From positions 3,973,001 through 4,037,000 of the forward strand of contig JAGUCH010000008.1 in the NCBI GenBank assembly GCA_019096065.1: 64,000 nt of DNA. The letters run 5' to 3'. The notes under the pieces were generated by a model. That model made no database searches and was not told where the DNA came from. It saw only the letters and a program-made list of their open reading frames with translations. The stretch is from Paracyclopina nana (taxonomy: Eukaryota; Arthropoda; Copepoda; Cyclopoida; Cyclopettidae). Shown piece by piece: positions 1 to 64,000 of this stretch (position 1 is the stretch's first letter; the number at the start of each line of letters is the position of its first letter). A program made the translations under genes and the position numbers.

Positions 1-2511
1 CGCGATGGAAACAATTACCATGATATTTGTAGTCGTTTTCATAGAAAAAATATTCTTTTATAAGCTTTATGGTGCCATATCACGTATAATTTTAAAAAGA
101 GATGATTAGGGCCTTAAGTGCAACGCTCGTCAAGTTCAGCCTGAGACTGAGCAGTGTTTTAACGGGCTAAGCTGGCTAAATTCGACGAAATTATTCAATT
201 ACGGTTTGGTTATATTGAGCTTCTTTTTTTCTAGAGATGCGTATATTTAATTTTCCAAATTTGTTATAACCAAACTTTCCCTTTAAAACATTTTCGAAAA
301 TTGAAATTTGAGCTACTTTTGATTTTGACTTTTAAAAAATCGACTTGATTTCGATCTTTGGTGCTAAGATAGCTGAATTCTCATCTCGTTAATCGAGAGT
401 GCAGTGAAATTATTACTGTCATCTTAGTGACTATCTTTGGCCTTTTTCTTTCAAAATGGGTCCTATGTGTAGTGGAGGTGTCAAAGATAAGGAAGTGCGG
501 GGAGCTATAATGAAAAATGTTTAGCATAGAACCCAAGTGAAGTCTTCCTGGCAACATCCAGTCAGCCTGTGCTTTGCATCTTGCAAAACGTCTCTTCTTC
601 CACCTCCACCTTGGAAGACTACATGCGTGCTCCAGATGTTGCTCGTTTTGGCCGGTAAGAAAGCTTGTTGATTTGATGATCCTATTGCAAGCATACTGCA
701 GCATATAGAAAGCAAGCCGTGAAAGTCTTCTTTCCTATCATTGCTCACTGCAGTCGCAGCAGTGTGAAGAAGAAGATAGCAGCAGCCTTTCACTACTTCT
801 GTGGCTACAACAACTTTCCCTTCGGACTTACTCTCTCTCCTTTGTTCACGTCAGCATGGAAATGCTTTCCCCGAGAACAGGATTGCAGAACACGGATGGA
901 GCTCGTGTGTGTGTATATGGAGAACAGTTAGCATCTGCAGCTATCGGCTTCAAAATAATTCACATCTGCTCATGTTCAAAACCCCCAGCCCTGTCTGAGT
1001 CCAGAGGGGGTTGACACAGCATAGCAGGTGCACCACCAGCTCCGCGGCTAGCTATAGAGTAGCAGCTCTAATCATCGTCCCCCTATTTTGCTTTAGGAGC
1101 GCGCGAGCTTGGCTAGTACGATATTTTTTACCTTCGTCTTCGATCCTCGTTATAATTAATCCTCCATTGTCACCAAATGCCAAATGATCCTGGTAAACAC
1201 TCAATGGAGTGAAATTGGCTTTTGTGTAGTATTCATTAGCATTGGAGTGTGTTATTGTCCGTTTTCTTTGTCTCATCAAAAGAAACTTGTTGTGAGCTTT
1301 CTTCTTGTTGGTGATATGAATATGTTAGAATTTCTGCGAAAATGCATGCGTCAAAATGTTCCACGCCCGCGGCCACGACAATGTCCACAACAAACAGAAT
1401 CCCAAAAGACCACGGCCATTAGGCTGCTCATCACGACGCCTAGACCATAAGTGGAAAAGTGTTGACATTGTGAGATCAGCTTTCAGCACACATGAACACA
1501 TACTCTGACAAAAATGCATTTTGGAAATGACTTTAGATAATGCTATTTGTAGGTTTGCTTCCACTTTTATTATTACTTAAGTACTGTATTGTATGAACAA
1601 CATGCATGCATATAGTGGTATGATATGGTGGTACAATTTTTACATTTACTTGGTACAGTCAAATCTTTTTACAGTTTATTGTGTGACACTTTTTTGTGAA
1701 TGATATGTGGAGCAATTCTTGATTTGATGGTCCTATACATAATGTACACCACGAGAGAATTGTGAAACATTAAGATTGATAGATTCAAAGGTAACATGAT
1801 CATCCACCTTGGCAAAAAATGGAACTTACAACTATGATAGCAGAAGTGTATAGATAATACATCAGAAATATTGATGGGAACCTGCTTGCCAGCAATTTTC
1901 CACAAGCATGCTTTTCAACTGCGCGTGGTGCACTATCAACGTGTGATAGTGGCACAAGGGAGAAGAAGCATCATTATTTTGGGGACAACATGAAAGACAT
2001 TCATTCTTTACAACATATTGCACTGATTGGCCGTCAAAATTCCCAAAAGGGCTGATTTGTCAAACTCACGCAAGCATTCACTCACTCGTTTGCTCAAAAA
2101 ATTTTGGTAATACATTATTGTAGAGACTAGTAAAGCTGATTTACCAAATCATATTGCAACTGGGGGGTCTTTGGCCTGCTAGCTGGTATGTTTTTTTGGG
2201 TTTGTGCTCAGTTTTCCCCAAAGGGGCAAACTTGACACTACAATATTTTTCTATACAATTTAAATACAGTTTATGGCATCCAATTTTCGATTCCAATCAG
2301 TATATGGCAACGGGGATTCACGGCAATTTGTTTCTTACTTTATATGTTATAGGGAAAAATGTTGATGACAAACTCAAATATGGTAGTATTTCTATATAAT
2401 ACTTCACAGCCAGTATGGTGATTTGAAAAAATGAAAGACAGTCATTCCAGGTGACGACAGATCATGAACCTTCCGTATGTGCTCTGCTCATGATTACAAT
2501 TAAAAGGTGAA
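1..2511. other. non-coding flank, includes the 3' side of the INSM/Nerfin-like gene
   Basis: AT-rich sequence. I see no ORF with protein-like composition or splice-linked exons on either strand. The part next to 2512 should be the 3' untranslated region of the minus-strand zinc finger gene. A plus-strand TTTATT near 1675 would be an AATAAA on the minus strand and could be its polyadenylation signal, but nothing else supports it. Confidence 0.5.
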
Positions 2512-5500
2512 TTACAGTATTTTGGTGGGGCTAAAAAACGCCTTGGGGCCATCGTAGAAGCTCTGCAAGAGTCCAGGCGATGGCCTATTAGATTTGCTGG
2601 CATGATTTTTGCCCATATGCCTTCCCAATTCTGCCATGGTGGCAAAACTCTTTGGGCAGAAGCTGCAGCCCATTTTGGACTGCTGAGATGACTCAGCCTG
2701 GCCCAGGAGCTCAGCAATGCTGTACCTAGAGGTGGGCGAAGACATGGGTGAGGTGGATGACGAATGGGAGTCCGAGGCTTTCTCTTCAGCAGGAGTCCCT
2801 TGGTGGTGAGCTTGCACCAGGTGCTTTTTGAGGCTGACTTGCCTTTTGAAGGATTTGGAGCAAAGCTCACAATTGAAGCTCCTGTCTTCGTGGTCATCAT
2901 TGTTGTTGTCCTCCTCGTCAGAGTTGTTGTTGTTGTACTTTTCGGTCTCGTTGTTGTTGTTGTTGATGTTGGTGCTGTGCAGCGGTGGTCTGGGTTTGTG
3001 CCACCGTCGATGCGATGCGAGATTTGCGGGACAATTGAAGACTTTGTCACACTCAGGGCATCTGTATTCCACGTGGACAATCATGGAGCATCTGCCGGGG
3101 GAGACATTACATATATCCCAACGAGAAGTTTGAGCAAAAAATCGGTAAATAATCGGGAAGTAATCGAGTATAGATACACTCCCCTTAAAGTTCTTTTTTA
3201 GGGTGCAATTCGGTGATGGAAATCATTGTTGAGATACTGTATAGTTAACTTAAAGTTATTGATATTAGTTCCCTAATACTTCTCTTAAACTTCTTTACTC
3301 AAAGTTCTCTTATACTTCTTTATATTTCAGGTATGCCAAGATACGCCAATGAACTTGATATACAAGAACCGACCGATAAGTGTTTTTCTCATCGATGTTT
3401 CGAAGAGTTTTCTCTAACGACAATACTCTGATGTGTTTCCGAATTTAATTACTGACTCATGCTTTAAAAATTAATGTTTAATAGGACCTGAATAGAACCA
3501 ATACTGTTATCGAAAATGTATCCACGATTGTTTAATGAACTATTCCTGATTGTAGGTCCTATAATCTTACTGATCATTTTCTGAATAGAACCTACGAAAT
3601 CCTCTTTTACTTTTTCTAGACAATAGGTCTCAAAAAGCTACCGTTCTTTTGCTGTTTTGTATCTATTGTTAATCTATGATAACTTTCCATTAATTTGTTG
3701 ATGATAACTACCCGATCTCTTACTTTTTTAATTTAATGATAACTTCACTAAAAGTTGTCGAATCATTGTAAAATAAGGTATTTTATTACTGTAACCTTTT
3801 AAAACATAGTACTTGATTAATCATTGATAGTACCTCGATTCATGATGAGTATTGGTAAAAAAAATGCTCAATTAAAACAATTCATCGATTTTCTGTAGAG
3901 TGCTGATGACAGTGATGGTTGACTTATTCTTTCTGCACCTCTTCGTCTCCATCGCTTTCATCATCGGTTGCTTGCATACTCATTAATTTTTCCTAAAAGG
4001 ATAAAAAGGATATTAGGATTTGAATCAAATGTAGTAATGGTGCGGGCTTACAGGTGGATTTGGTTGTGCTTGACTTATGACTGATTCATGGACAGATTCA
4101 GTCACATTCATCACAGGAGGATCCTCTGGTTGTGGCTCCCTTTCCGGCTGGTCTTTTTCTGCAGCGTCAATCTTATCCATTATGATGTCTTCCTGATCAT
4201 CATTGCTTTCATTGCTGTAACGCCTGAACAACTTCCTCTTTCCAGGTTGTTCGGTCTCCTTTTTCTTGAGTGATTTTCCTCGTGTTAGAGGTGGTGACGG
4301 ATTATAGGATGAATCTTTATCAGATCGAGTGATTTCCGTAGATGTGCTCGATGGTGTTTTTGATTCGTCCGGATTATCTTTTGGTGTCATTGAATGGCCC
4401 ATGGCTCTTGCTTTTTTGATCGATTTCGATGATGTTCCGGTCGATCCTCGTTTACGTTTTCCAGTCGAAGTTGATGGAGTTGTGAACTCATCTTCAGAAT
4501 GTTCTTTTTCCTTATCATCAGGTGAAGGTGTGCTCATTGTTGATTGAAGCCACTTTTTCACAACATCTCCCATTGACACACGGATGTGCTCAATCACTAC
4601 TTGAATCTCATCAGCAGCCTAAGTTAAACTTAATAATTAACTAATCAGTTACTTTTCGTTAATGCTTACATTTGGAAGAGATTTGACTGTGTCAAAATGT
4701 AGGTTTTCAGCATTTCCACCCATCGTGCTATATGCTGATGCAATCAATTCCACTGATTCTCGAATGTTTCTGAGAGTCTGTCCCTCACGTATCTTCATGG
4801 TGTCAAAGACGTGGCCTTTTGGAGGGTAGACTTTTTTCTTGCTCTCTTTAGCACCCCTTTCTTGCAAGTCGAAGAGTGCTTGAATCGGTTTGAGCTTTTT
4901 GGTATCGATGTAGTATTGCTCATATGTGGGCTTGTCGTCCGAGATGACATGCTGAAAAGTTAACGATGAGTCACTGAACAATTACTGATTCAAAATAAAC
5001 TTACTCTATTTGCGTCGTAAAAACGACAATCCTCAGCCCACATAGCATTGATTGCCTCGTCACCAGTGCGACATGCAGCAGCAGCTCTTTTGACAAATGC
5101 AGTACGGTCACCACAAAGGGTCACCTGCATCCTGCTCGTCACCTCGGCAACATTCTTCTGGATGAGTTGATCTCGACTGTCTCCCTTAAGCTTCTTAGAT
5201 AAGTAGGGGATAACGAGAGAGTCGATAACAGCAGTGCAGAAACTTGGTATCGAGCGTTTGCACCACATCTTATTGGCAAGACCACTGAAATGTTACCGAT
5301 AAGTCACCGATTAGATGGTTATATTTTGATGTTACTTACGCTGGAGTGTCTCCAACCACCATGTGGGCGCGGCAATTCTGGGTGAATAGTTTCAGCAAAA
5401 TGGCGTTGGAAATGCCTTTGTCCAAGTCATGAACACTCACGCCATCAATTGATGGCTTCAAGTATTTCAATATCATGTCTTGAACAAATGAGTTGGCCAG

Positions 5501-8500
5501 AAAAACATCAACTGCCGGATTCAGTTGGTCAATAGGGAATACTCGGCTGATCATTTTTACTGCCAACGCTTCTTTTTCCGCCATGGTGTATCCAAGGTTG
5601 TGAATCTTTTTTTCAATCCTCTTTTGGCCGTCAATAACTCTTGCTAGTTCATTCGAAAAGTCAGCTCTCGAAGATTTCTGAAATCATAGCTATTCGTTAA
5701 TTAATCGTCTACTTTTTAATAACTATTTCTTACCTGATTTAAAGAGTAGATTGTTCCTAGCTTCGTGTTGATGTTGATGATATCCTTCTTCATCGAGTCG
5801 ATGTCCTCTTTAATGCTATTAAGAGCATCTCCATTCTCATCCTTGGCCGCTCTCCTGGCCTCATCATACATAAGATTCATCATATCGGTCATCATCTGCT
5901 TCAATTCGGTAATGCCGTCGGTGACTTTATCAGTCATTAGAGTGCCAGCTACGATCTCAGAAGGAGCCTCACTTGCTGCTCTTGTTTTGCTCCTTTCTTC
6001 CTCCTGAATCGTGGGCATTTCTGGTTGAGTCTGTCCAGAGCTCCTAGTTTTGCGACCATCGGATTTCATTGGAGGCTTGAACGGTTTCATTGTTTTTGAC
6101 TGCTTCGAGGTTGATGCCATTTCCAATGATGGAGTTACTTCACGTGAAACAATGGGAGTTGATGTTACGAGTGGCTTATTAATTAACGAAGTTGACTGAG
6201 ATCGTTGAAAAATCGGCAACCCAGTAGATGAGGTCGATGGAATGACTCTACTGAGAATTTCTGCTAATTTCTTCTCATCATCAGTTTTCGGCATAGCAAC
6301 AGTCTCCGATCTCCTCGTGACTCCAATATACTTCTGCCACTCCCACTTGTTGGTGTTCGGGTTCTTTGGAGGATAAGTGAGGTCCATGACCATCTTCTCG
6401 TAGAAGAACTCCACCATATGGCTGATGTAGAATTGATAGCGCTCGTCCTCGGTGAAGCATTTTGAAAACATCTCGTTAAGATGCTCAACCTCCGCGTCCA
6501 GTCGTTCTTTCGTCACCTCTGTAAAGTAAATAGTAATGAATCGGTAATTGTTCGAGTACTTATCGTAGACTTACTGTTTTCCACTCGGCAAAAAATGGCG
6601 ACCTTACATGGCCCTTCATTAGTGAAGAAGTCGGCTCGAAATTTCCGATTCTTGTTGCTTAAAGTTCGGTTTGGGGGAAAGTGGAACACCGTCTTTAAAT
6701 CTTTCCCACTGGCGTCATGGAAATCCACACCAATCACGGACAATGGATGAGTTCCACTCGAATCGAATACAATAACTCGATCGTAAACTCCGCCGGCAGA
6801 GGTGGTGCTGGCTTGGCTCAAGTCCTTCGGTTGCGATCCCTTAACGCTCATTATTCCACAGGCAATTTAAAAAAGGTGGACGATAAATTTTGTAAAATGT
6901 CGCCTGGCGATGTTGTTTGGCAGCTGTTGCGGTCTCTCTAGCTCAGCGCGTGATGGTAGAGTGCGCGATGACGTAGATGCAGCTAGATGCAGGTGACTCA
7001 GCAATTAATTCGGCCGGCGCCGGAAACAACAGGTGATTTGACAACAAAAAAAATTGGAGCGTGCAAGAAATTAATTTAATTTCACGAAAAATGGATAATT
7101 CGGACGGAAAAAAAGAACGTGAAAAAAAGAAGAACGAACCAAGACAACGAGCTAGATTATATCGTGAGAGGAAACGCAAAATGGCGCAGCTAAATCTTTT
7201 CTTTTCGGATAATCAATCGGAAGAGAATCAGGAGATTGTCAAGCAAAGAAAACGAGTATGCCTTGATGTTTCATCATTGTCGAAAATCGCTGACGGTGTT
7301 TGCTTGAAGAGTAGCGATTCTGAAGATGAAGTGAATGACAACCGAAAAATAGCCAATTCGAGGACATCACTTGGATTGTCACGTAGCCGAACAAATGCAA
7401 CAAGCACCGTCACCTCTGGAGCATATGAGGCGGATAATTTTGAACCAAGTATTGATATGTTTCAAACCGATTTCGGGAATAGATTGGAAACTCAAGATCA
7501 AGATGGTTTTGTTAGTCGTTTTGAGAATCCAGAAAGTCTGGACATGTTAGCGAGCCAATATCTTTGCGATTCGAGTGAGATTCGTGAACCTAAAAGTGAT
7601 CGAGGTTTTGCATTCTACATTGATGATCAATCGACAGTCAACGAAGTCATGAATGAGACATTTAGTGATCGTAATATTTCAATATATCACTCGCAGGCTT
7701 TGGAAGAGAGTGATGAGAATGATGACACGCTTAAAAAACGGGTGATGGCCCCACCAATGGTTGACAGCAGAGAAATATCTGTCATATTGTCTCAAAGTCC
7801 AGAACTAGTTCGAGAAGAACTCAGCCAGTCTGGAATTTCAATGCCAATGACAAGTGATGATGAGGTACATATAATATTTTATTTACCATTCATCTCGACC
7901 ATTCATATTAATTATCAATCATTTTTCAGACGACAACCAGTAATCAATCACCACTCGAAGAAAGTCCGAATCAGTCAATGAACGATGAAATGGCAGCTGA
8001 TTATGCAACGGGCAAATACCATCATCTCGACCCCTACAAGAAATCATTGAGAAAGGATTACACTCTGCAAGAGTTTATCAAATATTTTCAAGAGGAGGAA
8101 CTTGTCCAGGACATGCGTGAACGTGACAGAAAACTGGAAAAGATGTTCATGATTTTCTATAATCAAGTTGGCATGAAAGAGAAGCAGGCAATGTGCACTT
8201 GGTCGCTCATACAAGCCATCTTCATCCAGAAGCGTCCTAAGCTGCGTGGATTGAAAGCCATCAAAAACGAATTCTACAAAGATCTTCCAGTTATCAGGAT
8301 TGACTTTCAGTTCAAAAATCGAAAAACAAAGGAAATTGTTGATCTCAAAAACCAAACGAAGTATCCCCGAAAAAGGTACAACAAGAGGAAATACGAAATA
8401 CTTTCGGAATGGACTTACACCACTCTCGAAGAGATCTACAAGTTCCACCTTAAAGTGCATGAAAAAGAAATTACAACTGCACCATTCCATGTTGACTTTG

Positions 8501-11500
8501 ACCTAAGTGTCGATGGAGTGCCCGTCACAGTCTCTGGTATTGACAAAGTAAACGTGGTTTGTGTGCGATTCCAAGATTGCGCAAAGAATGTTTACGTTTA
8601 TGGGATGCACAAATATAGGTATGAATCATGAATTGTTCGTTGACATATCGTTTACTTTTATTTATAATCAGGAAAGGAACAAATCAATGCATTTCAAGAC
8701 TGATAAGCATTCTTATCGATGAGGCTATTAGCAAAGGATTCAATCTTGGAGTCTTGATCGCAGATGCTCCAATGAGATCGCTTCTCAAATGCCTAAAAGG
8801 CCATTCTGGTTTTTGTAGCTGCGATGTCTGCTACGCAGTTGGCGAAAACGATACAACCACTAAGAAGAAGGAGGATCATGATGAGAATCAGGGAAACTTC
8901 AAGAAGCAATCGAGAACTCTAGAAGTGAAAAAAAAGAATGTTGTCTATCCTGCAAAGACAGTACAATACAAAAAGAGGACACACGCAGAGTGGTTAGACG
9001 CAGTGAAATACATCAATGAACATGATGGAAACTTCTCAGATGGAAAGACATTTGGCGTTAAAGGAGAATCAGAGTTCCTTAGGTTACCTGACTTTGACAT
9101 TGTGAGGGATTGTCCACAGGAACCTATGCACCTGATCTCCTTAGGTGTCGCACGAGCTCTGATTTATCTGATGTTGGACTATAAGGGATCTTCTGAGCTT
9201 CCGCAGAGAATTCATTCAATACTTGAAAAGTAAACGATATATTACTGATTCATAAAGATATACATTGTAAGCATTATAAATTTTAATTACAGATTCGATG
9301 AAATCTGGACTGAGACAAGGTTGCCGTCTGAGTTTTCCCGAAAACCACGTGAATTGGCCAAACATCTGAAACATCTAAAAGCAGAAGAATTTTTAGCAAT
9401 CACCAGTGTGGCATTTTTGCACTGGGCGGAGGTTTTCAGTGGTCCCAGGTATGACGATCATCGGCGATTATTCATTACTTTCGGATATCTGGTAAAGGCA
9501 GCGTTACTGGGAGAAAAAATGTTCAAAATGTTCCTCGAATTAGTGAATCATCAGGCATTGCACGTGGAATGGTACACTTTATTTGAAAAAGTGTTCACAA
9601 AATCACGTTGCACATTTAACATTCATGCTTTTTCGCATCTTTGGGAGACAAGATTGATGTATTCGTTGGATGACATCTCGGCAGAAACATTTGAGGATTG
9701 TTACGGACACCTCCTATTTCATCTACGAAATAACACCGATTCGTATTGCAAGCAATCTATGGAGAAATCGTTCATTAGAAATATGAGAGAGCATCATTGT
9801 CGCAGAACAGTCAGAATCACACCACGCGAAGGCCGAAAAGACTCTGATGATTCAATGATTTTTGCAGACGACTTTGAATTTTATGAAGTCGTCGATGATG
9901 ACATTTGGTGCTACAAATGTTACAAAATTAAGACAAGTAGGTACACATCTCGAGATGCACCTGGATTAGACTTTGAGGCCATTGGTGTCAGGAAATTTGA
10001 AGGAGTAATCAAATCAACGGAATTAAAAGAAATACCAAAACCTCATGTGATTGGAAAGGCAGTTGTTATTGGCAATATCATCAATTCTATATCATTTCAA
10101 ACATTGTATATGTAACTGATTCAGCCATGAATAAACAAGTTGTCAGTAACTCAAAAAAAAAAGGTGCGAACTCAGTGCTGAACTATACACGATTAGAATG
10201 AGTAAAAGCAAGGATAATATAATCATTAAAGTATCATATACGATTATTTACTTTTTTTAATTAATGATAACTTACTGATTCATCAAGAACTTTAAATAAC
10301 TGAATATTACATTGAAAATAAGTCACCGTAAAATTTACAAAAAAATGTTGCTGATTCATTAATGATATAACTACGAACAAATGGTGAAAAATCAAGGCTA
10401 AAAAAATCGGTTATTAATCATTTATGAAAATAGAATATCTTTGCATTAATGCAAATTTACTGATTCATCGAGAAATTTAAATGACTGAATACTACCCAAA
10501 AAATAAGTCAATGATAAGTTACTGAATAATAAGGAAACTTACGTTAACAATAATTAACCGAGCAATCGATAATTAAATAGTTCCTTAGTAATCGGTAATA
10601 TTCCATATATTTAAAGTTATTGATTGCTGAATCAATGAAAAGTTATTGAATGTTCGTGAACTTTAAATTAAAGAATAGTTAACGACTAAAAGTAACCATA
10701 AAGTTACTTATGGGTCAGTGATATATCATTAATGAAAAGTTAACGATCCTAAAGTTCTCGAGAATTCAGTAAAAGTTCAGTCACTAATAAATTACCGAAA
10801 AGCAAATTCTGACAAATCGGTAAATGTTCGGTAATGAATCGTCGACCAAACTTCTCGTTGGGATTATTATCATGTTGTTGACTACTGAAGCCTTGCAAAA
10901 ATTCCCCTTTCGTTATACTGTACGCGAGAAGTAAATAGTTTATCCTCCCATCGCGCATAAAATCTGGTCTTGACGTGTTATTCAGCGAGCACTTCATCTG
11001 CATACTGCTCGTGCTCTATTAACGAATTTGGGTGATGACATTTTCGTACGACCTCGGAGAGTGGAGGGTTTTTTTTCGGGAAACTCGCAGTCACTTTAGA
11101 AATTGTGGATTATTCAGTGATAGTCAGTGAAATGCCAGCGCAACCGCAAATGAAAAAAGCAGTGGGAAGAAGAAGTGGTCTAAACGACAGCCATGCAATG
11201 AATTGTAGAAATGTCAACGCAGTGAGAACTGGGATGACATTTTTGCAGTGGCAAGAAGACGGCTCGAAATGAGGTCGGTTGGGAACGAAGAAGGCCAGAC
11301 TCGAGACTTGCACGCAAAAAAGCAGAAAAAATGCAAGTGGATGGCGCCACGATAATTGTCAGCTGTCCGGACAATTGAATACTTTGGCATGCTATGTGCC
11401 CTTCATTAGACTGACAGCAGGAGTAACGCAATATCAATAGAAAATAGCACAGAGCTAAAAATTGCTATGAACCCCTTTAGCTGAGCGGAAACTCATTAAA

Positions 11501-12743
11501 AAGAGAGGGAAGAACTCATTTGGTGAAAGTTCTATGTACAAGTCGTGCGAAAGTATTCTACATTTTCATTTTCGTGCCTTTCTTTCTCGCCTTCTTGGAA
11601 TCATTCTCAATTCGCGCTTAATAATGCATTCTACAGCTACTACACACACAATTCGACAAAGCTACACAGCATTCGCATGTGCTAGCGTACCGCTATTCTG
11701 ACGTCGACCATAGGAACTTTGACGGATCGAGGAGAGCATGAATTAATCAGCTCGCTGGTTATTTCAACTCACCTATGCTGGGCGAGTCCAAATGCATCCG
11801 GATACACCTCTTTGCACAGTCGGCAGCAATAATCCCCGATTTTGTTCTCGATTTTCGCCAACTCCGCCTTGGCCTCTTCAGTGACCTCGACCACATTAAA
11901 TTCGGGCGGGATATCACCTACGCGAAAAAATAGGGATTTCAATTTTCAATACGAAAATAAATGAATGGAAAGTGCATCATACCTTTTCTGATTGCAGGAA
12001 CCTCCTCGCCTTCGGCTAATTCCCGGATTATGGTTCCAGAAACTGGAGATGTTTTGTCCTCGTCAAAGGCCAACTTCCGCGAAGCCTTTCTCCTTGGCGT
12101 TGCCGTTCCCCCTCCGTGGCTGCTCACTTTGACCTTTTTGGCTGATGACGAGGTTGGCGTGCCATTGCTATGCCTTTTGAGAGGTGAGGTTGCGGAGCGT
12201 TTGTAGGAGAACGGCGGCGATCCGAGGCCGCTGTTCTTCAGCGAGAGGTCAACTCCGGATGCCACCATTGGAAGTGGATCCGCAGAATTGGGAGAAGACG
12301 AGCTGGCCGCAGCAGCCGCTGCTCTTGCAGCGAAGAACTGGTATGGATTTAGCAGAATGGGGGATAACGGACCGCTATCATTGGGTACAGGAGCAGCTGC
12401 TTGTTGCTGCTGCTGCTGAATGTAGAAATTCTGCAAGGCCTGGAGGGTGGCCAGTCGCGAAAACGCCTCCTTGCATATTCTATACCTATATGAATTATTA
12501 AAGAGTCTGATCAAATGCCCAGAATAATTTTTGAGCGGCCAATTACCTTTCATAGTCAGCTTCACTGTGAAGTCGGGCTGAGTAGGCTTCCATTAAGTGG
12601 TTGTGCGGGCTGAGGAAGAGTGGCGACGAGTGCGTCATGGGACTGGAAGATGTCGTCTCTGGCACCCTGTGGTCATCCTCAGACTCGCCCACGTCGATGA
12701 TTTCCTCCTCTGAATCCCTCGACATGGCAATGGATCTCTTCAT
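2512..12743 (-). CDS. nerfin-1: INSM/Nerfin-1-like C2H2 zinc finger transcription factor
   Basis: Coding exons on the minus strand are 12743-12547, 12485-11983, 11917-11773 and 3091-2512, joining in frame to 474 aa. The third exon gives finger 1 (CCRLC at about residues 264-268, H281). The AGA codon for R282 is split by the last intron and C283 follows. Finger 2 starts at about residue 293 and contains CPANLASHRRWHKPR, the signature of INSM1/Nerfin/EGL-46. Two more C2H2 fingers follow (CELCSKSFKRQVSLKKH and CSFCPKSFATMAELGRH). Low-complexity Gln, Ala and Asn runs lie between. Family members are nuclear factors that drive neuronal or neuroendocrine differentiation and axon guidance; that role is inferred from homology. 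The start at 12743 is the first ATG I can support. Many INSM proteins begin with a SNAG motif, so a small upstream exon may be missing. The last intron contains the 7.75-kb transposon. Confidence 0.88.
3115..3132 (+). repeat. left terminal inverted repeat of the transposon
   Basis: Eighteen bases identical to the reverse complement of 10847-10864. Preceded by TAT at 3112-3114. Confidence 0.92.
3133..3923. repeat. left subterminal region of the transposon
   Basis: AT-rich, no ORF. Short words such as cggtaa, agttaac, aagttat and aagttct recur, and the same words appear in the right subterminal region. CACTA-group transposases typically bind such subterminal arrays; that role is inferred here. 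Confidence 0.55.
3924..6851 (-). CDS. second protein of the transposon, 865 aa, family not recognised
   Basis: Exons on the minus strand: 6851-6575, 6518-5734, 5677-5340, 5284-5005, 4951-4670, 4618-4052 and 3992-3924. Every donor is GTAAG-like, every acceptor follows a short pyrimidine tract, introns are 51-59 nt, and the model closes in frame at a TAA (3926-3924). The N-terminal part (about residues 1-170) is compact and mixed. About 200-350 is Ser/Thr-rich and likely disordered, with a short coiled-coil-like stretch ending it (SIKEDIDSMKKDIININTKL). About 350-660 is again compact (for example RTAFVKRAAAACRTGDEAI). The tail is Ser/Lys/acidic and looks nuclear. It is divergently transcribed from the transposase and shares its 239-bp intergenic region. 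Two-gene CACTA elements usually pair a catalytic protein with a DNA-binding helper; that is the inferred role. I see no catalytic motif or zinc ligand pattern. Confidence 0.8.
6852..7090. promoter_or_regulatory. shared divergent promoter region of the transposon
   Basis: The 239 bp between the two divergent start codons (ATG at 6851 minus and 7091 plus) must hold both promoters and 5' leaders. It contains a GC-rich block (ggccggcgccgg, about 7012-7023) in an otherwise AT-rich element, and an ATGACGT word near 6968. No TATA box is obvious. Confidence 0.6.
7091..10115 (+). CDS. EnSpm/CACTA-like DDE transposase, 947 aa
   Basis: Exons 7091-7864, 7930-8618, 8672-9229 and 9293-10115 join in frame; introns are 65, 53 and 63 nt with GT-AG ends. 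The N-terminal 260 residues are charged and Ser-rich. The catalytic core shows an SVDGVPV block (Asp at about residue 453) and an IADAP block (Asp at about 519), followed by KGHSGFCSCDVC and later QEPMHLISLGVARALI. This order matches the tnp2/KDZ-type transposases of animal CACTA-like elements, which cut and paste their own DNA by DDE chemistry. The C-terminal part (PRELAKHLKHLKAEEF ... NIHAFSHLWETR) matches the helical tail of the same family. The third acidic residue was not identified. No frameshift or internal stop is present, so the enzyme could be functional. The start is the first ATG of the open frame. Confidence 0.88.
10116..10846. repeat. right subterminal region of the transposon
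   Basis: AT-rich, no ORF. A word close to tactgattcatc recurs (near 10271, 10350 and 10457), with repeated agttaacga, aagttactga and tcggtaat words also seen in the left arm. The irregular spacing is typical of subterminal transposase-binding arrays (inference). Confidence 0.55.
10847..10864 (-). repeat. right terminal inverted repeat of the transposon
   Basis: Reverse complement identical over 18 bases to 3115-3132. Followed by TAT at 10865-10867. Confidence 0.92.
10868..11770. other. remaining intron sequence of the zinc finger gene
   Basis: The donor-side part of the host intron, between the transposon and the donor at 11772-11771. I see no exon or repeat structure. Without the transposon the intron would be about 930 bp. 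Confidence 0.6.
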
Positions 12744-12926
12744 TAGGGACCCCTTTTTTCCAGGGAGGACAGCTGGCTTTTATGGTCGGTGTGTGCAGGT
12801 GATCAGGTGCACAAACTTTAATGTCGAAGTGCTGGGGGAGGCAGCTTCCGGAAAATTTGCGGTTAATGGGGTTTAAAGGGGCTTCACTTTAAATGGCCTT
12901 TAAAAAGCTTGACTATTTTGTATCCT

Positions 12927-13469
12927 GACTAGATGAAATAGCGCAAGACTAGAGTAAATGATTATGACTTAGAAGTTTCTTCTCTGGTTGACTAGAGATG
13001 TGGGTCTTTTTTTCAAGGGACTAGAAAAAGGTTATTTCTTCTGATGGACTAGAAAAAAGGTTCTTTGGTTTTTTTTCAATTTTTTTTTGGTTTTTATGTG
13101 GGACTAGAGATATGTACTTTTTTGGTTGATGTGACTAGGAAATCGTTTGGTTTTCTGTGGGACTAGAGTGCTTCCTTATTTAGGACTAGATTGGAATGTT
13201 TTGGTATGGTTACGACTAGAGTCTCTTCTGAATTGCAGATGGGTTGACTAGATTTCCGACTAGGTGCAATGCTTGTATTGAAAGACTGCTACTTATGATT
13301 ATTCCTCGATGCCCTGATGCAATAAGAGAAGTACAATTATAAGAGGGCAATCCTACTGTAATGAGGTGTTGTTGTACTTACAATGGAATGATTGGATTGC
13401 GACGTCCACGAAATTGCTGCCTTGACTAGGGTATGACTAAGCTCTTGAAGTTTCTCAATGATTGACTAG
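12927..13469 (+). promoter_or_regulatory. homotypic cluster of GACTAG words upstream of the zinc finger gene
   Basis: Fourteen exact GACTAG hexamers on the plus strand start at 12927, 12947, 12990, 13019, 13047, 13102, 13133, 13161, 13184, 13214, 13246, 13258, 13424 and 13464. Near-matches occur at 12911, 12966 and 13435. About 0.1 would be expected by chance on one strand. Spacing is irregular (12-55 bp), which argues against a simple tandem array. The cluster lies 0.2-0.7 kb upstream of the first coding exon of the minus-strand gene, where promoter or 5' UTR sequence is expected. Function is not known. Confidence 0.5.
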
Positions 13470-16400
13470 ACTGTTACTCCTTCATGCACAATTTTTTTCT
13501 CCAAAACAGAAGGAAGATGCGCAAAAAACTTCCCTAAGAGGATCAATCGAATCCGGCCACCATTTTGTGCGAGGCCGGCTCAAATGACAGGGTATTTACA
13601 GGCGTTGTATAGTAGTATTGCACTTATTTACAAGTTCGGGCTTCTTTTTACAGTGACTCACTCATATCGAAGTGTAGTAGATCAAGGATCAGCTCTGTTC
13701 CCCAACATTGCCATTCTTGATCTGAGGCTGTTACGTTGGGATCCCCTCCAATATAGCTTTCGATGGTGGCATTGTGAAAGGCGCCAAAATGTTGAACGGG
13801 AGGATGACGCGCGGAGCGCCGTTCAACTACGATGGCGGAAAGCCGTTTTGCCGCGCGGAAAAATGGCGGACTGTAGGATTGGCTGAACCGCCACTCTCGA
13901 CCGCTATTGGCCTGCTGCGGGGAGACTTCTTCTATTGGAATGCTCTGATGGCTTTCTTGGAACCTGCCCACCAAGTACACTCTGCTATTGGGCCAATCTT
14001 TGAGCGGTTCTCCTCCCAAGAATCAATTCTTGGGCCAGCATTTGCCGTCCCAAGCTCCAATACATTCCTTCACACAAGTTCTACATGTTTAGCTCTACGT
14101 CAGCTATAATTAGCAGTTTCTCAGTAATGTCATTTTGTTGGCATGAAAAGGAAAAGCTCCAGTTTTAAAAAAAGGTTAAAAGCAAGTTAAGAGCTATAGC
14201 AGTTAATATTGAAATGGCATTTTTTCGTGATAAATCATTCTACTTGTGCTGCAATGAAGACGTTTTTTGTATCATATAAGTTTAGTATCTAATTCTTTAT
14301 TCAATGTTTCATGTTGTATTTTGAAGATTTTTTCTTTTCTGAAAATACTGATGCAGAGGAATTTTGCATGGTTTATTTGCACTCTCAGGACATACACATC
14401 CTGTAAGGAAAAATATGTTTTCAGGTGTCAAACTGATTTGTCCTCGTGTGAGTTCCGGTCTCAAGCTTGCACACCAGCCGGATGTTGACAGCAAAAATTG
14501 CTGCTCAAACATTAAAGCCTTTGAGAGAAAAAGATTTTCCAGTGTAAGGCGATCCACAGCCAGTCTCATGTGACACAATTTTGCCCCAAATTCTAACGAG
14601 CATATTTTTTCTATAGGTAATACGAGCAGTAACTGTCCTCGCGCACGCGGGCTTTTCGCCCGATTGACCACAGCTCAAAATATGGACAAAAAGGGCTCAC
14701 AAAATTACTCAGCACTCCATTATGAAAATAATAAGCATGTATGGAATTTAGCTAGAAAAAGGTGTGAATTCGCGTGCAAGCAATCAAAAAGGGACAAAGG
14801 AAGAGAAAAAAGCTCTTTCACCATTTACAATAGGATGGCTAAGGAGCTGGAAGAGAAATGCCCCATGGGAGCTACTTAAGAGTCTAAAAAGTAAATTAGA
14901 TGTGGCCTCCTCGGGGAGATCTCTCCGGAATTGGAGACATTTACTTGATTCTCCTGAAGCCATCATCTCCATTGAGAACCATAATTTTTGGCAGATGCCG
15001 CAAAATTCCAGTGCAGCTGACAAGTTGTTATTGTTGTTCACTTGACATTGCGACACATTAAATGATGTTCTATGTTTGGGTCACTCTGCTGTTCATTGCA
15101 GCCAAAGGCAGCTGGCATTGGCTGCTGCTACATTAATTTCGAAAATCAATAGCAATTCAATGCAGATGATGTGTAGCGTATTTTTGGTTGAAAAATTGCT
15201 CCACATCTGCTATGTATTGACCAGTTGTGCGTGCTTTGTAATGTGGTGGAAGAGACCACCGTGGCCTGACTCGATATTATCATCATCAATGATCATGCCA
15301 TCGAATTCCATGTCCTTTGTTTGTCCTTTTTATCGATTTTCCAAAGGCACCACCAACAGCAATTGCATTTTGGCGGAATATCCCACTCCACGCAACTGCG
15401 ATGATGAACTTTCAGAAATTCCTTCCCCGAACGCAAAACTTTGCAGCCTTGCAAGTGCAGCCAAAGAAACGGCAGCAGGTTCTCTTGTTCAACTACTGTG
15501 AATCGAGGTTGTCTTGGCTGAGCCGCCCAATTATTTGCAAAGGCAACAACTTTCCGCGAGCAAATTGAAATCCGAGCCCACAGCCACGGCGCGCAAAGCA
15601 ATTTTGCGCGCAAACTTTGACAGAGTTGGCTAAACGTGCCAATTAGTCTCTCAATATTTCATGTCATTTCCGAGAAATAGTGCTATAGTAGCATACAAGT
15701 ACTCGGATTATCGAAATGCACGTGCCATCTGCAAAAGGGCACCTGACTTGGAAAATCCAAAGCTTGGCGTCGTCCTTTTCCGAGTTCAAAGCCCGCATCA
15801 GCATCACAGCTCGTGCCAAAGCCGATGATGCTTTTTTTCATCTGGCTCCATATGCCAAGCATTGCGATGCTTGGCTTTGCGCCACCAAATCCCTACGGAA
15901 TTGTTTTGCTTTTGCCGCCATCTGCACTGCAGGTGCAATGGATGCTGAATCAGGACAACGCCCTTATACTATAATACTTTGCAGCAATAGAGTACATTTT
16001 TTTAGCACGATTTCTCAGTTGATCAAGCTCAACTATTTGGAATTTGCCTGACGTCAATAAAATGCCATTAGAAGAAAATGAAACTACTTGACGTCCTTGG
16101 TGGATGCTATTTGCCTGCTTAAATTGAGCAATTGGGACTTTCTGCGAATTTCGTAGATGCCTTTGTGAAGCTGACATTTAGGAAGGAAGCAAACGCGCAC
16201 GAGAGTAAAGGTTGATTTAGATGGAAATATGACGATACTTTAACCACGTATGCTAGATTTATTAAATCTGATACTACAAGTACAGTGTCACAAAAGCAGG
16301 TGCCCCTTTGATCGCATCAAGGAAAATTAGCCTCCTACTGAGCCTGGTTTTGTCCCGACTTCACTTGTTCCAGCAAAAACAAATCTCCATAACACCAGCT

Positions 16401-18823
16401 GCAGCCAAAATCAACCCATAAAGCGGCTGATGCTGAATATCGCCAGCTTTTGAGCTGAGCGGCGCCCACCTTTGCATAGGAATGACAAAACGGTGGCGCG
16501 CGCGCGCACGTGGATATTTATGCCCCACCATCTGCTCATAGTACTTTGTTTCCAAAAGCATCAGTTTGGAAAGCTGCACGCCCAATTTTCACTCCTGTAT
16601 CCAGCATGACATTTCATCCTAGACAATTTTATTGTATTGATTTTTAAGTGAAAAAACCACAGCAGCAGATGTTCCGGCATTTTTACCTACTCGTATTTTT
16701 CGTATCGTAAATATATCACGTGCATACATATCACGAAATCCACCTGCCTCAAAAGTGCTTGAAGTAAACGCAAACTTTTGTGAGCTTATCTCTTCACTAC
16801 GTGGGCTAAGTGAAAGTGGCAAAAAAGGAAATTGCATGTGCACCGCGAAATTATGCAACTTGCCAAGAAAAGCATGCGAGTGTGCACAATATGGGCGGCC
16901 TTAATGGGAAACGCACAGTACCAAAACAACTGTATTCCACCTGATGTGGAGAGCTTATAATTTGAAAATGGAGCAGGTGAAGAGGAATGCATGGTGGTGG
17001 TGGTGATGGCGGCTTTTCCGCATCTGCCACAGCGAAGCCGAGTCCAAGCTTCAATTATGGATGCCAGAACACTTGTACTACTATATACACATATGATGGC
17101 GCGCAGCAGATGAAAGTCCATAAGCGTAAAGGGATTTCGATGCAAGCTATCGTAATTCCTCCATCTGTCGCGAAATGATACTACGTATTCTTCTATATGA
17201 ATACGACAAAGTCCCCATCATCATCATCATATTAAAAACAGGTGTGCATATTCCACTGCTGCTAGTATATGTGGTTGATGCCAAAAGAGAGATGAATCAT
17301 CCTCCAGTATTTATACAGAAGAAGAAGACTTACGCTGCATTAGTGCTATTATGCTGGCTATAATTCTGATGCGGATGAATTACCAGCTAAAGGTGATCTC
17401 GTATTAAATAGTAGTGCTATGATGTTCTGTATTTCTCAGGGCAGCTCATTTCCCGATGAAAGGTGAGCCACACATCAAACGACTCATTGAGGTTGGATTA
17501 TGCAAATGAAAGGAGAATATTAGGACTTCTGATTGGAAAAATACATGAAGCAATTTTTGGCTCGTCGTTATCTCTCCGCAGCAAATTGGAAGCTGTCAGT
17601 GCCACCAGGAGCATTATGAGGCTGAAAGGAGGAATTCTTGTGCGAGATCGTCTTGCAAAATGGCACAGAATGGTGGCAGTATCTCAAATAGCAGTTGCTG
17701 TCACTTAGCATTGTTTGCCGACACGTGAAGTATTTACATCGCGCGCGATAACGACAAGCAGTGGCAAATTAGACCATAGTAACGCCAGACAAAGATAAGC
17801 CGAAATGTAATTCCGACAAAATAAAGCTCGCTGCTTTTTTCGCATTGTTCAAATATTGTGCGACTTGCTAATAGTGGTCGAAAAAGCTATACAACTGATG
17901 ATGCTCTGCTGTAAATCACTCTCAACCCTTTTATTTTTTGGGAACCCTCAGCGGGATTCGGTTCCCATTAGCTGAACGATGGCACTTCACCAAAAAAGTG
18001 CCCACTTTGAAAAAATTGACTTTCATTCAAATCAGCCTTATTTGCCTTTCCCAAGTTCATAAATCATTAGTTTCCCACAAAAAACGGGGACGCTCATAGG
18101 AAAGAGGTTTCGTTCACAGGCCAATGGCTTGGTTGCGCTTCTTTGCGCGCTGAAACAAAGAGAATTTGACTCCAGATTTTTATGCTGTGACAGTAGTGGC
18201 TTTGTGGTTCACATCATCAATTCTTACACTAGCGAATGCATGGCGCCTTGAGCAAAAATCACTTGAGCTCATTCAACCATTCAATTCTGTTGGTGTGATA
18301 TGTTGCATGCGTTGTGAACTGGCCAAAAGTTGCTGAAAAGAATTAATTGCTTGTAGCAGTCAAATCGTCAAGGGTGTGCAATATGTAAGCATTTTGCTGC
18401 ATTTGCTGCTTTGGAAAACTTTGGATCCATTTTTAATTGCTAGGTTACAACTTACTAAAAAATTCGTTATTTTAAAGCCGCTCATCCATGAAGGCAATTT
18501 ATCTCTGTGCTATCTGCAGTACTTCCAGTGATTCTGCATTGATTTTTTCACCACCTGCATGAATAGCATTTTTTGGAGGCTTGCATCATTAAGCACGATC
18601 ATGCAGATTTTAGTCTTGCTATTAATAAGCATCTGAGCAAAAGAAGTTGATCGATATCATATTGAAGACTTATAAAAAGATATACCACAACGATGATTGG
18701 TTTGTCTTTTTTGAGGCTCCCTACACGAAATAAAAGGCTCCCCAAGGAAAGTAGGGACCTTTTATTGACTAGAGTGCAAAAACAGCAAATGGAAATTGCT
18801 ACATGTTTCTTTAATGTCATGTG
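13470..18823. other. non-coding region; GC-richer CpG patch near 13.75-13.9 kb
   Basis: No coding exons recognised. At 13774-13870 the sequence is clearly richer in CpG than its surroundings and has two ATGGCGG words (one as AAAATGGCGG). A GCCACCATTTTG word lies near 13557. These resemble YY1/Pho-type sites. A short alternating (GC)n tract occurs near 16497-16508. Nothing else stands out. Confidence 0.4.
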
Positions 18824-18978
18824 AGGGCGTTCTCATATCGCAGTTTGGTCTAACCAAAACTGATTTTAGTTAAACCACGCTAATACTGGTTAAACTAAAC
18901 ACTACAAGAATGCCGGACAAAAGTCAGTTTGGTCTAACCAGTATCAGCTTAAACTAAAACGCAATATGAGAACGCCCT
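18824..18978. mobile_element. 155-bp MITE-like element
   Basis: The ends match as inverted repeats: AGGGCGTTCTCATAT at 18824 and its reverse complement ending at 18978. Imperfect similarity continues inwards (cagtttggt against a gttttagttt-type partner). The 3-bp flank GTG is present on both sides (18821-18823 and 18979-18981). A CAGTTTGGTCTAACC word occurs twice inside. No coding capacity; family unknown. Confidence 0.7.
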
Positions 18979-20327
18979 GTGGTGTCTCAGTGTTTTCCAG
19001 GAATGGCATGAGCACATTTTAGGAAATTATTTGACCTACGGTCGTTAAAAATGGCAATCAATGATTCTATGCTCAGTGGCCAGGCAAGTGATTTTTGCCT
19101 CCAGACTAAAATAAGTGCATGGCATGTCGTTTCGGTAATCACCTTTCAATAAGGAGGAGATTGATGAGGGTCTAATTGAATATATCCGAGCCCCAATTAG
19201 TCTGACCCAATTGTAGAAAACCACGATCATTGCAGGAAGCAGATGTACTGCTATTCATAATCGGAAACTTTGAATGTCAATATGATATTGAATTTTTCAC
19301 AAATAACAATGGCTTCTCGGTTGTAAAGTGGTGGATTCCTCCACGCTTGAGCTCGTGCTTGCCACTCTGTAATTTAGAAGAATAATTAATTCCGGGGACA
19401 AAGCACACAATTTTTCTTGCCGTTTGTGCGCTTTTCTACGCAAGGTTCATAAAAAATACTGCTACAACTATCACCCCAACAATTTACCTCCATTGTCAAA
19501 ATATCGACAAACCTTAATGATAAACACCCACACGAAGCTCTGTGAAAAGCTGAACAATTCAGGTTGCGAGTAAAAACGTGTTTTACTTTTGTTCCAGTTG
19601 AGAAATAGTAGGTGGCATTTTTTATGGCCACTAGCTATATCTTGGGAATTAGCACAAGTGCGAGAGATGCAGCATAAAAACCAGTTTGGAATTTGCACTG
19701 TTGAGCCTATATTTAAAGATCTGCAAATATTTCACAAACATGATTCTGTTAGTTTTAGAAGTATTTGAATAAACCGAAAATCCGTGTACTGTTACTTTTG
19801 GAGCGTGGTGCATTCAACCGACAATTTTTCATCTTGAACAATTACGCACGCAGCCAACAACAACAGATGCCTTTCAAAATGCTGCCATTGATTCTCCTAT
19901 GTAGGTAAAAAATGCATCAAGCAGCTTCTCTGCCAAATGACCAACTTGGCAAAAGGATCTCAATGGCAAAGGTGTATCGTCTAAAGTAATGTGAAATTTT
20001 CCATCACATACTTCATGGGGAGCGGTGAATCAAAACTATTCTAGTCTCTTTTCACGTGTGTTTACCTGAGTCATCAGTGCAACAGAGCTTGAAACGAAAC
20101 GCGCGTAGCTTATACCTCGATCGCGCGCAACAACATTTCAGTGTATATGGCTAATCAATACTTGTGGCCACTATGTGCCACCATGCACTTGGAAGAAAAA
20201 GCGCAAGCTTCATTCTAGCAGTCGACTCGCTGTTCGCCGAGCGGACATATATATCGTGCGTACAATATTTGTGAGCCATGAGCACGTAATTTCCAGGCAA
20301 ATAATGGGTTAATGCAAAGTGCCCACT

Positions 20328-21899
20328 ATGGATCGAAAGTTAACGCTGTTGCCCGTTACTTTTTTGGTGCTGTCGGCCATCAGCGGTGCAGATGCTGGCT
20401 GCCGTTACACCAACCCCGAATGGGAAATGGACGAAACGAAAAGGGCTTTAACCGCGCCCGTTGTGCAGGTGGCAGTGACTGCAAGCGAGATTAAATTAGC
20501 TGCAAAATGGAATGCCAGCCTTATAAGTGCATACCCTCAGTGTGTGGACAAAATTAACCTGTTCGCAGGCGATGACGTGATGCTTTGCAGCACAAACTTA
20601 ACCAGTGAAACCTGCGAGTCCTCTGAGCTCGCCCTGGATTCTTGCAAAAGTGAAGAGCCTCTCCAGTTGTGGCTCACCCTGGTCAACGAGGATCACAAAG
20701 ATGGACCTCAGCACATACGAAGCCCTGTCACCACTCAGATTCGAGGGCTGTGCTCCGGTGATCCGAAAGTGGGCATTGAAGCCTCGGAAAGCTGCGAGGC
20801 CATTGTCCCCGTCTGGAAAACAGAGCCAACGCCAGCTTTTTTGCCTGGGCGACGAGGCCTCCGGTACATCAACATCAACTGGCAAAATGGCAACCTTGAA
20901 GGCTTCGAGTGCATTGACTCTTTTGAAATCAAGTATTGGCCTCGAGGAGAGGCCTCGCGAAGTTTTGTCACCAGTGCCATTACAGCAGAGAGCAAAACCG
21001 ACCAAAATCACAATTACTCGAGCATGCTGGAAGTCGACGAGTGCGAAGAGTACACGTACATTATTCGAGCAGCAAAAACAAGCCCTTCTGTTGTTGTCAA
21101 TCACCAGGGAACGTTTAATTCAAAATGCAAGGGGGACAACAACGAACCATCATCAGCACAGCAAACAAGTAAACAATCAACGACTACAACTACTGAAAGC
21201 ACTACAATCACCACAACGAGCACTACAGTGACTCCAGAAGAAATGAGCACTGAAGAAGAAGAAGAAGCAACGACTACAACGCCATCTACAACTACCACTG
21301 CAACCACAACTACTACAGCATCAACAACAGTGATGACAACAACTTCGTTTGTCAGCACTGAAACTACGAGGCTGGATGCAATGCTCTTCAAAGAGAACGT
21401 ACCAAGTGAAACCAGCACCCAAGAATACATTTCAAGCTCGGAACAGGAAGAAAAAGACAGATTGGAGGCTCTGCTCTTTAAACAGGGGAACAGCTCCACT
21501 GAAAAGCCGTCAGAGCAGAGAATCACTGAAAGTACATCCAATGTACCCACAACGTCATCAACTATGGAGTCCTATGGAGGTTCTTTGCAAAATGACCAAC
21601 AAATGGAGAGTGCGCGTAATGACACTGATGAAGAGGAAAGGAAGTATTTGTCTATTGCCATTGGAATACCTGCTGGAAACAACGAAGAGACAGACACTGG
21701 TGAAAAAAGGAGCCTCGAGTACGAAGATGAAGGCGCACCTACAGACTTTGATGAGCTACTGGCCAGGACGCAGCAAGAGACGAATGTCTACAAAAATGCA
21801 AGAGCTCTTCAGTTTGACGAATACAATAGCGGCCATAGTACCTATCCTGGAGAAGCAACCTTGATGGCTTTAGCCTGTTTATTCATTCTGTTTCTTTAA
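20328..21899 (+). CDS. secreted, Thr-rich, probably GPI-anchored protein (523 aa)
   Basis: Single-exon ORF from ATG 20328. Residues 1 to about 23 form a signal peptide. About 24-265 is a Cys-containing ectodomain that can be read as two fibronectin-III-like halves, the second with ININWQNGNLEGFECIDSFEIKY-type strands (quoted in part). A mucin-like stretch of Thr/Ser runs (about 275-345) follows, then an acidic region with repeated LDAMLFK / LEALLFK units. The last 15 residues are hydrophobic and end LFILFL with no cytoplasmic tail, which suggests GPI anchoring. No named ortholog recognised. A candidate TATA-like acatatatat lies near 20246. A possible splice acceptor (ttccag) at 20291-20296 may mean a 5' UTR intron. 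Two out-of-frame ATGs precede the start. The stop (21897-21899) overlaps the stop of the next gene on the other strand. Confidence 0.78.
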   Translation: MDRKLTLLPVTFLVLSAISGADAGCRYTNPEWEMDETKRALTAPVVQVAVTASEIKLAAKWNASLISAYPQCVDKINLFAGDDVMLCSTNLTSETCESSELALDSCKSEEPLQLWLTLVNEDHKDGPQHIRSPVTTQIRGLCSGDPKVGIEASESCEAIVPVWKTEPTPAFLPGRRGLRYININWQNGNLEGFECIDSFEIKYWPRGEASRSFVTSAITAESKTDQNHNYSSMLEVDECEEYTYIIRAAKTSPSVVVNHQGTFNSKCKGDNNEPSSAQQTSKQSTTTTTESTTITTTSTTVTPEEMSTEEEEEATTTTPSTTTTATTTTTASTTVMTTTSFVSTETTRLDAMLFKENVPSETSTQEYISSSEQEEKDRLEALLFKQGNSSTEKPSEQRITESTSNVPTTSSTMESYGGSLQNDQQMESARNDTDEEERKYLSIAIGIPAGNNEETDTGEKRSLEYEDEGAPTDFDELLARTQQETNVYKNARALQFDEYNSGHSTYPGEATLMALACLFILFL

Positions 21900-24297
21900 A
21901 TGTCCTGAAGGCAGTCAGTGCATAAAATCGTAGCCACGTCGTTGCCATTAACCCTGAAAGTGTGCTCTCTTGTCTCCCTTTCTGGCACATTCCAATCACA
22001 TCCATGACAGTTCACACTTGGATTATCACGACGCATTAGTCTGCAACACAAAAATATGGTGCATCATTTTAGCACTGCAGTAAAACTCCTGTAAGCGTAA
22101 CAAAATAAACCTTGAGAGGCATAGAGATGACTTGTAGAACAATGAAATGACTGCCAATTTATCACGCCGCAATTTCTCCCTGGTGGCAATTATTCGTAGC
22201 TGGTACCGACGGTTGCCCCTGCCAGCTACTATTTTGTCCATCAAGTATTGCGCTCGCTCCCTGGCTTTTTCCTCATGAAATAAATTGCAAATCTCAGATC
22301 GCCACCTGGCAGCATAAGCATCAGCCACGCAAGATACTGCACAAATGACTACAATTGCAATCAGCCAACAGAGCTTTCTCATCTCTGTCTTTTTTGCAAT
22401 AGGCAAGCATGGGTCAGTGGATAAGTCAAAGGCCTCGATTTGAAGGGAGACCAAAGCAGTTTGGCCATTTTGCACTCCAGCCAACAGGCTTCCCAAGTGA
22501 ATGCCTTGCTCCATTCCTTGAAATGAAATTCCATAGCTTCCTTTGTTTTTCAGGATGTCAAGAAACCCAGCCAGAGTGCTATCAGCCACAATGACACATC
22601 CAGCTGTTAGTCCAAAAAGTATGGTGGGAATTGATAGGAGAAATATTCTCTTGGCTTCTTTTTTTGTCACTTTGCCAGAATTTGTTACTTGATATCTCTC
22701 ATTTAATTCCCAATGCCTCAGAGCAATGGTCTCATCTTTATGCTTTCGCTTCCATAGCTTCTTAAGAGTGCTGTCAACATACATGTTGTCAAATGAATTA
22801 TCAGAATGGTATTGGATCATGTATCTGAAAGATGGTATACTGATTTACCATTAAAAAGGGCGCGCTTATCATTTTTGTGATCACCTGTAAGCATCCGCAA
22901 AGATAAAAATCAAAGAGACCAAGTAGAATATGCGTTTGATGTAGAAAAACTTCTCTTGCAGGCTTTCAAAAACTACTTTCAAAATGCTGATTAATTCTAG
23001 TCTGATGGATGAAATACTCTGAGCTTGAAGAGCATCGCTGAAATCGTCCAAGTTCATGTCAAGGAAATCAACATCTGGCATAATATTTTTAGCAAACTCT
23101 TTGAGCTTGCTCAAATCAAGACCAGGGACATTAATATCCACGTCTGGAACCACTGGAGGTATACCACAACCATTGTCTCTTTTTCTTCTTTTTCTGCCAA
23201 AGAGGTCAGAGAAGAAGCCTCCAACCTCTTTGCCTGCATCGGCTATCCAATTACCAGCAGAAGACAGGGCCGAGGAAACTCCACTACAAGCAGCATTCAA
23301 AAAGTTTCCAGGGGCAGACAAGACATCACTTAATGATCCAATTGCATTCTTGTAGTCTTCTATGTCCTTTTCCAATTTCTCCTTCAAAGCAATAAACTCT
23401 CTCTTGGCGTCCCCAGTCAAATGGGTGATTTTTTCTTCGATCTCAGCCAATCTTGCTTTCATGTTGTCTTGAACAATTGTAAGGATTTTCTTTACTTGCT
23501 CAAATATGTTAGCATAAGTAGTTTTGAACCTGCAAGCTAGGCTTTTCATGTGCTTGTACATGCAAGTCATGCTATTGACAATCTCCTCCAGATTTGAGTT
23601 GATGCTGTCAATAGGTCCATCAATTAATAAACCCATTCCAGCGGTTAGAACGAAGGCCCTACCTCGACCAGCAAAAAGGCCAGGAATAATTAGCATCATT
23701 GTGCATCGCACCTCTGCAGAAAGGAGGCTAGCAGTTCCCAAAGTGAACGTCACTATTCCACCGCTAATAAGACCCACATGATGATTGCTTAAATGATTGA
23801 AATTTGATTGACATAGAGCCTTCAAAAGTACTTCGAATTATTATTTACTCAATTTCCCAATATGGGAGCGTTACGTTGATTCCTGATGATGAGTTTGAAT
23901 CCTTTTTCTTAAGAGATAAATCCAAATTATCACAATCAATAGCATTCAAGCTTAGTGAAATAGAATATAAAATTGAAAATCAATAGAAATTTCAAGATTT
24001 TCCATACCTATCTAAGGAGACAGGAACATTTGTAGGCTTGGAGCTGTTGAGCATCTCACGATATGCGACATTCTTAATCGGCTCATCCATGATCAAAAAT
24101 GCCACTAGGTAATAAACGTATGCGCCGAAAATAATGAAAAGAGGTATGCCAGCAAATCGAGATGACTTCATAAAGGCTATGAGCCCCTTCCAGCAACGCT
24201 GATATTTGGTTTTTGTCCGCCTCTTCCTTGCATCAATGTCGCCCTCATCTACAGCGACATCTTCAAAAAGTCTTCTAGCATTTTCAAAACCCTCCAT
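21896..24297 (-). CDS. DC-STAMP domain protein (DCST1/2, Sneaky/SPE-42 type), 683 aa
   Basis: Exons on the minus strand are 24297-24008, 23787-22885, 22824-22111 and 22040-21896, joining in frame. Transmembrane segments are seen at about residues 48-70, in the first part of exon 2 (HHVGLISGGIVTFTLGTASL and following), at its end (FYIKRIFYLVSLIFIFADAY) and twice in exon 3, separated by large loops. Exon 3 carries the DC-STAMP-like block (RIFLLSIPTILFGLTAGCVI). Exon 4 is a short C-terminal tail with CHGC and CTDC pairs, matching the terminal cysteine-rich or RING-like module of DCST1/2. Relatives act in sperm: Drosophila Sneaky in sperm plasma membrane breakdown, C. elegans SPE-42/49 and vertebrate DCST1/2 in sperm-egg fusion. 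The subfamily is not settled. A basic KRRKRD stretch interrupts the long loop. The exon 1-2 junction uses a weak acceptor (tttaag) and is the least certain. Confidence 0.8.
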
Positions 24298-25243
24298 TTT
24301 CAATAATTGCCAATCATTTGCTCCAAGCAGGAATTCACTTTATACTTATGCTAACTAACATTTTTTTTTTATCTCAAAATAAGGGAAGCACATCCTCAGA
24401 ATTCGATGATTAAAAAAGCTCCATAAAATAGCTCGGTTTCAACATGGGATATCAGCATAGTACAGCAACGACCATCTGCTGAGGACTTCTGAAGTTAGTT
24501 AAATCGGGGAAATTGTGACCTTTCAGGATCCCATTTTTGGCAATCTTAGCATGATGTTTTAGGTTTGAAAGCTACTTTCTTGGTACCTTTCATTGACAAA
24601 AGCCTTGTAAAACCTCGCATCTTTATAAATTTTATGCCCTTTTTTCATTTGCAATCATTTCAGCACCTAGAGCTCAACTCTGTATTTTAATTGTAGTATA
24701 AATAAAAAGGAAAAAATCAGGCACACCGAATGAAAAACAATTTCAATCCTGATAAATTCAACAATGATTTTGCGTGCTAAACATAGAGGGGCGATTGTTG
24801 CGTCCTAAAAAGACTGATAGGCAAAAACTGCTTGTTCATGCACAAATCGTACCTGTGACCAGAGGGGAGGCTTGGATCACATGGACAAGTTCGATATTTG
24901 TTGGTCAGCCATATTAATAGAGAAGGGAGGAGGAGGCAAAATGTGTGAAAAGCTTTGCATTTTTAAAAAGCAGGAAATGGCGTTAGTGAACTTTTCCCAC
25001 CAAAGCAGGCTGGCTCTACTGTAGAGCTATTTAGGAAGTGGAAGCAAATTAGTAAGCTAACCTAGCATTTCCTCTATTAAGTATCTCATCTGCTCATGCA
25101 TCATATGCAGGCTTTTTGATTAACAACACAATTTTGATGCTATGATGCCAGGAATAATGAATGTGTGTGTGTGTGTGTGACTTGGCATTATCATGAGTTC
25201 AGCCAGAAATGCTTATATTATGTAGCAGCACCTGCTGCTGCAA
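24298..25243. other. non-coding spacer; TG microsatellite at 25162-25179
   Basis: Upstream region of the DC-STAMP-type gene and downstream region of the phosphatase gene, both on the minus strand. It contains about nine TG units at 25162-25179. No further gene seen. Confidence 0.5.
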
Positions 25244-25930
25244 TCATTTGCTGCAGCTGATTTCACTGAAATACCCTCGTTTTTGCAATTGGATGAGTTG
25301 ATTTAAAAAACTGTGGTTCGGTTCTGCCATGTTCCTCCTGCGTTTCACTTCTTTGGCAATCTCTGCTATGGCAACAGTAGGCTTGAGGCAGGCCATATAT
25401 CCAATGCAGATAACAGCAGATCTAGATTTGCCTTGGGCGCAGTGCATTAAGACACTTTTTTGGCACTGATCAATTGCCAACATAATGCTCGTTAGCAGGT
25501 GCGGTTCTATGACTTGGTCCACATTGTCAACCCAGTCAACTTGCAGTAGCTGAAGGCTGGGCATGAGAGCGTTGCGTTTCTCCACGAGCCTCTGGTATTT
25601 AGGGCCGAAAGTTTGGCTGAGGCCTTTTGCAGCACAAACAACCAAGCCAATATTGTGCTGCTGTAGAAACTGCAAATTCACAGCGGATTTGAAGCCTCCC
25701 ATGTACAGGCATTTTCTTCCCTCGTCCTCCCCCTCGTTATTATTTTTACACTGCAAAATTAGTGTGGGAAGATCGTCTGCTACATATTCAATGGCATTGG
25801 CTATATCTTGATCTGTCGCGGAGTTGTGATCTTGGATTTTACTTTGACACATGGCGCAGATATTCTTACGGAAGACATTTGGCTGGAAGTTGGCACAAGT
25901 GGCTGCTCCACTGAAGCACATTTGGTTCAT
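25244..25930 (-). CDS. dual-specificity protein phosphatase with N-terminal Cys-rich motif (228 aa)
   Basis: Intronless ORF from ATG 25930. The C-terminal half is a DSP fold: VDWVDNVDQVIEPHL precedes the active-site loop HCAQGKSRS (HCx5R, catalytic Cys at about residue 164), then the conserved MAEPNHSFLNQLIQLQ helix. Family enzymes dephosphorylate Tyr and Ser/Thr. The general-acid Asp is probably the first or second Asp of VDWVDN. The N-terminus has a CANFQPNVFRKNICAMC motif with a following His, a C-x2-F-x2-N-x-F-x4-C-x2-C arrangement that looks metal-binding. No signal peptide or membrane segment. Its position between two other minus-strand genes gives no functional clue. The exact DSP subfamily is not recognised. 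Confidence 0.85.
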   Translation of the reverse strand: MNQMCFSGAATCANFQPNVFRKNICAMCQSKIQDHNSATDQDIANAIEYVADDLPTLILQCKNNNEGEDEGRKCLYMGGFKSAVNLQFLQQHNIGLVVCAAKGLSQTFGPKYQRLVEKRNALMPSLQLLQVDWVDNVDQVIEPHLLTSIMLAIDQCQKSVLMHCAQGKSRSAVICIGYMACLKPTVAIAEIAKEVKRRRNMAEPNHSFLNQLIQLQKRGYFSEISCSK

Positions 25931-26095
25931 TTTACATTTATTAGCAAACAATCAGCTTCGTCTTGGCAATCGCTGACTTAAATGCTGCAACGTTTATTGA
26001 ACGACTCACAAAACCTCGTTATCTATCATATGTTATCATGCAATGCCGAAATCGCGAAAAGGCAAGCTATGAACAATAATAATGAGTGAAAATGA

Positions 26096-27856
26096 TTATG
26101 ACAAGTCAATTTCACTTCCTTGGTTGTCTTGACCTCCTACAGTTTGGGGTGGAACCTCCAGGGTCACGTTTGAGCGGATCGACCTTTGTTGAGCATTAAC
26201 TCCAGGAGAAGCATTTAAATTTTTGCTCTTTTTACCTTTCTTCTTCTTTTTCATTACCATAAAGCCTACACCTCCAATTATTGCCACCCCAAGAAGAACT
26301 CCAATTACGATGCCCGCAACTGCTCCAGATGATAATCCACCTGAGTAAATATTCAGTAAAATTTGCAAAATAACACATTTCTGCATATGACTCACTGTCT
26401 AGATTCTCAAAGGTGAACGTATAATTAGTAGCGCCAACCGTATTCTTCACATAGACGTATCCACTTTGGCCTTCATCAGAGTCCAACAGCTCAGAGATTC
26501 CAATCGTGGAAGTATACACATGTCCATTCTAGAAAGTACGACATTTGTAGTCCTTTGCCAGTGCAGCATCTTTTGCTTTTGTACCTGTGTTACTTGAAAG
26601 ATTTCGTATCTGGTTTCATTGACACTTGTGAAGCTCTCACGAGCCTCAATGGTCGTCAGATTTTCCACATTGATGGGCCACTCGAGGTCATGCATGTACC
26701 ATCTGATTTCTTCCGGGCCAGGATTGGAAGAAAAGGAGATGGAAATCGTGGTTGGCTCACCTACCACTCCTCCACTGAACCCGGAGATTTTGAAATTATG
26801 CGTGGCTGGTCTTGCTGCAAATGAATTAATCATATGCCATGATGAAATGTGTCATGATAATCATCATTTACCTCTGACAGTTATGTTGAATGAGGCATAG
26901 TGACTTCCAGCCTCGATGAGCTCATCTGTGAAAGCATCTGAGACATACTCACACCTCAGCACTTGGCCATCATCTTCAGCCTTCAATTAACAAAAAAGCC
27001 TTATACAGTGCAAAAGGCAAAAGCATAAAAAGTCTTACAACTGCAGTGAAGTTTAACGTGTCCTTCACGCTGAACATATCATCATAGAGAGGCTTATCAG
27101 CGCCAGCTTCAATGTACTCCCTGGTGACCAAATCTGCAGCCAACTTTGAATCTCCTGGAAGAAGACGAGCATTATGAGGTTATGCAATTTATAAACTTTC
27201 TAAGTTGTATATACTATATAGCATACCCAAGAAAAAAGTGACTTCTGGTTCCGGCCTGCCATTTTTAGCAATGCAACTGATATCCTCGGAAGGAGCCGTT
27301 TCATCATCATCCGGAATGTCAAAAACGAGCTCTTCTGAACCTTCCCCTCGCACATCCGGAGCAGCTTCGAGAAAAAAACACATACATTTTGAACTGTGCT
27401 AGACTGTTGTTTGTCTTTTGTGGCCTACCAAGAATCGTTACGACCATGACACCACTGGCGGAGCCCTGGTAGCTCCAATTTCCAGAATCTGCTGCAACCG
27501 CTGTCATGATTCGAATCCCGCAATCCTTATTGTCTTTGCCTTCCCACTTGTATTTCCAATCAGTTGGCCTGGCCTCCGAGGTGTACTCTGTACTATTTTT
27601 CTTCAAGCTCAATATGTTGGATTTTCCATTGGCAGGATTGGGAAAGGTCCATATGCAATCTGCTTCTGTATCTCCCCTCGAATTCATGTAGAAGGATTCG
27701 CCCTGGCTCACGATGACATTTCGATTTGAAGGGGTGACGATTTCACCTGAAAGTAGACTTTCATGCATAACTTCCCTGATAAGTAAACAAAGGCTGCTTG
27801 CCATAAATGGAATCAATCAAAAGAGCCAGTAGGAGAAGGATAGTTTTGGCTTCCAT
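26096..27856 (-). CDS. three-Ig transmembrane adhesion protein, Fasciclin-III-like (447 aa)
   Basis: Eight exons on the minus strand: 27856-27802, 27746-27429, 27364-27227, 27154-27039, 26980-26872, 26814-26585, 26528-26396 and 26340-26096, joining in frame. A signal peptide (MEAKTILLLLALLIDSIYG) comes first. Three Ig-type domains follow: the first has the pair C...CGIRI with a D-S-G-N-W strand, the second has SCIAKNGRPEPEVTF ... VLRCEYV, the third is poor in Cys. A transmembrane helix (AVAGIVIGVLLGVAIIGGVG) precedes a Lys-rich stop-transfer stretch and a tail ending SEIDLS. Domain number, size and topology fit insect Fasciclin-III, a homophilic adhesion protein of neurons and epithelia; the assignment is by architecture, not by a diagnostic motif. 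The first intron (55 nt) appears to be GC-AG. Confidence 0.75.
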
Positions 27857-30800
27857 GTTCCTCTTGCAACTGGATCGTCATTCCCATATCCGGATTCGTT
27901 TTAGCCCCAAATCTTATCAGCATATCGAGCTTGCACTTGGCGGGCATCAATTCACTTTGAAATGCCATGGCAACGTGAGTCATGAGCACTCGGCGGAAAA
28001 CAATTTCACTGCAGCATCACAGTTGAAAATTGCGGAATGCATTTGGGGAAGGCCTCCTTTGTTTTCCAAGGCCAGCCAAGGAGCAGTCCTGATAAATATG
28101 ACAGGCACTGTGGCACAAGGCAATTTTGTGGGGGGCTCTTTCTCGACTCTTGCCTCCATCATCTCCAGCACCACAAGGGACCTATCAATGTTCTCAGAGG
28201 TGGCGGCTGCAAGCCAGCAGTAGCCACTTCCAAAAACCTTTCTTCATCAAGCGCAATCTCGTCAATAGAACATGATTGGGCAGTCTCCTTCAATTCTTAG
28301 TGCCATTGAGGGAGGCATATCAATTTGCATATTTCTTCTTATTCATTTGCTACATTGACTTATTGTAAAATCACACATATTTGGTCAATTTGGCCAATTT
28401 GAGTAGGTGAAGATGCAAAGCTGATCATCATTAGTTATGGCCTCGATTTGCAGTAGCCATTCGAATGCAATGCGGAATCGCTGCATAGTATTGCGTAAAA
28501 GAAATGGGTAAATAGCTAGGCCTATATGCATATTGCAGCACAAGTCCTCCAGTCACTATAGCATAAAAGGGATTTTCTCAATCGAACTTACTGTCCGTAG
28601 AGTGCGATTTTATGGCCTTCTGGAAGCTGATTCATGAAATAGCAGAGTGACTAAAATTGCAAATATTGGGCTGCTACGAATGAAGTTGTGACATCATCGC
28701 CAATGCTCTTTGATGATGGCAAAAAGAGGTGCATGTTTTGTCCTTGACTGCTCGCACGGCTGCTTTCAACTTTATTAAATTCATGAAACATAATATGCTA
28801 GGAGTCATAGTAGTTTTACTGCCTTGACAAAATAATTCTCGCGTAGTTGCATATATGCAGAGAGGTAATTATGCAAAGTACACATCACCTTAGAAGATTA
28901 GTCAGGCCGGGAGCGAATGCTATCTCATTCAAGGGGACAAAAGCACCCATGCATCGAACTAAGCTTAGGGCTTATTCATTCCCACTATTACTACTTCATA
29001 CGCTACGTAGCACAAAAAAGCCAAGGTCAACGACTAAGGCTAGATTCGTAAAATAAGTGGACATGTTTTGCCCCCCCTCGGCCCTCTAGCCGAGTGAAAT
29101 GGTTTGGGCTTGTACAATTAGATATGGATCTATTTACCCTGTGCGCCAAAGGTAATAATAATGCCACTCCTCCTCAGTTCCCCCTAATATAATAATAGTG
29201 TGCACGGTCATGGCTTGAAAATGTATTTCACTACTGCGTAGCGCATGCAGAAAGCCGTTCTAATGTATTTTTTGACCACGCAATGATCCCTTTTTTCGGT
29301 AGTATTTGCTCCTGCGCATTTCCGTAAGTGTTGGAAAATACTCCCATTTCTATGATTGTTTCAGCTAAAAAATACTTGTTATAACCAGATTAATTTGAGC
29401 GATCCGCTAAATGAATTATGTACTATGCTATAGTGAAAGCTGAGATTGGGCTGAGCGCTTACGAAAATGGACAAGTATACCATGACTTGACTGATGACTT
29501 GCAATTTTGAGCTAAGTGAGTGAGAATGTGCAACATAATTTGTTTTGAGGCTCAGACCACACCACCGTTTTGGCATGATTTATATGCTCAGCCGAAGAAA
29601 AAATACCATCTTTAGCTTCAACGAGCACACGGTGACAAATTGTTAGCTGCTTACATTTGGCTTGTGAAAGCAGCAGCAAAAATGGAAAGTTTCACAGAAA
29701 ATGAATGGCTCAACTTTCGGTAGAGTTGCGACTACTTCAACGTTGATGCTAGTGGCAAAATTCGCGCACCATTCATTGTATTTGCCACAAAGCCGCAAAA
29801 TTGTGCATTTTTCCTGCCCACTGTCAATACTGCTTCAAGCACACACATTGCTGCGGTTTGAGAATAATGCGTATAGTTTATACAAAAACCAAAGCGATTA
29901 TGCTAAATTTGTGAGCCTTGACACATCAGCAGCAGCCGTAATTACATTCACCAAGAAAGCCCTCATTAACGCGGTCGTTCTTGCCCCCTTTTGTCACATT
30001 ACGCAAGTTACTACACCAGCAGTTGGCAGTAAAAGAGGACAATCATCCTGTTATCCTTCTTCTAAGGCAGCAATCAAAGTCCTATTCAGAAAGATGCTTA
30101 TGTAATTCCTATTTTTCAGGGGCTTCATTTTTGCAGCATGTGCGTAACAGTAAATCAAGTGCTTCTTTTCGTTGAGTGCAAAAGTGGACTTGTATATATC
30201 CCAGCCAGGCAGATGATCGAGCCCAAGGCGGCCATAAAAAAACTGCTGCTGTGACCTTGACTGTCTGAAATTAGCGCGGCTACAACTAAGCTATATAGCT
30301 GCAGGTGCTGTACACTCTAAGTAAAAAAGTTGCTGTGGTCCAATCAAAGCTTTCTTTTGACATGGCCTCGGAATGTCGTCAATTAGAGGCTGATACTTGG
30401 TCTCATCAGGAGTTTTGAGGTGGGGCGCAAGATCAAGATCGTGTACTTCGGCGGTGCGCGAGCTAGCAGTGCCTGGGTAAAAATGGCTCTGAAAAAAGCA
30501 CGTTCTCCGTCGAAGTTTCCTCTGCTCCTCATGGCATGCCACAGGGCTTTCTCTTCACCAAAGTGAAAGCCGCCATGAGGGAGAGAATCCAACGCGCGCG
30601 CTTCTTCCCCTCTTCTTGGCTCGAGGATCCATCAAGGTCCGAAACTTGGCACAAAACCAAATACACAGCAACCTTGAAATCTTTGGCACACAGGCCATGA
30701 ACAATTCATGAGCTAAATGCATGAGAAAGCTGTTTAGATGTTCTCTTGCATAAGCACGCTCTGTATTAAGCTCAAGAATAAAAATGCATCAGTTTCCATA

Positions 30801-31632
30801 TCCCTATCAAATGCATATGACAACAGGGTTCCCCCATCTATTGATATGAGATGCATTATTCAGGAGAATTCTTACATTACATCCAAGCCCAAGGGATTGA
30901 AGAGCGGAAGTGCTTATTATGGCCGAGCCCAAAGGTTTCGAGTCACACAGGCTTCATTGATAGAAAGGTGGTTGGCTGGCTGTTCGGGGAAGGCCGTAGG
31001 AAAAGCAAGCATTCGGCCTGTTGAGGCAAAAATGTAAGCTAGTGCACCGACAGCCTTGGTAGAAAGGTGGGAAAAGGCCATGGTGAGCCTTCATGGCTTT
31101 CTCATGGAAAGTAAACCAGGAGAGCAGCAGTAGGAGCTAAGCAAGCAGCAAGGCTCATCAAACCCAGTTCCTCCTGCCGACGACAAGAAAGTAGGCATCG
31201 ACCGATCAAAAAGCCTATTGCTAAACTTCCTGACCTAATCATCGCTGAACGCGAGTGAATTGCGGTCAATTGGCCTCAGAAAAGAAGCCTCAATTCTCCA
31301 ATACCGATTTTATTCAGGATATTCAGTCCATGGCTAGTCCACACACATGGAGGACGACATGCCAAAGAAAGGCCGCTATAGCTGCCAGTAGTTGAACAGG
31401 AATCACTGGCTGATCAAGATCTCCTAAGTAAACAAGCACTTGTCATCAACCAATCATGCCCAGAACGAGGATGACAGCAAAAACGACGCCTACCAGCAGC
31501 CAAGCAGCAGAATGAGACAAACGATAAATATGAATAGGTAAGGTACACAAGCTCGTAAAAGCAATTGGGCAAAGTTACTACTTGCCGCTAATTGGATTTC
31601 AGCAGCAGCAGTAGGCGGTGGTGACCATAATA
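27857..31632. other. intergenic region upstream of neurexin and of the Fas3-like gene
   Basis: About 3.8 kb between two divergently transcribed genes. I find no coding exon. It should contain both promoters; no TATA or clear initiator stands out. Confidence 0.4.
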
Positions 31633-34600
31633 ATGCTGAAGTATCTCCCGATCTTCTTGTGGTTTTGGGCGGCCTTGGAGGCCACAGTGACGACCACGGC
31701 CTTCGTGTTCGAAGGTTCGCAAACATCCTACGCCCAATTCCGACAATGGCACGGCGGAGTGAACGATTCGCTGTCCTTTGAATTCACCACAGCCTCGAGA
31801 GATGCGTTGCTTCTCTATAGTGACAATCGCGAGGCTGGCGAATACCTGCAGATAAAACTGTTTCGTGGTCTAGTGATGCTCAGGTAGAATTCCCGCAATT
31901 TGTTTTCCCCTTGAATACAGCAATAATAATTCTTTGCTATTGCAGATATAATTGGGGCCGTGGCGGCCAAATCATCAACCTGCCTGTTGAGGCCAGTCAG
32001 ACGTGGCACAAAGTGATAGTAATAAAATCAGAGGCCGAGACGACGCTGGTCGTCGACCGGTCTCAGCAGACTTTACGGTCCAACGGCAAAGGCCACAAGG
32101 CCAAGCAGTTCGGACCGAGGAAGGACAGTGACAGTCTGGCCTTCGGTGACATTTCCTCCAATGGCTATGTGTTCGTGGGCGGCCTTCCCTCGTGGTATTC
32201 GGAGAAAATGGACTCGGTCGTATTGCCCACGACCTTGCTGGAGCCGAGGTTGCGTGGATCCGTCCGAAACCTGAAGTACCGTGACGCCAAAAGCCAAGTA
32301 CAGCGGGAGCAGGAAATGATGGCTTACAAGGTAAGAATATGTATGCAGCGCATGGAAATGGGCAAAATTTGACTTTTATTACATTTGTGGCTGGAGCCTC
32401 CCTTTCAACATCAAAGGCAGACTCCTGCTGCAGCCGAGAGGAAACAAAAACCCAGCTCTGTATTTTTTGTTGTTGTTGTTGTCAAGGAGGAGACGAAAAA
32501 ATTAGGTCTTTCATGGTCAGGGGGACTTGAATTGGAGCCAAAAGTAGCCATAAATATTAGATGATTTGGAACGCTGGAGATAAGCTAGAGAGGAGTAGAA
32601 AATAGGCCATAAATATTTGGTAGGTAAAGATGCTGCGGCAATGCTCAGTTATTTCTTCCGATACGGTTTGTTTTGTTTCTCAGCTACTATTTATTTAGCT
32701 CGTACCATTGTAGTACGTGGGATATGTGAAAATTCTTGCTTCATGCTTCTTCAAGCAACGAAGGTTCTATTGATGAACCCGGTCCATTTTGGGGGGGCTA
32801 GTTAATCTTCGTAGGATTAGCGTACTGCTGAGAGGCTGTGTATTGGATTTATGCTTGATGTTATATTATTGACTTTTGCCCATGGACTCGCCCCCATAAT
32901 TACTATACACTACATTCAAAGTGAATGCATTTCTAAGCAGTTTACCTGCAACGACGTGCCAAAATATTCAATCGACAATTTGGCTTTGGTGCAACGTCGA
33001 TAATGCAGTTCTGCAGTAACAGCACCGGGCCATTTACCTTTTCAGCTAAATATTTGCGTAGCAATTACAATTTTACGCTATTGAGGGCCAGTGTAGCAGG
33101 GACACCCGATATACTGCTCCATAACGAGCTCCTCTCGTCGTCGTCGTGGTTTTCTGTGCTGTGGGACATGCCAAGCTCTATAGAGTATATATTCTAGCAG
33201 ACTTTCTCACTTTTTCTGCTCCTTCCCCAACCACCTCGAACAACAACAATGTCCTTGTCCCTGCTTTTGAGGCGCAAGTTTTTCGCTTAAACACATCCAA
33301 TATTGGATATTGCACTACTTTTGGCCTTGTTTATTTCGACCTCATCTCGGTACAAAAGCTATGCTAGCTGCTACGATTGTGATGAGGCAGAAAAGCTACT
33401 CTACTTGTTTTTTACCAACGCAGAAAAGTGTACCAAATATGTGTTGTATATAAAAAAGGAAGAAGTATAGAGAGAAGAAAACTTGGCCTCTTGTGAAAAA
33501 CTGCAAAGTTTGCTCACCATCTTCCTGAACTTAAGTCCCTTATCATCACGAAGATCTACTCTCTCTCTCGTTTTTGGCCTACGGAGGAGAAGGCTTTAAA
33601 AAATGTTCCTTCTATTTTCAGGGCGTTCGATCAAGCTCAGTAGACGCCTGTGCTCACAGCAATCCTTGCAAAAACGGAGGAGAATGCATTGCCACAGATA
33701 ATGGGGCGGTCTGTGATTGCAGCAAAGTGCCATTCAAGGGCCTACTTTGCCAAGAAGGTGAGCAAAGCTCAAATTCAGTTTAGATTGTAGTATATGACGA
33801 CTTTTCACCAATATCGGATTATTGACTCAAATGTCTGACTCTGCGGATTTAGAGCATGCAAAAAAGGAAGGATCTAATCTGAAGGCTAGAGAAAGCAGCT
33901 CGGTTTTACATAATGCTAAAATCTTCCGAAACAGGCACAAGGTATATAAATCCGATGCGAGGGGAAAATTTGCATTCTCATACCTTGATGTGTGACATAA
34001 TTGTACTCTGACAGAAAGCATTATTTGTCAGGGCAAGTGAAAGCTCATCAGTATTCTACTATGCAGTAAATAATGAAGATGCCTTCATTTCCTCTGACCT
34101 GCTTTGCCAGTTACATACTTGTTGGATATATCTAGGCTATTCATCAATACCTCACAGAATAAATAATTCTTTTATTTTTTGCTGCTCTGAAAGATAAGAA
34201 AGAAGTGTGTTAGTATAGCCATGAGTTGAGATAAAAGCCTCCTCCGCCCATTTTTCTCGCAAATTCCAGTCACGTAATCGTGAATTTTCCATCGTTTTTT
34301 CACCTCGAAGGTCCGAAAAGTCTTCTTGCTGGATTCTAGAATCACTCAGCTAGTTTGACCTTGGACGAGAGTTTCAGGCATGTAAAACAATGCACCACTC
34401 TCGACCGGATTTAACAATGGGAGGGCAACAAAATAAGCAAACAGCCTATTCATTTTGTCAATAAACAGCTAGAATTGTGTTGCTCGTACATGTCATATGA
34501 GTGTGTAGGCAATAAAGTGCGACATTTTTTAGCTCCTAATCACGGTCGTGAAAGGAAAGATATTTTTCACTTGCAGACCAGGCCTCTGGCAGTAATTTCT

Positions 34601-37600
34601 AGCTATTGATACTTGTTTTTAATCAAACTTTCCTTGAGTGCTGCTTGTCATTTCGGTTCTGCAAACACAAATGCACTCTTTATCAAAGTAAAAAAGGGGG
34701 ACGTGTTAGAACGTAGGTAAAGGAGGAGTGCCCCAAAAGTGCATTTCTCCGAGTCGATGTCAAGAGAAGGAAAGTTTTTTAATAAGGCTCAGTCCTTAGT
34801 TAATGCTGGTTTATTGTGCAATATCATCTTGGATGAAAAATGTTAATAAAGAGAAAGATCAGAAAGCCCAAAGTAAGCCTAACATCAATCATCTTTAGAA
34901 AATCCTCCACCTGAGGCCACCTTCCGAGGAACAGAATACATCACCTATGATCTTCAGCAGAGGTCCCTTGAGCCCATTTTGTCGACCAACGACGAAATTT
35001 CGTTGTACTTCAAAACGCGAAAGTCATCTGGCCTACTTTTCTACACAGGTAAGTGTGCGATCACGAGCGTTTCAAGTTACTCCACCCTTGAATTATTGAT
35101 AAAAATAGAAACCTAGCCAACCCAACAAACAAGAGCTCTCATGTACTAAAGTTGACCGTCACAAGTTGTATTGGCAAACTTTTCTACTAATCTACTTATG
35201 GCAGTTATGGCCAGGTTAGCCTCCAATCAATGCAATAGGGAACAACTAATGGAGTTTTTAACTGCTTTGTATGAATATACTATCATCATCTCCTCGTGGG
35301 TGAAATCATTTCATATTTGAAGTATAGAGCCTATGAAAGGGGAGAGATGAAAGGGAATCAGAGATGAGCTGCTTACGCTGAAAATTCCAAGCAAAAGCTG
35401 AATTAAAAGCTAGCTGGTTGCATTTCAAGTTCAAAGCAACAAACAGATAAAAAACATTCCCTAATTAAGCCAGTCAGGCTTACTTTTAAAGCAAATAGGC
35501 CATGCAATAAAGGTTGTAGTTGTCTCTTGTGCTACACCTAGCAAATACTTCAAGTTAGACGCAAAATACACTTTGAAATGTTTGTGTGTATAGGCAATGG
35601 GCTTGACTACATGAATTTGGCCCTGCAAGACGGTGGAGTTGCTTTGACAGTTCAGCTCGGCATTGGAAAGCTTGACACTCAGATAAAGACAGAGTCGGTG
35701 AGGTTCGATGACAACGAATGGCACCATGTTTTGGTGGCCCGAGAGTCGTCCAAGGTAAGCATATAATCAATGTATACATGCAGCAAACCACTTTGAAGGG
35801 GCAATGGATCTGAACGAAAATTAGCAGAAATAAGCAACATTTTTCAGGCCTATTGCCACTTCACAGTGGAATATCCTCCTTTTCATGTTCCAAATTATAT
35901 TTGGTGTACTATGGAAGCTATCATTACATTTGTGATACAATTAAGGAAAGGGGCAAAGTTTAGACGCGCGTTCTTGACATTTTGCTGCCCAATTTTTCAG
36001 ACTTCTCAATCAGACACAGAAACCAGCTGTCAAGTAAGTAGTAAATCAAAGAAAGACAGAGAGAGTGGATGATGACGTTTACAACTCAATCGACTCAGTT
36101 GCAAAAAGAACAATTTACTAGACCTGCATCATCCTTCTTTTTTTAAAGAAACAACTCCTTTTTATTTCCGTTCACTGCTTTCTTAATTTACTAGGCTTCA
36201 TATTCTTTGGTGGCTTCTGCAAAAAGGCACATGGAAAAAAAATAAAAAAATATCTTGAGACTGAGTGTGTACTTGTGTGTGTTTTATCAATGCCTTTTTG
36301 CAGCTAGCCAAATTAGCCCTCCCGGCCCTGTGACAACTATCATGCTAGTTAGGACACAAAAAGCACATCATTTTTCAATCATTTCTGAATGTTGTTATGA
36401 CTGTACATTTCACCCTAATTTTGGAACTGAGCAAGATCATGATTGATGCAGAAGAGACACTCACACCACATCATGACTTTCATTTCATCACTAACTGAGA
36501 GGTCATTCTCATTGCTAATTTCTTTTCCACTTCTCTATAAATGCTACCTAGCTAAAAAGCAAGAGAAGAAACTCTGCTGCATAAAAAGTGCACAAAATGC
36601 CACTCAATTATGCTTTTACCTTCCATCAGAGCTGCTTGCCAGCCCCTGAAGTAGCAAGAATAATTTTAAGCTAAATAGGAGAAAACGCAAAAAAGGAAGG
36701 AATTGTATTATTCAAGCCACGAACTTGACCATAGCAAACCTTAGAAAAAAACAAGCTAGGGTCACGCGCATTTTTCTGCACCATCTGTCAAGAAGTTTGT
36801 TTCCAAAACGGGCAAACTTCTCTCAATAATACAATTTTTCCTGTTGGCCGAGGCGAAGCCTAATTTGGCGCGACCTAACTTTCACACTACTATATAGGCT
36901 AGCTCTCACAATATTTGAAGCTGCAAATTTGACCTCATCTTTGACATGGCAGCAATGCCTAAAAATCAACCTAAATATGTACTTCTGCGAATGCAAAACC
37001 ATGAATGCATAGCCTGTGTTGTTACTTTTTGTGATCGTTATTTATTGCGAGATTGCATCCCTTTGTCAGTGAACAACTCATCAGTGCGGATATTGCAACA
37101 TAGAGAGCTACACGAGCACATATATTCGTCAACGACATGTGTATACTATCTATGTTGATCATCTTAATTAGGATACTAATCCCGCCCTTGTAGTAGATAC
37201 TACCTGCCCTTTATTATGTCTGCGTACTACGTACTACATATGAGGACTGAATACTACTTCATATGCGAGCAATCTGTTTAGCTGCCACACGCACCAGGCT
37301 AATTTTGTAGAGGATAATCTACTTACAATTTAACTACCAAACGCTTCGTACTCCCTCATAAGCACCCTAGTTTGCCCGCTGGCCAGCAGTAAAATATGAC
37401 AAGATGTATCCGAATACAGAAGAGCTCTGTAATCCGAGGTTAAAAACGTATTCTTGGTGGAGTTGCGTAAGCCAGCTCGTATTTCTCAACTTCCGCGTCC
37501 AGGATTTGATATTGAGACGCAAGCACTATCGTTCACAATTACCATTAATGCTCTAAGTGTGCTTATCTAAATATTGGCCATGGGCATTCTGGTCAAGAGC

Positions 37601-40600
37601 CCTTCCTTCCGTCAGATTTCGTAAGAGTAGCAGCAACAGTGTGCACTGATGAAAAAGGTCGCTAAAAGTTGTCGCAGTTTTGCCCGTTTTCTCATGACCC
37701 TCGCGAGACCATTCATCATTGCGATGCTTGAGAACGAGATTACGAGGCTCCTCTTGTTGTGCTTCCACTGCAACTTGGACCAAATTGTAGCAAGCCTCTT
37801 TTTCTCACACACAATCCTTCTAGGACTACAATATATGTGGTGTAATAGCAAAGTAATGTTGGAGTGCGGGCCCCATCTGCCACTATACGCACCAAGGAGG
37901 AATTTAATAGCATTACACACATATCTCTACACGCGCTCATGGGCAGCCAAAGTGTGGTGGTGGCCATTTTCACTTTGAGTCCCATTTTGCACGAGGCCGG
38001 ATGCACTTTTTGTTGCACTATGCCACAATTTTAATCAAGCTACAATATTACAGCAGCAGCAGCAACATGATTTATCCCTGCGCAAAGTTTTCTAGTCGAT
38101 CACTTCTTGCCAAGACACATTACTTTTTAGCACTTGACTACCATGATGGGAAAAAGTTCTGCGATATGGAGTGCACTTGAGCCATGCTTGCACCGCTAAA
38201 TAGCTAGTGCTGTATTTTATAGATTTTGTGCACTCGACCTTGGTTGGGATGGAAGAAGTAGAGCTACTTCTTCTATCTTCATCGAAATGAGGCTAAGGCA
38301 GAGTAGCAAAGTTTTAAGCATTCCAGTTGAGTTCACGAGGCTGACAATTTTGTCTAGTGTGTCCAGAGGGGCTCCTTCTTTACCAGGTAAAGTAATGAAG
38401 GCATACACTTTTTCTTCTTGTTGCAAGTACCATTACAAAAGTCGTGTGGCGCGTGCATTCATACTGAGATACTTCCATGCTTCGATACTATTGTAGTAAT
38501 GAAAGCCTGGAAAATCTTCAGGGATTGTTGCAACTTACACCCGCAGGAATCTACCTTCCAGTGTACTTATTGCATTTGTGTGGTACTACTCGTCTTCTTC
38601 TTCTTCTTCATCCATGGAATGAACACAAAAGCAGGCTCGACCAATCTTCGGTTAGCGGCCCTGTCACCACTTATCAAGATCCAGTCACGGAAATGCAATT
38701 CCAAAGCGTTCATGACATTTGACGTGACGTTCAGGTCTTTAGTAATTAGGAGTAGCGCAAGAGGATTTTTTGCTCGATACCTACAGAAGCATCTTTTACC
38801 AGTAATGCTTCTCGCGTTTTCCCACCGAAAATTATGCAGTTGGGTATCTTTTTTTCTAATGCCCCTAATGAAGTTGCGAGGGGATGGGAAAGCAGCAGGG
38901 GCAACAAGAACAGAGGTAATTTGCCATCCTCGACAGGCATTGACATTTTACTAGATACAACTGTATTTACTGGTGTATCATATTAGCCATTATAAGCTGC
39001 TTTCACTTCCCATTATTTATGGACTATCGACTATTGTCTTCCACCGATACCAAATTACTCAGCAAAGACAGCGCTGCATTTGACTGTAAGAGTGCACCTC
39101 GCATGAAACACCATTTTTGGCCCATGAAAGGAAAAGTTAGATGTAGGGCATAACTTCTCCTCACGAAATGTACAGCCTAAAAATAGATTTGAGGTAGTGG
39201 CGTAACAATCATCAGGCTTGCACTCCATTTCTTGCAAAAATAAATAAATCGCTGAAAAGGATCAAACGACATCTTTTTTTCCTTTCCTTCAAAAGCTCTC
39301 CTTGTGCTTTTTCTCACTTAGCCATGGGCCAAAAAGAGACCCTATCACCACAGCTACTACTTACTACTTCTTCGTCATGAGAATAAAAAAGTTGCTACAT
39401 TAAGCACTCACCAAGTATTTTCCAGCTACTTGCGAGAATTATTTTTGGCCGTCCTTGTACTTGTCTAACGATATCATGGCTGCAAAACCACTATTCCTAA
39501 TAAATCATGCTCATGGTGACAACTTTGTCTCTTCGTTATTAGGTGACTTTGACGGTCGATGGCACGTACACTGAAAGATGGATGGGCTCGGGTGGCTTCT
39601 CCTTTCTGGCCTCCAACACAGCCTTTGTGGGAGGATCCGAGGCCACGTACAGCCTGCCTGGAACCAAAACCAACAACAACCTCGTTGGATGTCTGAAAAA
39701 GGTACGGGCTGCGCACTTTGCTACTAATCATAAATCGTCGTGAGGTGGAGGGAAGAAGAAGGCGAAAGCTTAAGTTCCCTCATGTTTCAGTTGGATTTGT
39801 TTCTCCAGCTGAGCAAATCCCATTTTATGAGCAATTTCGAAGGGGGGAAGCATAAAAGGTTGCTCTGAAGGCTTCCATGAGGCCACCAGGGACTTCATGG
39901 AGAGTGAGAGAAAGCTCAGCCTCCACTGAAAGGCAGCAGCAGCCTTAGCAGCTTCTCATGCTCTATTGACCTTGCCTTGTTTGTTGCCACATCTCTTTTC
40001 CCGGCCATAGACGGCTGCTGCCCTCCTACCTTTACTTACCCTCTAGCTCGCAGTCTTTGTCACCCTTGGCCTTGAAGGCCAGCTTGCCAGAGCATTTTGC
40101 GCAAATTTGCATAAGGCTTTTATGGCAAAAGCTCGTTCTCATACCTACCAGGCCTGGTTTCTCAAAACTGATATAAGGTCACTGGTGTGGACTTTACATG
40201 TGATTGATTGCAGGTGATTTACCGAGCTGACAGTCTCGTCCTGGACTTCCTCAAGCTGGCCCAGGATGGCAATCCGCTCTTTTCTGTCATTGGCGAGCTC
40301 GAATGGAAATGTCAGGACATTGGGCCAGGAAATCCGCTGGCCTTCAAGTCCGATGAGAACTACATGGTAGGAACCAAGTATTCACAGATATTTTCTTTGT
40401 AGTTGCACAATTGTAAGTAACCCTTTGTTGTGTACTAATTCCATATCTCAGCAGGCGCCGTATCACGTGGCCCAGAAGGAACAAGGTGGAGTTATATCCT
40501 TCACACGCGAAGAAGCTTTCCTGGTAACCTTCTTCATCTTGCAGCTGCAATTCCATTAATGAATCTACGATTTTCTCCTTGCTTTCCCTTCAAAAAATTA

Positions 40601-43600
40601 GGTCCTGCCTTCGTGGAAGACTTCAGTGTCGGGCTCCATTTCGCTCAAGTTCAGAACCAACGAGCCACACGGCCTTTTGCTCTTTAATGGCGGCGGAAAT
40701 CCTGGCAAGGTAAATAATAGAACACGTGCATATAATAGAAAGCATAAATGCTCGGTGTACATAAGACAAGTGGTACATTGCATGTGGGGCCATAATTGTA
40801 GTGGTACATAATGTCACCTTCTCAACTCTTCTTCGTCCTCGCGTTTTCTTATATTCAAGCAGAGAGAAAGCAGCTACAATGCATACTATATAATCATTGT
40901 TTAGTAAGTGCACAAACCAATTCCTTTTTGTGTCAATAGGACTTTTTTGCCATGGAGCTCTTCGAGGGCCACTTGTACGTCCATCTCAATTTGGGCTCGG
41001 GCTCTGTAAAGGTCAAGGCTTCTCGAAAGGCTCTTAATGATGGAGATTGGCACCGAATCGAGCTGACATTAAAGAACAAGATTGGCAGGATCACTGTAGA
41101 CAGCAACACAGAGGCATTCGAGACACCAGGTACATCAACTAGTACTACCATGGGGAAACTAGGCACGCATGTAGCTTTTTCATCCATTGTAGGAGAATCC
41201 AATCGCCTCGACCTGATTGGCAGCTTATTAGTGGGAAGTGTCGATTACATGGATCCTTACCTGAAATTGCCTCCAGAAGTGTGGACTGCAACTCTGCGGA
41301 AAGGCTTTGTGGGCTGCCTCAAAGATTTGTTCATCAATGGAGCCTCAATTGACATAGTGACGTACGCTCACCAGCAAGATGTCGGTAAGATTTCCTAGAG
41401 AAGCTGGGGAAAGCAGCTAGTCTCAATTATGCAAATTGCACTGCTGAATTCCTAATTTTAGGCTCCATCCGTTCGTCATGTCACAAAATGACAGGATTTT
41501 GCCATGACAGGCCTTGCATGCACGGAGGGACTTGCTCGGAGGGTTGGAACCGCTATATTTGCGATTGCTCGCAAACCAGCTTCTCGGGAGCGACTTGCGG
41601 CAACGGTAACAGGCATTTTAGAAAGCCCAAATCTCATGACCTCATTCTGGCCTGGTTTTCTTTATAGCGGCTGCCACCCTCAAGTTCACAGGGGCCGAGT
41701 CAATGTCATTACGCTATTCTGAGTCAGTGACAACCGAGGCCGACAGCCTCAGCCTCCGATTTCGCACCGTCGAACAGTCCGGGGTGCTTTTGGTGACGCG
41801 TCACGATCGGTCGCAAGACAAATTGGACATCGTCCTCGAGGGCGGACGCGTCAAGATATCCCTTTACATTGGTTTGGCCGAGAAGACCTTCTTCGTTGGC
41901 CAGAGCTTGAATGATGATATGTATCACACCCTCATCTATCACAGGCAAGGCCTGAAAATTAAGGCCTACGTGGACGACGACGCACCGACCCTAGGTACAA
42001 TCCTCTCTCTTTCTACCCTGTATTTTTCTAAGCAATTTGGCTTTAGCTGAAGTCATGGGAACTGAAAGGCAAATGGGCTACTCAGAAATGCACGTGGGTG
42101 GCATTGACGTTGGCTCAATGGTGACCTCGTCGTCCCCTGGATTTCGTGGATCCTTGCAACAGCTCACTTTCAATGGCGAAAGGCTTTTCGAGCTGGCCAA
42201 CACTGGACAATTGGCCATCAAGCACACTGTAAGTCACCTTGTAGCTTCTCTTCCTCTCGTAAAAGCATTTCCACCCGAGTGTCGTCTTGGGGAATCGCAA
42301 ACGCACTTTTATTGATATGGGCTCAATAATTCTCCCCTTGATATTGGCCTTTGGAAAACAAGGCGTGTGTGTCACCTCTTTCTTGCTAGAAATTCATGAT
42401 GAGAGAAAAAGGACAAGGGTTGGGCTCCCTGAGGGGAAGGACAATTTGGAATTGAAGCACCATGTAATGGCACGTTTGATGTTGAGTTTGTATGTACTAG
42501 TACATCTCTCGTGGAACGTGATGTTGCTAGCTACTACTGCTCTTAATATGAGAAAAAGACACTTTAGCCGTTGGAGCCCACAAAAAGCCTGCTACTGCTA
42601 CTACTAAGCTCCCCAAATTAACTTGGGCAATATTCTTTCTGCAGCTTAATGCCCAAGTGGTGGAGGGGAATAGTGAGGAGACTGTGCATCACGCAGTCTC
42701 CTTTGCAGCTCAAAACACATACTTGGGACTGCCTCAAATGAAGGTGTTCAACTCCATCAACATCAGGCTCCAATTTCGCACCTTTGAGCAGAACGGCTTG
42801 ATATTCTACAACGCTGGCAAAGCCTCTGATTTCATTGCTCTCGAACTGGTCAACGGAAGGCTTTTCTACATCCTGAACTTGGGCTACGGCCCCATCACCA
42901 TCAAGGATAACACGTCAGACATGGTAAAAGACAAGTTGCACTATGCTTGGAGCGTTCATTCATTTGTCCTGTCTGGTTTTTTCCAGGGCCATTTGTCAGA
43001 CAACAAATGGCATACGGTCATAATTGGACGCCCGTCTAGGTACAAGCATACCATGATGGTCGACGGCCATATTGCCACTGCAACGACCAGGGGAGACAAC
43101 TATCACCTAGACCTCGATGGCATTCTTTTCCTAGGTAATTTCCAAGTACTAATTCGATTTCCTACCAAGCCCATTTCCACTTAAGTGGCTCCTGCTTTAT
43201 TATTATGAGCTCCAAAGTGTGAGGCCTAGTCGTACTATGCACATGCGCTCCTCTTCTATTATTCGCGGCCGCAGAAAGCCAACTCGCTTTCTTTAACTTT
43301 GATAATGAGCAAACTTTAGCAGAGAAGGCAGGAAGAGCAGCAGCAAAACTGCAAAAGTTACAGATTATCCTACAAAGATATCCGTCTCCACACTAGTTGC
43401 ATTTGCCCACTTTTTGCAAGCCCTCTCAACAACAATGACAGCCATTATGGAGATCTCTCGCTCACTCACTGGCCACGAAAAAGAAGTTAAGCCATCACGA
43501 GAATTATGGCCAATTGTGGTTAGAAACAATTTGCTAGCAACACTGTGGACTTTTGAGAATAACTGTCCAAAATCTAGTCATGAAGAAAGTTTCCTAATTC

Positions 43601-46600
43601 AAGGTCTTCTTCCCTTAATAATAAGAGTTGGTGGGCCTGGAGTACCTCAAGTCCTCCTAACTTTAATGCAATTTCTCCGTGTATAGTATAAGTGTGTGCC
43701 TAGCAAGAATCTAGCTTGGCCTTGAAAGATAAGTTTGAGCAGGTTGCAGCCCGCAAAGCCAACATAGGACAAGCAACTTTTGAAAACAATGATTTCCCTT
43801 GCAGGTGGAGTCAGGCCAAAGATGTATTCCACCTTGCCAAGGCCTCTGCTTTCCAAATCAGGATTTCAGGGGTGCATAGCTTCCTTTGAAACCAATGGAG
43901 AACTGGAAGATCCAATAAAGCATGCTCTCGTACCGAGCCCTTCAGTGGAAGAAGGGTGCGAAGGTGAGTGAAGTAGCAGTCCTAGCATATAATTCACCTG
44001 ATATTGGATCCATCAGAAAAAGTGTTCCAGCCTCCATTAACTGAGAATCTAGAGATTTTCCTTGTAGCTGCCAAATAATGAAGCTTTCATTATACTTTAA
44101 CAGGATTGAAATTATACTCATGCTGGCAGGCAGGTCCAATTTGTAAGCTTCGCATATATAACTAGCTCATTATTCATGACGGCATTTGAATGAATGCCTG
44201 TGAAGTCATAGTGCCTTTTCAAACCGAAATATACAGTGCACTTGTTCGTATGCTTGCTTTGGAGGAAAAGCTTTCCAGAAATCCATGGAGAGCCATAAAA
44301 ATGCTCCCATGGTCTACTACCAAGGCCTTCATCTATTTTCTCATCTAAGTTATATGACAAACTACTCTTTACAGCCTCCCATGCAGTCTAGCTGCTATAC
44401 CATGCATACTATGGTCTACCCAGACAATGTAGTAGCACATTTAGCCGCTGATGAATATAGATGAGATGATTCCAGAATAGGGACCCATTAAATGAGCTAA
44501 AGGTAGAAAGCAAACGAGAACACACCCAATTACTTTCAAGGCAAAAATATTTTCCAAGACCTGCCTTTGTTGTTTGAAATTGGAGAAAAGAAAGCCCGTG
44601 TGCGTAACGAATTGGCTGCTGATGCTACATCTGAAATGGATCTTTTTTTCAATAATATCGCCTTTTTGTGTATAGGAAAATAACTGAAGTACAAAGTTTG
44701 GTAAATCAGTGCCTTTACATGTATCGTTGCGTCCCATGGGACACTGAAAGGGGCTTTCGAAAGCACTTTAAGGAGCTATCTCGTGACATTCATAATTTTC
44801 GCCGTTTGCAGAGGCTGTGGCCTACGAGTGGGGGCCTAACGGAGGCGTGATCAAGTACAGCTATCCCACGGATAAGAGGCCAGACACGTCCGAGGACGTC
44901 CTCAGCCTCGGCTTCATTTCGCCCAGCTTTGATGCAGTTCTCGTCCGCGTGGACAGCGATCCCAAAATCAACAACGACTACCTGCAACTGGAAATTGTAA
45001 GTAAACTCTGCTCCACTAATCCGAAGGCCCAATAATTCGGGTAGATCCCTCAGTATGTATATGCGAGCAGTGTAGCATCAAGCAACTTTGGCCCAAATTG
45101 AAACAAATGGAGCAGAGAAAGCAGCTAGACAAAAAGTTTCCTGCTCCTCTTCCACCATTATACTGATTTCTCTACAGAATGGAGGCAAATTGTTTCTCAA
45201 CTACAACCTGGGATCTAAGGATATAACTGTGGGAGACATAACCACCAAAGTCAACGACGGAAGGTACCATGTGGTGAGGTTTACGAGGACTGACACCAAC
45301 TCATCGCTGCAGATTGATGACAATCCCGTGCAAGCAAAAAACCCAATAGGTACATCCACATTACTTTTTTCAAGTGACGTGCTTAGCTTTAATTTTTGGC
45401 TGGCTCACAGGTACAAAGCAACTGAGTAAGATGACTGTTTTCAACGACCAAGCACACATCCAAGTTGGAGGCCAATGGAACGACAATCTACGACGTGTTG
45501 ATCGACCATTTAGGGGAATTTTGGCAGGCGTTACCTTCAATGGCCTGCGGCCTCTCGAGCTGGCAGCTGACAATGACTCCAAGATCAAGCAGACTGGTGA
45601 CGTTCGAAAGCTCAGCAATATTCCCTTCGACTATCGTGATCAGCACCCTGATTTGTTCACCAAGGACGCCATCAAGCTAATGATCGATCAGATCTACAAC
45701 GACAAGAATCACGGGCGTACCGCAGATTTAAGTGAGTATACAATATGGCAAAACTTTGCCTCGCTCCTGGTAACCCTGCCATTTTCAGGCGGAGAGCCTC
45801 GAGCAGGTCTGGGCTTCATCAACTGTGACGACGAGGAAGATTGCATCCAAGGCTCAGGCTCTGGCGATGGAACGAGCTCCTCCAACTCTGGAGGCGGCGA
45901 ATTTGGCAGTAGCAACAACGGCGGTAGAAATAATAACAAGCCGAGTGGAACGAACGACGAAGTCTGGTACCCTGGAGGAACAGACAGTAAGTTGGCTTTC
46001 CAAATTATAAATTCCGCTTGCTCATCCTTGATGAGCTCAAGATTCATTATGCAATGTCGTAGAGTATGATTAGCGAACATGTTAACAATAATCAGTCCAA
46101 CCAACAAGAGAGCGAGGAGCAAAAGGCAACAAAAGTTGAAAAATTCTCTCTTGCCTGTGCTTATACATTTTTTACGTTACTCCACACTTAAGTGTTGGGT
46201 GTTTTTGAGGGGGACGTTATATACGTTTGTTTGTTTGTGTGTGCAGCAAAAAATCCTCCCGAGATGATTCTGAGCGTAAATAAGATTTCCTTTTCCTTCT
46301 TCTTCGTTTAGTTCTTGCTTTACGTTCTTTTTATTATGAGAATTCTGGAAGAAGTACTTTTACATAGTAGTAGTTGTACTAGACCTCAACGACGTTGTAA
46401 TTTAGGCAGGATTGCAGCAGCAGCTTCATAAACCATGTATAGTCAACCATTTCGTGTAGTGCCATAAACCTAGTTTTTCGTACCTTCTCTCCCAAAATGG
46501 AGCAACTTTGGTGCCACACCAAAGAGCCAAGAGGGAAAAAAAGAGCTGTATCTAGAATCCATTAACTATTGCAACAGCAAATTGCATGAAGAAGCTGAAA

Positions 46601-49018
46601 AAAGTGGAAGTGCAACAGCTAAAGTGTTGCTTTCACAAAGGCCAGCTAAATCATTTAGTATTGGAAAATCGATGGATTAAAAACCGTTCAAGCAATCTTC
46701 GGACAGAAGCATGACTTGCTGTGGTTATAAAAGTTTAATCATTAAGTAACCTCGAGTTTCTGAGAAACTTTCCCTGCTCCAACAGCAGCTGTCGGATAAA
46801 ATAATCCTGATTTTGATTGAGCGCCACAAAAAGTAGCTTCGTAGCGGAAAAAGCAAAAGTTGTATTGTAGTATATGCTGCTACGTGTTCAGTCGTCAAAT
46901 TTTCTCGGAAATAATGCTGCAGCAAGTTTTTCGCCGACTCACAAAAGTGAGGAGTAATAATAGGAGCAGCCGCATTTTCCGCGTGAATTTTCCGCCATTT
47001 TTCGGCAAGTCATTAAGCACTTATTTAGGTGGAAAGGAGGAAAGTGGTGATTCTTCTGCAGCAGAAAAGTACTCTCTGGCGGCAAACTACAACAACCAAG
47101 TGCAATTTTGTGCATGATCTTTTTTGCAGCATGCTCAACTACTTCGTCTGCTACAACAAAGCAGGGAAAAGAGTAAACCAACCTCGCATGCTTTTGCTAC
47201 CGAACACACGTCACAACTGTTACTCTTACATTATGCTATGTGTGTACAAAATTCTGCTTCTCGAGTTCCAGCTCAAAAGCTATTTGATATACCTCCTTCA
47301 TTTTCTGTTTCTTTTTTAAGTTTGAGTGCACCAAGAGAAATTTGCTGGGCAAGAAAGCTTTCTCTCTTCAAATTTTCAGTAGTGGGCAACTTGGCCAAGA
47401 TATAGATGTCAAGGGTTGAAGCAGAAAGATGCTACCACTCGTCCACCCCCTAGCTTCTTTCCACTGACTAGTAAAGTATGGCAAGAGAGATATTTTTTCG
47501 GTTGCAAAGAAAGATGATCATGTGATGTTGTACTCTTTCACCAAAGTGGGCTTTTCTTTTAACTTGGACAGTGAGAAAACATAAGACACTTTCTTTCAAT
47601 TCTAGAGTCCACCTCGGGCAGTGAAAGCCTCAATGTGCCAATGTTGCCTTTATTGCTACTACTACTCTTACACAACTACTGTGACATCACATGATTGAAA
47701 CTTGAATTCGGTCCCTGATTCGCGACACTAGCGCCACATAGTGTCCGAAACGTACAATAAAGTAAGCTACCAATCAACGATCTCTTATTGTTTTGTTTTC
47801 TCCATCTCGTTTCTATTCTCCGTTATTTCTGCTGTTTTGAATTCTTGTCTTATCACTAGTTTCCGTAGTAGAAGTAAGCTGCTTTTTGGTGTTGTTGTTT
47901 TTTTCCTCTTTGCTTTTTAAAGATTGTTGTTGTGAAAGCACTGCCAGAGACACATTGCCTTCCAACCAGCAAAAGGTTGTTTTTGCAACAATAAGGAAAA
48001 TTACGTTAAAACGCCGCGCGTGAGCAGGGTGTTTAGAAAATGCACACACAGCAGACCAACTATAAAACCTCTCTCAATTCTTCCTGTATCATACTACTCA
48101 TGAGAAATGACGGGAAAATCACTGAACCCACATCATTCACAACAAACCTGATTGCGTAATAATTAGGTGGAATCTCGAGACCCCCTCCAAAATTGCTATG
48201 CTAGAGAACCGCAGTAAAAACTAAGCTTGCATCTTCATCATACTTCATAACAGCGTATAAATTAGCCCTTCAGCCCAGCATAATTAACTGGCACGTTCAT
48301 GTTTGCAGGCCGCTATGTTCCACTGCCAACCTCTGCACCACCTTACTACAGCCACACGACCACGTCGAATTGGGCGATTCTCTTGTACCCGGAGCCCACC
48401 AAGGCCACCACCAACCACCACCAAGACAAATACCAGCCTCCAGCCATGCTCCCCGTGCCACCAGAGGACGAGGACTCCAATCCCACGCCCACTCTGACGG
48501 AATTCGACGAAAAATGGAACCTCGAGCACAGAGGGGAGGACGAGGAGCCTCCAGAGACTCCGCAGAGGATAGAAAAGTCCATGCCAGGCACCATGGTATT
48601 GGTGATTGGCATCATCCTGGGCGCATTCGTGGCAATGGTATTGATTGTCATCATCGTCCTCAAAATACGCGTGCGGGTGGATGGGAACATCAAGTGCGAA
48701 GAGGCTGCTCCGAGGTACCAATTTGCCCCTCCCAATGACTACGGTGAGGTTGGTGGGGAGCAAGAAACGGCCACAACCTCGCTGATGGAGGGCTCGGTGG
48801 CCCCTTCAGGGCCCCCACCTATGGGCGGTGGCGGCCCTCATAATTCAGGTGGTCCACCTGGCATGTACAACAACGGCATGTTCAACAACAACTGCCCACC
48901 GAATGCGAGGCCGCAGCCTCCGCCCCTACAGCCTCCACCACCGGCCTCGAATGGCGACCGGTCGAGACTCTTCCGAAAGTCCAATGGCTCAAAACCAGTG
49001 CGAGAGTGGTATGTGTGA
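31633..49018 (+). CDS. Nrx-1: alpha-neurexin (six LNS, two EGF, TM, PDZ ligand)
   Basis: Coding exons: 31633-31883, 31946-32330, 33622-33757, 34899-35048, 35594-35754, 39543-39701, 40214-40366, 40455-40523, 40602-40709, 40940-41129, 41193-41384, 41462-41605, 41668-41994, 42047-42228, 42645-42923, 42987-43134, 43805-43963, 44812-44996, 45178-45349, 45411-45731, 45789-45986 and 48309-49018. They join in frame to 1,592 aa (1,603 with the 33-nt cassette at 36001). Order: signal peptide, LNS1, EGF1 (exon 3), LNS2, LNS3, EGF2 (exon 12), LNS4, LNS5, LNS6, acidic/Pro-rich stalk, transmembrane helix ([20 protein letters not shown]), a Gly/Pro/Asn-rich cytoplasmic tail and C-terminal EWYV. Neurexin is the presynaptic adhesion receptor for neuroligins and other partners; the tail binds CASK/Mint-type PDZ proteins. 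The third EGF usually found between LNS5 and LNS6 is not present. More small alternative exons may hide in the large introns. Confidence 0.92.
32331..33621 (+). other. neurexin intron 2, position of splice site 1
   Basis: A phase-0 intron between LNS1 (ending MMAYK) and EGF1, the place where alternative segment SS1 occurs in vertebrate alpha-neurexins. I could not define mini-exons here with confidence. Confidence 0.5.
35755..39542 (+). other. largest neurexin intron
   Basis: Apart from the 33-nt cassette at 36001-36033, I see no exon supported by splice sites and frame in this 3.8-kb intron. Confidence 0.5.
36001..36033 (+). CDS. Nrx-1: 33-nt cassette exon at neurexin splice site 2
   Basis: Preceded by a pyrimidine tract and cag (CCCAATTTTTCAG) and followed by GTAAGTAG, phase 0 at both ends, encoding [11 protein letters not shown]. 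It sits in the 3.8-kb intron between exons ending ...RESSK and beginning VTLTVDG. In mammalian neurexins the alternatively spliced SS2 segment lies exactly before VTISVDG. Skipping or including it keeps the frame. Alternative use is inferred from position. Confidence 0.75.
45987..48308 (+). other. large neurexin intron before the stalk and transmembrane exon
   Basis: A 2.3-kb phase-1 intron. In other neurexins the homologous juxtamembrane region holds SS5-type alternative segments; I could not identify a supported exon here. Confidence 0.45.
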
Positions 49019-49769
49019 GATCGCCCAGCCAGAACTTTCAATCTCTTTGAACTTAATGCTTTATTGGTGATATTACAATGATTTTTGCTCCTCGCGCCCG
49101 CGCGCCATGTTGAGCGCACGCTCTAGACCAATGTTGTGGTTGTTATATTATTCTTGAAAAACTGTTCACATCACACTCAACACCTCTAAAAACATACTAT
49201 CATCTTTTAAATGTTGCCCACTCATACTACTACAGTATCATACATATTAATCTACATGATTCCAATCAAAGCGAATTCAAGATCTCAACTTGCTAGCTGG
49301 TCTAAACTCTTTTTAAGTATGTATAACTGAGAAAAAGACATGTGATTCCCTGTACCACTTTTCCACAACTCTTACTACTCATACTACATTTCTTCTGGAT
49401 TTAACTTCATCTGCTGTTGATTTTTAGCACAACATTACCATTTATCAATCCTCCCGAATATGAAAGATGGCGCGAAACAAAATCCCTACGAAATCTCTTG
49501 TTGTTGCAAAACATAAAAAACTTACTTTATTCCGAAATCATGCTAGGAAAAAATCTCAAAAATACGAGTGGATAAGGACGAAAAGCCCTACAAAAACAAC
49601 AACTTCATTATTAGAACACTTTAAAAACTCTAAGAATACTCTAACCATCATATAAATCTTGGTGTGTCAAACCATACTGTTATTCATCCGCGATACTTAT
49701 TACAACTATACTCTGTGCTTTTCTAAATGAAATGTTCCGTATTTTTGTACACAGCAACTATGTTTTGTA

Positions 49770-49775
49770 AATAAA
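49770..49775 (+). terminator. probable neurexin polyadenylation signal
   Basis: A canonical AATAAA in a T/A-rich setting, about 750 nt after the neurexin stop codon. The 3' UTR would then be about 49019-49795. Confidence 0.5.
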
Positions 49776-49799
49776 AGCGAAACTTATCCACGTTACCCC

Positions 49800-52795
49800 A
49801 ATACGCCACATATCAAGGAAATTGAATTTTCTCTCAGCCTCGATCGCCGACAGCATTCATGAAACCTGGAATCCAATTTTAAAGAGCTACCTCGCCAACA
49901 AGCTTCTGTATAGATTGCTTTACCAGCTCGGCTCTATCCGAAAAAAACCTTTCCTTGATCTTGACAGGAAAAGAATCATTTTTCAAGATTGCCAGCAGCA
50001 GTACGTAACACCAATACAGCTTGCTGCAAGAGAAAAAGGGCTCTTTTTGCTTCTCGGTGTTTGTGCAAAGGACTCGAACTTTTTCTGGCTATGTGAGGAT
50101 AAGAAATGTCAGCATTAACCGCAGCCCTCGGTTTTTTCGGGTTAGCAAAGAAATTAGAGACTCATTGTACATAATGGCCAGTCTTTTTTCCGAGCCCAAG
50201 CAAAACATCAAAGTACTATAATGAAAGATGATTGAAATTCGAGGAAAGCTTATGGAGCAGCAATAATTACAGGCTATGCGGCTGATAAAATAAAGAAAAG
50301 CCCGTTGGCCGCCAGAATACGCCTAAAATAGCTTATAATCAATTGAGGAGTCAGCGAAAAGTGTCAAGAGCTAATCAACTCGACATTTGGCCGCGAGCGT
50401 ACGAGTCAGCTTAGCAATGGCCAAAAATTGGAAAAGGCCACCACTTGGCCATGAATTCCTCTATCACACATGCAACGAATATTAATGAAGCAAGGAAAAG
50501 TTTCAATAAGAAGAAATGTCAGCTATTCCTCTGAAGCGTCGCAGGAAGCCATCTGACAACACCAATACATCACTGTAATTGAGTTTCAAGGCTGTATTCA
50601 AATTAAACCACTTCATGTCCTACATCACTCATGGAGACGGGCATGCGCGCGTGTATGGAAGATGCGCGACGAAAATAAGCTCACAAAGCGCAGATATTCA
50701 CTTTCGTGTTTGAAATATCCTTCGGACAACGATTGTGTGCACAGATGATGTAAAGTTGAGATGGAATGTAGCAGTGGAAGCAAGGGAAAGTTGGTAAGGC
50801 TTGCCAAACGCTAAGGCCTGTTTCTGCTATACGCTAGTATGTGCCATTCTATTTGCCAACTTGGAATCGACGAACATTTTTTATAAGGAGGCAAAAAACG
50901 AGGGGGACATGATTGGAAGTTGCCGCTACAGCCAATTAAAATGTACTATCTTTTTCAATGCCCATTTCTCCAGTTGTATTCCATGTTTTATTCAAACTGA
51001 CAGCATATTTCCTCTGTGGGTTCTATTCAATATTTATGATGGGGTTGAGCTTGAGTAGAAGAGGAATGTTACTTCAAACAAATTGTTGGCCTAGTTTTCC
51101 TTGACTACTTTTGAAATGTGGCTCTTATGAGTCCTCTCTCACCAAATGCTTGAAGTGAAGCTCTCAAGTCATGTGCTTTAAGCCCGAGCTGGTTTAGAAA
51201 GGTTGAGTGAGAATATCTAGTAAAGTTCCGCTATTGAAAAAATTGAATTATCAGCTGAGAAATTATTGAAAAACCTAAATCTAAATGCTTGAAAATTATT
51301 CCCTAAAACTGACATTGCATTGCCTGCAGAGGAATACATTGATTGCTTAAATTATTGAAGTGTAGAAAATGGATGGAAGGAAAAAGGGTGTTTTTTATTT
51401 GGAAAAAAAATGATGGAGCTTGGATTTTTTGTGTTATTTCACTTTATTGCTGTCCCCTTTTGTGTTCACCAATTTAGTTGATGGAAAAACTTTTCTTGCC
51501 ACAAAAGCTATGCAGCCCAGCTAGCAGGCTACGCTGGTTGTACTAGCAGTATCGAAAAGAGGACTGAAGAGCCAATGGAACACTTCTAGTGGGTCTTGTC
51601 GGCCGAAAACGTGACTTTGAAAACCCTTTCCAAGTTCCCCTAGAATCTCTTGCTAATCATATTGGACAATTCCTTCAGAGGCAAGTGAGTGAAATTCAAG
51701 GAAAACCAGCACATAGATAAACCAGCAAGTGCAATTTCCTCACACTCAAAAAGGCACAAATGAAGTAAGGTACATGCATAATAAAGCTTTGTTTTTCCAA
51801 CTTCAAAGAAAGTGCACACGCTTAATCAAATCACGAGAATGTTGCTGGCTAAAATTAAAGCTGCATTTCTAGCAAATGAGAATTCATGGCTTTCATGTTA
51901 ATCTGGAAAATAAAAAAGCTAGTTCTGTTTTTTACAGTTCATTCCGGTTGGGAGAGCCTGCATTGCATCCCAGCTAATTTGAGTGTGTAAAAACAATCTG
52001 AAGCATCCAAGCATCGTGCATTTTATCGTCGTTACCGCTTTTTACTGCGTCATTTTCAGGGGCACAATGAGTAAAGGCTATGCATGTCGAGGCCGGAACA
52101 AAGGGCCCAATGCTTAGAAATAATGCGTTTCTAGCATTACTTGGCAAGTCCTGCAAAACAAAGATGATTTGGTAGTCAAATAACTCTTTCAATTTCTTCT
52201 GGTTCGCCTGAGATACTGGTAGGAATAATTTTATGGCCTGGAAATAATTCCTGATGGATCATTGGTTTTTCTCCCTCAATTCAACTTTTTGGCTTTCAGC
52301 CTAGCAGAAGAAGGAACCTGCATTATTTACACATATTGGAAATGGGAGCAAATGATGGGGGTGGTCTCCTGTTCAATTACTTGAAAATACAGACAGAATA
52401 CGTGATGAAGTTGATCTCCCACACAGAAGGGAGCGCCTCACTTGATTCTGTTACACCCATAAACTGTAGCAGTGGAATACCAAGTGTAAGAAAGTTTGCA
52501 GCTGATAAAAAGTTCTAAAAATACCTAGCCCAATTTTGTGTTACTCGAATAAAACTTTTACAGATTATTGTCTATAAAGGGTACTTTTACGGCCTAATTC
52601 GTATTAATAAGTCATGCTCTTATATATTATCGAAAAATACTTCAAGCTGAAAGCTTTCTTTGTACTTCCTTGCAAACAACTTTGTCATTTGCTATGAAAC
52701 ATGATGGATGTAAGCTCAAACATGTTCATACTTTGCCTTTTTTCCTTATCATTATTCATGATATTTCTCAAATACAGCCACTTTTGGCCTGGATC
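49800..52795. other. non-coding region downstream of neurexin
   Basis: No exon with convincing composition. A 98-codon open frame at 49822-50118 (plus) has no recognisable features and weak support. Confidence 0.4.
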
Positions 52796-53203
52796 AGCTG
52801 GTTATTTCACCGCAATTTTGAGCGCCGTAATTGCGATGCATTTGCCAACATAACAGCGATCAGCTGGTAATTGTAAACCAATTTTTGCTATGTGCAAAAA
52901 TGACTTCTTTAGCAAGTTTAAAGTAAAACTTTAAGACAAAAATTAAGAAATCGGATCATTAGAACTTGAATTACCAAAAACAGCCTCTATTATGATAAGT
53001 AAGGCCAAAACCAAAAATTCGGCCAACTGAAATTACAAAGGTTTGGTTGACTTTATTCTTTAAGTTCCGCCGCTGCTTTGCTCACCGAAATTGCACTGCA
53101 ATTATCTTTTGTAGCTGATCCACTTAAATTGCAGCGCAATTACAAACAGCAGCTGAAATTATGACCGAAATTGCGCTGCAATCAGGACCAGCTGATCCAG
53201 GCC
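52796..53203. mobile_element. 408-bp inverted-repeat (MITE-like) element
   Basis: The first 17 bases (GGCCTGGATCAGCTGGT) are the exact reverse complement of the last 17. TTT flanks both sides. Inside, words of the type AATTGCNCTGCAATT and CAGCTGATC recur several times in both orientations, giving strong fold-back potential. No coding capacity. Confidence 0.7.
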
Positions 53204-54604
53204 TTTATATGCTACAACACTTACTGTACCTGAATGCCCGTTGATTAAGCTCACTATTCGCACAAGCACAAATTGGGAACGAATCACCGAGGCATGCATA
53301 AAATTCGAGATTTCTCAAAGCATTTTACGAGAAAGCAATGGTGTAAAAACCCAATCAATGGCCCACTTGCTGACTAGACACGACTCAAGTGGGTTAATTT
53401 TGGCCCAAAATGCTCACTCTTCCCCACTAATTTGAATGCAGAGAGAAAAACTAAAAGATTCCAAATAGATACCAGATATCCTTTCAAGCAAATCTTGCAT
53501 GAAATTGTGCCAAAGCTTGAAATGAGAGCAATAGCCATCAGCCGAGCAGCAATTTCCAGCTAAATCAATTGACCTAGCCCAACCCTTAAAAGCTTCTCAT
53601 TTTTTTGCCATTCCACATTGTTTTATAAGAATTCGGCCTCAAGCTACAAAAGGAAATGTATTCATGTGAAAAACTGCGATAAGAAAAGATGCATGCTGCC
53701 ACTGTGCATTTGCGTATTATGCCATCTAAAAATCTTCCTCACTACATAGCATATTAGGGATGCCCACATTTTACCTAGAAAAGCTTATTTTGCCGGATCC
53801 ATTAATATTAAAAAATCTCGTGGGATTTGCTGGATGGTGGAATCAGTTTTCCCACTTTTCTCTTGGGATTGCACTGGCCGGCGTTAATACCCATTATCTT
53901 TCTGGCTCGACGCGATGCCAGGACAAGGAGCACTGAGGCCCTAATCATCTATGCTCCAATACAGACAACTCTCTATGAAGGTTTCGACCACATTCGTCCG
54001 CCAATTAGTGAAGGCAACACAATCACCCAAAATAACCTGTACTGGCTTTTTCACCAAAAAAAAGGAAATGCAATTTAAAACTTTGCCTGTAGAAAGCTCT
54101 AGTGGCTCTCTCAATTGGACTATGAAACTATTTATTGCAAAAACTCACTGCTTCACTTAGGCGTTATGCCGAATAATAAAAGATGCTACCAGCCATATCC
54201 AATGCAATGGCAGGGTTCAAGGACAAAAATCCTGGTAATGAAGAGTCGATGCAACCATGTAGAAGAATCACCATTACCAAAACAAATGGAAATGATCCGC
54301 TAGGAAAGATGCAACCATCAGTTAGACCTAGAGGCACTGCAAGAAATGCTGCTAAACAATATTTCATTATTTTCCTGCTTCATACTCAAGGTTGTAACTT
54401 TTGGAAACACTTTCAAAGGCGAGCCGCATTTCGGAGAATTTTTTCTAGTTGGAATGTGGCTGTTATAGACTGCACAGTGGAAAAAAGCCGTTTTTTTGCG
54501 CTCACAAGAAATTCCGTCAAATTGCCAAATTCTCATATGAAGACTAATTTTCAGCTTCTTATTTGAATGACTTCTAGGCTATGAAAAGTTTCCAAATAAG
54601 TGTG
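53204..54604. other. non-coding spacer
   Basis: Nothing recognisable apart from short open frames without protein-like features. Confidence 0.4.
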
Positions 54605-55168
54605 CACTAAAGGGCTGCATGTACGTAGTTCGCAACCTTAGGAATAAGAACGGACGGTCATCTAGAAAGGGAAAATTGACCGGCCTGCCGACAGGGGCGC
54701 CGCGAAAATGGCTATGTTAATTAGGAAAGCCAAAAATTATTGCTATGTCTTGTGCGTAATTTAAAAAGGTAAGCCGATAAAAGAGATATTTTTTGATAAG
54801 AATTTTCATTTTCTGATCGCCCATCGGGATAAGCCCGATTTGTTAAAATTGCTGCTCGACTTAGTTCAAGCTTCTTCACTTTTTTTCTGTAAAATACGAA
54901 TACAGTACAAAATAATCAAGCAATATCTTTCTACAAAAAAGAATCATTGCAAAAACTAGGCCTTGAATTAAAATTGATCACTACATTGCCAACAATTCTA
55001 AAATTATTTTTTCAAAGAAGCCTTAAAAATGTCAGCGCAAAGATGGGTTTTCCCTTTATAACATAGCTAATTTGAGCGCACGCTTCCTCAAAAAACGAGA
55101 TCGTCCGTTCTTATTCTCAAGGCAGTGAGTGACGTCACTGGCTAACCCGTACATACAGGTCTTTAGTG
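54605..55168. mobile_element. 564-bp CACTA-ended non-autonomous element
   Basis: The left end reads CACTAAAGGGCTGCATGTACG and the reverse complement of the right end reads CACTAAAGACCTGTATGTACG (18 of 21 identical). A further inverted match, AATAAGAACGGACG, lies about 40-60 bp further in on both sides. CACTA termini are the hallmark of the EnSpm/CACTA superfamily. No ORF. A clean 3-bp target duplication is not obvious, so the exact ends may be off by a few bases. Confidence 0.6.
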
Positions 55169-57730
55169 TGCACTGACAGATAAAGATGAAAATTTGCCAT
55201 AAAAATCGATTTGTCTTGGTTTAATCAATTTTTCGAAAAATGGTAGAAGAGCCATTTTTGGCTATTTTCAGGCAAATACGGCTATAAGAATTAGGTGCTA
55301 CGTCGATTTAGCGACTTTTTTGGGATGAGCGTGAAAGCAGCATTTTTAACCACTGTGGACTGGAATTCCTTTTATTTTGGAGGAGGAGGGGATTTTAAAG
55401 CCAATTTAAAAGTGAGTGGCCTATTTTTGTGATCAAGAGAGGAGAGGACAAGAGCGGAAGTTAAATTGCAGCAGAGATTTCATTGGTCTGAAATTGACTC
55501 AAATTCCACAAGAATGGCGTAATGAGCAATTTGAAAGCATGGACTTTTCCTGCTCATAAATGTCAGTCTTGTCATGGCAAATGAAACAACCAAGAAAGAG
55601 CCAAAAACTTTCTTTTTATTATGCCAACCAAGACACCAAAGTTACAAGACGAAAGAAAAAACCAACTATTTGAATAGGATTGGAGCTACTAGCTGTGGGG
55701 GAATTTAGGCCATAAAAGGCAAAATTCGAAAGAAGCACAAAAACCAGCTGAGAGAACAATAGCAATAATTACGCTAGCAATGTATATGCAGGAAAGAGAG
55801 ATTAATGAAAGTCGCAGTAGCATCAAAAAGGAGAAAGCCAGTCTAGTGGTTTCTGGAGAGCTCACATAAAAACGGCTTTTTCTGTTTGCGGTTGTTATCT
55901 ATTTTGAAGCTATCTTGGGCGGGCTACATTATTATTTTGGCTTTGCCATTTATCCTATTCGGCCCTGTTTGAGTATGAGGCAGTTTTATGGCATGTTGGT
56001 GGCTTTCTTACCACCCTCCTCGAAGCACAATAATTGACCAAACAACCCCCAATGCATGTACAATAGTGCCTGGATTGACATGACACAGTTGCCTAGAAAA
56101 ATTCAAGCCAACTAGACCGGTGCTTGGTGAGAGGTAAGGCTCTACAGCTTTCTTATTTGCTAGACTTAGCCAATAAACAGTCTTGAGTCTCTAAAGTCTG
56201 AAGTGGCAATTACAAGAAATCAGATTAGGCACAATTTATACAATGTGACCTTGCATTTGATCCCATTTGAAAAGGCATGCATAGTTTCTTGAGGAGTTCC
56301 AAAAAAGTGGGCAAAAGAAAGCCATTTACTCTGAGGGAAGGAAAAAATAAATGATCTAGCAAATGGAGAGATTTCCCTTAAGAATTGGTATTTGTTGATA
56401 CTGTTGCCAAAAAAGGATAATACAACGCTTGCTGCAGCTACAAAATGAGGCTCGCGAAGTTGTTAGCATGACAATGGCCTCAACTGAAGCCCCAAAGGAC
56501 TTGACACATCAAACACAATGGGCCCAAGAGAGACTGACATGTTCCGACAAACTCAGGATGCTAGCTTACAGCTTCAGTCTGTAATTTTGGCTCCTAAAAA
56601 ACCAGACGTAATCATCAGGCTTGTCTTTGATGTGCTTCTACAACACACTGAGCTGAGGTTTTCTTTTAAAGAAATAATTTATTTTTGGGCCGCATTTGCC
56701 CTCAGCAGTTCTGGCTGGATTAATTTTGAGATAGATTTTTCATTACATCTGTGGCCACAAGAAATGTCAGCCAGATAATGATAATAGTTGCGTGAAGTTG
56801 TGGGCTAGTTTTCAGCAAGCTTTGCCGTCGTCGTCAGCTGCTGTCAAGTCTGATGTAGTGTTGAAACTCGCGTTAGAATGGCTGGAATTAACAGCAACAA
56901 AGAAGTGGAAAATTAATTTTACTCCTCGCAGTGTTTTTGCACTTCTTCTGCGCCTAGGCCTAATAACATTGTGCTATTCGCAAAAAAAGAAAGAAAAAGC
57001 TAAAAGGGGAAATTCGATATTTCTACGAGAAACATTCCAATGAGCTAAGAAGGATGATGATTGCAGTGGTGGCCAACAATAAGGGAGGAGGACTTTTTTG
57101 GGCGAAATACCATATGTGACTCACGCTTAGCAGCAGGAGGTCACACAAAAGTTACCAACCAGAGTGCAAAAGTTAAATAGACCACACAGCTTTTCATCAA
57201 AAAAATCCTTCTGCACTTTGTTGAAAAAGGGGAAAAGCCAGAAAATAGCTGCATTGCAACTGTCCAAAATTGGCACAGTTATCTAGATTTTTGCAAAATA
57301 AGGAAGGGTAGCCTAGTTTCACAATATTGCAGCAACACCTTCTTCTCTGGCATTGCCATCATGGAATCAGTCAAGCCAACTTTGCAACTGTTCCAGCAGA
57401 AGTAAAAATGTTTTCACACAAACTTTTCGGAAGAGTCCACCAACTTTTTCCTATCAAAGCAAAGGGCGACAGAAGCAGTGGAAGCAAAAAAGGCACACAA
57501 AGATTTGGTGTACAGGTCAAAAGAGGCGCCTTCCAAAATGGAAAAACTCTCAACTGAAAATATTTTGATTTTTTACCTTTTAGAGAGCCATGAAAGATTC
57601 TTCCTTTTTAAAGCCTAATAAATAAATTTCCTGGGGAGCTCTTCTTCTTATCTGGGCCGCGTTTGACCAGTAACGGCAGGTTGTTTCACGCCATAAAACT
57701 GTCTGCAGGTAATAATTTCGAGGAAAAGAT
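55169..57730. other. non-coding spacer
   Basis: No supported exon, repeat or RNA gene seen. Confidence 0.4.
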
Positions 57731-57731
57731 A

Positions 57732-58735
57732 ATGCCTCCAACGTATGGATGTAGTCCCTTGGACCTCAACCGAGGAGCCATATTTGAAGATACCAGCGGC
57801 GTTCGGCCTTCAAGGCCATTACACGTTGGGGCCTTCAGCAGATCAGATGAACGAGAGCGGCTCAAATCGACCTACTCGTTGTTCCACAACTTCAAGTATC
57901 AGTGTCATAATCGGAGGCTGGATATCATGTCAAAGCCCTCCAGCCTTAAGCTCCTCGCGGGCACCAACGAGTACGCCGAGGATTTGACAGGTCAAAGGGC
58001 TCCATTAAATGCATCGCAGTGGAGGAGTGAGACCAAGGTGGGCCCAAGTAATTATAGGGAATGCATTATATGCTATTCATTGCGCGAGTAAACTAAGTCA
58101 ATTAGAGAAAGCAATCAAGACAATGCACCATTTTTGCTTTTGTGTTTCCACAATATATCCTCTATATAGCCGTATTGCCCAGCTTTTTAATTAGTCGGAA
58201 GCATATGATTACTTTTTAACATCACAACTTGAGCTTTTAAGAGAGCTTTTACTTTTCACAAACATGTGAGGATAAATCACTTTGGTTGCGAAGAAAGTAT
58301 ATTGCATGAATTTATAATGCTGCATTGCATGAGGCTGACCTCAAAGGCTAACAAAACAGGGTCCTGCGTAATGCTTCCCAACTTTCTATGCAAACATCAT
58401 CCAATCTGATTGGGCAAAAACTTTCTGCTTTCCAATGCAACTTCCCCAGCAAAGTCATGAAACCAAAGAAAAAACCTTGTGATGATAAATGTGTGGTAGT
58501 AGCCAATGTCTCCCAAGGGCCAACGATGAGCTTAGAGAGAGACAAAAGAACTATTATAAGCCTTTGCTTTCTTATTTAGGCCAAATTTGAAGGCACTCTG
58601 ATGCGGCCTCTGTCTGCTCCAACGAGGAGAGTGATTTCCCTCATGGATAATCAGGAACCGATTTTCGGCAGAACTCATCAACATTTTGATCCACAACTCA
58701 AGGATGTCTACCCGCACAAGGAAATTGAGACCTAA
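57732..58735 (+). CDS. small two-exon protein of unknown function (153 aa)
   Basis: Exon 57732-58037 starts at ATG (MPPTYGCSPLDLNRG) 18 nt after a possible acceptor (ctgtctgcag, ending 57710). Exon 58580-58735 follows a tttag acceptor. Both are phase 0, and the model ends at TAA 58733-58735. The donor is AAG|GTGGGC. Composition is protein-like: a central FHNFKYQCHNRRLDIMSKP block, then FEGTLMRPLSAPTRRVISL and a terminal PQLKDVYPHKEIET. No signal peptide or membrane segment. The short, Pro/Arg/Tyr-spaced style recalls small axonemal or microtubule-inner proteins, but I do not recognise a family and claim no function. An upstream 5' exon is likely. Confidence 0.55.
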
Positions 58736-59240
58736 AGCTCCATCTTATCTGAGAAAAAAATCTCCTTTTTTTGTGATATTTCAGCAAGCAGCAGCGAAGA
58801 TTGAGCGATGTCAGTCAGCAGTTAAAAGGAGTGGGGAGGGCCGCTTTTTCGCTTTTCTTGATCCTTTAACGCGCGTCAAATAGGGCCGTAAAAGAGTATA
58901 GCAGTACACTGTATAGTCTATGAACAGTAAAAGCTTTGATAGCAAAAAGGGCTTTTTTGGATCAGCGTAACTGAATTTCAGCTATGCTGCCCACTTTGCA
59001 ATAAGAAAAGATGGAGCTTTGAAACTTTCCCTCCAGCCAATTGCTCCTTCCAAGTTCCAAGAGAGAGACATGTACCAAACTTCATATAGGTACAATTACC
59101 TGACATTTCGCCTTTTTTTCAGAAAGATGGTATATGCAGTGCTCGAAAGCTAATATGGATTTATGTGTAGTAGCTCAAGCCAGTGGAGCTGAAATTTTCG
59201 TGCTTTCAGCTTCAACCATCGTTCGTTTGCTGGGTCTGAA

Positions 59241-59540
59241 ATGCAGGCAGCCTCCCACTGGAATAATCGACCTGACAAGCTTCCATGGTTGCAGGATCCT
59301 GCAACGCAATTCAAATTGCAGTGTCGATTACCTTCCGAGCCAGCAGATCAGAGGTTGCTCCCCACTGAGGCTCAAATTAGCACCCTACCTCATTACACGG
59401 ATCCTCTGCTCAAACTGGGGCGCACTGAGAACCAGACCTCGTTTGGAAACCCTTATACAGGCCAGGACTTTTACTTTGAGGAGCCCAACAAGCTCAAAAA
59501 ACCAGTGGTTCAGCATCTCGAAAGATCCTTCATCAACTGA
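59241..59540 (+). CDS. probable short coding region, unknown function (99 aa)
   Basis: Open frame ending in TGA at 59538-59540. It can start at ATG 59241, or be the last exon of a gene with acceptor atgcag|gcagcc at 59246. The sequence is protein-like (HWNNRPDKLPWLQDP ... LKLGRTENQTSFGNPYTGQ ... FEEPNKLKKPVVQHLERSF). It lies 0.5 kb after the 153-aa model on the same strand and has a similar style, so the two could belong to one gene or to a pair. Family not recognised. Confidence 0.45.
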   Translation: MQAASHWNNRPDKLPWLQDPATQFKLQCRLPSEPADQRLLPTEAQISTLPHYTDPLLKLGRTENQTSFGNPYTGQDFYFEEPNKLKKPVVQHLERSFIN

Positions 59541-61361
59541 AATCCGTTTCAATTTGGGCACACCACTCAAAAGACGAAGCATCCCAGAAGAGAGAGCCTT
59601 CTCCTCTTTGCTTTTTTGCTTTGTTACACAAATCCAATAATAGTAATACAACAGCAGCAGCATCTACCTTTTCTGGGCCAGAAGACAAAAAAGCCTCCAA
59701 ATGCCTTCCAGATGATTTGTCATTTCGCCAAAAAGAAAGCCATAAATCCTATAGGCAATATCTACTAATTTCAGTAAGATATCAAACCCTTTTCGTGAAT
59801 AGCTCAGTTCCTCCTGAAAAGCAACTTTCCTTGCCTCCTTCGTAAACGACTCTCAAGCCTCTCAAGGTCCATCGTCGCAATAAAAGGGATTAATTAAATG
59901 TAATCAGAGCACAGAGATCTGATTACTATAGCAGCAAGTGTGGGAAGCAAAAACGAGGCCTTACAAAATAGGAGAAGGCCTTTTGATAGTTTTCCTATTG
60001 TGTTTTTCTTCTACTTTTTGTCGGCTTCTCCCAAGGGACTACTAAGCCACGCGCGCGCTTCTGCAGCATTGAGAAAACTTCATCAATTGTGCACTTTCGC
60101 AAGTTTCAGTTCCGCTATACACCGCCAAGGGATTACGTTTCAAATTAAACTAAAATCCTTGACAATCTTGGTTATGTATTACACCAATTTCAGGCAAGGA
60201 TAAACTAATCTCGGTTATGTGCCATAAACAAAGAATAAAAGTGTCATAAAGCGCAGCAGAACTTATGTTGATCAAGGCAGATTAAGGCTCGAACTGAGCA
60301 CATTTGGTGCCATATGAGGCTCTGGCAATTCTGTGAGTGCTGGAGCAAAGAAAAACTGACCCCCTTTGAAGTAATCCAATGACTTTGATCTTTGTTGCCA
60401 TCACCCTTACCATTCTTCTTACTTGCACTCAGAGGAAGCCGGCTCGAAAAAAGTCCCAGACAAAATTAATCCTAATCCTTCAAGATCTGACATGGACGAA
60501 GAGTGATTATAGAAGGTTTGCCAATCTACGAAATATTACATTCTTGCTTGTCTAGTATGCCAACTTGATGATGTTGGAATCAGAGAGTATACCTCAGTCA
60601 GCACCATTATTGTGATCTTGTTGCCAAAACTGAAGCTGGCTCCAGAAAATCGCACATTACTGCAGTTGATCATGACCATATATTCCTTTGTATCGATGAC
60701 TAGTGTCCTACCCAAGGTCAAGAACTTGAGAGAAGCAAGCAGTGCAGGATGCAGAAGGCTAGCTGCTGCTACTGCGTTGGGAACGATTTTGCCCAAAGCG
60801 GAGGACAGCAAAGCTCGTACAGCTATGGGAGTAGCTCCTAGCGGAATGCAGAAAACATGCTGGCTTGGCTATTGGCAAATAAGGCCCTTAAATATAGCCC
60901 CCCTTCCTCGAAAGGATTCAGCCTGTCTCCTTTCATTTTGCCAATGCAATGTAACCCCAAACCGCAACGAGAGAGCCAAAAGTGAAAGCAGGAAATGGAA
61001 GAGGCTTTTTCGTTCTCTTTTTCACAAAGTCCACAAATGCGAGGAGTCGAAGTTTGCTGTCCTTATCATCTGATTCCATCGAAATGGGCAAACGATAAAG
61101 AGCCCACGCACGCACTTACACAAGATGATGCGTAGTAGAAGCTACTTGGGATATGTACTAGTTGTGGTAAGCCTACTTGGTAAATGACAAACGTGTAGCC
61201 CCTGAAGGCACTTAGCGACGTTTGCGAGACTCAAAGAGCTTTAAAAGAGGCCCAAAGGAGGCTGAAAAGAAAATTTCTCCAATACACAGACTCGAAGGGC
61301 CGAGCTGCAAATGGTGAGAAGGAATTCCTTTTTCCGAGGCAAAATTGCTACACAACTTATG
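59541..61361. other. mostly non-coding; possible minus-strand exon at 60.6-60.85 kb
   Basis: On the minus strand about 60848-60601 an open frame between a possible acceptor (ttccgctag) and donor (GAG|GTATAC) has hydrophobic, protein-like content (ALGKIVPNAVAAASLLHPAL). I cannot join it to other exons, so it is not called as a gene. Confidence 0.3.
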
Positions 61362-62216
61362 GGTCGCGGTAAAAGGCACACTCAGCGCACTAAGCACACT
61401 ATGATATGGCAGGTAAATTTCTCTGTCAGTGTGCTTTTTACTGTGGAGTATGCATTTTACCAATTTGTAAAAGGCACTCTGAAGAGATGAAGAGACCATA
61501 AGGAAGTGCGAAAAATCAATCAAATCTGTTAAAGTTTGATATAATCCTCCACTTAATTGCTATAAAAAATGAGAAAATCCAAAATAAATTATTAACAATC
61601 TGTTGGAGAAATGTTCCATAAAAGTTTAAGAGATTCAGTTCCTATACTTTTTGATTTTGCATACTTAGTAAATCCAAGCAAAGGTTTGATAAGTGGAGTG
61701 ACAAAAATGGCCAAACAAAAAAAATCTAAGAGAAAAATGGCCAAAAAAGATAACATTTATTATTTAATATTTTAGACTTTTTGTCTAACATAATTTGAGA
61801 AATAACTTTATAAAACATGAATGTTGTTGAGATCTATTTGACTCTTAATTATTTTCTGAATGACTCAACACACTGGTTTTTTTTAAAAATTTGTATTAGT
61901 GGAGTTCAGTTTGAGAGGAGCTGTTGAGATTTACTTGACTCATAGTTTCAGAAAGACTAAACACACTGTTTTTGTTTTCAAATAGATATTAGTGAAGTTC
62001 AGTTGGAAAAGATTGCATTAAGATGGAATATCATATTTTTATGGTTGATTAATTTCTCGCACCTCCTTGTCATAACTTTGTCACTGGAGTGTGCCTTTTA
62101 CAAATTGGAAAAACGCACAATCAATGGTAAAAAGCACACTCACTGAGAAATTTACCTGCCATATCATAGTGTGCTCAGTGTGCCGGTGTGCCTAGTGTGC
62201 CTTTTACTGCTACCAG
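61362..62216. mobile_element. 855-bp fold-back element with about 120-bp inverted repeats
   Basis: The left arm (61362 to about 61480) and right arm (about 62085 to 62216) are imperfect inverted copies. Both contain ATATGGCAGGTAAATTTCTC and the phrase gtaaaaggcacact in opposite orientation. The 9-bp flank CAACTTATG occurs on both sides (61353-61361 and 62217-62225), consistent with an 8-9 bp target duplication. The AT-rich middle has no ORF and carries a diverged direct repeat. Confidence 0.7.
61825..62011 (+). repeat. diverged tandem duplication inside the fold-back element
   Basis: Two units, 61825-61921 and 61922-62011, share tgttgagat, tttgactc or cttgactc, acacactg, tattagtg and gttcagtt in the same order. 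Confidence 0.6.
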
Positions 62217-63274
62217 CAACTTATGTGTATATAGATAGACTTTGACAGCCGGATAAAAGGAATTTTGATTCCCACTTTAAGCTGAATGGCGCTGAATGAT
62301 TTTCCTGTTTGATATTGGATAGAAAGCTACATGGAAATGCTCCACAAAGCTCGTTGTGCGATTAATTTATTCTATTAGATTTTGAAAAATTGCTCCTCAC
62401 ATCATCATCACGAGGCTCCTCTCAAATGACAAATTGATGCCCTCGCAAGATTCCATTTGGAAGGAAAGACTGCAAAATGGGACAAAATGGAGGCTCTCCA
62501 AATTGACTTATAATTGGGACTTTACTCTTAAAAGTTGCGGCTACTAGCAGCTTGATGGAACAAAACTGTGGCTTCTAGGCTTTTTCTTCTTCTTCTTCCT
62601 CCACATTTTCCATGCTTTAGCGTCCCACATGGAGAAGCGTGGAGAGAAAGAGAGAGTTACAGCTCTTAACTATGCACTGTGAGGACGTCTGGGCCTCAAA
62701 CAGACCACTATCGGGTCCACAGCAGCCGAAAGCAAAGACAAATTAAGAAAATATTGATCTAACATCGAAATCCGAATTTCAATCACAACTTTGCCTTCAG
62801 TAGAAGCAAAATTGGAAAGCCCAAAGATACTACTACGCAAACTTTCTACCTTATTCCTGAACGAGGCTAATTTCCACCCCTTCTTCCGATGAAATCAATT
62901 AATTTTGAGAAAGTGAGTTTTGCTGAGATTATCATTCCATGAGGTCTGGAAGTTTTCCCTAATTCGAGAAGTTGCTCTCACTGTGGGCGTTCGTTCGTGA
63001 GCACCAGTAGCTCTCTCTATTGAGTGTTGGTAGATGCAAGAAAATTGGGAACCAGCAGCAGTCCTAGAGTGTCTGTCAAACTGAGAGGATATACCCGCCA
63101 AAAAACCCATAGAATTTTGCGAGGCAACATGATAAACATGAGACATGACACACCTTGCTGACCCATCCTCACTTTGCTCAACTTTGGTAATATTTTGGTG
63201 GCTATTTTTAGGTAAGAAAAAAATTGCCCTTTCCATGGCAATTGCATAATTTTTTTTTCTCCCTTTCTCTCTAG
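62217..63274. other. non-coding region, probably upstream intron of the Beat-like gene
   Basis: No exon recognised. The signal-peptide exon of the Beat-like gene was not found and may lie further upstream. Confidence 0.4.
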
Positions 63275-63977
63275 ACTTGGCTGATTCAATTTTGCTCTTG
63301 GACTTGAAGGTCCCACCATTTGTTCCAGAAGGCGAGACTGCCAAGCTTGGTTGCATTTATGATTTGGAGTATGATGGACTCTACAGGTAAGAAAGTAGCT
63401 TGAACTACTTCGCCTAAAAAGTGAAAGTCGTCGTCTGGCGTTAGTGTGTATAATGTAAGCAATTTCAAGCTGTGCAAGTATAAATAATCAAGCCTTGAAT
63501 TCACTTCAATTTAAAATTGGCTGAGGACTACAAAATTAATAGGGCTTTTTGGATAGGATAAACTGCCATAAGTGCACTTGACCATGAATTCTCCAAATAT
63601 GGCATAATCTCGTTTCACTCTGGCTTAGTAATTGTAACAGGCTTTCTCCCTGCTTTTTCACAGCCTTAAGTGGTACAAAGACGATGTTGAGTTCTACAGC
63701 TACATTCCTCGGATGACGGATGGGTCTAAAAAGCGATTTTTTGATCTACCTGGTGTTCACATTGACGTAAGTGCTTCTTTCAGCCGCCCTCCCCAAAACA
63801 TGTGTTCAAAGTGGGTGATGCGTGCGTTAATGTTTCAGAAACAGCAGTCAGATGATAGACAGGTGGTGCTTCACAACGTGAGTGTTTTGGCTACCGAGGG
63901 CAACTACAAGTGTCAAGTTTCAGGCGAAGGCCCCCTTTTTGCAACCGAGGCTCAGTCCAAGAGGCTCAGAGTGGCAA
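63275..63977 (+). CDS. beat: Beaten-path-like Ig domain protein, partial (runs off the right edge)
   Basis: Exons 63275-63386, 63664-63766 and 63839-63977 join in frame with phases 1-2-0-1; the last donor is A|GTGAGC at 63978. They encode the first Ig domain: VPPFVPEGETAKLGCIYDLE, then SLKWYKDDVEFYSYIPR, FFDLPGVHID, VVLHNVSVLATEGNYKCQVSGEGPLFAT. The order YDLE-x-D-LYS-x-KWYK-x-x-EFY-x-YIPR ... LPGV is the Beat signature. In Drosophila, Beat proteins are neuronal surface or secreted receptors that regulate motor axon fasciculation and bind Sidestep proteins. The 5' signal-peptide exon and everything after the first domain lie outside what I can see. Which Beat paralog this is cannot be decided. 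Confidence 0.85.
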
Positions 63978-64000
63978 GTGAGCTGCCATAAGAATTATCA

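Follow-up and report, generated by a model that had tools for sequence, protein, structure and literature searches.

The closest described counterparts of the element reported here are the plant CACTA/En-Spm transposons, namely maize En/Spm, soybean Tgmt and TgmR and Antirrhinum Tam1. In the parts of the sources considered here (PMC2613891, PMC4219821) they share with our element a DDE transposase bearing C(2)C and H(3-4)H motifs and a further protein encoded by the element; their subterminal motifs are likewise repeated, their duplications are short, and internally deleted as well as short non-autonomous copies occur. In maize, TNPA sitting on the Spm ends blocks transcription through them (excerpts of the same sources). 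The wider CACTA/Mirage/Chapaev/Transib (CMCT) clade is characterised, in the portion of PMC12730594 considered, by the signature DD-C(2)C-H(3-4)H-E, target duplications of 2-5 bp and termini which are mostly 5'-CA..TG-3'. Mirage, Chapaev, Transib, Plavaka, ESTA and Lanisha, compared here by their partial descriptions, show this same signature and 2-5 bp duplications, while their usual CA..TG ends are unlike those of our element; PlavakaA ends in TGT..ACA according to the same excerpt. ENS1_Cis of Ciona savignyi, in the excerpted description an animal CACTA element with a 2-bp duplication (PMC6004678), resembles ours in duplication length and animal host but retains 5'-CAC..GTG-3' where ours shows CCC..GGG. 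A link between DNA transposons and introns is shared with introners (PMC9860276, in excerpt). Among titles and abstract openings of the open-access literature we found no element of the kind described below.

Within the window, by which we mean the whole analysed stretch of 64,000 nucleotides from Paracyclopina nana contig JAGUCH010000008.1, a recently mobile DNA transposon occupies, together with its flanking duplications, positions 3115-10864. Its organisation is as follows.

3092..11772, minus strand: host intron of an INSM1 homologue holding the element; its donor GTGAGT starts at 11772 and reads downward, and its acceptor AG occupies 3093-3092
3115..3116, no strand: left copy of the AT target-site duplication, placed from short-relative pairs and terminal strings
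3117..3132, plus strand: left 16-bp terminal inverted repeat CCCAACGAGAAGTTTG
3117..3923, plus strand: left subterminal region, TCR repeats in 11-bp steps, 11 lag-11 pairs
3924..6851, minus strand: companion gene, 865 aa, 7 exons (6851-6575, 6518-5734, 5677-5340, 5284-5005, 4951-4670, 4618-4052, 3992-3924)
6852..7090, no strand: gap between the divergent start codons, presumably holding the promoters, no lag-11 pair
7091..10115, plus strand: transposase gene, 947 aa, 4 exons (7091-7864, 7930-8618, 8672-9229, 9293-10115)
10116..10862, plus strand: right subterminal region, TCR repeats in 11-bp steps, 15 lag-11 pairs
10847..10862, minus strand: right 16-bp terminal inverted repeat
10863..10864, no strand: right copy of the AT target-site duplication

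As the initial annotation had proposed, the element sits inside a gene for a neural transcription factor: it lies in the intron of the INSM1 homologue, 25 nt ahead of an exon, and this intron measures 8681 nt with the element and 933 nt without it. Both gene models were rebuilt identically, that is, as two divergent multi-exon genes of 947 (plus strand) and 865 codons (minus strand) whose nine introns, all GT-AG, span 51-65 nt (65, 53 and 63 nt in the transposase; 56, 56, 55, 53, 51 and 59 nt in the companion). Internal stops are absent from both, in agreement with the claim of an intact two-gene transposon. In comparison with three close relatives the synonymous difference amounts to 0.77-0.85 in both genes, whereas the nonsynonymous difference is confined to 0.17-0.24 in the transposase and 0.30-0.34 in the companion. 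Both genes are under purifying selection, the synonymous sites being saturated.

The termini consist of the 16-bp repeat CCCAACGAGAAGTTTG running CCC..GGG with the 2-bp AT duplication outside. The inverted string ATCCCAACGAGAAGTTTG is present at both ends with TAT strings flanking, and the element had initially been assigned 18-bp perfect terminal repeats and a TAT duplication. A genome search for the ends, proposed along with that assignment, does return further copies, though few (24 places at up to 2 mismatches, both window ends counted; 6 for the reversed control pattern), and the duplications of the paired ones are 2-bp and never of the 3-bp TAT type. The 24 places reduce to ten distinct paired elements, the rest being single ends, repeats, the window ends or chance matches; for L022 and L025 second pairings devoid of a duplication were set aside and the same-locus pairing with a duplication was used. 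In all ten short relatives the duplication immediately flanks CCC and measures 2 bp precisely (AT in seven, CT in two, AG in one), a 3-bp one occurring in none of them, and in a distant family AT is likewise found outside the CCCC ends. Hence, the terminal repeat comprises 16 bp, and the former assignment reached two bases too far on either side: AT, the outermost pair of the supposed 18-bp repeat, is the target duplication, while the T that opens TAT matches by chance.

With respect to class, the duplication length of 2 bp in the window, the short relatives and the distant family falls within the 2-5 bp of the CMCT clade. The ends (CCCAAC.. and CCCCACTA..), in contrast, do not conform to 5'-CA..TG-3', nor to the CAC(TA)..(TA)GTG of CACTA/EnSpm proper, so that the earlier description of the termini as non-CACTA stands. 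The 3-bp duplication of the excerpted soybean examples is missing as well (0/10), whereas repeated subterminal motifs are present, as is a second protein, the selected companion, whose subterminal binding is putative. A further difference from CACTA/En-Spm, as far as the partial sources go, is that our element has two separate divergent genes where those elements make alternatively spliced transcripts from a single unit, and arrays inside introns occur, within this comparison, only in the window element and its relatives.

The transposase bears the signature D-D-C(2)C-H(3)H-E, as in the CACTA/Mirage/Chapaev/Transib clade, and this substantiates the initial view of a CMC-like enzyme. In an alignment of twelve transposases (the window element plus 11 other loci) the zinc and putative catalytic columns D198, D264, C283, C286, H530, H534, E550 and E553 are invariant in 12/12; order and spacing suggest which D and E are probably catalytic. 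Pfam lists no transposase model for the 12 aligned members, and for the two window proteins it gives neither a transposase model nor anything above the curated cut-off. The companion has no credible Pfam domain match, the PDB search yielded no credible match, and AlphaFold models of two single companion exons (mean pLDDT 42.7 and 44.1) are too poor for use. The element may belong to an undescribed lineage, as the initial annotation had suggested. Scanning viral contigs with the transposase alignment gave 0 confirmed cases among 13 pattern stretches.

At least 110 related transposase loci are present in the genome (merged from 113 entries, the best of 201 matches, down to E 6.2e-30; the two matches in the window were joined, as were two weaker ones belonging to a single locus). 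A divergent companion accompanies 79 of these 110, while it is placed on the same strand at one and on the far side at none. In line with the annotation as a young element, the family has moved recently: a deleted copy on C5 is identical over 1364 + 173 bp. The distant family has moved recently as well, two of its copies being 99.75% identical at both ends. Other families carry other subterminal motifs, an example being the C4 element near 7275676-7283423. Many family members with intact frames coexist in one compact genome; the conservation of the companion across the family, the size of this radiation and the intronic repeats go beyond what the initial annotation had covered.

The arrays of the element ends recur within the introns of both genes.

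6519..6574, minus strand: companion intron 1, antisense triad of TCR at 11-bp steps
5678..5733, minus strand: companion intron 2, a single antisense lag-11 pair
5285..5339, minus strand: companion intron 3, two lag-11 pairs, overlapping count (AATCGGTGACTTATCGGTAAC)
4952..5004, minus strand: companion intron 4, three sense-oriented lag-11 pairs
4619..4669, minus strand: companion intron 5, a single antisense lag-11 pair
3993..4051, minus strand: companion intron 6, no lag-11 pair
7865..7929, plus strand: transposase intron 1, one lag-11 pair
8619..8671, plus strand: transposase intron 2, two sense-oriented lag-11 pairs
9230..9292, plus strand: transposase intron 3, a single antisense lag-11 pair

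In total, the window introns hold 13 lag-11 TCR pairs, compared to 1.06 by shuffle (at most 5 in 1000 shuffles), and eight of nine introns possess at least one. As this signal was first found by looking, the three relatives provide the fairer test: they show 35 pairs as opposed to 3.25 by shuffle (at most 10 in 1000), with a pair in 17 of 21 introns and none in the other four. The relatives are not independent, since matching introns align better than shuffles in five compared sets. Their introns were called automatically (21 of 27 possible, seven per relative), unclean calls being dropped and an intron shared by overlapping loci being counted once; junction support is weak (3-5/17 residues) for their companion introns 2 and 5. 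Arrays of three in step amount to 9.78 per kb in introns, 4.96 and 4.02 in the ends, 0.74 in exons and 0.04 in the remaining window, which shows no lag-11 TCR excess; exons show a mild one (20 pairs versus 6-20 at other lags). The ten short elements contain 8-35 pairs each, compared to 0-4 in one measured flank beside each. The triad of companion intron 1 is found at the same place and in register in the window element and all three relatives, and array orientation differs between some of the matching introns.

We consider it probable, at roughly 60%, that we are dealing with a CACTA-like transposon which encodes a DNA-binding protein and that this protein attaches to the element's introns as well, probably in a feedback loop. 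By analogy, the transposon would move by cut and paste, the transposase presumably performing cutting and joining, while the divergent companion most likely acts as a putative site-specific DNA-binding partner as TNPA does for maize En/Spm. Binding of the companion to tandem 11-bp TAATCGGTAAC-like subterminal units would draw the ends together, and units of the same kind within the introns of both genes in this clade would offer it further sites. The likeliest role of these intronic sites is negative feedback: once abundant, the binding protein may coat the introns too and thereby keep the element's genes from being properly transcribed or spliced, a block modelled on TNPA stopping read-through transcription at the Spm ends. 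Classical autoregulation at the promoter is not indicated since the 239-bp divergent gap is free of lag-11 arrays.

A competing explanation, which we regard as rather unlikely yet worth weighing, denies the intronic arrays any role in gene control and takes the introns as non-coding room for extra sites which serve assembly or compaction or protect against self-insertion. It would fit the occurrence of arrays in ends, introns and non-coding short elements, all free of coding constraint, but neither the empty divergent gap and companion intron 6 nor an array density higher in introns than in ends would be expected from it. That host rather than element proteins read the arrays, as signals for splicing at the RNA level or for chromatin, appears improbable: their location in short introns and the in-register triad in four elements would suit this notion, but some matching introns carry the array in opposite orientations, which suits DNA sites more than RNA signals, the short elements are filled with the same units, and the remaining window is devoid of an excess.

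Distant relatives bear on the age of the introns. The 16 predicted introns of five such loci contain no lag-11 TCR arrays, and in these loci there is no general sharing between introns and DNA beyond the genes, with the exception of L071 (9-base words, reached by 1/300 shuffles); hence, intronic arrays are not demonstrated as a family-wide rule. The introns of L068 share 9-base words among themselves (10/300 shuffles reach this). A search for introns at 11 distant loci of the transposase turned up three candidates, which were excluded from use. In distant L074, companion introns 3-5 are present at matching positions and phases (2, 0, 0) without the array, so that at these places the introns preceded the arrays. 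An introner-like gain of the introns from subterminal repeats inside the transposon is highly improbable overall and is rejected for companion introns 3-5, which are unlikely to have arisen by element insertion, even though window introns share words with the ends beyond shuffles (8-, 9- and 10-base coverage reached by 8, 2 and 2 of 500) and the transposase core lies in one frame in 11 aligned relatives. With host introns examined in the window only, and the introner source considered in part, our element differs from introners in that at least three introns predate their repeats.

Returning to feedback by the element's own protein, we tentatively propose that a CCC-ended two-gene lineage may have come to use its own introns as sites to which its end-recognition protein binds and so acquired a built-in brake. 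If true, more protein would mean more blocked transcripts, making this a eukaryotic transposon with intron-encoded negative feedback and one possible means of self-limitation for DNA transposons in eukaryotes. The wide two-gene CACTA-like radiation permits study of co-evolution between transposase and companion.

Two observations concern the genome at large. A nematode spliced-leader pattern has 0 matches in it at up to 2 mismatches, and a nematode host is disfavoured. The repeat TTAGG is indicative of arthropods. A pattern fitting TTAGG, TTAGGG or TTAGGC gives 13,959 matches versus 19 for the control; those listed are all TTAGG and all on C1, some within 20 kb of its two ends and some internal.

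The initial annotation had described a two-gene, multi-exon transposon with open reading frames, nested within a neural transcription factor gene. Both aspects are borne out, as the rebuilt gene models encode proteins of 947 and 865 residues devoid of internal stops and the element occupies an intron of a gene encoding a protein that matches human INSM1 (3zms, E 3.4e-35).

3117-10862: transposon
3115-3116 and 10863-10864: AT target-site duplication flanking the transposon
7091-7864, 7930-8618, 8672-9229 and 9293-10115, + strand: exons of the predicted transposase gene (947 aa)
6851..3924, - strand: predicted companion gene, seven exons (865 aa)
Host intron of the INSM1 homologue: 8681 nt (933 nt without the element), splice donor GTGAGT

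Both element genes point away from a 239-bp gap. The host intron interrupts the codon following GLAQH in the first zinc finger, and the following exon lies 25 nt away from the element. On the + strand of the window, open frames between 30000 and 49018 resemble, by eye, a neurexin gene ending in EWYV.

A search of the 92-Mb genome with the 18-mer end (up to 2 mismatches) yields 24 places, compared to 6 with a reversed control, and the pairing of opposite ends among them gives 10 different short elements, 327-1286 bp in length. All ten carry a direct 2-bp duplication immediately outside CCC (AT in seven, CT in two, AG in one), while a 3-bp duplication is present in none. Since a direct CT..CT or AG..AG cannot belong to an inverted repeat, the outer AT, originally counted as part of an 18-bp terminal repeat flanked by a TAT duplication, is target DNA, and that assignment has to be abandoned. 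A deleted copy on contig C5 shows CT in place of AT outside CCC, only the T being in common. From a distant family, one copy on C4 and one on C2 were examined at each end, where their identity is 99.75% (1225 and 395 bp); either copy possesses CCCCACTAAGT ends with AT outside, and their span of about 7.75 kb is similar to that of the window element.

In an alignment of 12 transposases (that of the window and 11 others, picked for a core lying in a single frame) D198, D264, C283-x2-C286, H530-x3-H534 and E550/E553 are kept in every member, in agreement with the CMC-like character proposed initially. Likewise, the ends of both the element and its short relatives start with CCC and are, as already stated, not CACTA. 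An animal CACTA element is reported to share the 2-bp duplication, yet its ends, unlike those of the window element, are CAC..GTG (PMC6004678). Because signature and duplication conform to the CACTA/Mirage/Chapaev/Transib clade, whereas the ends do not, and searches of Pfam and PDB returned no credible match, the element is described as working like CACTA and placed in this clade by signature, and not filed as a CACTA member.

The transposase protein finds 201 matches in the genome; merging only the stronger ones gives 110 loci, a lower bound. In 81 of 113 stronger rows an open frame of at least 600 aa is stop-free within the match. A separate companion search produced 139 matches (121 merged loci). 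An opposite-strand companion lies upstream within 10 kb, usually at 3-5 kb, at 79 of the 110 transposase loci; one same-strand and no far-side case was found, and 31 transposase and 42 companion loci stay unpaired. Unpaired companions at C1:13035494, C2:4536072, C7:4386961, C1:17728172, C4:4068527, C3:1220265 and C6:1012842 include positions where a second companion-like gene seems to follow about 5-9 kb past the first, which might mark a longer class of element equipped with two companions. Three equal-scoring transposase cores at C2:2569532, 2577843 and 2586131, spaced by 8.3 kb, look as if an element had been triplicated in tandem. The TTAGG repeats of this genome suggest an arthropod host. 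At C1:13052919-13055364, internal TTAGG repeat blocks lie about 0.7-0.9 kb apart, remote from the contig ends.

The C5 copy is identical to the window element over 1364 and 173 bp, its middle being deleted, and breaks off within the equivalent of transposase exon 3, abutting other DNA. Two distant companion gene copies, L068 (C3) and L069 (C1), are 100% identical over 2940 and 558 bp, and loci L072 and L073 99.7% over 3621 bp. Judged from such near-identical copies other than the window element, transposon movement within this genome is recent. The possible activity suggested at first gains support at the level of this family and others. At the join of the identical stretches, L068 and L069 differ by about 100 bp extra in one copy.

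In comparisons with three close relatives, synonymous sites have reached saturation (pS 0.77-0.85); at nonsynonymous sites the difference is 0.17-0.24 in the transposase and 0.30-0.34 in the companion, which has therefore remained functional across long divergence.

TCG or TCA recurs every 11 bp in the element ends, and the introns show identical spacing, with a repeat unit close to TAATCGGTAAC. Arrays of three in step reach 4.96 per kb in the left end, 4.02 in the right end and 9.78 in the introns, compared to 0.74 in exons and 0.04 (2 in 56 kb) in the rest of the window. Nine-base words common to introns and ends exceed dinucleotide shuffles (2/500 reach the observed value). Pairs 11 bp apart occur in 8 of the 9 introns of the window element, companion intron 6 having none, as has the 239-bp gap. 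With the pattern fixed on the window, matching-place introns of the three relatives contain 35 pairs in 21 introns (3.25 expected, maximum 10 in 1000 shuffles), 17 of these introns holding one or more; the relatives are not fully independent tests, because matching introns resemble one another more than shuffles and share ancestry. The triad of companion intron 1 is in register in all four elements, array orientation varying in some of the other matching introns. Retention of the spacing while synonymous sites are saturated points to selection.

No array is present in 16 predicted introns of five distant companion loci, nor any general sharing between these introns and beyond-gene DNA, which may stop short of the true ends. 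Since one such locus, L074, has companion introns 3-5 at identical places and phases, the arrays at these positions of the window element entered pre-existing introns.

The maize En/Spm protein TNPA binds subterminal repeats, and transposition needs TNPA with TNPD; bound TNPA blocks polymerase and can regulate its own activity, and TNPA and TNP1, although dissimilar in sequence, may have comparable functions (as described in PMC2613891). Splicing blocked by a bound element is also described (PMC4219821). By analogy with TNPA as DNA-binding partner, the companion would be a putative binder of the subterminal repeats, and the intronic sites might provide feedback on the element's own genes.

A two-unit pattern, itself drawn from such introns, matches the genome at 15 positions, as opposed to 4 for the control; the best two are companion introns, one in the window element and one in the C5 relative. 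Eleven places on four contigs (e.g. C1:3929044) carry a repeat containing AATCGGTATCAAATCGGTGAC. By eye, an L068 intron displays a near-palindrome, AAAGACATAATAAGT..ACTTATGTCAATCTTT, and has the word TGTCAATCTTT in common with the next intron.
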